This document shows positions 1-38,428 of a DNA stretch of 38,428 bases, piece by piece; positions within the stretch are counted from its first letter, which is position 1, and every line of letters starts with the position of its first letter. The notes beneath the pieces were generated by a model that worked only from the letters and a program-made list of their open reading frames with translations, had not been told where the DNA came from and did no database searches. Both the position numbers and the translations under genes were made by a program. The DNA comes from Candidatus Blautia equi (GTDB lineage Bacteria > Bacillota > Clostridia > Lachnospirales > Lachnospiraceae): contig JAGHUU010000118.1 in assembly GCA_018064695.1 (NCBI GenBank), positions 1 through 38,428 of the forward strand. Direction: 5' to 3'.

Positions 1-65
1 ATACAATATACACTGCAATGTCGAAAATAAAAGAAATAAAAATATAAATATTCAGAAAATAAGTG

Positions 66-94
66 TTGACAAATGGAATAATCTGATATATACT
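66..94 (+). promoter_or_regulatory. Consensus sigma-A promoter of orphan unit
   Basis: A perfect TTGACA (66-71) is separated by 17 bases from TATACT (89-94). Transcription would start near 101 and run into the terminator at 310-350. No gene of ordinary size lies between them. Confidence 0.7.
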
Positions 95-100
95 TAGCTC

Positions 101-350
101 ATCAAAACAAAACAAGATAAAAAACAAAAACCCAATTCAAGAAGAAAGAAAAAACTTCTTAGAAAACGGAGGACGGACCGATGGCATAGTCAGATCCCAT
201 CAAAAACCAAATCTAAACAGGAGGTACAGTCCAAAATACTAATTAAGATTCACCCCATAATTTAAGAAAGGTACTGGTGTAGACAATGAAATTACAGGAA
301 ATTCATTGAGAGGCCTATTCGAAACCCGAATTCGAATAGGCCTCCTTTTT
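101..350 (+). ncRNA. Candidate short untranslated or mini-peptide transcript
   Basis: This stretch is bounded by a consensus promoter and a strong intrinsic terminator, which predicts an RNA of about 250 bases. It is A-rich. It has two good Shine-Dalgarno sequences, GGAGGA at 168-173 and AGGAGG at 219-224. The first precedes an ATG-GCA-TAG mini-frame (181-189); the second has no usable ATG close behind it. A seven-codon frame (286-309) runs into the terminator stem. I see no tRNA, riboswitch or known small RNA motif. It could be a small RNA, a decayed leader whose gene was lost, or the remains of a short gene. The promoter and terminator are seen; the RNA itself is inferred. Confidence 0.4.
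310..350 (+). terminator. Intrinsic terminator
   Basis: A 14-bp arm GAGGCCTATTCGAA (310-323) pairs perfectly with 331-344 and is followed by CTTTTTATTGTTTTA. The T-run is on the plus side, so it ends the orphan unit rather than the convergent MATE gene. Its stem closely resembles that of the terminator at 7629-7668. Confidence 0.85.
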
Positions 351-356
351 ATTGTT

Positions 357-1706
357 TTATTTCTTTTTTCTGATATATGGATTCAGCCAGAAAGCCAGCA
401 ATAGTTCTATATCCATCAATACCCACATAACTGGTTCGCAGACGATGACGGCGTTGTAACCGAATTTTGGAATAAAGAAAATGACAAACAGGATCTTTCC
501 GATCAGTTCCATGACGCTGGAGATAACAGGGAGAATTTTCTGACCGATTGCCTGAAGGGCGGTTCTTGTCGCATTCAGAAGACCGAGGATCGCCATACAG
601 GGAACTACGAAGCGGAGATATCGTGTTCCATTTTGAAGAATCACTGCTTCGTCAGAGCCGGAGATCAGTCGGATCATGGTTGGGGCAATGAAAGTAACCA
701 GGACTCCAAGAATGCAGAAAAGGATCACGTTATAGATATAGGCGATCTTCATTCCTTTTCGGATTCGGTCTGCCTGATTGGCACCGAAGTTCTGTGATAC
801 AAAAGTGTTTACCGCCTGCATCATGCCAATGCTGAACATCATAAATACAGAGAAAAGCTTTCGTGCCGCGACGTGTCCGGCTACGACGAGGTATCCCAGA
901 CTGTTGATTCCGGACTGCAAAATAGCAGTTCCGGACTGTACGATACAGGACATAAGTCCCATGGAAATACCCTGGGAGACCATTTCTTTATATAGAGCCG
1001 GGTCGTATTTAAAATGTTCTTTCTCCGGAATGAGAAGAGGTACTTTTTTCAGAATATAAATAATACAGCAAATGACAGAAATCACCTGAGCGATCACGGT
1101 TGCAATGGCAGCACCGCGGATTCCCATTTTAAACACAAGGATGAAGAGCAGATCCAGACCGATGTTGGAGATGGAAGAGATCATCAGGAAGATCAGAGGC
1201 ATGACACTGTTTCCGATGGCACGCATGAGTCCGGAGCAGAGATTATATGCCAGAGAGACTGCGAAAAATAATACGATGGTGGAAACATAGGCATAAGCTT
1301 CCGGGAGTACGGTCTCCTCTGTTTTCAGAAATCTCAGGAATGGATTCAGGGAAGCATATGCGATGATCGTAACAAGCAGCGAGGTTACAAGGGCAATGAC
1401 CAGTGCGGCAGCGGTTGTTTTTTTCAACTGTTTGTGGGCGCCGGTTCCAAAATTTCGGGCGGTAACGATGGCAAGTCCGGAACCCATACCATTTGTGAAT
1501 CCCAGGAACAGATCATATACCGCAGCAGCAGATCCCATAGCTGCCAGAGAGGTCTCCCCAAGGGTATGACCGATGATAATTGTATCTACGGTACTATATA
1601 ACTGCTGAAATATAAGAGAAAAGAATACGGGGATAGCAAATCTTATTAAAGCCGGAAGAATCTTTCCATCCAGAAAGTTCACCTGCATTTTTCGTGCTGC
1701 TGCCAT
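357..1706 (-). CDS. MATE family multidrug/sodium antiporter
   Basis: This 449-residue polytopic membrane protein has the size and about twelve hydrophobic segments expected of the MATE family, which exports drugs or organic cations in exchange for sodium or protons. The N-terminal half has the MATE-type opening (PALIRFAIPVFFSLIFQQLY) and the region TIIIGHTLGETSLAAMG. A related second half begins near residue 240, as expected for the two-fold MATE fold. The start at 1706 is preceded by AAAGGAG with good spacing. The gene is alone on its strand and faces away from the sulfur operon. The natural substrate cannot be read from the sequence. Confidence 0.9.
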   Translation of the reverse strand: MAAARKMQVNFLDGKILPALIRFAIPVFFSLIFQQLYSTVDTIIIGHTLGETSLAAMGSAAAVYDLFLGFTNGMGSGLAIVTARNFGTGAHKQLKKTTAAALVIALVTSLLVTIIAYASLNPFLRFLKTEETVLPEAYAYVSTIVLFFAVSLAYNLCSGLMRAIGNSVMPLIFLMISSISNIGLDLLFILVFKMGIRGAAIATVIAQVISVICCIIYILKKVPLLIPEKEHFKYDPALYKEMVSQGISMGLMSCIVQSGTAILQSGINSLGYLVVAGHVAARKLFSVFMMFSIGMMQAVNTFVSQNFGANQADRIRKGMKIAYIYNVILFCILGVLVTFIAPTMIRLISGSDEAVILQNGTRYLRFVVPCMAILGLLNATRTALQAIGQKILPVISSVMELIGKILFVIFFIPKFGYNAVIVCEPVMWVLMDIELLLAFWLNPYIRKKK

Positions 1707-1760
1707 GCTTTTTGTCTCCTTTGTTATATGAGATTTTACATAATATAAATACCAGAATTA

Positions 1761-1790
1761 TTCATAACCTACGCATGATGAGTTTGGCAA
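1761..1790 (-). promoter_or_regulatory. Candidate promoter of the MATE gene
   Basis: On the minus strand TTGCCA (1790-1785) and TATGAA (1766-1761) are 18 bases apart, about 55 bases upstream of the MATE start. It is a moderate match and no other good candidate was seen. Confidence 0.4.
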
Positions 1791-1840
1791 GGTTTTTTGA
1801 ACCTTTGGGGAATCCGAAAAAAAATTATATTTTTTTGATA

Positions 1841-1875
1841 AACCTATTGACATAGTAGGATTATGGGTATATGAT
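1841..1875 (+). promoter_or_regulatory. Promoter of sulfur operon with dyad over the -35
   Basis: TTGACA (1847-1852) and TATGAT (1870-1875) are 17 bases apart. The -35 lies inside an imperfect inverted repeat, AAACCTA (about 1840-1846) and TAGGATT (1856-1862), that could be an operator. A Rrf2/CymR-type sulfur regulator would be a reasonable guess, but nothing in the window identifies the factor. Confidence 0.6.
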
Positions 1876-1912
1876 ACAACCATCAAATCCAACGGAAAGG
1901 GACGTGAAAGCA

Positions 1913-2038
1913 ATGAATACACAGAGAATCTATATTGCAAATCATCACATGTGTTGTTGTCGAATGTTTATCTCCCGGGCACAGAATATGGCCAGGTGTT
2001 TCGACATGCATTGTTTTTCACCTGTTTATTGCAGATAA
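1913..2038 (+). CDS. Cysteine-rich leader peptide (41 aa)
   Basis: The peptide begins MNTQRIYIANHHMCCCRMF and has six Cys and five Met in 41 residues, including Cys14-Cys15-Cys16 encoded by three consecutive TGT codons (1952-1960). It has a promoter upstream, a GGAAAGGGA ribosome site at 1894-1902, and ends before an intrinsic terminator that precedes a sulfur amino acid transporter. This is the classic arrangement of ribosome-mediated attenuation: translation should slow at the Cys codons when charged Cys-tRNA is scarce. An in-frame GTG at 1904 is an alternative start; the ATG has better spacing. The peptide probably has no function of its own. The role as a cysteine sensor is inference supported by the pairing arms described for the attenuator. 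Confidence 0.75.
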   Translation: MNTQRIYIANHHMCCCRMFISRAQNMARCFDMHCFSPVYCR

Positions 2039-2065
2039 CATACTGTAATGCCATTTGCCCGGGAG
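1972..2065 (+). promoter_or_regulatory. Antiterminator arms of the cysteine attenuator
   Basis: CTCCCGGGC at 1972-1980, inside the leader frame 12 bases after the last TGT, is perfectly complementary to GCCCGGGAG at 2057-2065, which is the 5' arm of the terminator. The helix is extended by ATGGC (1988-1992) with GCCAT (2050-2054) and an AA/TT step. A ribosome stalled on the first Cys codons would leave 1972-1992 free to form this antiterminator. A ribosome that reads through to the stop at 2036 would melt it and allow termination. Complementarity is seen directly; the switching is inferred. Confidence 0.75.
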
Positions 2066-2090
2066 TTTAAAACCCTCGGGCTTTTATTTT
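2057..2090 (+). terminator. Attenuator terminator before fused binding protein
   Basis: GCCCGGGAG (2057-2065) pairs with CCCTCGGGC (2073-2081), with one G-U and one mismatch, and TTTTATTTT follows. It lies between the leader peptide stop and the first transporter gene, so it is a conditional terminator. Confidence 0.85.
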
Positions 2091-2145
2091 GCCCGATCAG
2101 CTTCAGGACAAAAACTTAAACAGGAAAAAAGAGGAGAAAAAAATT

Positions 2146-3786
2146 ATGAAAGCAAATTTACTTAAGAGAACAGGAAGCATTTTTACCGCAGCAGCACTTG
2201 CAGGAACCTTATTCAGCATTCAGCCTGCAGCAGCAGACGATGGATTCAGAACCTTAGAGGAGATTCAGGAAAGCGGAACCGTAAACATCGGCGTTTTCTC
2301 AGACAAGAGCCCATTCGGATATGTGGATGAAAACGGAGATTATCAGGGCTATGACGTATACCTGGCAGAGAGACTCGGTGCTGATCTTGGTGTAGAGATC
2401 AATTATGTATCTACAGAAGCGGCAAACCGTATCGAGTATCTCCAGACCGGAAAAGTAGATATCATTCTTGCAAACTTTACCGTAACTGAAGAGAGAGCCC
2501 AGGAAGTAGACTTCGCTCTTCCATACATGAACGTAGCACTTGGTGTGGTTTCTCCTGAGGATGCAGTGCTTACATCCCTCGATGAGGTTGGAGCAGATGA
2601 CCAGATCATCGTTATCTCCGGTACCACAGCTGAGACTTATCTCACCAAAAACTACCCGGATATCAAACTTCAGAAATATGACGCTTACGCAGAAGCTAAA
2701 ACCGCTTTTGAAAACGGAAACGGAATCGCGTGGGCAAACGATAATACAGAGGTAATCGCATTCGCTATCGAAAATGAAGGCTTTGAGGTTGGTATCCCAT
2801 CCCTTGGAAGTGCCGATACCATTGCACCGGCAGTAACAAAGGGAAATGAGAGCCTTCTTACCTGGCTGAACGATGAGCTGGTTTCCCTCGGTGAGGAGCA
2901 GTTCTTCCACGCAGATTATGAGGCAACTCTTCTTGATACCTACGGTGCTGATTACGAGGACACCCTGGTAGTAGAAGGCGGAAAAGTAATCGGCGAAGAG
3001 AGTGCTGAGGAAGCTTCCGAAACAGCAGCCCTTGAAATTAAAGAAGGAAACGGCGAGACCATCAAGATCGCAGCTTCCCCTATCCCACACGCAGAGATCC
3101 TTGAGAAAGCAGCAGAGATTCTTGCTGAACACGGATACGTACTTGATATCGTGGAATTTGAAGACTATGTACAGCCAAACCTCGTAGTTGAGTCCGGCGA
3201 GTTTGATGCCAACTATGTAGAGCATGTACCATATCTGAACAGCTTCAACGAGGAGCAGGGAACCCATCTTGTTGATGCAGGCCAGATCCACTATGAGCCA
3301 TTTGGCATCTACCCTGGAAAGAAAGCAGACCTTGCCGATATCGCAGTGGGCGACAGAATTGCAGTTCCAAACGACACCACCAACGAAGCCAGAGCACTTC
3401 TCCTTCTCCAGGACAATGGTCTTCTGAAGCTTGCCGACGACGCCGGACTTACCGCAACCGTAAATGATATTGAAGAAAATCCATACGACATTGAGTTTGT
3501 AGAGCTTGAGGCAGCACAGGTAGCAAGAGTGATCAATGAAGTTGAGTATGTAGTACTGAACGGTAACTACGCTCTGGAAGCCGGCTTCTCTGTAGGAAAA
3601 GATTCCATCGCTTATGAGGCAAGCGATTCCATCGCAGCAAAAACCTATGTAAACATCATCGTAGTATACGAAGGACATGAGAACGATGACAAGATTCAGG
3701 CTCTGGTATCTGTACTGAGATCCGATGAGATCAAGAACTCTATCGAAGAGACCTATGACGGAGCAGTAGTTTTCTTTGAAAAATAA
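2146..3786 (+). CDS. Fused binding protein: family 3 (cystine-type) + MetQ/NlpA
   Basis: This 546-residue exported protein joins two complete solute-binding modules. Residues 1-30 form a signal peptide ending QPAAA-DD. Residues about 44-277 match family 3 amino-acid binding proteins (GTVNIGVFSDKSPFGYVDENG, then DIILANFTVTEERAQEVDFALPY). An acidic linker (278-303) leads to a MetQ/NlpA methionine-binding domain (305-546) with YVQPNLVVESGEFDANYVEH and YEPFGIYPGK. There is no lipobox cysteine, so membrane anchoring is unclear. The whole protein has no cysteine and only two methionines (1 and 128). The downstream genes encode matching membrane parts for both modules, so it probably delivers cystine-type and methionine-type substrates to two importers. 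The ATG at 2146 is chosen because GAGGAG precedes it by nine bases; an upstream in-frame extension overlaps the terminator. Expression is probably governed by the cysteine leader. Confidence 0.9.
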   Translation: MKANLLKRTGSIFTAAALAGTLFSIQPAAADDGFRTLEEIQESGTVNIGVFSDKSPFGYVDENGDYQGYDVYLAERLGADLGVEINYVSTEAANRIEYLQTGKVDIILANFTVTEERAQEVDFALPYMNVALGVVSPEDAVLTSLDEVGADDQIIVISGTTAETYLTKNYPDIKLQKYDAYAEAKTAFENGNGIAWANDNTEVIAFAIENEGFEVGIPSLGSADTIAPAVTKGNESLLTWLNDELVSLGEEQFFHADYEATLLDTYGADYEDTLVVEGGKVIGEESAEEASETAALEIKEGNGETIKIAASPIPHAEILEKAAEILAEHGYVLDIVEFEDYVQPNLVVESGEFDANYVEHVPYLNSFNEEQGTHLVDAGQIHYEPFGIYPGKKADLADIAVGDRIAVPNDTTNEARALLLLQDNGLLKLADDAGLTATVNDIEENPYDIEFVELEAAQVARVINEVEYVVLNGNYALEAGFSVGKDSIAYEASDSIAAKTYVNIIVVYEGHENDDKIQALVSVLRSDEIKNSIEETYDGAVVFFEK

Positions 3787-3858
3787 AAACAGCAGAGTAT
3801 AGAAAAGAAGAGAAGGAGGACGGGATGGTCCTCCTTCTGCCATACGGAGAGAAAAATT

Positions 3859-4875
3859 ATGAGCGAGATCGAGATTCGACATCTGACAAAAAAATTTGAA
3901 GTGAATAAGCACTGGATCACTGCCCTTGAGGATGTAAATCTGTCTATAGAATCCGGGGACATCTACGGCGTGATCGGAATGTCCGGAGCCGGAAAAAGCA
4001 CTTTGGTTAGATCCATCAACTTTCTGGAAAAGCCAACGGAAGGACAGGTCCTCATAGAAGGAACCGATCTCGCAGAATTATCCGGAAGGGAGCTCCGAAA
4101 AAAGAGAAGTGAGATTGGAATGATCTTTCAGGGCTTTAACCTTCTGGAACAGAAAAATGTCATAGATAATGTGTGTTTTCCGCTGGAGATCGCCGGCGTG
4201 AAAAAGAAAGAAGCCAGCGCGCGCGCCATAGAGTTATTAAAGATGGTTCAGCTGGAGGAGAAGGAGCGTGCATATCCATCCCAGTTATCCGGCGGACAAA
4301 AGCAGAGAGTGGCTATTGCCAGAGCCCTGGCAACCAGCCCAAAGATCCTGCTCTGTGATGAGGCCACCAGCGCGCTGGATCCGCAGACAACGGAATCTAT
4401 TCTAAAGCTTTTAAAGGAGATCAACGAGAAGCTTGGAATCACCATTGTGATCATCACCCATCAGATGTCTGTAGTGACCAGCATCTGTACAAAGGTTGCC
4501 ATTATTGACAGCGGCAGACTGGTGGAAGAAGGCTCTGTGGAAAAAATATTTGAATCCCCTTCCTCCGATGCGGCAAAAGAGCTGTTATCCGGAGTAAAAC
4601 GCCAGGCTTCTTCTCTGGAGATATTGCCGGCTTACAGAGTAATCCGAATTGTTTTCTCGGAAAATTCAGCTTATGAACCGGTGCTCTCCAATGTGATCCT
4701 GAAATTTGGTGTGCCGGTGAACATCCTGAAGGCGGATACAAAAAATGTGAACGGCAAGGCAAAAGGCGAGATGCTCCTGGGGCTTCCGGATGACCCGGAA
4801 GTGCAGGAACAGATCATTGCCTATCTGAAAGAAAGAGAACTGATCGTGTCGGAGGTGAAAGATTATGCTGGATGA
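3859..4875 (+). CDS. metN: Methionine ABC importer ATPase with NIL domain
   Basis: This 338-residue protein is the nucleotide-binding subunit of a MetNI-type importer. It has Walker A GMSGAGKST (40-48), a Q-loop IFQGFNLL, signature LSGGQKQR, Walker B ILLCDEATSALD and H-loop ITHQM. The C-terminal residues from about 255 (LPAYRVIRIVFSE onward) form the NIL domain, which in E. coli MetN binds methionine and inhibits transport when methionine is plentiful. The gene lies 72 bases after the fused binding protein and overlaps metI by 11 bases, so the two are probably translationally coupled. Unlike the binding protein it does contain cysteines. The assignment to methionine rests on family features; oxidised or derivatised methionine is also possible. 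Confidence 0.9.
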   Translation: MSEIEIRHLTKKFEVNKHWITALEDVNLSIESGDIYGVIGMSGAGKSTLVRSINFLEKPTEGQVLIEGTDLAELSGRELRKKRSEIGMIFQGFNLLEQKNVIDNVCFPLEIAGVKKKEASARAIELLKMVQLEEKERAYPSQLSGGQKQRVAIARALATSPKILLCDEATSALDPQTTESILKLLKEINEKLGITIVIITHQMSVVTSICTKVAIIDSGRLVEEGSVEKIFESPSSDAAKELLSGVKRQASSLEILPAYRVIRIVFSENSAYEPVLSNVILKFGVPVNILKADTKNVNGKAKGEMLLGLPDDPEVQEQIIAYLKERELIVSEVKDYAG

Positions 4876-5527
4876 AAAAGTGATTCTTATGCTCCTTGAG
4901 GGTATCAGGGATACTTTATATATGACGCTGTTTTCTACCTTTGCCGGATATGTCCTTGGATTACCGCTCGGAATAATTCTGAATGTGACCCGGGCAGACG
5001 GCCTGAAACCGAACAGAGTGATCTATCGGATCCTGGATATTACCTGCAATATTGTCAGAAGTATTCCTTTCCTGATCCTTCTGATCCTGCTGATCCCGTT
5101 TACCCGTGCACTGGTGGGACAGAGCTATGGATCAACGGCAACAATCGTTCCGCTTGTGATCTGCGCAGCACCTTACATTGCAAGAGTGGTGGAATCCTCC
5201 CTGAATGAAGTGGATGCCGGAGTCATCGAAGCGGCAAAATCCATGGGAGCCAGTGATTTCCAGATCATCCGCAAGGTGCTTCTGGTGGAGGCAAAGACAT
5301 CCCTGCTTACCGGTATGACCATCACAACCGGCCTTCTTCTTGGCTATTCCGCAATGTCCGGAACCGTGGGCGGCGGTGGACTGGGTGATATCGCCGTGCG
5401 TTATGGATATTACAGATGGCAGACGGATATTATGATCGTGACTGTTATCCTTCTGATCCTGATCTTCCAGATCATCCAGAATGTGGGGATGAAGATCGCA
5501 AATCTTCTGGATCACAGAAAACGTTAG
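4865..5527 (+). CDS. metI: Methionine ABC importer permease
   Basis: This 220-residue integral membrane protein has five predicted transmembrane helices and the MetI-type coupling motif EVDAGVIEAAKSMGASDFQIIRKVLL, which docks on the ATPase. The length and the sequence YRWQTDIMIVTVILLILIFQIIQNVGMKIA near the C-terminus are typical of MetI. Its start lies inside the end of metN. It should form a homodimer with two MetN subunits and take substrate from the MetQ half of the fused binding protein. Confidence 0.9.
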   Translation: MLDEKVILMLLEGIRDTLYMTLFSTFAGYVLGLPLGIILNVTRADGLKPNRVIYRILDITCNIVRSIPFLILLILLIPFTRALVGQSYGSTATIVPLVICAAPYIARVVESSLNEVDAGVIEAAKSMGASDFQIIRKVLLVEAKTSLLTGMTITTGLLLGYSAMSGTVGGGGLGDIAVRYGYYRWQTDIMIVTVILLILIFQIIQNVGMKIANLLDHRKR

Positions 5528-5547
5528 ACAGATTGGAGAATTAAGAT

Positions 5548-6207
5548 ATGAATGTGGAAGTTATGAGAGAGTATCTTCCTCTTTACTGGCGGGCACTTCT
5601 GCTGACACTGAAGGTGGGCTGGATTGGCGTACTGCTGGCTTTTCTGTTCGGGCTCATCTGTGCGGTGACCATTCACCTTGGCATTCCTGTTCTGAGACGC
5701 CTGTTTAAGATTTATATTGAACTGTTCCGAAATACCCCTCTTCTGGTTCAGCTGTTCTTTATGTATTTTGCGCTCCCGAAGATCGGTATTCGCATCTCGC
5801 CGGAAGTATGCGGCAGTCTGGGCCTGGGCCTTCTTGGCGGGGCTTACATGGCAGAGACCTTCCGAAGCGGACTGGAGGGGATTCCTGCCATCCAGGAGGA
5901 GAGCGCTGCAAGCCTTGGAATGAACCGGCTGCAGATCTTCTGCTATGTGATACTCCCTCAGACTATTTCCGTCAGTATCCCCGGTATTCTTGCAAATGTG
6001 ATCTTTCTTCTGAAGGAGACCAGCGTTTTTTCTGTGATCAGCCTTATGGATCTTATGTTTACCGCAAAAGACCTGATTGGAATGTATGCGAAGACCATAG
6101 AATGTCTGACCCTTCTGGTTATTTTTTATTTAATCATGCTGCTCCCTGTTTCCATACTGGGAAGCTGGCTGGAGAGGAGGGTGCGTTATGCAGAGTTTGG
6201 GGATTGA
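5548..6207 (+). CDS. Polar amino acid (cystine-type) ABC permease 1
   Basis: This 219-residue permease belongs to the HisM/GlnP/TcyL family. It has several membrane helices, the family segment FRNTPLLVQLFFMYFALP, and an EAA loop GLEGIPAIQEESAASLGMNRLQIF. Family members pair with a second permease, an ATPase and a family 3 binding protein to import polar amino acids, including cystine. It follows metI by 20 bases and overlaps the next permease gene by 20 bases. It should use the N-terminal half of the fused binding protein. Cystine is inferred from the leader peptide and from the methionine partner, not from the permease itself. Confidence 0.88.
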   Translation: MNVEVMREYLPLYWRALLLTLKVGWIGVLLAFLFGLICAVTIHLGIPVLRRLFKIYIELFRNTPLLVQLFFMYFALPKIGIRISPEVCGSLGLGLLGGAYMAETFRSGLEGIPAIQEESAASLGMNRLQIFCYVILPQTISVSIPGILANVIFLLKETSVFSVISLMDLMFTAKDLIGMYAKTIECLTLLVIFYLIMLLPVSILGSWLERRVRYAEFGD

Positions 6208-6862
6208 TGTACTCTTTAAGGGAAAGAATTTTATCCGCCTCATGGGTGGTTTATGGGTGGCTGTCCGAATCAGTCTGATTTCTGTGGTCATCAGCATTGT
6301 GCTTGGTCTTCTCATCGGCATGCTTATGACTTCTGGCAATAAAATCCTGAAGGCTGTATTTCGCATCTATCTGGAAATCGTGAGAATCATGCCTCAGATG
6401 GTACTGCTGTTTCTTGTCTATTTTGGCACCACGAGGGTGTTTGGCTGGGATCTGGAGGCGGAAACCTCGGCTATCTTTGTGTTCTCCTTCTGGGGAACGG
6501 CCGAGATGGCGGATCTGGTTCGCGGTGCGCTGATCAGCATTCCGTCGATCCAGTATGAAAGCGCCAGAGCTCTCGGTATGAAGGAGAGTCAGGTCTTCCT
6601 GCTGGTCATTCTTCCGCAGGCCGTGCGCCGTCTGATCCCGCTTTCCATAAACCTGATCACCAGAATGATCAAGACCACCAGTCTTGTGATGATGATCGGT
6701 ATTGTGGAAGTGCTGAAGGTGGCGCAGCAGATCATAGAGGCAAACAGAAAGGCTTCTCCAAACGCGGCCTTTGGCCTCTTTGGAACGGTTTTTCTTCTGT
6801 ATTTTATTATTTGCTGGCCGGTAAGCAGGCTTGCAGCATATCTTGAAAAAAGGTGGGCATAA
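6188..6862 (+). CDS. Polar amino acid (cystine-type) ABC permease 2
   Basis: This second HisM/GlnP-type permease has 224 residues, the region RIMPQMVLLFLVYFGTTR and an EAA loop ALISIPSIQYESARALGMKESQVFLLV. The ATG at 6188 follows a strong GGAGAGGAGG site inside the end of the previous gene, which suggests translational coupling. Two different permease genes side by side suggest a heterodimeric channel, as in B. subtilis TcyLM or enteric HisQM. Its partner ATPase follows directly. Confidence 0.88.
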   Translation: MQSLGIDVLFKGKNFIRLMGGLWVAVRISLISVVISIVLGLLIGMLMTSGNKILKAVFRIYLEIVRIMPQMVLLFLVYFGTTRVFGWDLEAETSAIFVFSFWGTAEMADLVRGALISIPSIQYESARALGMKESQVFLLVILPQAVRRLIPLSINLITRMIKTTSLVMMIGIVEVLKVAQQIIEANRKASPNAAFGLFGTVFLLYFIICWPVSRLAAYLEKRWA

Positions 6863-6864
6863 CT

Positions 6865-7614
6865 ATGAATCAGGAATTACTGGAAATCAGACATCTGCAT
6901 AAATCCTACGGGGAGCACACGATCATTAAGGATTTGAATCTGACGGTTCATAAAGGGGAAGTTATTGTGGTGATCGGCCCATCCGGATGCGGAAAGAGTA
7001 CCCTCCTTCGCTGCATCAATGCCCTGGAACCCATTCAGGACGGCCAGATCTGCATAGGCGGAGAGTCTATTCATAAAGATGATAAAAATATTTCTGAAAA
7101 ACGACAGAAGATAGGTATGGTTTTCCAGAGCTATGAGCTCTTTCCTCATAAGACCATCCTGGATAATATCACTCTGGCACCTGTGAAGGTTCAGAAACGC
7201 AAACGTGCGGAGGCGGAAAAAGAAGCCATTGAGCTGCTGGGAAAGGTAGGTCTCTCCGGAAGAAAAGACGACTATCCAAGACAGCTCTCCGGCGGCCAGA
7301 AGCAGAGAGTTGCTATCGTAAGAGCCCTGTGCATGCACCCGGAGATCCTTCTGCTGGATGAGATCACGGCCGCACTCGACCCGGAGATGGTGCGAGAAGT
7401 TCTGGAGGTGGTGCTTGACCTTGCAAAAAATGGAAGCACCATGATCATTGTCACCCACGAGATGGCCTTCGCCAAAGCAATCGCCGACAGGGTGATCTTC
7501 CTGGACCAGGGCGAGATCGTGGAGGAGAGCACCAATCCAAAACGCTTCTTCGAAAACCCGGAAACCGACAGAGCTAAGAAGTTTCTGGATAACTTTCAGT
7601 ATGAGAAGAATTAA
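6865..7614 (+). CDS. Polar amino acid (cystine-type) ABC ATPase
   Basis: This 249-residue ATPase of the GlnQ/HisP/TcyN type energises the two preceding permeases. Visible motifs are Walker A GPSGCGKST, the Q-loop VFQSYELFPH, signature LSGGQKQR, Walker B ILLLDEITAALDP and H-loop VTHEM. The ATG at 6865 lies two bases after the stop of the previous gene and is served by AAGGTGG; a GTG 12 bases upstream is less likely. It is the last gene of the operon, followed by a strong terminator. It lacks the NIL domain of metN, so the two importers have separate ATPases. Confidence 0.9.
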   Translation: MNQELLEIRHLHKSYGEHTIIKDLNLTVHKGEVIVVIGPSGCGKSTLLRCINALEPIQDGQICIGGESIHKDDKNISEKRQKIGMVFQSYELFPHKTILDNITLAPVKVQKRKRAEAEKEAIELLGKVGLSGRKDDYPRQLSGGQKQRVAIVRALCMHPEILLLDEITAALDPEMVREVLEVVLDLAKNGSTMIIVTHEMAFAKAIADRVIFLDQGEIVEESTNPKRFFENPETDRAKKFLDNFQYEKN

Positions 7615-7628
7615 CAGAGATATATTTA

Positions 7629-7668
7629 GAGGGCTATTCGATTTCTCTTTCGAATAGCCCTCGTTTTT
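7629..7668 (+). terminator. Terminator of sulfur operon
   Basis: GAGGGCTATTCGA (7629-7641) pairs with 7650-7662 over 13 bases, with an eight-base loop, and GTTTTTT follows. The arms are nearly the same as those of the terminator at 310-350. Confidence 0.9.
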
Positions 7669-7720
7669 TCACTTCTTTTCACTTCAGAACAGATATGGTT
7701 ATGCCTATGGTCAATAAGCG

Positions 7721-8302
7721 TTATACTACTTCAAATATCAGAATCCTCTCCCTCGGATTATCTCCCTCAAAGAGGTCCCGGCAATCGATCTCGTCGGAGA
7801 ACATGAGCTCGTCGCGGGACATAAGGTATGCCACGTATTCATCCGACGGATAATAGAAAAACAGCAGCATTTCTCTTGGTTCCTCGTAATAAGAATCCAG
7901 GATACGGGCCAGTGCTTTTTCCAATATCTCCACGGAGAAAGGGTTAAAGAAAAAGCAGCGGTCCACCTCTGTTGGGACCGGGTAGGTCTCCGCATTGGTC
8001 TGGTAGAATTCCGTTTTTCTTCCGGATACCGCCATCTGCTGATTTTCCATGACGGCGGCAAAGATCCTGTCGTTATATTCAATTCCGATGGACCTGCATC
8101 TGGTCTGATAGGACATATAGAAATCCACGCGTCCCTTTCCGCAGCCATAATCCAGAAGCACGTTGCTTTTCCCAATCAGTTCACTGTTCGCCAGACGTTC
8201 CAGCACATTGTAAGGCGTTGGCTCATAGGGATACCGATACTGGTCCGATCCGGAGTCGTCCCTTCCCGATGTGCGAATCTTTAATAGTCTGTCCCACTGC
8301 AT
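7721..8302 (-). CDS. Class I SAM-dependent methyltransferase
   Basis: This 193-residue protein has a Rossmann methyltransferase motif I VLLDYGCGKGR (48-58) that binds S-adenosylmethionine, an acidic GIEYND segment after strand 2, and FFFNPF (117-122) in the place of motif IV. The start at 8302 (MQWDRLLK) is chosen because TTGGAGAA precedes it; longer readings would overlap the upstream exporter gene. It lies 22 bases after the ABC exporter gene and may be co-transcribed. The substrate is unknown: the FNPF motif recalls N-methyltransferases of the small-domain type, but this is weak. Confidence 0.8.
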   Translation of the reverse strand: MQWDRLLKIRTSGRDDSGSDQYRYPYEPTPYNVLERLANSELIGKSNVLLDYGCGKGRVDFYMSYQTRCRSIGIEYNDRIFAAVMENQQMAVSGRKTEFYQTNAETYPVPTEVDRCFFFNPFSVEILEKALARILDSYYEEPREMLLFFYYPSDEYVAYLMSRDELMFSDEIDCRDLFEGDNPRERILIFEVV

Positions 8303-8324
8303 AATATATTCTCCAATCTGCCTA

Positions 8325-10130
8325 TCAGCCTGTCTGCGTCCGATACAGACCGGCGTATTGTCCGTTCTTTGCCATGAGTTCTTCATGGGTTCCCATCTCT
8401 TTGATCTTACCGCGGTCCAGAAGAATGATAAGATTTGAATCCCGGATGGTAGAGAGACGATGTGCGATGATGAAGGAGGTTCGGCCCTCTGTCATGGCCA
8501 GCATCGCTCTTCGGATCTTCTGCTCCGTTACGGTATCCACGGAGCTGGTGGCTTCATCCAGAATGAGGATAGGCGCATCCGCCAGCATTGCTCTTGCAAT
8601 GGTAATGAGCTGGCGCTCGCCCTGGCTCAGCACGTTGCCGCCACCGCCCAGGACTGTATCGTAGCCTTTTGGAAGGCGGCAGATCATCTCATGGGCACCG
8701 GCTGCCTTTGCGGCATCCTCCACCATTTCTCTGGTGGCTTCCGGGTGGCCGTAGCAGATATTGTCGTGAACGCTCATATGAAACAGCGCAGTATCCTGCA
8801 GTACGATGCCAAAGGCATCTCTTAAATCTCTTCTTCTGTAATCCCTGATATCTTTGCCATCCAGAAGAACCTGTCCATCCGCCACATCGTAAAATCTCGG
8901 CAGAAGATTGATGATGGTTGTTTTTCCCGCACCGGTCTCGCCTACAATAGCCACCTTGGTGCCGGCCTTCACCTCCAGGTTCAGTCCATCCAGGATCAGC
9001 CGCTCCGGGGTATAGCCGAAGGACACATTTTTAAACGTGAGATTTCCTTCGAATTTGTCACATGGAACCGCATCCTCAGAATCCGCAGGCTCGCTCTCCT
9101 CATCAAAGATGACAAAGATTCGCTCCGCACCTGCCACGGCAGTCTGGAAAGTATTGTAAATGTTGGCGATATCTGAAAATGGTCTGGAAAGCTGTCTGCT
9201 GTAGAGCACAAAGCTGGATACCATGCTGAGAGGAATCAGCCCCTTTGCCGCCATAATTCCGCTGACCGCTGCTACAGAGAGAAAGCTGAGGTTGTTGATG
9301 ACATTCATAAGCGGCATCAGAAATCCGGACCAGATAAGAGCCATGGTCCCCACTCTTCTGAGCTCCTCATTCTCCCGCTCGAACCGCTGATACATGGCTT
9401 CCTCTCTTCCGTAGGCTTTCACCATGGAGAGACCGGAGATGCCCTCCTCAATTTCGCCGTTCATGCGGCCTAAGAATTCCTGCTGTCGGCGGAACATCTT
9501 TCTGGTCTGTCCCGTGATGGCTTTTGTGAGCAGAAACACCAGAACTACCGATACCAGTGAGATCAGCGTCAGCACAACATTCAGGGATAGCATGATGGAC
9601 AAAACACCCACGATGGTAAATCCCAGCATCAGAAGCTGTGACAGGGAATCGGAGATTGTGGTGCTGATATTATCTACGTCGTTGGTCAAACGGCTCATGA
9701 GGTCGCCGTGGGTATTCTGATCAAAATAGGCGAGGGGCAGCTTTTTCATCTTCTCAAAGAGGACTTTTCTGATATGGGCAACCACCCTCTGTCCAAGTCC
9801 TGCCATCAGGTACTGCTGCATAAATCTGGAAAACCAGTCGCAGAGATATACGCCTGCTAATAACGCAAGAAAATAATAAGCTTTGTTTCCGGTATCGATC
9901 TGATCGATAGCTTTTCCTATAAAAAACGGAGATAAAATGGCGGAAACCGATGCCAGGCCGGAGAACATGAGGATCCAGCCCAGGCCTCTTTCACTGTCGC
10001 CTGTCAGTTCCCAGAGTCTTCGGAGGGTGCCCTTCATGTTTTTCGGTTTTACCGCAGCCTGCAGTCTTCCTGCCGCGCCTGCGCCAAAGCCCGGTCGTCC
10101 CATCTGGGGCGGCTGCTGTTTTTCAGCCAT
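8325..10130 (-). CDS. Heterodimeric ABC exporter, catalytic half
   Basis: This 601-residue exporter half has six membrane helices fused to an ATPase. Motifs are GETGAGKTT (Walker A), signature LSQGERQ, LILDEATSSVD with the catalytic Glu, and IIAHRLSTI with the switch His. The family (BmrCD, LmrCD, EfrCD, TM287/288) exports drugs or lipids. The 40-residue head is rich in Gln, Pro and Gly before the helices. The ATG at 10130 overlaps the stop of the preceding exporter gene (ATGGCTGA) and follows GGAGG, so synthesis of the two halves is likely coupled. The signature is the altered LSQGE type, which normally pairs with the degenerate site of the partner. Confidence 0.92.
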   Translation of the reverse strand: MAEKQQPPQMGRPGFGAGAAGRLQAAVKPKNMKGTLRRLWELTGDSERGLGWILMFSGLASVSAILSPFFIGKAIDQIDTGNKAYYFLALLAGVYLCDWFSRFMQQYLMAGLGQRVVAHIRKVLFEKMKKLPLAYFDQNTHGDLMSRLTNDVDNISTTISDSLSQLLMLGFTIVGVLSIMLSLNVVLTLISLVSVVLVFLLTKAITGQTRKMFRRQQEFLGRMNGEIEEGISGLSMVKAYGREEAMYQRFERENEELRRVGTMALIWSGFLMPLMNVINNLSFLSVAAVSGIMAAKGLIPLSMVSSFVLYSRQLSRPFSDIANIYNTFQTAVAGAERIFVIFDEESEPADSEDAVPCDKFEGNLTFKNVSFGYTPERLILDGLNLEVKAGTKVAIVGETGAGKTTIINLLPRFYDVADGQVLLDGKDIRDYRRRDLRDAFGIVLQDTALFHMSVHDNICYGHPEATREMVEDAAKAAGAHEMICRLPKGYDTVLGGGGNVLSQGERQLITIARAMLADAPILILDEATSSVDTVTEQKIRRAMLAMTEGRTSFIIAHRLSTIRDSNLIILLDRGKIKEMGTHEELMAKNGQYAGLYRTQTG

Positions 10131-11838
10131 TGTCCTCACCTCCGATCTGAGATCTAAAGATATCCTGATAAAGACGGCAGTTTTCCATCAGCTCCTCGTG
10201 GCTTCCGTAGCCCACTGCCCGTCCGTTTTCCATACATAAAATGTGGTCTGCTCTTCGAACCGTGGAGATCCTCTGGCTGATAAGCAGCACAGTCATATCT
10301 TTTGAATGCTCCCGGAGACCTTTTAAAACCTTTGCCTCTGTGTAGGCATCCAGCGCACTGGTGCAGTCATCCAGGATCAGGATCTTTGGATGGCGGAGCA
10401 GTGCCCGGGCCAGAGAAAGTCGCTGCTTCTGACCGCCGGATAGGTTCACACCGCCCTGCCCAAGCAGAGTGTCATAGCCTTTTTCCTGGCGCTGGATGAA
10501 TTCCTCCGCACAGGCAGCCTCTGCGGCGCGTTTTACTTCCTCTTCGGAGGCATCTTCCTTGCCCCAGCGAAGGTTGTAGCCTATGGTTCCGGAGAAGAGA
10601 AGCGCTTTTTGAGGCACCACTGCAATGGCTTCCCTTAAGGCGTGCTCCTCCATAAGATTCACGTTCACACCGTCAATGAGCAGTTCTCCCGCACTGACAT
10701 CATAGAAGCGCGGCACCAGATTGATGAGGGTGGTCTTTCCGGAACCGGTAGCACCAATAATGCCTATGGTCTCCCCTGCGTGGATCTCCAGATTCATGTC
10801 CATGACGGAAGGGCGGCCGGCACCTGCATAGGTAAAGCTCACATCTTTAAAACAGATATCTCCCACAATTTCCTTCACCAGGGGATCTGCGGCACTTTTC
10901 TGCGCAGGCTCCTCCTCAAGTACTTCCTGAATACGGTCTGCGGAAGCTGTGGCGCGCACGGCCATATTTAAAATGTTGGACACCATGCCAAGGGCAAAAA
11001 GCACCTGGGTCATGTAGTTGACGGACGCCATAACTTTACCGATGGGGATGGTTCCTTTGTATCCTGAAAGGAGAAGAAGGAACACGATACCCAGGTTCAC
11101 CGTAAGGTTGATAAGTGGACCGAAGACAGCCATCACTCTGGTTGCAGACATGCCTGCCGCTGCCAGATCATCCGCTGCGCTGTCAAATTTTTCCTGCTCC
11201 TGGTCCTCACCGCCAAAGGCTTTCACCACGCGGATGGAGCTTAGGAACTCCCGGCTCACATCGTTGATCCGGTCCAGTTTTTTCTGCAATCTCTGGAATC
11301 TTGGGTACCCCAGCTTCATATTTCCTGCGATCAGGCAGGCCGCAATGGCCAGGATCACCACCATGACCGGAATCAGCTGTGGTGTCTGGATGATGATCAT
11401 CAGGATGGCGCCCACACAGGTGATCGGGGCTTTGACCATGATGCGCATGCATCCGTTGATAAAGTTCTGCATCTGTGTCACATCGTTTGTGATGCGGGTA
11501 ATGAGAGATGCCGGCTGCAGGCGGTCGATATTTTCAAAAGACAGGGTCTGAATCTTTCTGTATAAGTCGCTTCGAATCTCCATGCCTATGAGCTGGGAGG
11601 TTTTGCTGGCATAGATATTACGCATTACTGCGCCAATGGCTCCAAGAAATGCTATGCCAAGCATCCAGACGCCGTATTTCAGAATCAGCTGTACATCCTC
11701 CTGCTTTACGCCCCGGTCAACGATCCAGGACATCATCATGGGCTGCAGCAGATCCGCGCCGGATTCCACGGACAGGAAGAAGATGGCTGTGAGAAACATC
11801 CACAGATGACTTCTCACCCTCTGTATCATTAATTTCAT
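10123..11838 (-). CDS. Heterodimeric ABC exporter, degenerate half
   Basis: This 571-residue partner of the next gene has the same fold: six membrane helices, Walker A GATGSGKTT and signature LSGGQKQR. Its catalytic residues are changed: Walker B reads LILDDCTSALD, with Asp for the catalytic Glu, and the switch region reads LLISQRIST, with Gln for the His. This double change is characteristic of the degenerate site in heterodimeric exporters such as TM287/288 and BmrCD. The other half carries the intact Glu and His. The gene is first of the pair and overlaps the second by eight bases. The substrate is unknown. Confidence 0.92.
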   Translation of the reverse strand: MKLMIQRVRSHLWMFLTAIFFLSVESGADLLQPMMMSWIVDRGVKQEDVQLILKYGVWMLGIAFLGAIGAVMRNIYASKTSQLIGMEIRSDLYRKIQTLSFENIDRLQPASLITRITNDVTQMQNFINGCMRIMVKAPITCVGAILMIIIQTPQLIPVMVVILAIAACLIAGNMKLGYPRFQRLQKKLDRINDVSREFLSSIRVVKAFGGEDQEQEKFDSAADDLAAAGMSATRVMAVFGPLINLTVNLGIVFLLLLSGYKGTIPIGKVMASVNYMTQVLFALGMVSNILNMAVRATASADRIQEVLEEEPAQKSAADPLVKEIVGDICFKDVSFTYAGAGRPSVMDMNLEIHAGETIGIIGATGSGKTTLINLVPRFYDVSAGELLIDGVNVNLMEEHALREAIAVVPQKALLFSGTIGYNLRWGKEDASEEEVKRAAEAACAEEFIQRQEKGYDTLLGQGGVNLSGGQKQRLSLARALLRHPKILILDDCTSALDAYTEAKVLKGLREHSKDMTVLLISQRISTVRRADHILCMENGRAVGYGSHEELMENCRLYQDIFRSQIGGEDNG

Positions 11839-11855
11839 TTTTATAGCCTCATTTC

Positions 11856-11886
11856 AAAAATACCCCCGGCCGAATTTCAGCCGGGG
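11856..11886 (-). terminator. Terminator after aldo/keto reductase
   Basis: On the minus strand CCCCGGC (11886-11880) pairs with GCCGGGG (11870-11864) and is followed by GTATTTTTG. It separates the reductase from the ABC exporter genes. Confidence 0.75.
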
Positions 11887-11923
11887 ATTCCCTTGTCAGA
11901 CAATGCTGTTTTCTATCTGATAA

Positions 11924-12931
11924 TTATTCACCGAAATCGGCAGCTACTTTTTTCAGCATCTCGCGGATTGGCAGATGGTATGGGCATCTGGTCTCGCAGG
12001 CACCGCACTCTACGCAGGCGGAAGCTTTTACAGGCAGGGTGCTGTAGCGGTCTTTTGCCCAGTTTCCAAGGTCGTATCTCTGGAGATAGCCTGCAAACAG
12101 GAATGCGCCAGGAATGTTAATGCCTACGGTACAAGGTGCACAGTAGTTGCATCTGCGGCAGAAGTTTGTTCCAAGTGCGTCACGCACCTTCTGGAAACCT
12201 GATTTCTCCTCCTCGGTGAAAGCGGAGGTGTCGCAGCATGCTGCAATATTCTGCTCGATCTCTTTCTCCTCAGCCATGCCTGGAATTACTACGCTGACTG
12301 CCGGGTTTGCACAGATATAGCGAAGTGCCAGAGTGGCATCCTCAATGGCACCGCCTGCCAGTGGTTTCATGGCTACAAAGCCGATGTTCTTCTCTGCACA
12401 TTTTTTAATGAGTTCCTCGCCCTGGCTCTCCACGATGTTGTATGGGAACATGATGGTCTCCACCCAGTCCAGAGAAAGGGCTTTTTCAAAGACCTCTGTG
12501 GAATGTGCGGTGATACCGATGTGGCCGATCTTTCCGGCTGCTTTCGCTTCCATAAGGGCCTCAAGCGCGCCGCCCTCTGCCAGTACCTGGTTCAGCTGAT
12601 CCATGCTTGGGTTGTGAACCTGATAGAGGTCAATGTAGTTGGTGCGAAGATTGCCAAGACTGATGTCAATGTCCTTAGCCATAGCCTCTTTGGTGCGGGA
12701 CATACTCTTGGTTGCAAGAATAAATTTGTCACGGATGCCCTCCAGCGCATAGCCCAGGTAGGACTCGCTGACGGTATAGCCTCTGGCTGTGTCAATATAG
12801 TTCACGCCCTCTTCCATCAGGCGCTGCATAAGCTTCTTTGTTCCCTCAGCATCGATCTTCTGAATCGGAATTCCACCAAATCCAATTCTGGAGATCTGAA
12901 GTCCGGTCTTTCCAAGCGTAGTATACTGCAT
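11924..12931 (-). CDS. Aldo/keto reductase with C-terminal Fe-S domain
   Basis: This 335-residue protein starts with a TIM-barrel aldo/keto reductase domain (about 1-245): TTLGKTGLQISRIGFGG, NYIDTARGY with the catalytic Asp and Tyr, LATKS with the catalytic Lys and LYQVHNP with the His. It ends with a ferredoxin-like tail carrying CX2CX2CX2C (Cys258, 261, 264, 267) and CX2CX2CX3CP (Cys306, 309, 312, 316). This fusion is common in anaerobes, where the tail may link the NAD(P)H site to another electron carrier. The natural substrate is unknown. The gene is monocistronic, with its own promoter and terminator. Confidence 0.9.
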   Translation of the reverse strand: MQYTTLGKTGLQISRIGFGGIPIQKIDAEGTKKLMQRLMEEGVNYIDTARGYTVSESYLGYALEGIRDKFILATKSMSRTKEAMAKDIDISLGNLRTNYIDLYQVHNPSMDQLNQVLAEGGALEALMEAKAAGKIGHIGITAHSTEVFEKALSLDWVETIMFPYNIVESQGEELIKKCAEKNIGFVAMKPLAGGAIEDATLALRYICANPAVSVVIPGMAEEKEIEQNIAACCDTSAFTEEEKSGFQKVRDALGTNFCRRCNYCAPCTVGINIPGAFLFAGYLQRYDLGNWAKDRYSTLPVKASACVECGACETRCPYHLPIREMLKKVAADFGE

Positions 12932-12998
12932 ATATTTTTCCTCGCGTTTCTTTTACTTTCCGCTCCGCGCACTCTCCACGATGCACATCACTTCCTCC

Positions 12999-13027
12999 AT
13001 GCTATCACGATTTTGGTTGTTTTACAA
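12999..13027 (-). promoter_or_regulatory. Candidate promoter of aldo/keto reductase
   Basis: On the minus strand TTGTAA (13027-13022) and TAGCAT (13004-12999) are 17 bases apart, about 70 bases before the reductase start. Confidence 0.45.
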
Positions 13028-13118
13028 TTTATTCTTTACCTATAATCGAAGCAGGTCAGCGGTGAAAGGAAGCGGACTTAACATCCCTTTGCTATATTTC
13101 CGGCATCCTGGCGGGGTT

Positions 13119-13395
13119 ATGCCATCGGAAAACGCAAAAACGCTTCTAGATGGCAGGGGCTTTGCCATCTGAATTGTTGGTTTCTTACTTGGATGGTACA
13201 TTTTCAGCTAGGTTTACCATCTATAATCAAATCTCATGAATCCAATGGCACGAAATTACCATCCGATAGCGCGTAGGCTTCTTCCAATGGCAAAAATCAG
13301 CAGAAAATTGCCATCCGATTTCCAAAAAGATTTTCAGATGGCAACCCCCCGCTAAACACTACCATCTGACAACGGAGAAGCATGTGTGGATGGCA
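13119..13395. repeat. Array of 12 alternating ATGGCA/TGCCAT motifs
   Basis: Twelve copies of a short motif, consensus RATGGYA, occur in 277 bases, and every copy is inverted relative to the one before. Starts are near 13119, 13148, 13163, 13191, 13215, 13243, 13257, 13285, 13309, 13334, 13360 and 13388, so steps are about 25-29 bases with two shorter steps of about 15. Neighbouring pairs form hairpin arms, for instance AGATGGCA (13148-13155) with TGCCATCT (13163-13170), and TCAGATGGCA (13334-13343) with TACCATCTGA (13360-13369). The sequences between motifs differ. It occupies most of the 584-base gap between the reductase and the kinase operon and contains no supported gene. The function is unknown: a regulator-binding array, a structured RNA and a decayed mobile repeat are all possible. 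Confidence 0.8.
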
Positions 13396-13421
13396 AAGCA
13401 ATCGCACCGCGCTGAACGATA

Positions 13422-13450
13422 ATGACAATTCAGAGACAAAACTGTATAAT
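13422..13450 (+). promoter_or_regulatory. Promoter of kinase-flotillin operon
   Basis: ATGACA (13422-13427) is 17 bases from a perfect TATAAT (13445-13450), 66 bases before the kinase start and directly after the alternating repeat array. A small hairpin TCGCA/TGCGA (13471-13487) lies in the predicted leader. Confidence 0.65.
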
Positions 13451-13515
13451 ACAGATAATACCTGTTTTTTTCGCAAAGAGAATGCGATATCTTTACACTA
13501 CGAGGTGAAGACAAG

Positions 13516-14250
13516 ATGACAACGAGTTTGATCCTGAGTTTGCTGGCGGCGGTGGTGCTTACGCTTTGTATTCTGGTGATTCTGATCCAGTATCTGAGAG
13601 TGAAGCGCAGCTACGAGGCAATACTGACAAGCTATGAAAATCTGGAACAACTGAACAGTACCATGCGGGCCCAGCGGCACGACTATCTGAACCATCTGCA
13701 GGTGGTATACGGGTTGGTGGAGCTGGAAGAGTATGAGGAGCTTAGAAGCTATCTGGAACCTGTCTACAAGGACATGATGAAGACCGGAAAAGCGCTGAAG
13801 ACTTCCATACCTGCCTTAAACGCCCTCATCAGCGCCAAGAGCGCCGAGGCAGAGCGGGCGGACATCGATATGTATATCGAGACGAAATCAGATCTTAAAG
13901 ATCTTGGCATTCCGGACTGGGAGCTGTGCAAGGTTCTTTCCAACATCATCGACAACGGCATCACGGCCCTGGAAGAGAGGGAATCGGATAAGAAAATGTG
14001 GGTGGACATCCACGAGACAGAAGATTCCTACCGGTTTGAGATCGCCAATAACGGACCGATGATCGATGAAAAATGGAAGAAAGAGATTTTCAGGCAGGGT
14101 GTAACAAGTAAAAAAGAACAGGGACATGGAATGGGACTCTTTATTGTAAGCAATGTCTTAAAAGCCCATCTGGGCGAGCTGGAGCTGGAATCCGGTGAGG
14201 CAGAGACCAGATTTCGCATTACATTTCCCAAAAACAGAAAGGAGCTGTAA
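13516..14250 (+). CDS. Spo0B-like sensor histidine kinase, single helix
   Basis: This 244-residue kinase has one N-terminal membrane helix (about 5-26), then a Spo0B-type helical hairpin with the phosphorylatable His55 in QRHDYLNHLQ, and a GHKL ATP-binding domain with N-box NIIDNGITALEE (143-154) and G-box GHGMGL (203-208). Kinases of this family (AgrC, CitA/DcuS relatives) work with LytTR or citrate-type response regulators. It has no extracellular or PAS sensor domain, so any signal must come through the membrane helix or a partner protein. The matching LytTR regulator is the last gene of the operon, with nfeD and floA between them. The stop is directly followed by the nfeD start. Confidence 0.85.
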   Translation: MTTSLILSLLAAVVLTLCILVILIQYLRVKRSYEAILTSYENLEQLNSTMRAQRHDYLNHLQVVYGLVELEEYEELRSYLEPVYKDMMKTGKALKTSIPALNALISAKSAEAERADIDMYIETKSDLKDLGIPDWELCKVLSNIIDNGITALEERESDKKMWVDIHETEDSYRFEIANNGPMIDEKWKKEIFRQGVTSKKEQGHGMGLFIVSNVLKAHLGELELESGEAETRFRITFPKNRKEL

Positions 14251-14724
14251 ATGGAGACAATCACTATTATAGGAATCGTTCTCCTGCTGGCGGGCTTTGT
14301 CCTGGCCGGGTGTGAGATGATCCTTCCGGGCTTCGGTGTTCCGGGAGTTTTATCCCTCATCAGTTTCACAGCAGGAATCTATCTGAGCGCAGCCTCCCTG
14401 GAGCAGGCACTTATGATGATCGTAGTGATCCTGGTGATCCTGGCGGTGATGCTGACCATTGTGATCGTATTTTTCCATTCCTCCAAGGTAAAATCCCCCA
14501 TCAAACTGGAGGAGGAGCTTGGAAAAAAAGAGAGCTTTATCAATTCCGAGGACCTGGCTTACCTGATCGGCAAAAAGGGCATCACCACTTCCGTATTAAG
14601 ACCAACCGGCAAGTGCGAGATCGACGGTGTTCTTCTGGAGGTCAGAAGCGAGCAGGGATTCATTGAGATCGGAAAAGAAGTTACGGTAATTAAAATTCAG
14701 GGAAATACTATTTTGGTAAGATAA
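14251..14724 (+). CDS. NfeD-like membrane protein
   Basis: This 157-residue protein has two or three membrane helices in the first 75 residues, with the NfeD-type start GFVLAGCEMILPGFGVPGVL, and a soluble C-terminal OB-fold domain (about 100-157: LIGKKGITTSVLRPTGKCEIDG). NfeD proteins are usually encoded beside flotillins and are thought to help organise membrane microdomains. The ATG follows the kinase stop without a gap and GGAGCTG precedes it, so the genes are probably translated together. It is the short form without the ClpP-like protease domain. Confidence 0.88.
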   Translation: METITIIGIVLLLAGFVLAGCEMILPGFGVPGVLSLISFTAGIYLSAASLEQALMMIVVILVILAVMLTIVIVFFHSSKVKSPIKLEEELGKKESFINSEDLAYLIGKKGITTSVLRPTGKCEIDGVLLEVRSEQGFIEIGKEVTVIKIQGNTILVR

Positions 14725-14742
14725 TAACAGGAGGTTTTGATT

Positions 14743-15717
14743 ATGATTTGGGAAACAGCACTTATCGGCGTTATCTTAGTAGCATTGATCATCTTTTTTG
14801 CAACCGTTCCGGTGGGACTTTGGATCTCCGCCACAGCAGCAGGAATCAAGATCAGCATCTTCAACCTGATCGGTATGAAGCTCCGCCGTGTAAAACCTGA
14901 GAAGATCGTTATGGCTCTTATAAAAGCTACAAAAGCCGGCCTGAACGTGAAGGTAAACCAGCTTGAGGCCCATTATCTGGCAGGCGGCGATGTGGACAGC
15001 GTGGTAAACGCACTGATCGCAGCTGAGAGAGCAGGCATTGCCCTTTCCTTTGAGAAAACATCCGCCATCGACCTGGCAGGACGTGACGTATTTGAAGCAG
15101 TAAAAATGAGTGTAACCCCTAAAGTTATTGAGACAGACCGCGTATCCGCAGTGGCAAAGGATGGTATTGAGCTTCTGGTAAAAGCCCGTGTGACTGTACG
15201 TACCAATATTGAGAGACTCATCGGTGGTGCCGGTGAGGAGACTGTCATTGCCCGTATCGGTGAGGGTATTGTAACAACGGTAGGTTCCTCTGAGACCCAC
15301 AGCGCAGTTCTGGAGAACCCGGATAACATCTCCAAGCTGATCCTGGAAAAAGGTCTGGATGCAGGTACCGCATACGAGATCATCTCCGTGGACATTGCAG
15401 ATATCGACGTAGGACGAAACGTAGGCGCAAACCTGTTAAGCCTGCAGGCTGAGGCTGAGAAAGTCATTGCTCAGGCAAAAGCTGAGGAGAGACGTGCAAT
15501 GGCAGTTGCTGTTGAGCAGGAGATGAGAGCAGAGGTAGTAAAAGCCGAGGCAGAGGTTCCGCGTGCCATGGCAGAGGCCCTTAGAAACGGAAACGTAGGC
15601 GTTATGGACTACTATAAACTGCAGAACGTGGCAGCCGACACCGAGATGAAGAAGAACATCGGTTCCGGCGCATCCGCTTACGCTGATACCAAGGGCAGAG
15701 AGAAAAGCATTCAGTAA
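14743..15717 (+). CDS. floA: Flotillin-like protein FloA
   Basis: This 324-residue protein matches bacterial FloA (YqfA): an N-terminal membrane-inserted segment (about 5-50), an SPFH/PHB domain ([19 protein letters not shown]), and a C-terminal helical region rich in Glu-Ala ([20 protein letters not shown]). FloA forms lipid-raft-like foci that scaffold signalling and secretion proteins in Bacillus. The ATG at 14743 follows ACAGGAGG; an upstream TTG is less likely. It lies between a histidine kinase and its regulator, unlike the usual nfeD-floA pair, which suggests that the kinase works in flotillin microdomains. Confidence 0.93.
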
Positions 15718-15770
15718 TACGATCCTTAGAGATCGGAAAAAGAAACTTTCAGCAGAGGAAGGCGCGATTC

Positions 15771-16511
15771 ATGATCAAGGTAATGCTTGTTGAGGATGAG
15801 GAAAAGATCAGGCATATTTTAAAGAAGATGATCGAAAAAGTGGAAGGCTTTCAGGTGACGGCAGAGGCAGAGTCCTTTGCCGCAGCCATCTCTCAGTTTT
15901 CGGTGGAGAGGCCTGATGTGGTTTTTGTGGATGTGGACTTAAACGGCGACAGCGGACTGGAGTGTGCCAAAGTGATGGTAAATCTGGATCCAAAGTTAAA
16001 AGTGATCTTTGCCACCGCCCACAGCGAATATATGGCCAACGCCTTTGAGATCTATGCCTTTGATTATTTGGTGAAGCCTTTTGATATGGAGCGTCTCCAC
16101 AGAACGCTTCGAAGGATCCAGGCAGCAGGCGATGTGCAGGACTCCGGGCGCGCAGCAGTGGTTTCTCACTCTGACAGGGAAAAAGAAAACGGAAGACTGA
16201 TGATCAAAGGAAAAGAGCAGATCCTCTTTGTGGATAAAAAGGATATTGCATTTGTGGAGCATGCGGAGAGCACTACATTGGTGGTGACGCAGAAAGAGAC
16301 CTATAAGTGCAGCACCTCCTTATCCGAACTGGAGCAGAAGCTCACCGGCGATTTCATGCGCAGCCACCGATCCTACATCATCAACACCTCCATGATCTCC
16401 AAAATGGAGCCTTACGGAAGATGGACCTATGTGGTACATTTTAACGGAATCAAAGAAACCGCCCTCATCACTTCCCAGAAGTATGAGGAGCTGAAGAATC
16501 TCTATTTATAA
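15771..16511 (+). CDS. LytTR family response regulator
   Basis: This 246-residue regulator has a receiver domain (1-120) with the acidic pocket VEDEE (7-11), the phosphorylated Asp54 in VFVDVD, and the conserved Lys in YLVKPF, followed by a LytTR DNA-binding domain (about 145-246; FMRSHRSYIINTSMI). LytTR regulators bind short direct repeats and often control virulence, competence or cell-wall genes. AGAGGAAGG precedes the start. It is the last gene of the kinase-NfeD-FloA operon and is followed by a terminator. Its targets are not evident; I saw no clear LytTR repeat in the operon promoter. Confidence 0.9.
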   Translation: MIKVMLVEDEEKIRHILKKMIEKVEGFQVTAEAESFAAAISQFSVERPDVVFVDVDLNGDSGLECAKVMVNLDPKLKVIFATAHSEYMANAFEIYAFDYLVKPFDMERLHRTLRRIQAAGDVQDSGRAAVVSHSDREKENGRLMIKGKEQILFVDKKDIAFVEHAESTTLVVTQKETYKCSTSLSELEQKLTGDFMRSHRSYIINTSMISKMEPYGRWTYVVHFNGIKETALITSQKYEELKNLYL

Positions 16512-16522
16512 TGAAAACGATC

Positions 16523-16560
16523 AAAGACTACGGAAAAAATATCCGTAGTCTTTTTCTTTT
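16523..16560 (+). terminator. Terminator of kinase-flotillin operon
   Basis: AAAGACTACGGA (16523-16534) pairs perfectly with 16542-16553, and TTTTTCTTTTTC follows. Confidence 0.92.
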
Positions 16561-16581
16561 TCAGGTCGCCCGGCGGGAGAC

Positions 16582-16608
16582 TTGATTCTATATTTTATAT
16601 GCTATAAT
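16582..16608 (+). promoter_or_regulatory. Candidate promoter of ADP-ribosylglycohydrolase
   Basis: TTGATT (16582-16587) and a perfect TATAAT (16603-16608) are 15 bases apart, slightly short, 31 bases before the start codon. Confidence 0.5.
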
Positions 16609-16639
16609 ATGACTATAGAAACAAAGGAGGTAACAGGCA

Positions 16640-17593
16640 ATGGAAAAATGGAAGGATGGTATATGGGGACTTGTGACAGCGGATGCACTGGGTGTTCCGG
16701 TGGAGTTCAGAAGCCGCATGCAGATGGAGAAAGATTCTGTTATAGATATGAGAGAGTACGGCACCCATTCTCAGCCAAAAGGAACCTGGTCGGATGACAG
16801 CAGCATGGTTTTTGCAGCCATGGATAGTATCATCCGGAAGAAAGGTATTGATTATAAGGACATCATGACAGCCTTTCAGAGCTGGGTGTACGATGCGGAA
16901 TATACCCCACACGGTACCGTTTTTGATATAGGAAATGCCACTTTTCAGGCGATCCGCAGATTTAAGAGCGGGGATACTCCCCTCAGCTGCGGCGGCATTG
17001 AGGAGCGCGATAACGGAAACGGCTCTCTTATGAGGATCCTTCCGGTATGTCTGTACCTCATTGACAGGGAGAAGAAGTGCTGCATGTCCGCAGATGAAGA
17101 GGTGCAGACCATTCACAACGCATCTGCCCTGACCCACGCGCATCTGAGAAGCATGATGGGCTGCGGCCTGTTTTACTTCTGCGTGAAGGCTCTTGTGGAG
17201 GAAAAAGAAAATGTAAAAGAGCGACTGCAGCGCGGTCTTGATGCGGGCTTCTCTTATTATCGCAGAGATTTCAGAAATTATAAGGAGCTTTCCAACTACG
17301 ACAGACTCACAGATCTGGACAAATTTGAGAAGACCCCTGCGGGAGAGATCAGAGGCAGCGGATATGTGGTGGCAACCCTGGAGGCAGCCATCTGGTGCCT
17401 GCTCACCACAGGTTCTTATAAAGAAGCCACACTGAAGGCTGTGAATCTTGGAGAGGATACCGATACGGTAGGCGCGGTGACCGGTGCCCTGGCAGGCTTA
17501 TACTATGGAGCGGAGGACATTCCGGCAGAGTGGATCGAGGTCCTTGCCAGAAAAGAATGGATTCAGGGACTGATCGATCAGATCATAGAATAG
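16640..17593 (+). CDS. ADP-ribosylglycohydrolase (DraG/ARH family)
   Basis: This 317-residue enzyme hydrolyses the glycosidic bond of ADP-ribose attached to protein or small molecules, using two metal ions. Metal-binding motifs are GTWSDDSSM (48-56, Asp52 and Asp53) and GEDTDTVGAVTGALAG (271-286, Asp273 and Asp275), with ALTHAH and NGNGSLMRILP between them, all in family order. AAAGGAGG precedes the start. The gene stands alone on its strand and ends five bases before the convergent PfkB kinase gene. No ADP-ribosyltransferase or antitoxin partner is visible, so the substrate could be a modified protein, O-acetyl-ADP-ribose or a nucleoside-like metabolite. Confidence 0.9.
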   Translation: MEKWKDGIWGLVTADALGVPVEFRSRMQMEKDSVIDMREYGTHSQPKGTWSDDSSMVFAAMDSIIRKKGIDYKDIMTAFQSWVYDAEYTPHGTVFDIGNATFQAIRRFKSGDTPLSCGGIEERDNGNGSLMRILPVCLYLIDREKKCCMSADEEVQTIHNASALTHAHLRSMMGCGLFYFCVKALVEEKENVKERLQRGLDAGFSYYRRDFRNYKELSNYDRLTDLDKFEKTPAGEIRGSGYVVATLEAAIWCLLTTGSYKEATLKAVNLGEDTDTVGAVTGALAGLYYGAEDIPAEWIEVLARKEWIQGLIDQIIE

Positions 17594-17598
17594 AAGCT

Positions 17599-18600
17599 TT
17601 ATACCCGTTTCATAACCTGAGACAAAGAGCGTAATCCCTCTGTAGCTCCATAGCTTTCCACCGTGCAGGAGGCTGCGGCGCAGGCGAAGCGGCAGGCTTC
17701 GATGGAGGTGAAGCCGTGGGAAAGTCCGTACAGAAAGCCTGCGGCAAAACAGTCGCCGGCTCCGGTGGAATCCACAGCGTGGATGCCCGGAACGGCAGGA
17801 ATCCTGAGTATGCGGTATCCGGCATCTGACGATTCATGTATTTCCGGAGGCAGATGAATGGCGGTATGAGCAGAATGCGCTGCTTCACAGAAAACGCATC
17901 CCTTTTTTCCGGTTTTGATCACTGTGTGAGCAGCTCCGGCGTCAACCAGAAGTTTTGCGTTTTTTACCGGATCAGTTTCTCCAGTGAGCATCGCAGCTTC
18001 CTCCGCGTTTGGCAGCAGGTAATCCACATAGGGAAGAATACCGGTGAGATCAGAGAGGGTCTCACCTTTTTTAGGCTTTGTCATATCCATCACCAGGGTG
18101 CGCCCCGGTGTTTCTTTTATTTTACGGCAGATACGCTCCATGGCGGGAATATCCAGTGCGTGGGAGACAAAGAGACTTGCAAAGCTTATGATTTCCCCGG
18201 CATGGGTAAGATGGGGAAGAATATCCTTCTCGGACAGCTTTCGAAGGCTGCTCTTTGGATTGGTGAGGAAGCGTCTCTCCCCGGCGGAATCTACAAGAAC
18301 AATGTTCATGCCGGTATCCAGCCCTTCCCGGACAGTGATGCCATGAAGGGAAAGTCCCCGGGAAGCCAGATGATCCAGAATCTTCTGCCCTGCCTCATCT
18401 TTACCAAGAAGTGTGATGAGCTCCGGCATCTCTCCAAGCCTGGAAAGAGCAATGGTTTCATTCAGTGCGTCCCCTCCAAAGGTCATGCGGATACTGTCCA
18501 TGGCCTGGGAGCCGTTCTCATATAAATGCTTAGCATCCACCGGTCCCGCCAGAATATCTAAAATGGCGGCACCGATGATGGTGATCTTTTTATTCTTCAT
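17599..18600 (-). CDS. PfkB/ribokinase family sugar or nucleoside kinase
   Basis: This 333-residue kinase has the N-terminal PfkB signature region FGGDALNETIALSRLG and the C-terminal signature DSTGAGDCFAAGF with the catalytic Asp and anion hole. It therefore phosphorylates a sugar, nucleoside or related alcohol with ATP. The start at 18600 overlaps the end of the helicase gene by 11 bases. A longer reading would extend far into that gene and is not supported. The overlap suggests co-translation with the SNF2 helicase, an unusual pairing. The convergent neighbour is an ADP-ribosylglycohydrolase; PfkB and DraG-type genes are often found together in nucleoside salvage clusters, so a nucleoside substrate is plausible but unproven. 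Confidence 0.85.
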   Translation of the reverse strand: MKNKKITIIGAAILDILAGPVDAKHLYENGSQAMDSIRMTFGGDALNETIALSRLGEMPELITLLGKDEAGQKILDHLASRGLSLHGITVREGLDTGMNIVLVDSAGERRFLTNPKSSLRKLSEKDILPHLTHAGEIISFASLFVSHALDIPAMERICRKIKETPGRTLVMDMTKPKKGETLSDLTGILPYVDYLLPNAEEAAMLTGETDPVKNAKLLVDAGAAHTVIKTGKKGCVFCEAAHSAHTAIHLPPEIHESSDAGYRILRIPAVPGIHAVDSTGAGDCFAAGFLYGLSHGFTSIEACRFACAAASCTVESYGATEGLRSLSQVMKRV

Positions 18601-21343
18601 TCTCTGCCAAAGCCCCCTTAGCAGCCAGCTCTTCCTCCAGGGCCTTTCGCTCCTGAATATGCTGAATCTCCTCCTGGATGATATCGCCCATGCTCTTTTC
18701 ATCCAGATCCAGGGTCTCTGTTCCGGAGACAGAGTGATCCGCAAAAGCATCAAAGTAAGTCTGCTTCTGCTCCAGAATATCCATGATGCGCTCGTCGATG
18801 GTATCCTCGCAGAGCAGTCTGTAGACCAGCACGTTTCTGGACTGTCCCATGCGGTAAGCGCGGGAGATGGCCTGATGCTCCACGGACGGTTTTAACTGAG
18901 GCTCACAGAGGATGACCACGCTGGCGGACTGGATGTTGAGACCGGTTCCGCCGGACTGGATCTGCGCCAGCAGCACGGAGCCTGCAGGTGCCTGGTCAAA
19001 TTCATCAATAATTTCCTGCCGGCGCTGAGGCGGCACGGAACCGTTGATGGGCTGGGAGCAGCGGTCACCTAAGTATTCGCGGATGCGCTCAATGGTGTTC
19101 AGGAAGAAGGAGAAGACGATGATCTTCCGGCCCTCTTCCTCCGCCTCTTTGATGATCTCCATCATACGCTGGGCCTTGCAGGAATCTTTAAGATCCTTAG
19201 AGGCATTCCAGGATACCTGCCGGATTCCCGGAAAATTCTTGGCATAGACATGGGCCTCGTAGACGATCCGCTCTTTTAAGGAAAGGCTCACCCACTCTCT
19301 GTTTTCAATGAGCTCAGGGAGCTCGCTTAATACATCTTCTCTTTTTCTTCTATAATATACCGGGGCAATGGCCTCGCGGAACTGCGGTGCGGAAACCAGA
19401 TAAGCCATCTTTCTGACTTTGTTTGCCACCTCAGGATTCAGGATATCGATGAGAGAGATCATCTCATCCACCTTATTTTCCAGAGCGGTTCCTGTCATAA
19501 ACAGCATGCGCTCGGCGTGGGCGCTTAAGGCTTTCACATTCTGAGTCCTTCTGGCCTCCGGATTCTTAATATAATGGGCCTCATCCACAATGAGCAGTGA
19601 GAATTTAAAATCTTCCTCCAGCTCCATAAAGCCTGTGGTCTCAAAGGTGGTAACTGCCACACCGCCGGTCTTAAGCCAGGAGCGCAGAGCACGTTTGCGG
19701 TCGCCGCCATGGATGCGGGTGACCCGAAGCTTGCTCTTTTCCCCCACTTCCTTGCACCAGTTAGGCAGAACGCTGGCCGGACACACAACTACAAAATGCT
19801 TTGCACCGGTATTTCTTAAGGATACCATGGTGGCGATGGCCTGGATGGTCTTTCCAAGACCCATCTCATCGCCAAGCAGGATATTTCCCTGGTGAAGGGC
19901 GTATTTGACACCCCACTCCTGGTAGCGGCGCAGGCTGCAGTTTAAGCCGTCCGGGAATAGGCTTTCCTCCTGTACCTCCCTTGCCAGATCCTCCGGAAGA
20001 CCGTAGATCTGGTCATCATTTCCAAGAAGCCCCGGAACCAGTTCCTCCAGGATGCTGATGTAATGAACTGTGTTTTTCTCAAAATCCTCCCAGGCTTCCT
20101 CCTCCGATGCGTCCACCAGCTTTGCAGCCTCCGAAAGCCGGTTTACTTCTCCGGCAAACTCACTGCTCAGTGTATCCACAAAGAAGGCGTAGGCATCTGC
20201 GACACGCTGCTTTCGCTCATCAGGATAGAAGAGCCAGAAGAATTCGTTTTCATATTGATTCAGCGCATTCTCCGCTCTTGTGATAGCGGAGGCGTAAGGT
20301 TTTCTGAGACTTTCCATCTCAGAGGCCAGCGCTTTTCTTTTTTTATAGAGAAGGATCTCCTTCACAAGGCTGCCTGCTTCCGGTGTTTTATCATCGGCGT
20401 TCAGCTTTAAATGCAGGCCTTTTTTAGCCGCCTCCGCATAGGTCTCCGCCCTCTGTTTGATCAGGAAGGATGCGTCCCAGCTGATTCCCTGGATGGATTC
20501 CAGCTGATATCTGGTGGCGGTGAAAATATCCGCCATGGTGTCAAAGCCGTTGTCGTGAAGGGTCTTTACTCTGATGCCGCTCTTGTCGCGGTTCAGCTCA
20601 TCCACAGAAATATCTTTTAAAAGCTCCAGAAGCTTCACCGCAATGCAGCGCTCTGCCGCCTCCTCTATGGTTTTGCAGTTTTTATCCAGAGCATCTGCCG
20701 GACCGGAGATGCCCACTTTAAGAGCCGCCACTTTTTCCCGAAGCTCTGCAATTTCAGGAATGGCACCCTTCTGCTTCAGAAATGCGCCGTCGGTATTCTC
20801 GGCCGTCAGGCGGAAGAGGTCTTTGTCGGATTCAAATTTCTGCCAGGCCTCTGCCTCGGAAACCTGTTCTATCTTTTTCAGAAGCTGGGTGAAATTGCCG
20901 ATGATTCTGGCATAGTCGGTGTTGGTCAGCTCCATCAGCATGAGGTAGGCTGCCTCTGCCCGCTGTTTTCTCTCCTTGCCGGTGAAAAGCCACTGGAATC
21001 CGCTCTGTCCGGGGGCCAGATCCATGAGGGCTGTCTTCACACCCTTATCCAGCTCCTTCAGCTCCTGCCCCTTGGCGGAGACCGGACTGCTGAGATTGCA
21101 GGAATAGAGGGTACGGATCAGCTCCCCCATCTGGGCGCGGGCGTTCTCTTTTTCCTCCTGCATAAGGAGCTCTTCCCTGCAAAGGCGCAGAAAGGCGCCG
21201 CTCTCAGCCAGAGCGTGGAGTTTTTCTCTGGCAGAGGTGTAATATCCCTCGGTGCTTCTCACGATCTTTGAGAGCTGCTGGGATAATTTCCGGTATTTGT
21301 CTGTAAGTTCTTTTGCCTCCTGGCTGGAGAAAAGTCTTGCCAT
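18590..21343 (-). CDS. SNF2-family helicase-like ATPase with duplicated N-domain
   Basis: This 917-residue protein carries a SNF2 DNA translocase core in the C-terminal half (about 470-885): Walker A GDEMGLGKT (491-499), DEAH box VDEAHYIKN, MTGTALENKVDE, and motifs V and VI in SGGTGLNIQSA and HQAISRAYRMGQ. The N-terminal 450 residues are unusual. A block near 116-173 (FQWLFTGKERKQRAEAAYL) recurs at 368-424 (FFWLFYPDERKQRVADAYA), and between them residues about 262-305 look like a helix-hairpin-helix DNA-binding motif. The start at 21343 follows GCGAGGT. Such proteins move along double-stranded DNA or displace RNA polymerase; no methylase or nuclease partner typical of a defence system is nearby. 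It overlaps the PfkB gene. Confidence 0.88.
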   Translation of the reverse strand: MARLFSSQEAKELTDKYRKLSQQLSKIVRSTEGYYTSAREKLHALAESGAFLRLCREELLMQEEKENARAQMGELIRTLYSCNLSSPVSAKGQELKELDKGVKTALMDLAPGQSGFQWLFTGKERKQRAEAAYLMLMELTNTDYARIIGNFTQLLKKIEQVSEAEAWQKFESDKDLFRLTAENTDGAFLKQKGAIPEIAELREKVAALKVGISGPADALDKNCKTIEEAAERCIAVKLLELLKDISVDELNRDKSGIRVKTLHDNGFDTMADIFTATRYQLESIQGISWDASFLIKQRAETYAEAAKKGLHLKLNADDKTPEAGSLVKEILLYKKRKALASEMESLRKPYASAITRAENALNQYENEFFWLFYPDERKQRVADAYAFFVDTLSSEFAGEVNRLSEAAKLVDASEEEAWEDFEKNTVHYISILEELVPGLLGNDDQIYGLPEDLAREVQEESLFPDGLNCSLRRYQEWGVKYALHQGNILLGDEMGLGKTIQAIATMVSLRNTGAKHFVVVCPASVLPNWCKEVGEKSKLRVTRIHGGDRKRALRSWLKTGGVAVTTFETTGFMELEEDFKFSLLIVDEAHYIKNPEARRTQNVKALSAHAERMLFMTGTALENKVDEMISLIDILNPEVANKVRKMAYLVSAPQFREAIAPVYYRRKREDVLSELPELIENREWVSLSLKERIVYEAHVYAKNFPGIRQVSWNASKDLKDSCKAQRMMEIIKEAEEEGRKIIVFSFFLNTIERIREYLGDRCSQPINGSVPPQRRQEIIDEFDQAPAGSVLLAQIQSGGTGLNIQSASVVILCEPQLKPSVEHQAISRAYRMGQSRNVLVYRLLCEDTIDERIMDILEQKQTYFDAFADHSVSGTETLDLDEKSMGDIIQEEIQHIQERKALEEELAAKGALAENEE

Positions 21344-21397
21344 GGTGTACCTCGCTTTTATAGTCATATAAACTTATTGTACAGAAAAAACAGACAG

Positions 21398-21427
21398 TTG
21401 AAAACAAAAACATATGTCTGATATAAT
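21398..21427 (+). promoter_or_regulatory. Promoter of HAD phosphatase gene
   Basis: TTGAAA (21398-21403) and TATAAT (21422-21427) are 18 bases apart, 35 bases before the start. Confidence 0.6.
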
Positions 21428-21462
21428 CTGAGCGGAAATTTTTGAACAATGGGGGTCTGAAG

Positions 21463-22293
21463 ATGGCAGAAAAATTATTATTTTTGGATCTGGATGGAAC
21501 AGTGATCTGGCCCGGAAGCTTTGAGATGCCGGAGTCGACGGAGAGAGCGATCGCTAAGGCCAGAGCCAACGGACATAAAGCGATCATCTGTACAGGAAGA
21601 AACATGGGCGCTATCCGCCCGGTTTTAAAATATGGTTTTGATGGGATCATCGCCAGCGCCGGCGGTGTGATCCAGCTTGGGGACGAGGTACTTTCCGACA
21701 CACCTATGCCGGAGGATGAGACGAAGGAGGCCATTCGTGTTCTCCGGGAAAACGGCGTGGCTATTACGGTGGAGACCTATGATTACATGTTCCTGGATGA
21801 GAAGATCTATGAGATCGTGGGACGCGCTGCCTCTTCCACGGAAAACTCCGAGCTGGTGCGCCTTCGTAAGCAGTCGGATGAGCAGCTGCACTGCCGTCCT
21901 CTGTCGGAGTACCGTGGGGAGCCGGTCTATAAGATCCTGCTTCTATGGGAGGAGGAATCCCAGATCGAAGTCCCGGAAAAGGTTCTGGGAGACCGGTATT
22001 TCTTTGTAAAGCACGTAAGAGATGAGAACGGACTTCTGAACGGAGAGCTCATAAACCGCAGAGTGGGAAAAGGAAAAGCGCTCAGGCAGGTTACGGAATA
22101 CCTGCAGAAGGATATCGCCGACACCATCGGCTTGGGCGACAGTATGAATGACTACGAGCTGATTGCAGCCGCGGGCTACAGCGTCTGTATGGGAAACGGA
22201 CCGGAGGCACTGAAAAAGCTTTCGGACTATGTATGCCCGGATCAGGCAGATGACGGGCTGGCTGAGGCTTTTCTGAAACTGGGACTGATCTGA
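21463..22293 (+). CDS. HAD superfamily Cof-type phosphatase
   Basis: This 276-residue hydrolase has HAD motif I LFLDLDGTV (6-14, nucleophile Asp9), motif II TGRN, and motif IV GLGDSMNDYELI. A large cap domain lies between motifs II and III, as in the Cof/YidA type that dephosphorylates sugar phosphates or FMN-like compounds. The ATG at 21463 follows GGGGGT; an upstream TTG is less likely. It is monocistronic and divergent from the helicase. The exact substrate cannot be assigned. Confidence 0.88.
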   Translation: MAEKLLFLDLDGTVIWPGSFEMPESTERAIAKARANGHKAIICTGRNMGAIRPVLKYGFDGIIASAGGVIQLGDEVLSDTPMPEDETKEAIRVLRENGVAITVETYDYMFLDEKIYEIVGRAASSTENSELVRLRKQSDEQLHCRPLSEYRGEPVYKILLLWEEESQIEVPEKVLGDRYFFVKHVRDENGLLNGELINRRVGKGKALRQVTEYLQKDIADTIGLGDSMNDYELIAAAGYSVCMGNGPEALKKLSDYVCPDQADDGLAEAFLKLGLI

Positions 22294-22339
22294 TGAAAAT
22301 ATTCTATTTCCATAGTTTGTATTCATGTAAATGCTTTAC

Positions 22340-22398
22340 TTGATTAAAGAGCTTGAACTGTGATATAATCAACCTTACGGTAACATGCCAGTATATCA
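22340..22398 (+). promoter_or_regulatory. GntR gene promoter and operator
   Basis: TTGATT (22340-22345) and TATAAT (22364-22369) are 18 bases apart. Just downstream, TAACATGCCAGTATATCA (22381-22398) matches 15 of 18 bases of the palindrome in the TRAP operon promoter at 23304-23321. This suggests that the regulator binds its own promoter region. Confidence 0.6.
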
Positions 22399-22413
22399 GT
22401 TGAGGAAAAAACA

Positions 22414-23115
22414 ATGGCTAAGAAATCAATACAGGAACTGGTTTACGATGAACTGAAAAGAAATATTATCTCTCTTCATCTGAAACCGGGTCAGGCTATG
22501 AGCACCCAGGAGATCGCCACCAAGTTAAATGTGAGCCGCACACCGGTCCGGGAAGCATTTCTCCAGCTCCAGTCAGAAAATCTCATCACCATGATCCCCC
22601 AGAAGGAGACAGTGGTTTCAAAAATCAACAGAAGTTATATAGAGCAGGAAAAGTTCATCCGGGAATGCCTGGAGATGGGCGTGATAGATATCTTTCTGAA
22701 AAAGAGAAGCAGCAGTGATATCCGCAGAATGGCAGAATTTGTGGAAGCACAGAAGAGATTCGTGGCGGAAAAAGATCCGGTAGGGTTTGTAGAGGCCGAC
22801 GACCTGTTCCACAAGGTGCTCTTTGAGGCCACCGGGCAGGAGATGGCCTGGGATACTATTTCCGGAAAGAACGGTCACTATAAACGCTTCCGAATCCTTT
22901 TTGTACAGACAAATGACGTGGCAGAGAGCTCCGTGCGTCAGCACGCGGAGATCGTCCGTCTGCTGGAACAGGGGGAGGACGATCTGGTGAGAAATGCGCT
23001 TAAGGCACATATCCAGAGACTGGATATCGATAACTCTGAGGTTATCCGGAGCTATGCAGACTACTTTGAATCCGAGGATGAGAATCCGCAGGAGAGAAGG
23101 ATCGGTACTTTATAA
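22414..23115 (+). CDS. GntR/FadR-type (FCD) transcription regulator
   Basis: This 233-residue regulator has an N-terminal winged helix (about 1-70; MSTQEIATKLNVSRTPVREAFLQL is the recognition region) and a C-terminal helical FCD domain (about 85-215) with a metal/acid-binding Asp-His set (EADDLFHKVLFEATG and RQHAEIVRLLEQG). FCD-type regulators commonly sense hexuronates, gluconate or other organic acids. TTGAGGA precedes the start. It lies directly upstream of the TRAP transporter operon, in the same direction but separated by a terminator. A shared 18-base palindrome suggests that it controls both itself and the transporter. A sugar acid is the probable effector. Confidence 0.9.
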   Translation: MAKKSIQELVYDELKRNIISLHLKPGQAMSTQEIATKLNVSRTPVREAFLQLQSENLITMIPQKETVVSKINRSYIEQEKFIRECLEMGVIDIFLKKRSSSDIRRMAEFVEAQKRFVAEKDPVGFVEADDLFHKVLFEATGQEMAWDTISGKNGHYKRFRILFVQTNDVAESSVRQHAEIVRLLEQGEDDLVRNALKAHIQRLDIDNSEVIRSYADYFESEDENPQERRIGTL

Positions 23116-23150
23116 GAAGTTTTTGTTTATAAAACAGAATATGTAATGGG

Positions 23151-23196
23151 AAGATGTTATGGATCATCGGCAGAAGATCTATAGCATCTTTTTTTG
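23151..23196 (+). terminator. Terminator after GntR gene
   Basis: AAGATGTTATGGATC (23151-23165) pairs with 23176-23190 with two mismatches, and TTTTTTG follows. Confidence 0.85.
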
Positions 23197-23287
23197 TGCA
23201 TTTTATAAAAAAACGGCTGAATAAAACTGTGAAGAAAGTATAGCCTGTTAAAAAGTGACTAAAATTTGTTTGAAAAGATTAGATATT

Positions 23288-23321
23288 TTGACAATATTGA
23301 CGCTAACATGCTAGTATGTTA
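23288..23321 (+). promoter_or_regulatory. TRAP operon promoter with overlapping operator
   Basis: TTGACA (23288-23293) and TAGTAT (23312-23317) are 18 bases apart. The -10 lies inside the 18-base near-perfect palindrome TAACATGCTAGTATGTTA (23304-23321). A repressor bound there would block RNA polymerase directly. The GntR regulator encoded just upstream is the likely binder. Confidence 0.65.
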
Positions 23322-23368
23322 ATATGTCAGTACAACAAATAAATTATTTTTCCAAGGAGGAAAACACT

Positions 23369-24349
23369 ATGAAAAAAAGATTTGCAGCACTTTTATCTCT
23401 TGCTATGGCAGCATCCGTATTCACCGGCGCTATGGCTGTACAGGCAGACACCACTCTGAAAGTTAACACCGCACTCAGCGAGACCGACCCACTGTTCCTT
23501 GCTCTTACCGAAGTTTTTGAGAAAACTGTAGAAGAGAAGACCAACGGTGAGGTTCAGGTAGAGATCTACTCCGGTTCCCAGTTAGGAACTGATGAGGACG
23601 TTCTTGAGCAGGCTATCGTAGGCGCAGGCGTAGGCGTTATCACCGACCCAGGCCGTCTCAGCAACTATGTATACGATATCGGTGTACTTCAGGCTCCATA
23701 CATCGCTGACAGCTATGAGGATGCTCTTACCTTATTCGAGACCGAGACCTACAAAGGTCTTAAAGAGCAGGTTGAGAACTGTGGATTCCAGATCCTTTCC
23801 TTCAACTACTTCCAGGGCGAGAGAGAGCTCTTCACCAAAAATCCGGTTGCTACCCCAGACGATCTGAAAGGACAGAGAATTCGTTCTTCAGGATCCCAGG
23901 TTGTAACCAGCACTCTTGAGGCTATGGGCGCTAACACTTCCGTACTTGCATGGTCCGAGGCTTATCAGGCACTTCAGCAGCAGGTTATCGAGGGTGTTGA
24001 GGTTCACCTTTCCGCAGCAGTTGGTTCTTCCATGCAGGAGGTTACCAAATACCTTGCATTCACCGGACATCAGCAGCTTCTTACCGGTCTTGTAATTTCC
24101 CAGAGCTGGTTCGACAAACTTACCGACGAGCAGAAACAGATTCTTCAGGATGCTTCCTTCGAGGCTGGTAAAACTGCATCTGAGAACGTTATCGCAAGAA
24201 ACGACGAGTACCTTCAGACTCTGACCGAGGGTGGTATCGAGGTTATCGAGTGCGACAAAGAGGCTTTCAAAGCAGCTTGTGATTCCGTATATGACGTTCT
24301 GAAATATACCGAGATCAAAGAGGCTCTTGACGCTGAGCTTGGACGCTAA
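23369..24349 (+). CDS. dctP: TRAP transporter binding protein (DctP family)
   Basis: This 326-residue exported protein has a signal peptide (MKKRFAALLSLAMAAS, cut near AVQA-DT) without a lipobox cysteine, and a DctP domain with LFTKNPVATPDDLKGQRIR and the conserved Arg that usually binds a substrate carboxylate. It captures an organic acid outside the membrane and passes it to the DctQM permease. AAGGAGG precedes the ATG at 23369. The neighbours (YiaK-like reductase, YiaL-like protein, KDG genes) point to a sugar acid such as 2,3-diketo-L-gulonate or a hexuronate. It has three cysteines and several methionines, in contrast to the fused sulfur binding protein. Confidence 0.93.
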   Translation: MKKRFAALLSLAMAASVFTGAMAVQADTTLKVNTALSETDPLFLALTEVFEKTVEEKTNGEVQVEIYSGSQLGTDEDVLEQAIVGAGVGVITDPGRLSNYVYDIGVLQAPYIADSYEDALTLFETETYKGLKEQVENCGFQILSFNYFQGERELFTKNPVATPDDLKGQRIRSSGSQVVTSTLEAMGANTSVLAWSEAYQALQQQVIEGVEVHLSAAVGSSMQEVTKYLAFTGHQQLLTGLVISQSWFDKLTDEQKQILQDASFEAGKTASENVIARNDEYLQTLTEGGIEVIECDKEAFKAACDSVYDVLKYTEIKEALDAELGR

Positions 24350-24401
24350 TTAAAAGTTTTACAGATATTAAAGAAACAGAAAGAGGTTTAGGAGGTCACC
24401 T

Positions 24402-24917
24402 ATGTTAAAAACATTGGAGAACGGACTGAATAAAGTGGAAACATTTATCGTCTGCCTCGGCCTCATGGTTCTTATCTTTACAGTATTTGCAGCCGCTGTT
24501 CTGAGATTCTTCGGTATCGACATGTCCATGTCCACCGACCTTGCTCAGTTAGTATTTGCCTGGGTCAGCTTCATTGGAGCTGACCTGGCTATGCGTAAAG
24601 ATAAGCATATGGGTGTCGATATGCTGATCGAGAAATTCCCGCTTCCGGTCATCAACGCAATTTACCTTTTCAACTATATCCTGATCTTAGGCTTCCTGGT
24701 ATTCGCAGTTCGTTACGGTATCAACCTTTGTATCGTAAACTCCGCAAGAAAATACCAGACTCTTTACATCAGCTACTCCTATGCAACCGCAAGCTGCCCT
24801 GTAGGATGCGGTCTGATGTGCATCTCCGCTGTGAAACACATTGTTCAGTATGTGAAGAACATCATGAACCATGATTACACCAGCATTATGAAAAAAGAGG
24901 AGGAGCCGGCATTATGA
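24402..24917 (+). CDS. dctQ: TRAP transporter small permease
   Basis: This 171-residue protein has four membrane helices and the DctQ features STDLAQLVFAWVSFIGADLAMRKDKHMGVD. It binds the large subunit and couples sodium-driven uptake. AGGAGGT precedes the start. Its stop overlaps the dctM start by four bases (ATGA), so the two are translationally coupled. Confidence 0.92.
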   Translation: MLKTLENGLNKVETFIVCLGLMVLIFTVFAAAVLRFFGIDMSMSTDLAQLVFAWVSFIGADLAMRKDKHMGVDMLIEKFPLPVINAIYLFNYILILGFLVFAVRYGINLCIVNSARKYQTLYISYSYATASCPVGCGLMCISAVKHIVQYVKNIMNHDYTSIMKKEEEPAL

Positions 24918-26194
24918 TTATTCTTGGAATTACTTTCGTAGTACTCTTGGCAATCGGACTTCCTGTAGCATTTACAGTAGGTATTTCCGCATTATCCTTC
25001 TTTATTACCGAGCAGGTTCCTGTACAGATCGTTGTACAGAAGATGGTAAGCAGTACCCAGTCATTCTCTCTTCTTGCAGTACCTTTCTTCGTACTTGCAG
25101 GTAACCTGATGAACGAGACCGGTATTACTTCCCGTCTGATCAAATTCTGTAACCTTGTAACCGGTCACATGAGAGGCGGTCTCGCACAGGTATCCGTATT
25201 ACTTTCCTGTCTGATGGGTGGTATTTCCGGTTCCGCTACAGCTGATGCAGCTATGGAGAGCCGTATTCTTGGACCTGACATGGAGAAACGTGGTTACTCC
25301 AGAGGCTTCACCGCAGCGATCCTTGCTATGGGTGGTCTTATCACTTCCACCATTCCACCATCACTTGGTCTGATCCTTTACGGTGTTACCGGTGAGGTTT
25401 CCATCGGACGTCTGTTCCTTGCAGGTCTTGTTCCTGGAATCCTTATGACCGTAGTTCTGATGGGCGCTGTAGCTATCATCTCCAAAAAACGTGATTACAA
25501 ACCTGAGCATGAGAAATTCCCAAGCTTTGGTGAAGTAATGAAGGGACTGATTGAGAACATCTGGGCTCTTATGTTCCCAATCATTCTGATCGTTGGTATC
25601 CGTTTTGGTATCTTCACTCCATCTGAGGCAGGAGCTTTCGCAGTAGTTTACGCTCTGATCGTTGGATTATTCATCTATCGCGAGCTTACCCTTAAGAAAC
25701 TCATTGAGTGTCTTTCCACTACTGCTGTTGACCTTGCGGTTATCATGTTCATCATCATCTGCTCCAATGCATTTGGTTATGCAATCGTTACCGGTCAGCT
25801 TCCACAGACTCTGGCAAGAGCTATCACCTCCGTATCCGAGAACAAATACGTCATCCTTCTGATCGTAATGCTCTTCGTATTCTTCGTAGGTATGTTCATG
25901 GAGGCAACTGCAAACGTACTTCTTCTTACACCAATCTTCCTGCCGATCATCACTTCCTATGGATTTGATCCGGTACACTTTGGTGTAATGTATATGATCC
26001 TCATCACCATGGGTGGTATGACTCCTCCAATCGGTGTTACCATGTACACCACATGTTCTATTCTTGGATGTTCCATTCCGGTATATACAAAAGAGGCTAT
26101 GCCATTCATCCTTTCCATTATTCTGCTTCTGGTTATCCTGGCTGCATTCCCGCAGCTGGTACTGTTCCTGCCAAATCTGGTATACGGAGCTTAA
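24914..26194 (+). CDS. dctM: TRAP transporter large permease
   Basis: This 426-residue protein with about twelve membrane helices is the transport subunit of the TRAP system. Family features include FFVLAGNLMNETGI, GGISGSATADAAMESRILGPDMEKRGYSR split across the first conserved loop, and GGMTPPIGVTMYTTCSI near the C-terminus. It uses the sodium gradient to import the acid delivered by DctP. It is 37 bases upstream of the YiaK-like gene in the same operon. Confidence 0.94.
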   Translation: MIILGITFVVLLAIGLPVAFTVGISALSFFITEQVPVQIVVQKMVSSTQSFSLLAVPFFVLAGNLMNETGITSRLIKFCNLVTGHMRGGLAQVSVLLSCLMGGISGSATADAAMESRILGPDMEKRGYSRGFTAAILAMGGLITSTIPPSLGLILYGVTGEVSIGRLFLAGLVPGILMTVVLMGAVAIISKKRDYKPEHEKFPSFGEVMKGLIENIWALMFPIILIVGIRFGIFTPSEAGAFAVVYALIVGLFIYRELTLKKLIECLSTTAVDLAVIMFIIICSNAFGYAIVTGQLPQTLARAITSVSENKYVILLIVMLFVFFVGMFMEATANVLLLTPIFLPIITSYGFDPVHFGVMYMILITMGGMTPPIGVTMYTTCSILGCSIPVYTKEAMPFILSIILLLVILAAFPQLVLFLPNLVYGA

Positions 26195-26230
26195 TGCAGA
26201 ATACTGAAACTCAACTAAGGAGAAACTGAA

Positions 26231-27241
26231 ATGAGAGTATCTTTTGACGAACTTAAGAGTGAGATCAAGCGCGTGTTCGTGAAAAACGGAATGAGCGATG
26301 AGAAAGCTGATTTCTGTGCGCAGATCCACACCGAGTCCACCTATGATGGAATTTATTCACACGGCGTAAACCGTGTATCCCGCTTCGTTGATTACATCCA
26401 GAAGGGATGGGTAGACATTAATGCAGAGCCTGTAGTTGAAAAAGACCTTGGCGCTGTAAAAGTCATCAACGGAAATATGGGACCTGGAATCCTCAATGCT
26501 TTCTACGCTGCTGACCAGGCTATGGAGATGGCAGACAAATTCGGCATTGGTATGGTAGGTCTCAGAAATACTACACACTGGATGCGCGGCGGCACATACG
26601 GAAAATATGCTGCTGAAAAAGGTTATGTGGCAATCATGTGGACCAACACCGAAGCATGTATGCCGCCATGGGGCGCAAAAGAGTGCCGTCTTGGAAATAA
26701 CCCATTTGTAATGGCATGCCCTGGCGAAGAGGGCGGTCCTGTAATGCTTATGGACATGGCTATCAGTCAGTATGCATACGGAAAACTTCAGGTTACCAGA
26801 CTTGCAGGCAAACAGCTGCCATTCCCTGGCGGTTTTGATAAGGACGGAAATGTTACCTCTGATCCTGGTGCCATTGAAGAGTCCATGAGAATCATGCCGA
26901 TCGGTTACTGGAAAGGCTCCGCATTCTCCTTCATGCTGGATATTCTTGGTTCTGTTCTTTCCGATGGTATCGGAGCAGCAGACCTGAATGCAGCTACCAA
27001 GGGATCCTGCGGCGGATGCTCCCAGATTCTCATCGTTGTAGATCCATCTAAGATCACAGATGGAGCTAAGATGAGAGACACCGTAAAACGTGCCATCGAA
27101 TACATCAAGGGAGCTGAGCCTGATGAGCACAACTCCAGCATTCATGCACCTGGCGAGGGAAGCGAGAGATTCCACAAAGAGCATGATGAGAAAGGTATCT
27201 TCGTAGACGATACCGTATGGGAAGAGATTAAAGCCCTTTAA
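26231..27241 (+). CDS. YiaK-like 2,3-diketo-L-gulonate reductase (LDH2 family)
   Basis: This 336-residue protein belongs to the malate/L-lactate/YiaK NAD(P)-dependent family. Visible features are YDGIYSHGVNRVSRF with the catalytic-type His, NGNMGPGILNAF, VGLRNTTHWMRGGTYGKYAA and WTNTEACMPPWGAKECRLGNNP. In E. coli YiaK reduces 2,3-diketo-L-gulonate to 3-keto-L-gulonate and is encoded with YiaL and the TRAP system YiaMNO, the same set found here. TAAGGAG precedes the start. Other members of the family act on ureidoglycolate or delta-1-piperideine-2-carboxylate, so the substrate rests on the neighbours. Confidence 0.82.
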   Translation: MRVSFDELKSEIKRVFVKNGMSDEKADFCAQIHTESTYDGIYSHGVNRVSRFVDYIQKGWVDINAEPVVEKDLGAVKVINGNMGPGILNAFYAADQAMEMADKFGIGMVGLRNTTHWMRGGTYGKYAAEKGYVAIMWTNTEACMPPWGAKECRLGNNPFVMACPGEEGGPVMLMDMAISQYAYGKLQVTRLAGKQLPFPGGFDKDGNVTSDPGAIEESMRIMPIGYWKGSAFSFMLDILGSVLSDGIGAADLNAATKGSCGGCSQILIVVDPSKITDGAKMRDTVKRAIEYIKGAEPDEHNSSIHAPGEGSERFHKEHDEKGIFVDDTVWEEIKAL

Positions 27242-27267
27242 TCGAATATAGTTTACTTGTTGTGAGG

Positions 27268-27340
27268 CACCGATTATTTTCTGTTCTTCCGGATAGGATA
27301 TAATCGGTGTTTCGCACTCTGACGATTTTATATTGTGAAA
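27268..27340 (+). promoter_or_regulatory. Hairpin, possible -10 and IclR-type operator before YiaL gene
   Basis: CACCGATTAT (27268-27277) pairs perfectly with 27300-27309 around a 22-base loop. A TATAAT (27299-27304) overlaps the 3' arm, without a clear -35. TTTTATATTGTGAAA (27326-27340) matches 13 of 15 bases of the IclR palindrome at 28704-28718 and abuts the ribosome site. The YiaL-like gene may thus have separate control from the TRAP genes. Confidence 0.5.
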
Positions 27341-27353
27341 AGGAGTAAAAGAG

Positions 27354-27812
27354 ATGATTATTGATCAGATCAGCAACATGTCCCGCTATATGAGCTCACA
27401 TAAAAATATTGCCACCGCACTTCAGTTCATCGCAGATCACGCAAATGATCCTGAACTGCAGGACGGAACCTACCCGATCGTTCCTGATGAGGTGATCGTT
27501 CACGTTGTGACCAAAGATACCCACGCACGTGAGGCTGCTAAGATGGAGATCCATAAAAAATTTATGGACATCCACTACATCATCCGCGGTGCTGAGAGAT
27601 GTGCTGTTGCAGTTCTGCCTCCTATGGAGGAGATCGACTACAGCGATGAGACCGACAACGGTTTCTGGGACTGCGAGGATACCTTCAATGTGAGAATCGG
27701 CGAGGGCGAGTTCTACGCAGTATGGCCTCTGGAGCCTCACTGCCCACTGTGCAACGCAGGCGAGAGCGAGGAGAACGTCCGCAAATTTATTGTTAAGGTA
27801 AAAGTGGATTGA
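27354..27812 (+). CDS. YhcH/YjgK/YiaL family protein
   Basis: This 152-residue protein matches the YhcH/YjgK/YiaL family (cupin-like beta barrel, related to EbgC). Typical segments are HKKFMDIHYIIRGAERC and VRIGEGEFYAVWPLEPHCP, which carry the family His and Glu residues for metal binding. The family is linked with sugar-acid and sialic acid operons; its reaction is not firmly known, and an isomerase or mutarotase role is often suggested. AAAAGGAG precedes the start. It follows the YiaK gene by 112 bases and has an IclR-type operator at its ribosome site. It is followed by a long hairpin shared with the convergent IclR gene. Confidence 0.88.
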   Translation: MIIDQISNMSRYMSSHKNIATALQFIADHANDPELQDGTYPIVPDEVIVHVVTKDTHAREAAKMEIHKKFMDIHYIIRGAERCAVAVLPPMEEIDYSDETDNGFWDCEDTFNVRIGEGEFYAVWPLEPHCPLCNAGESEENVRKFIVKVKVD

Positions 27813-27819
27813 TCTATGA

Positions 27820-27899
27820 AATAAAGTGAGACAGGGGGACAGGGACCTGGTCCAATTTTTCTGAATCAAAAATGGACCAGGTCCCTGTCTCACTTTATT
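27820..27899. repeat. REP-like long hairpin, copy 1
   Basis: An inverted repeat of about 30 bases per arm (27820-27859 and 27867-27899) is built on GTGAGACAGGG and ACCTGGTCCA. The left arm has an extra GGGACAGG-type duplication and an extra A. It sits between the convergent YiaL-like and IclR genes and overlaps the end of the latter. A second member of the same family is at 32461-32536. It may act as a two-way terminator. Confidence 0.85.
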
Positions 27900-28656
27900 A
27901 AAAGCTGATTCTTGAAAGCTGTCTCTTCACGCTTAATACAAGGTGGGAGAGCTCGCGGATGCGCTCGTCCGACATGCGGTTGATAGGAGCGGAGATGGAG
28001 AAGGCAAAGCGGGGCTGGCCGTCGGAGGAGGTGAGGGCGGCTGCAATACAGCGGACACCGTACTCGTTTTCCTCATCATCCAGCGCGTAGCCCTGGCGGC
28101 GGACTTCATCAAGCTTCTGAATGAAGGAGCTGTAATCTGTGATGGTATGCTCTGTGAGGGGGCGGATCTCGCTGTTGTCCCAGATCTGTTTGACCTGGGT
28201 GAGATCCATATCGGCTGCCAGAGCTTTTCCAACGCCGGAGCAGTACACAGGGATGCGGCTGCCCACGCGGGAGACCATGCGGATGGTGTTGGTGAAAGAT
28301 TCTTCTTTATGAATATAGACAGCGTCTGTGCCCTCCAGCTGGACCAGATGGACGGTCTCACCGGATTCGTGGCAGAGCTGTTTTAAATATGGGCGGATGA
28401 TCTCCAGAATATCCATGCGCTCAAGAAGGCGGTTGGACATTTCCAGAAGCTTCAGGGTCAAGTCATATTTCTGTGTGTCCGGATCCTGTCTGACATATCC
28501 CATATAGATGAGGGAGCTTAAGATGCGGTGCACGGTGCTTTTATTTAATTCCAGGCGGGTGGTGAGATCGGAGAGGGCCAGGGGGCCGTCCTCGGATAAG
28601 ATCTCCAGCGCGTCAAAAAGCCTGTCTGCTACCTGGATGGGGTTCTTGCTTTCCAT
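27898..28656 (-). CDS. IclR family transcription regulator (KdgR-like)
   Basis: This 252-residue regulator has an N-terminal winged helix (about 8-70; LALSDLTTRLELNKSTVHRILSSL) and a C-terminal IclR effector domain (about 85-250) with GSRIPVYCSGVGKALAA and RQGYALDDEENEYGVRCIAAA. The start at 28656 follows AGAGGAA; a longer frame adds 42 unlikely residues. It is divergent from the KDPG aldolase-KDG kinase operon. Palindromes GTTTCACATTGTGAAAC near its own promoter and variants before eda and before the YiaL-like gene are its probable sites. KdgR-type IclR proteins respond to 2-keto-3-deoxygluconate, which fits the neighbours. Confidence 0.9.
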   Translation of the reverse strand: MESKNPIQVADRLFDALEILSEDGPLALSDLTTRLELNKSTVHRILSSLIYMGYVRQDPDTQKYDLTLKLLEMSNRLLERMDILEIIRPYLKQLCHESGETVHLVQLEGTDAVYIHKEESFTNTIRMVSRVGSRIPVYCSGVGKALAADMDLTQVKQIWDNSEIRPLTEHTITDYSSFIQKLDEVRRQGYALDDEENEYGVRCIAAALTSSDGQPRFAFSISAPINRMSDERIRELSHLVLSVKRQLSRISF

Positions 28657-28702
28657 AAAAGGGTTCCTCTTTTCCGGTTTCTGTTTTTGGTGATTATAGC
28701 AT

Positions 28703-28738
28703 GTTTCACATTGTGAAACAACGCCTTGTATTATGAAA
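28703..28738. promoter_or_regulatory. IclR-type operators, regulator side
   Basis: GTTTCACATTGTGAAAC (28703-28719) is a perfect 8-1-8 palindrome. A half-site with TATTATGAAA ends at 28738. Both are upstream of the IclR start and suggest autoregulation. Confidence 0.65.
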
Positions 28739-28764
28739 AGTGCCAAAAAACAAACGTAATATTC

Positions 28765-28792
28765 TTGACATTTTTTCGACATATAGTATAAT
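28765..28792 (+). promoter_or_regulatory. Consensus promoter of eda-kdgK operon
   Basis: Perfect TTGACA (28765-28770) and perfect TATAAT (28787-28792) are 16 bases apart, about 100 bases before the aldolase start. Confidence 0.85.
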
Positions 28793-28824
28793 CCATAACA
28801 AGAGGTTTTATAATATAGAACTGC

Positions 28825-28870
28825 GTTCCATATTATGAAACAAATAGTGTTAATATATCACATTATGAAA
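28825..28870. promoter_or_regulatory. IclR-type operators, eda side
   Basis: GTTCCATATTATGAAAC (28825-28841) and TATCACATTATGAAA (28856-28870; 13 of 15 bases like the regulator-side palindrome) lie downstream of the predicted transcription start. A bound repressor would act as a roadblock. Confidence 0.6.
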
Positions 28871-28888
28871 AAACGGAGGAAAAAGGTT

Positions 28889-29527
28889 ATGAACAAGGTT
28901 TTAGAGCAGCTTTCCAGCTATGGTGTAGTACCTGTAGTTGTGTTAAACGATGCTAAAGATGCTGAGCCACTGGCTAAAGCAATGGTAGAGGGAGGACTTC
29001 CTGTAGCAGAGGTTACTTTCCGTACAGATGCAGCAGAAGAGTCCATCCGCATTATGGCAGAGAAATATCCTGAGATGATCGTAGGTGCAGGTACCGTTCT
29101 TACCATCGACCAGGTTGACCGTGCAGTAGCAGCAGGCGCTAAATTCATCGTAAGCCCTGGCTTTGACCCTGAGATCGTTGATTACTGTCTGTCCAAAGGC
29201 ATCTGTGTTACCCCTGGTATCATCACTCCATCCGAGCTTGCTCAGGCTGTAAAACGCGGCCTTGAGGTAGTTAAATTCTTCCCGGCTGAGCAGTTTGGCG
29301 GACTTGCTACTATCAAAGCTCTTGCAGCTCCATATACCCAGGTTAAGTTCATGCCTACCGGCGGAATCAGCGCTAAGAACATCAAAGATTATCTTGGATT
29401 CAACAAGATCATCGCATGCGGCGGAAGCTGGATGGTGAAAGGCGACCTTGTAAAAGCAGGCGAGTTTGATAAGATCAAAGACATGTGTGCAGAGGCAGTT
29501 GCACTGGTAAAAGAGATTAGAGGATAA
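28889..29527 (+). CDS. eda: KDPG aldolase (2-keto-3-deoxy-6-phosphogluconate)
   Basis: This 212-residue class I aldolase cleaves 2-keto-3-deoxy-6-phosphogluconate to pyruvate and glyceraldehyde 3-phosphate. The catalytic Glu41 lies in AEVTFRT, and the Schiff-base Lys129 lies in EVVKFFPAE, both in family positions, with FMPTGGIS binding phosphate. The ATG at 28889 follows ACGGAGG; an upstream frame through the operator is not supported. It is the first gene of a two-gene operon with KDG kinase, under probable IclR control. Confidence 0.94.
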   Translation: MNKVLEQLSSYGVVPVVVLNDAKDAEPLAKAMVEGGLPVAEVTFRTDAAEESIRIMAEKYPEMIVGAGTVLTIDQVDRAVAAGAKFIVSPGFDPEIVDYCLSKGICVTPGIITPSELAQAVKRGLEVVKFFPAEQFGGLATIKALAAPYTQVKFMPTGGISAKNIKDYLGFNKIIACGGSWMVKGDLVKAGEFDKIKDMCAEAVALVKEIRG

Positions 29528-29566
29528 TCTACTGACGATTTCGTATAAACTGGAGGAATTTATATC

Positions 29567-30664
29567 ATGAATTTAAATTTAAGACCAAAAGAAGAGTGTA
29601 TGTTTGATGCTGTATCCCTTGGAGAGGTTATGCTTCGTCTTGATCCGGGCGAAGGCCGTATCCGTACCGCAAGATCCTTCCGCGCATGGGAAGGCGGCGG
29701 AGAGTACAACGTAGTTCGCGGCCTCAGAAGATGCTTCGGACTTAAGACCGCTGTTATCACCGCTTTCGCTGATAACGAAGTAGGTATGCTGATGGAAGAC
29801 TTCATCCTTCAGGGCGGCGTTGATACCTCCCTCATCAAATGGATGAAGACCGACGGTATCGGACGCGTTTGCCGTAACGGTATCAACTTTACTGAGAGAG
29901 GCTTCGGTATCCGTGGTGCAGTTGGATGCTCCGACCGTGCAAACACCGCTATCTCCAAAGCTACCCCAGAGGACTTCGATTTTGATTACATCTTTGGAAC
30001 CCTCGGCGTAAGATGGCTTCACACCGGCGGTATCTACGCAGCTCTTTCCGAGCAGGCATGTGAGACCGTTCTTGCAGCTATCAAGACCGCTAAGAAATAC
30101 GGCACCATCGTATCTTACGACCTGAACTACCGTCCATCCATGTGGAGCGCAATCGGCGGAAAAGAAAAAGCTCAGGAAGTTAATAAAGAGATCGCTAAAT
30201 ATGTAGACGTTATGATCGGTAACGAGGAAGACTTCACCGCATGCCTTGGCTTCGAGATCGAGGGCAACGATGAGAACCTGAAAGAGCTGAACCTTGACGG
30301 ATACAAGAAGATGATCAACGAGGCAGCTAAGACCTATCCTAACTTCAAGGCAGTAGCTACCACTCTTCGTGAGGTTAAGACCGCTACCGTTAACGACTGG
30401 AGCGCAATCTGCTGGGCAGACGGCGAGATCTACAAAGCAAAAGACTACAAGGGTCTTGAGATCATGGACCGTGTAGGCGGCGGCGATTCCTTCGCATCCG
30501 GTCTTGTATACGGCCTTATGACCACCGGCGATGCAGAGCTGGCAGTTAACTACGGTGCAGCTCACGGCGCACTTGCTATGACCACACCTGGTGATACCAC
30601 CATGGCAAGCAAGAAAGAAGTAGAAGCTATCATGGGCGGCGCTGGTGCTCGTGTACAGAGATAA
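29567..30664 (+). CDS. kdgK: 2-keto-3-deoxygluconate kinase (PfkB family)
   Basis: This 365-residue PfkB kinase phosphorylates 2-keto-3-deoxygluconate, giving the substrate of the adjacent aldolase. Features are SLGEVMLRLDPGEGRI at the start, FRAWEGGGEYNVVRGLRRCFG in the sugar-binding region, YDLNYRPSMWS and the C-terminal RVGGGDSFASG with the catalytic Asp. TGGAGGA precedes the start, 39 bases after eda. It is longer than many KdgK proteins (about 310-340) because of an insertion near residues 220-260. It is followed by a terminator. Confidence 0.9.
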   Translation: MNLNLRPKEECMFDAVSLGEVMLRLDPGEGRIRTARSFRAWEGGGEYNVVRGLRRCFGLKTAVITAFADNEVGMLMEDFILQGGVDTSLIKWMKTDGIGRVCRNGINFTERGFGIRGAVGCSDRANTAISKATPEDFDFDYIFGTLGVRWLHTGGIYAALSEQACETVLAAIKTAKKYGTIVSYDLNYRPSMWSAIGGKEKAQEVNKEIAKYVDVMIGNEEDFTACLGFEIEGNDENLKELNLDGYKKMINEAAKTYPNFKAVATTLREVKTATVNDWSAICWADGEIYKAKDYKGLEIMDRVGGGDSFASGLVYGLMTTGDAELAVNYGAAHGALAMTTPGDTTMASKKEVEAIMGGAGARVQR

Positions 30665-30700
30665 TCGTTTTATAATAGATTTCTATTTATAAATACGCAG

Positions 30701-30737
30701 AAAAGCTGTTGTGCGGAAACGTACGGCAGCTTTTTTC
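30701..30737 (+). terminator. Terminator of eda-kdgK operon
   Basis: AAAAGCTG (30701-30708) pairs with CAGCTTTT (30727-30734); the inner part is extended by GTGCG/CGTAC. TTTTTTC overlaps the 3' arm and follows it. Confidence 0.85.
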
Positions 30738-30771
30738 TTTCATAGGAAATTGATCTTATTTTCGCTGCTGT

Positions 30772-30800
30772 TTGCCGTATTTTTCATCTTCTGCTATAAT
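30772..30800 (+). promoter_or_regulatory. Promoter of the repeat-protein operon
   Basis: TTGCCG (30772-30777) is 17 bases from a perfect TATAAT (30795-30800), 42 bases before the first start codon. Confidence 0.6.
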
Positions 30801-30842
30801 AGGGGAAATATGCTTGTTGCTTTGATCAGAGGAGAGAATAAA

Positions 30843-31268
30843 ATGGCATTACTGAATATTTCCATTCAGGAGCTTACGCAGCTCATGGAGGAGAACAGAA
30901 GAAATTTTGAACGGCTTCTGCAGCTGCTGGAAGAGAGCGGCGCGGATGTGGAGAAATATAAAATCCCTGCCGGGAACGACGGGGAAGAAGAAGCAGATCT
31001 TTCAATACATATAAGTCCCACAAATATGACAGCAGATGGACGCAGAAAATGGGATCTTCTGGAGACCATGCTGGAGGAAGAGATCGAGGACTACCGGGAA
31101 AATGCAGAGGAGCTGCAGTCCATGAAGTATCTCTGCCGCACGGAAGACGAATATGCGGACATGGCACAGGAAGTGCAGGCATCAAAGGACCTGATCAATG
31201 GACTTCATAAGGCCATTGAGGGATTACAGAGAAGAGACCAGATCAGACGAGGAGAGAGTGTGAAATGA
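30843..31268 (+). CDS. Uncharacterised acidic coiled-coil protein
   Basis: I do not recognise this 141-residue protein. It is predicted to be soluble, acidic and mostly helical, with coiled-coil-like heptads at both ends (LTQLMEENRRNFERLLQLLEE and the stretch EEEIEDYRENAEELQ). The middle part holds an acidic loop (GNDGEEEADLSIHI). GAGGAGAG precedes the start at 30843. An upstream extension would add a false hydrophobic head that overlaps the promoter. It overlaps the next gene by four bases (ATGA), so the two proteins probably act together. Confidence 0.75.
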   Translation: MALLNISIQELTQLMEENRRNFERLLQLLEESGADVEKYKIPAGNDGEEEADLSIHISPTNMTADGRRKWDLLETMLEEEIEDYRENAEELQSMKYLCRTEDEYADMAQEVQASKDLINGLHKAIEGLQRRDQIRRGESVK

Positions 31269-31864
31269 GAAAACGATTATTTGAGTCAGAAGACCATTTT
31301 ATGGTGCGTGTAAAGCGTGAGGAGATCCTGGCAAAAACCGGCGTGAAAAAAAGCCTTTTTGAGACAGACCAGCACTATGAGGAGCGGGCTAAAAAGGAAT
31401 ACCGCGATAAGACTGCGGGCATTGAAAAGAAGCTTTTTGAATCCAGGGAGCATTTTGAACTGAGACAGGAGGCCGCCATCACTGAAAAATCCACCGGTAT
31501 CGAGAGACATCCGGGTGAGGAGTACGATGACTATGTGGAGAGAGCTGAGCGTGAAGCTCTCTGCCGTAAGCACCATCTGTTAGCAGGTGCCCACGGACAC
31601 CATCTGGGAGGAATCTCCGAGGCTGAGCACAGAAAGAATCAGATCCACGCCATGGAGGAGATGACCAATGTGGGCAAAAAGCTCCTGGAATCTGAGGATC
31701 ACTATTATCACAGACTTCGCACAGAAGCCCTGGCAGTTCTTGGAAAAACCACGAAAAAAGCATTGGAATCTAAAAAATCCTTTATCATCAGAAGCAGAAT
31801 TGAGGCATTGAAACACGATCCGGAGCTGGTGGAGAGACTGGGACTGGATAAATGGGAGGAATAA
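31265..31864 (+). CDS. Uncharacterised protein of K-LFES-DHF repeats
   Basis: This 199-residue protein is built from about six copies of a 22-27 residue unit with the pattern KKLFES.DHF..R...E.L. Copies begin near residues 3, 28, 54, 80 (divergent, HPGEEYDDYVERAERE), 137 and 164. A His-rich spacer (HHLLAGAHGHHLGG, about 103-116) separates the fourth and fifth. No signal peptide or membrane helix is seen, so it is probably cytoplasmic, highly charged and helical. I do not recognise the family. It is coupled to the coiled-coil protein upstream and lies seven bases before a nitroreductase gene. Confidence 0.8.
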   Translation: MRKRLFESEDHFMVRVKREEILAKTGVKKSLFETDQHYEERAKKEYRDKTAGIEKKLFESREHFELRQEAAITEKSTGIERHPGEEYDDYVERAEREALCRKHHLLAGAHGHHLGGISEAEHRKNQIHAMEEMTNVGKKLLESEDHYYHRLRTEALAVLGKTTKKALESKKSFIIRSRIEALKHDPELVERLGLDKWEE

Positions 31865-31871
31865 GAGAAAG

Positions 31872-32462
31872 ATGGAAGCACTGGAACTTATGACAAGCAG
31901 ACGAAGCACCAGAAAATTTCAGCAGAGACCCCTTGAGGCGAAGAAGCTGGATATGATCCTTAAGGCAGGACGCCATGCCCCAAGCGGCGGCAACTGCCAG
32001 ACTACCCACTTTCTGGTAATTCAGAACAAAGAGGTTCTGGACAAACTCACAGTGATGGTGCGGGAGGCTTTTGCAAAAATGGAGGAGACTCCGGGGATGT
32101 ACAAATCCATCGTGAATTCCATTCGCCTCTCCAAAGGCGGAAAATATGTGTTCCACTATGATCCTTCCGTGCTGATCGTGACTGCAAATCTTAAGGAGTA
32201 CGGAAACAACATTGCGGACTGCTCCTGCGCGCTGGAAAATATGATGCTGGAAGCCAACGCCCTGGAGCTTGGCAGCTGCTGGATCAACCAGCTGAAATGG
32301 CTGAACGAGGAACCTACGGTTCTTGCTTATCTGCAGAGCCTGGGCCTTAAGGAAGGCGAGAGAGTCTACGGCGCTCTGGCTGTTGGATATGCAGATACAA
32401 AGGATGGCCTGCCGGCCAGAAATCCACTGCCCAGAACAGGCAATGAAGTGACATATATATAA
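31872..32462 (+). CDS. Nitroreductase family protein
   Basis: This 196-residue flavoprotein has the nitroreductase start MTSRRSTRKFQQRP with the FMN phosphate-binding Arg-Arg-Ser, the segment GRHAPSGGNCQTTHFLVI, and a C-terminal GALAVGYAD segment that closes the FMN site. Family members use NAD(P)H to reduce nitro groups, quinones or related compounds as FMN dimers. It is the third gene of an operon with two unknown proteins. Its stop codon abuts a REP-like hairpin. Confidence 0.88.
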   Translation: MEALELMTSRRSTRKFQQRPLEAKKLDMILKAGRHAPSGGNCQTTHFLVIQNKEVLDKLTVMVREAFAKMEETPGMYKSIVNSIRLSKGGKYVFHYDPSVLIVTANLKEYGNNIADCSCALENMMLEANALELGSCWINQLKWLNEEPTVLAYLQSLGLKEGERVYGALAVGYADTKDGLPARNPLPRTGNEVTYI

Positions 32463-32536
32463 GTGGGACAAGGGGACAGGGAACTGGTTCAATTTTGCGA
32501 GCAAAATGAACCAGGTCCCTGTCCCCTTGTCACACC
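32461..32536. repeat. REP-like long hairpin, copy 2
   Basis: Arms 32461-32496 and 32500-32536 are built on GACAAGGGGACAGGGA and CTGGTTCA. They share the core GACAGGGACCTGGTYCA with copy 1, and the left arm again has one extra A. It lies between the convergent nitroreductase and PPIase genes, exactly like copy 1 between its neighbours. Confidence 0.85.
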
Positions 32537-32547
32537 CGGCGGTGGAA

Positions 32548-33288
32548 TTACTGTAAGTAACGTGCCTTCAGGTCCAGAAGGGTGGCCTGGATGGCGGTGT
32601 TTTTCTTTTCGTTCAGAAGATTGTTCTTCACGGAGGCAGCTACATCTGCAAATGCAGGGGTGCTTGCTTCGTTCTTTGCATAGACTTTGATGAGGTGGTA
32701 GCCGAACTGGGTCTTAACAGGTGCGGTCACCTCGCCTACAGCTGCTGCAAAGGCAGCTTCGTCAAACTCTTTTACCATCTGACCGTGACCGAACTCGCCA
32801 AGGTCTCCGCCGCGTTCTTTGGATGGGCAGCTGGAGTATCTGGAAGCGGCATCCTCAAAGGAGATGGCACCGCTGTTCAGTTCTGCAAGGATCTCGTTCG
32901 CCTTAGCTTCATCGTCTACAAGGATGTGCTTAGCGCCTACGGTCTCACCCTTAGCGAAGCGAGCCTGGTTGGCTTCAAAGTATTTCTGTGCATCCTCATC
33001 GGTGACGGAAACGGCATTTACGATCTTCTCAATGGCCATCTGAGCCAGAATATCGCCCTTGATGGATTCCAGAGTCTCCTTGAACTCGTCGGTCTCATCG
33101 ATCTTTTCATCCAGAGCAAGCTTTGTCATCAGTCTGGTGTTGATGATCTGATCCAGAACCTGTTTCTTAAAATATGGATTGGAAGCATATGCCTGCTGTT
33201 CCATAGGAAGCTTTTCCATGTATTTATTGAATTCAGCCTCGGTAATAGGGGTACCGGCTACAGTAGCCAGAATCTTTTCTTCACTCAT
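32548..33288 (-). CDS. Parvulin-type peptidyl-prolyl isomerase (PpiC)
   Basis: This 246-residue foldase has an N-terminal SurA-like helical region (about 1-110) and a parvulin domain (about 112-205): VGAKHILVDDEAKANEIL, SKERGGDLGEFGHGQMVKEFDEAAF and TQFGYHLIKV. It speeds up cis-trans isomerisation of Xaa-Pro bonds. No signal peptide or lipobox is present, so it is probably cytoplasmic, unlike PrsA. The start at 33288 has AAGGAG at proper distance; an ATG six bases upstream is too close. It is monocistronic. Confidence 0.9.
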   Translation of the reverse strand: MSEEKILATVAGTPITEAEFNKYMEKLPMEQQAYASNPYFKKQVLDQIINTRLMTKLALDEKIDETDEFKETLESIKGDILAQMAIEKIVNAVSVTDEDAQKYFEANQARFAKGETVGAKHILVDDEAKANEILAELNSGAISFEDAASRYSSCPSKERGGDLGEFGHGQMVKEFDEAAFAAAVGEVTAPVKTQFGYHLIKVYAKNEASTPAFADVAASVKNNLLNEKKNTAIQATLLDLKARYLQ

Positions 33289-33420
33289 GATCATTCTCCT
33301 TATTTCTTTAAAAATAAACCTGTATCAGTATATACGCTGGGAGGATATTTTGCAACCGGAATGCATTTTATGATATACTGGGGAGTAGTATGTTTTGGCT
33401 TTATGAAGAAGGAGATTTTT

Positions 33421-33686
33421 ATGTTTCAGGATAAAGTAGTGGTTGTGACCGGCGGGGCACATGGAATTGGAAAATGTGTGGCTGAGGAGTTTCAGTATGC
33501 GCTGGCGGTTGGTGTGACAGCACCATTCTAAGCGGAAGAGTGGGAAACCCGATGGACATTGCCAACATGATCCTGTTTCTCTGCTCGGACAAAGCCGGCT
33601 TTATCACAGGAGAGAATATCTGCATCGACGGCGGCATGACCAGACAGATGATCTACCACGGCGAGTACGGATGGACCCTGGAATAA
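33421..33686 (+). pseudogene. Broken short-chain dehydrogenase (SDR)
   Basis: The first 25 codons encode a normal SDR start with the nucleotide-binding motif VVVTGGAHGIGK. Next comes a short YALAV piece that resembles the region after the catalytic Tyr-Lys, and a stop at 33529-33531. In another frame (about 33544-33686) a normal SDR C-terminus follows: [19 protein letters not shown] and ICIDGGM. About 170 internal codons, including the catalytic Ser and Tyr-Lys, are gone. Both ends are recognisable and AGGAG precedes the start, so this is a recent gene with at least two deletions rather than a random match. Confidence 0.85.
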
Positions 33687-33699
33687 CGGAGGATAGAAG

Positions 33700-33969
33700 A
33701 TGTTTGGAATAGAAAAGCTATTGGATTTTGGAAAAAAGAACAGCGATCTGGAAAATATTCTGGTGAGCCTCAATGCCAACGCATCCAACAATTATAAGGA
33801 TGCGGCCCAGGATAATTACAGAGAACTGCTGGAGTTGTTTGAGGAGCTGAAAAAGGCGGGAAAGCTGAAAGCAAAGCAGATCGCCTACTATCAGGAAATT
33901 CTGGATTTCTGGGCACCCCAGATGAAGAACTATACTCATTTTGACCAGAAAGCGGAGTGGGATAAATGA
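33700..33969 (+). CDS. Small uncharacterised helical protein
   Basis: This 89-residue protein is not recognised. It is charged and mostly helical (ELLELFEELKKAGKLKAKQ), without a signal peptide or Cys. GGAGGATAGA precedes the start. Its stop overlaps the HD-domain gene start (ATGA), which suggests translational coupling and a possible role as a partner of that hydrolase. Confidence 0.72.
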   Translation: MFGIEKLLDFGKKNSDLENILVSLNANASNNYKDAAQDNYRELLELFEELKKAGKLKAKQIAYYQEILDFWAPQMKNYTHFDQKAEWDK

Positions 33970-34733
33970 TGGATGCAAAAAAAGTGTTTCTGGATTACGC
34001 TTCCCGGTTTGACAGCGGGAATGGAATGATCCATCTGAAGATCGTCCACACCCTGGAGGTGGTGAAGGTCATGGACCGTCTGACGGAGATGATGGGGCTG
34101 GACGGGGAAATGCGGGAGCTGGCCCATCTCTGTGCCATGTTTCACGACATCGGCCGGTTTGAGCAGGTGAAGCGGTACGGCACATTTCTGGATCACCTGA
34201 GCGAGGACCATGCTACACTTGGGTGCAGGGTTCTGAGGGAGGAGAAGCTTCTTAACGAGCTCACGAAGAGACAGCAGCAGATGCTGCTTACAGCCATTGA
34301 AAATCATAATAAATATGCCATCGAAGAAGGTCTGGATGAGGAGACCTTGCTGCTTGCCAGACTCATCCGGGATGCGGATAAGAGCGATATCTTCCGGGTA
34401 TTTGCCTGCGAGGATATGGTGGATACCATGGGAGAAACTATTGAAGAGGTGGAGCAGGAGACCATTACAGACTGTGTCTACGACTGCATCTTTGCCCACC
34501 GATGTGTGGAAAAGACCATCCGGCGCACCGGCCTGGACAAATGGGTGGGCTTTCTGGCATTCTTCTTTGATATGAATTTCCCTGAAACCATGGAACTGCT
34601 CCAGGGAAACAGCTATTACAGAAAACAATTTGACGAAGCACATTTCACAAACCCGGAGACCCGCCGGAAAGTGGCGGAGATTCTGGACGAGGTGGAACGA
34701 TACATTGCAGAGCGCCGGGGACAGTGTGATTGA
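33966..34733 (+). CDS. HD-domain metal-dependent phosphohydrolase
   Basis: This 255-residue protein has the HD signature: His28 in KIVHTLEV, His60-Asp61 in AMFHDIGRFEQ, later ENHNKYAI and the distal Asp in RDADKSDIF. HD-domain enzymes hydrolyse phosphate esters of nucleotides, including dNTPs, cyclic nucleotides and alarmones; the exact substrate is unclear. The start overlaps the stop of the 89-residue gene. The last residues (RRGQCD) run into a remnant of another gene, so the natural C-terminus may have been altered by that deletion. Confidence 0.85.
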   Translation: MMDAKKVFLDYASRFDSGNGMIHLKIVHTLEVVKVMDRLTEMMGLDGEMRELAHLCAMFHDIGRFEQVKRYGTFLDHLSEDHATLGCRVLREEKLLNELTKRQQQMLLTAIENHNKYAIEEGLDEETLLLARLIRDADKSDIFRVFACEDMVDTMGETIEEVEQETITDCVYDCIFAHRCVEKTIRRTGLDKWVGFLAFFFDMNFPETMELLQGNSYYRKQFDEAHFTNPETRRKVAEILDEVERYIAERRGQCD

Positions 34734-34887
34734 GACAGAGATCGGAACCGGCTGTGTGGATGTGCCGGCCTGCTATAGATTCTGCAAAGAGAACGGGATC
34801 ATCCAGATCATCGACCAGGACGGATTTGAAGGAGACTCACTGGACGCAGTGGACCGCCTGGGAAAACTGCTTGGCGGATTATCATAA
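34720..34887 (+). pseudogene. 3' remnant of a sugar isomerase-like TIM-barrel gene
   Basis: A 55-codon open frame overlapping the end of the HD gene encodes TGCVDVPACYRFCKENG and IIQIIDQDGFEGDSLDA, which resemble the last strands of xylose isomerase-like TIM-barrel proteins. It lacks a start codon and the remainder of the barrel. It is probably what remains after a deletion that fused its 3' end next to the HD gene. The family match is from memory of the pattern and moderate. Confidence 0.5.
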
Positions 34888-34901
34888 GAAAAGAACAGCG
34901 A

Positions 34902-34929
34902 TGGGGACAGATTTCTGTTCCCATTTTTT
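34902..34929 (+). terminator. Terminator after HD gene and remnant
   Basis: TGGGGACAG (34902-34910) pairs with CTGTTCCCA (34915-34923) with one G-U, and TTTTTT follows. The stem recalls the GGGGACAGG core of the REP-like hairpins. Confidence 0.85.
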
Positions 34930-34998
34930 ATTGTTGACGGAAAAATCACGAAATTTACGAAAAAGGAAAACTGTGGGGTTACAGTGCTCATTTTATGT

Positions 34999-35004
34999 TA
35001 TAAT
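34999..35004 (+). promoter_or_regulatory. Candidate -10 of glucanase gene
   Basis: TATAAT lies 54 bases before the glucanase start. No good -35 is seen at the proper distance, so an activator may be needed. Confidence 0.4.
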
Positions 35005-35058
35005 GAACCCAAATTTGCAATTTTTTAACAGACAAACACTCTGATAAGGAGGAAAAGA

Positions 35059-37275
35059 ATGCATAAAAGAATCAGAAAGCTGACAACGCTTCTGCTTTCC
35101 GGAGCTATGGCTGCAGGTACTGTGGCCGGCGGAAGTCTGCCGATGCTCACAGGATATGTGGTAAGTGCGGAGGAGAGCACAAAGACCCTTTTTGACATCA
35201 GCTTTGACAACGGTTCCACCGAAGGCTTTGCCATCTATATGGAAGGCGGCGACAGCAGCCTCTCCAACCGGAACGGGGAGATGGAAGTCACCATCCGCAA
35301 ATGCGGAACCCTGAACTACGCCAACCAGATCTACTGGGACGGTTTTGAACTGCTTCAGGGCTGTGATTATATCCTGAGCTTTGATATTCACGGTGACCTG
35401 GCCCGCAAGGTGGATTACCGCATCCAGATGAACGGCGGAAACTACCGCGGATACGTGGACCGAAGCGTGGATGTGAAGGAAGAGGCCCAACACGTGGAAG
35501 TGCAGTTTACCATGGGCGCTGATACAGATCCTGCCCCTCGCCTCTGCTTCAATATGGGCAAATATAACGGCATGGACGAGGAGCCGGGCGAGCATCATAT
35601 TTATCTGGACAACGTAAAGCTGACTCTGCTGAACGCAGGCGCAGTGCAGGAGACAGAGCCTGAACCGCTGCCGACCCTGGTGAGTGTGAACCAGGTGGGC
35701 TACCGTCCGGGAGATGAGAAGATTGCCGTAGCTACTGCGGAGGCAGCCGGCGCGGAATTCAATATTGTGAATGAGAACGGGGAAGTGGTATATACAGGCA
35801 TGTTTGATGTGGCCTTTGGAGACAAAGCCACTCAGAGAGATGTCTGCCACGGTGATTTCTCTGATCTCACAGAGGATGGCACCTACACCATCATGGTGGG
35901 AGACGACATCCAGTCAGAGCCATTCAGTATCGGGGAGGCTGTGTACGAGCAGCTCTTCAAAGATACATTTAAGATGATGTACTTACAGCGCTGCGGCGTG
36001 GAGCTTACGGAGGAATATGCAGGAATCTATGCACATCCGGCCTGCCACACCACAGAGGCCACTGTTTATGGAACCGATGAGAAGAAAGAAGTAAACGGCG
36101 GCTGGCACGATGCCGGCGACTTCGGCCGATACTCCGTAACCGCAGCTAAGACAGCAGCGGACCTTCTCCTTGCATACGAAGCAAATATGGACGATCCACT
36201 GATCGCTTCCGATGATCTGGGACTTCCGGAGAGCGGAAACGGCATCCCGGATATTCTGGATGAAGTGAGATTTGAGCTGGACTGGTTCCTCAAAATGCAG
36301 GATGAAGCCACCGGCGGCGTATACCATAAGGTATCCTGCTACAACTTCCCGGGAACTGTAATGCCGCAGAATGAGACCAACGAGCTGGTGCTTGCACCGA
36401 TCGCAGCAACTTCTACTGCTGACTTTGCCGCTATCATGGCCAAGGCTGCTGTGGATTATGCAGAGATCGATGCCGCTTTTTCCGAAACCTGTCTGGACGC
36501 AGCCATGAAGGCATGGGATTACCTGCAGAATAACCCGCACAAGGGCTTCACCAACCCGCCGGAGATCTCCACCGGAGAGTACGGCGACGGTTCTGCAAAG
36601 GATGAGATCTACTGGGCTGCAGTGGAGCTTTATCTGGCAGGCCAGGCACTTGGAAGAGAGACCATCGATGCGGATGCCATTCCATCTGAGACCAGCCCGG
36701 AGCTTGGCTGGGTGGAGATTGGAGGCTACGGACTTTATGATCTTGCAACCGCAGAGGTTTCCGGTGATAAGATTGAAAAACACGCAGAGGCTGCTAAGAA
36801 GAAGCTTCTGGATAAAGCCAATGATCTGAAGAAGCTCTCCGAGAGCGACGGATATTTTGTGACACTTGGAACCTGGGGTTATTACTGGGGCTCCAACATG
36901 GGTGTGGCAAACAACGGTATGCTGCTCCTCTTTGCGGAGAAGCTTACAGGAGATGCATCCTACAGAACCACAGCTGAGAAACAGCTGGATTACCTGCTGG
37001 GCGTGAACGGAATGGCCTTCAGCCATGTTTCCGGATTCGGAAGCAATTCCATGAAGGATCCGCACCACAGACCATCCCAGTATATGCAGCAGGCAGTACC
37101 GGGAATGCTCTCCGGTGGACCAAACGCAGGAAGAGAGGACCCATACGCAGCACAGGTGCTGAAGGGAGTAAAAGCCCCGGCTCTCTGCTACGTGGATAAT
37201 CAGCAGAGCTATTCTACCAATGAGGTAGCCATCTACTGGAACTCCCCACTGGTATATCTGATAGCGGGTATTTAA
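35059..37275 (+). CDS. Secreted GH9 endoglucanase with CBM and Ig-like domains
   Basis: This 738-residue enzyme has a signal peptide (1 to about 38, ending VVSA-EE), a CBM4-like beta-sandwich (about 43-192), an Ig-like CelD N-domain (about 205-292; LVSVNQVGYRPGDEKIA) and a GH9 barrel (about 295-738). Catalytic features are GGWHDAGDFGRY (347-358, with Asp351 and Asp354), DPHHRPS (667-673) and STNEVAIYWNSP with the acid Glu722. GH9 enzymes cleave beta-1,4 bonds in cellulose, mixed glucan or xyloglucan. AAGGAGG precedes the start. No dockerin or sortase signal follows, so it is probably released or held by the N-terminal CBM. The next gene encodes a fibronectin-III protein, perhaps a surface partner. 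Confidence 0.92.
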   Translation: MHKRIRKLTTLLLSGAMAAGTVAGGSLPMLTGYVVSAEESTKTLFDISFDNGSTEGFAIYMEGGDSSLSNRNGEMEVTIRKCGTLNYANQIYWDGFELLQGCDYILSFDIHGDLARKVDYRIQMNGGNYRGYVDRSVDVKEEAQHVEVQFTMGADTDPAPRLCFNMGKYNGMDEEPGEHHIYLDNVKLTLLNAGAVQETEPEPLPTLVSVNQVGYRPGDEKIAVATAEAAGAEFNIVNENGEVVYTGMFDVAFGDKATQRDVCHGDFSDLTEDGTYTIMVGDDIQSEPFSIGEAVYEQLFKDTFKMMYLQRCGVELTEEYAGIYAHPACHTTEATVYGTDEKKEVNGGWHDAGDFGRYSVTAAKTAADLLLAYEANMDDPLIASDDLGLPESGNGIPDILDEVRFELDWFLKMQDEATGGVYHKVSCYNFPGTVMPQNETNELVLAPIAATSTADFAAIMAKAAVDYAEIDAAFSETCLDAAMKAWDYLQNNPHKGFTNPPEISTGEYGDGSAKDEIYWAAVELYLAGQALGRETIDADAIPSETSPELGWVEIGGYGLYDLATAEVSGDKIEKHAEAAKKKLLDKANDLKKLSESDGYFVTLGTWGYYWGSNMGVANNGMLLLFAEKLTGDASYRTTAEKQLDYLLGVNGMAFSHVSGFGSNSMKDPHHRPSQYMQQAVPGMLSGGPNAGREDPYAAQVLKGVKAPALCYVDNQQSYSTNEVAIYWNSPLVYLIAGI

Positions 37276-37303
37276 TAAACATAATATAAAGAGGAGGATC
37301 ATG

Positions 37304-38428
37304 ATGAAAACGAAACTGAAAAAAAGTCTGCTTTGTCTTTTCGCGCTGTTCGTTCTTCTGGCAGCAGCTGTACCTGCTTTTGCAGCAACCCCGGCTAAGG
37401 TGCCGCTCAGCAGCATCAGCAGCTCTGCATATAATAAGATCACCATCAAATGGGCAAAGACATCAGGCGCAACTGACTATTATGTCTACTACAAGGAAGC
37501 CGGAACAAGCGGCTGGAAGAAACTGACAAAAGTGGGATCCACTGTGACGAGCTACACCCACACAGCATCTTCTGCTTATCCGATCGTAGTTGGAAAGAAT
37601 TATCAGTATACTGTCAAAGCTTACAATTCCGGCAGTAAGACCTACGGAACCTATGATACCAACGGTCTCACTGCTAAGACTGTGCCGAATACCGTTACCA
37701 ATATGACTGCAAGTCTGGACACCACAAAGACCAAGGTCGTTGTGAAATGGGATAAGGCCGGCGGCAGTGATAAATATTATGTATATCGCAGATCCACACT
37801 GAATAACAAGTGGACAAACCTTGGATCTACCACAGGAACTACTTTTACAGACAGTAATCCTTGTAAGGGAGAGAATAATCAGTATACTGTTAAATCCTGT
37901 TATTCTGCTACCAAGGCTTATGGTGCATATGAGGCAGGACCGAAGGTTCTTATGAGTGCCACACCGGCTACTCCTGTTGTAAATCCTGTAAGCTATGACC
38001 CTTCCGGTAATACGGTCACTGTTACATGGAAAGCAGCACAGTATGCATCTAAATATCGTGTTTATTACAAAGAAGACGGAGGAAGCTGGATCAATCTTGC
38101 AGATGTGACAGGAACTTCCTACAGCGCAAAGTTACCTATTGAAAAAACAAAAGATTACTATTTCACTGTAAAAGCATACAACAGCCCATCCAAACTCTGG
38201 GGCTCTTACCAGAAACCGGGCGCTTTGCTTGCAGGAACCAAACCAACCCCAACACCAACCAAGGCTCCGACAGCAACACCGAAACCAACGGCTACCGCAA
38301 CACCAAAGCCAACGGCAACCCCGACTAAAGCGCCAACAGCGACACCAAAGCCAACAGCAACCCCAACTAAGTCGCCAACCGCGACCCCAACTACCACAGC
38401 AACCCCAACAACAAAGCCACCGGCAACG
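37304..38428 (+). CDS. Secreted FnIII-like, Pro/Thr-rich protein (partial)
   Basis: The frame is open from 37304 to the end of the window (375 codons) and continues beyond. It starts with a signal peptide ([16 protein letters not shown], cut near AFA-AT). Three fibronectin-III-like repeats follow, about 95 residues each (about 32-125, 126-220, 222-310), each with paired YYVYYKEAG-type and YTVKAYN strands. From about residue 315 comes a low-complexity Pro-Thr-Lys-Ala linker ([16 protein letters not shown]). Such linkers usually join binding modules to a catalytic or anchoring domain, which is out of view. GAGGAGG precedes the start and it is 28 bases after the GH9 gene, so co-transcription and a role in polysaccharide or surface binding are likely. 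Confidence 0.85.
38250..38428 (+). repeat. ACC/CCA-rich coding repeat (Pro-Thr linker)
   Basis: Imperfect tandem units of the type ACAGCAACACCGAAACCAAC encode repeated Thr-Ala-Thr-Pro-Lys-Pro. Units vary at synonymous and Lys/Ser positions. The repeat continues past the window and may vary in length between strains. Confidence 0.85.

Follow-up and report, generated by a model that had tools for sequence, protein, structure and literature searches.

In the stretch of DNA analysed here (hereafter the window), the 38,428-nucleotide contig JAGHUU010000118.1 of Candidatus Blautia equi, one gene appears to encode two substrate-binding proteins (SBPs) of different families. This raises the questions of whether such a fusion is genuine, which importers its two halves would serve and how its expression is controlled.

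A single frame joins two binding modules

A single ATG frame without internal stops (2146-3786, + strand) encodes 546 residues and follows a Shine-Dalgarno-like GAGGAG at 2131-2136. Pfam placed SBP_bac_3 at residues 47-251 (E 9e-27; 93.9 bits against a gathering score of 26.4) and Lipoprotein_9 (NlpA) at residues 306-542 (E 5e-77; 258.6 bits against a gathering score of 27). The first-pass annotation, made from the sequence without database searches, had described both modules in one clean 546-residue frame with an acidic linker, and the reading frame and Pfam matches bear this out. The parts of the gene are as follows.

2146-3786, + strand: fusion gene for a 546-residue binding protein (open reading frame and Pfam)
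2146-2244, + strand: signal peptide region without a lipobox cysteine (LAGT), with a possible signal-peptidase-I site, QPAAA/DD; processing is predicted
2245-2979, + strand: module 1, family-3, cysteine-receptor-like (Pfam and PDB comparison)
2980-3054, + strand: acidic linker, residues 283-295 at pLDDT <50 (AlphaFold2)
3055-3783, + strand: module 2, MetQ/NlpA-like (Pfam and PDB comparison)

The chain terminates after module 2 and the permeases are encoded separately, so that no binding domain is fused to a transmembrane domain. The AlphaFold2 model consists of two confident modules and a disordered linker (residues 283-295), with a pTM of 0.48. Because of this pTM and the linker pLDDT of <50, a fixed interdomain geometry is not supported.

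The signal region contains no cysteine, and the lipobox position reads LAGT where relatives read LTGC or LAGC; thus, the window protein has no lipidation cysteine. The earlier claim of a missing lipobox therefore stands for this protein, but it fails as a family trait, as most fused relatives have kept the lipobox (LTGC, LAGC) and the window protein is the exception. The lipobox is also absent in L040, L075 and several unfused genus-mates.

The fusion recurs among Lachnospiraceae

A scan for relatives with one genome per species yielded 80 loci. The same domain order, sought in these other genomes, was found in ~66 of the 80, each a single frame of roughly 540-580 residues that encodes both modules; nearly all are from Lachnospiraceae. 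Carriers include Butyrivibrio sp. YAB3001 and NC2002 and Lachnospiraceae XBB2008, YSB2008 and AB2028, and some are isolates. These records bear on the simplest alternative, that the gene is an assembly or binning chimera, for which one could cite the fragmented assembly of the window's genome (82% complete, 333 contigs) and the mosaic ancestry of the operon described below. However, the gene and the gene order recur in many independent records, isolates included, and we regard a chimera as extremely improbable. The view of the first-pass annotation that the fusion is no assembly error is upheld because ~66 other records, some of them isolates, carry it; an assembly artefact is ruled out as the source of the architecture. 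The fusion is probably genuine and functional.

In even genome samples, separate halves are far commoner than the fusion, which was present in 16 of 250 Lachnospiraceae genomes (one match ends at residue 497), in 3 of 51 genomes of the window's own genus and, outside Lachnospiraceae, in 1 genome of a phylum-wide sample of 399. On plasmids, no place with 80% coverage of the protein was found. Fused and separate forms both occur within one genus. Invariably separate halves in relatives, which had been named as evidence against the fusion, were thus not found, yet separate halves are the commoner state. A different pairing was also observed: at L169 (about 5500-7560, - strand), the cysteine-type module shares its chain with a different SBP3 module, and more PAAT genes follow.

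Module identity and likely ligands

Module 1 matched the L-cysteine receptors of Campylobacter jejuni (CjaA, 1xt8; 240 bits) and Neisseria gonorrhoeae (2yjp; 236 bits) with 46-49% identity along its whole length, while the next natural (not ancestral-reconstruction) amino-acid SBP scored 87 bits. Another amino-acid binding protein, 2yln, which we take to be the cystine receptor of N. gonorrhoeae, scored 46 bits. The initial description of this module as cystine-type does not survive this comparison, in which 1xt8 and 2yjp, at ~236-240 bits, lie far above 2yln; it was dropped for a cysteine-receptor type. Judged by these resemblances, the ligand of module 1 is likely to be cysteine.

Module 2 shares 74% identity with 4ib2 of R. 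gnavus, and methionine-bound MetQ structures are among its next matches. It scored below the curated NCBIfam cut-offs for the MetQ/NlpA subfamilies (TIGR00363, 150.6 of 228.85 bits; NF008285, 157 of 374 bits), and by sequence it is a member of the wider MetQ/NlpA domain family only. Because module 2 falls below these cut-offs, methionine is a likely but not a certain ligand; we give methionine or a close derivative a modest preference. Near-whole-length resemblances to the fusion among the PDB matches listed were only to tandem receptors, namely GlnPQ SBD1-SBD2 and the BvgS periplasmic domain.

Operon layout and mosaic ancestry

Five transporter genes, closely spaced or overlapping, follow the fusion gene.

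3859-4875, + strand: metN-like ATPase with NIL domain (Pfam/NCBIfam)
4865-5527, + strand: metI-like permease (224 bits against a cut-off of 212)
5548-6207, + strand: PAAT permease 1 (Pfam/NCBIfam)
6188-6862, + strand: PAAT permease 2 (Pfam/NCBIfam)
6853-7614, + strand: PAAT ATPase (Pfam/NCBIfam)
7629-7662, + strand: operon-end terminator

Both matching membrane sets, metN-metI and the PAAT permeases with their ATPase, were thus found downstream, as the first reading had it. The order fusion-metN-metI-permease 1-permease 2-ATPase is kept in most loci; a second group carries the PAAT genes upstream. Four loci (L038, L039, L041 and L042) have no metNI beside the fusion and a separate metQNI elsewhere in the genome; in these cases, the MetQ half has to work in trans or in some other way.

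Quick tree searches, with groups A and B named after inspection of the data, gave different histories for parts of the operon. The combined MetQ, MetN and MetI tree placed the window inside lineage A with 100% SH-aLRT and rejected grouping with B (p 1e-77), whereas the permease 2 tree rejected a group A placement (p 9e-9). The second half of the fusion therefore travels with MetNI. The mosaic rests on this comparison because module 1 alone does not decide it (tree test, p 0.49) and MetQ alone does not reject grouping of the window with B (p 0.20). Window module 1 is 88-91% identical to group B and to unfused L081-L084, with 76-82% identity to the majority of group A. MetQ-MetN-MetI thus acts as a cassette located between module 1 and permease 1. 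Should module 1 share the history of the permeases, as the module 1 identities suggest, the break in ancestry would fall inside the fused protein. Indirectly, the data suggest that each half has its own pump, MetNI for module 2 and the PAAT set for module 1.

A single clade of all fused MetQ halves was not rejected (p 0.63), whereas a single clade of all fused module 1 sequences was (p 6e-76). Since fused module 1 is not one clade, fusion (or splitting) has occurred more than once; the count of fused/unfused changes covers loci not truncated by contig ends. These results weigh on whether the join was merely a neutral in-frame fusion of adjacent genes, with halves that work as separate proteins and bring no selected benefit. 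Such an origin would fit the coexistence of both forms in one genus and the majority of separate forms, but the fusion has been kept in ~66 records and in more than one lineage of the N-terminal module, it persists through operon reorderings, and the same module has a different SBP3 partner at L169. We consider neutral joining improbable.

A cysteine-rich leader and a covarying antiterminator

Between a strong sigma-70-type promoter and the fusion gene lie a short open reading frame and two RNA structures.

1847-1875, + strand: sigma-70-type promoter, TTGACA-17-TATGAT, 11 of 12 matches
1913-2038, + strand: cysteine-rich leader peptide of 41 codons, MNTQRIYIANHHMCCCRMFISRAQNMARCFDMHCFSPVYCR; the same pattern occurs in relatives and before metY
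1952-1960, + strand: three consecutive Cys codons, the proposed stall site; TGTCGAATG, the same in all 27 aligned leaders apart from TGT/TGC
1972-1981, + strand: 5' arm of the antiterminator, CTCCCGGGCA, 11 nt past the third consecutive Cys codon; pairs with 2056-2065
1989-1992, + strand: second antiterminator helix, TGGC, pairing with GCCA at 2050-2053; two-sided changes at 4 of 4 pairs
2056-2090, + strand: intrinsic terminator, whose 5' half (2056-2065) doubles as the 3' arm of the antiterminator

The leader has Cys codons at positions 14-16, 29, 34 and 40. Across 27 aligned leaders, an ungapped spacer of 11 nt runs from the final codon of the Cys cluster to an arm, CTCCC(G/A)GGCA, that pairs with TGCC(C/T)GGGAG, the 5' half of the intrinsic terminator. 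This pairing (1972-1981 with 2056-2065) is kept in 98% of cells, and in 11 of the 27 leaders a double change has replaced one G-C pair by A-U. For the whole antiterminator, 95.8% of cells are paired, against 29-50% in slid controls, and two-sided changes occur at 7 of 14 pairs; the terminator is conserved in 92.6% of cells. The two structures are mutually exclusive through their common arm, 2056-2065. The hexamer CGAATG (1961-1966), just 3' of the Cys codons and outside the paired arms, is also invariant in the 27 aligned leaders.

Cys-rich upstream open reading frames precede the fusion-type gene in 39 of 78 regions, compared with 7 of 423 other genes at the same loci. At gathering score, Rfam showed no T-box in the window, and the segment 1780-2160 stayed without a match up to E 5; a T-box, SAM or other Rfam element was accordingly set aside as the identity of the leader. 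The peptide fits no family in Pfam or NCBIfam. The sequence data give attenuation good support, and the operon is very probably controlled in this way by cysteine.

The promoter carries a further conserved element.

1843-1859, + strand: promoter/operator-like element CCTATTGACATAGTAGG, an imperfect dyad over the -35 box; conserved, with a putative operator role

In relatives, the element CCTATTGACATANTAGG overlaps the -35 box at most leader promoters. The window copy is the best match in its own genome, and a copy with 1 mismatch lies ahead of metY. In this genome, the importer operon and metY share CCTATTGACATANTAGG with a further gene for an amino-acid SBP (window 1843-1859; G000:C144:4513-4529, L194; G000:C55:7992-8008, L193). 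The genome encodes an Rrf2-family protein, and a CymR-like operator at this site is therefore possible; we list CCTATTGACATANTAGG as a candidate operator of an Rrf2/CymR-like regulator.

The leader marks a putative sulfur regulon

A model of the leader gave 40 matches at E <=1e-5, counted over the first 81 sequences, and a leader was present in 40 of 299 Lachnospiraceae genomes at E <=1e-4; about half of the related loci have no leader detectable by the model. Among 29 matches examined in other genomes, 15 are followed by metY or a metY homologue. Most of the remaining leaders stand before the fused gene, an unfused SBP3, metQ, metN or cysK, and a few before other genes. L088-L115 have the cysteine leader ahead of metY, cysK and other sulfur genes, and near two fusion operons a second leader copy precedes metY-cysK (L020, 1518-1703; L026, 3187-3365). 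These positions would define a family-wide attenuator regulon of metY, cysK and importers. The leader was also seen ahead of two genes identified by reading the sequence, one cyclase-like (L091) and one HD-domain-like (L099). At L057, the space from metY to the fusion gene holds an Rfam Clostridiales-1 RNA (1959-2123) instead of the cysteine leader.

The distribution of leaders bears on whether the MetQ half still serves a methionine importer. Alternatively, this half may widen or store the PAAT substrate, or MetNI may take another sulfur compound (cystine, homocysteine or a methionine derivative), and the operon would then be one for cyst(e)ine acquisition. In line with this, the model detected no cysteine leader ahead of eight separate metQNI loci (L183-L190; L188 has a Met/Cys-rich upstream frame ahead of metN), but did find it at the fused operons of the four genomes that lack metNI beside the fusion and have a separate metQNI, and module 2 scores below the NCBIfam MetQ subfamily cut-offs. 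Against it, metN and metI lie directly downstream in most loci and share ancestry with the MetQ half, methionine-bound proteins are among the nearest solved relatives, and L103 and L101 have a cysteine leader ahead of unfused metQ/metN. We judge cyst(e)ine acquisition unlikely, though less so than neutral joining.

Proposed mechanism

The reading that we favour, with moderate confidence, is a two-headed secreted receptor for sulfur amino acids that feeds two unrelated ABC importers from a cysteine-attenuated operon. The cysteine-receptor-type and MetQ-type modules on their flexible linker would form one secreted receptor, with ligands as predicted above; the family-3 half would dock on the PAAT permease pair and the MetQ half on MetNI. 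Dual delivery to both importers is somewhat more likely than not.

When charged tRNA-Cys is scarce, a ribosome would stall at leader codons 14-16. With the usual ribosome footprint, the leading edge of a ribosome stalled there stops just before 1972. The arm at 1972-1981 would thus stay available for pairing with 2056-2065, which would keep the terminator from forming, and the operon would be transcribed. With ample cysteine, a ribosome would cover the arm during terminator synthesis and the terminator would form. The arm lies ~55 nt upstream of the leader's stop codon and would be re-exposed once the ribosome passes; the off state must therefore depend on ribosome timing.

For two receptors needed under the same starvation, the fusion may offer equal dosage and a single export event. 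In the relatives, one lipid anchor would serve both receptors, and the non-lipidated window version may be released.

Comparison with known systems

Both modules, and leader-peptide attenuation, are of already known kinds. Polycysteine leaders occur in mycobacteria. CjaA (1xt8) and the N. gonorrhoeae receptor (2yjp) are single-domain proteins, to which the window protein adds a second, unrelated SBP type. Module 2 resembles the MetQ/NlpA lipoproteins that work with MetNI (4ib2, 4qhq, 1xs5) in fold, in identity (37-74%) and in its adjacent metN (NIL) and metI; unlike them, it has no lipid anchor of its own, is tethered to another receptor and is encoded in an operon with a cysteine leader. GlnPQ (6h30; PMC8025302) likewise has two SBDs and a flexible linker in one chain, and its SBDs operate largely independently (PMC8025302). 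However, these SBDs belong to one family and are attached to the membrane domain of a single transporter, whereas here two families share a free chain and serve, as we propose, two transporters.

The cysteine leaders of Actinobacteria (PMC1262725) and cysS uORFC-8-2 of Rhodobacterales (PMC8632094) are also short upstream frames with tandem Cys codons at cysteine genes, and uORFC-8-2 also ends in a terminator (PMC8632094). The leader described here differs from them in phylum and is unrelated in sequence and structure, with metY, cysK and importers as its targets and a covarying antiterminator. Clostridial cysteine T-boxes sense Cys-tRNA charging and, by terminating transcription early, regulate cysK and cysteine transporters (PMC2940859); no T-box match was found here, and sensing would be by translation of a peptide. 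A 2010 survey was aware, before its own histidine example from bacilli, of no regular leader-peptide system beyond Proteobacteria and Actinobacteria (PMC2965389). Our literature searches, which covered few subscription papers, found no report of the fusion or of a Lachnospiraceae cysteine leader. New to the literature searched are therefore two SBP families in one free chain together with both pumps, and a putative cysteine attenuator regulon in Lachnospiraceae. The chances are evenly balanced for the combined picture of a receptor shared by two unrelated importers, an uncatalogued leader-attenuator regulon and a MetQ-MetN-MetI cassette swapped between lineages, with a fusion module that arose repeatedly.

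Implications

SBPs are usually assigned one transporter each, and a receptor for two unrelated importers would be an unusual, testable design. Its mosaic ancestry provides natural chimeras for mapping which half docks where. The attenuator would give a handle on cysteine sensing in Lachnospiraceae, common rumen and gut bacteria in which T-boxes or CymR would be expected, and it would mark metY, cysK and the importers as one regulon across the family.
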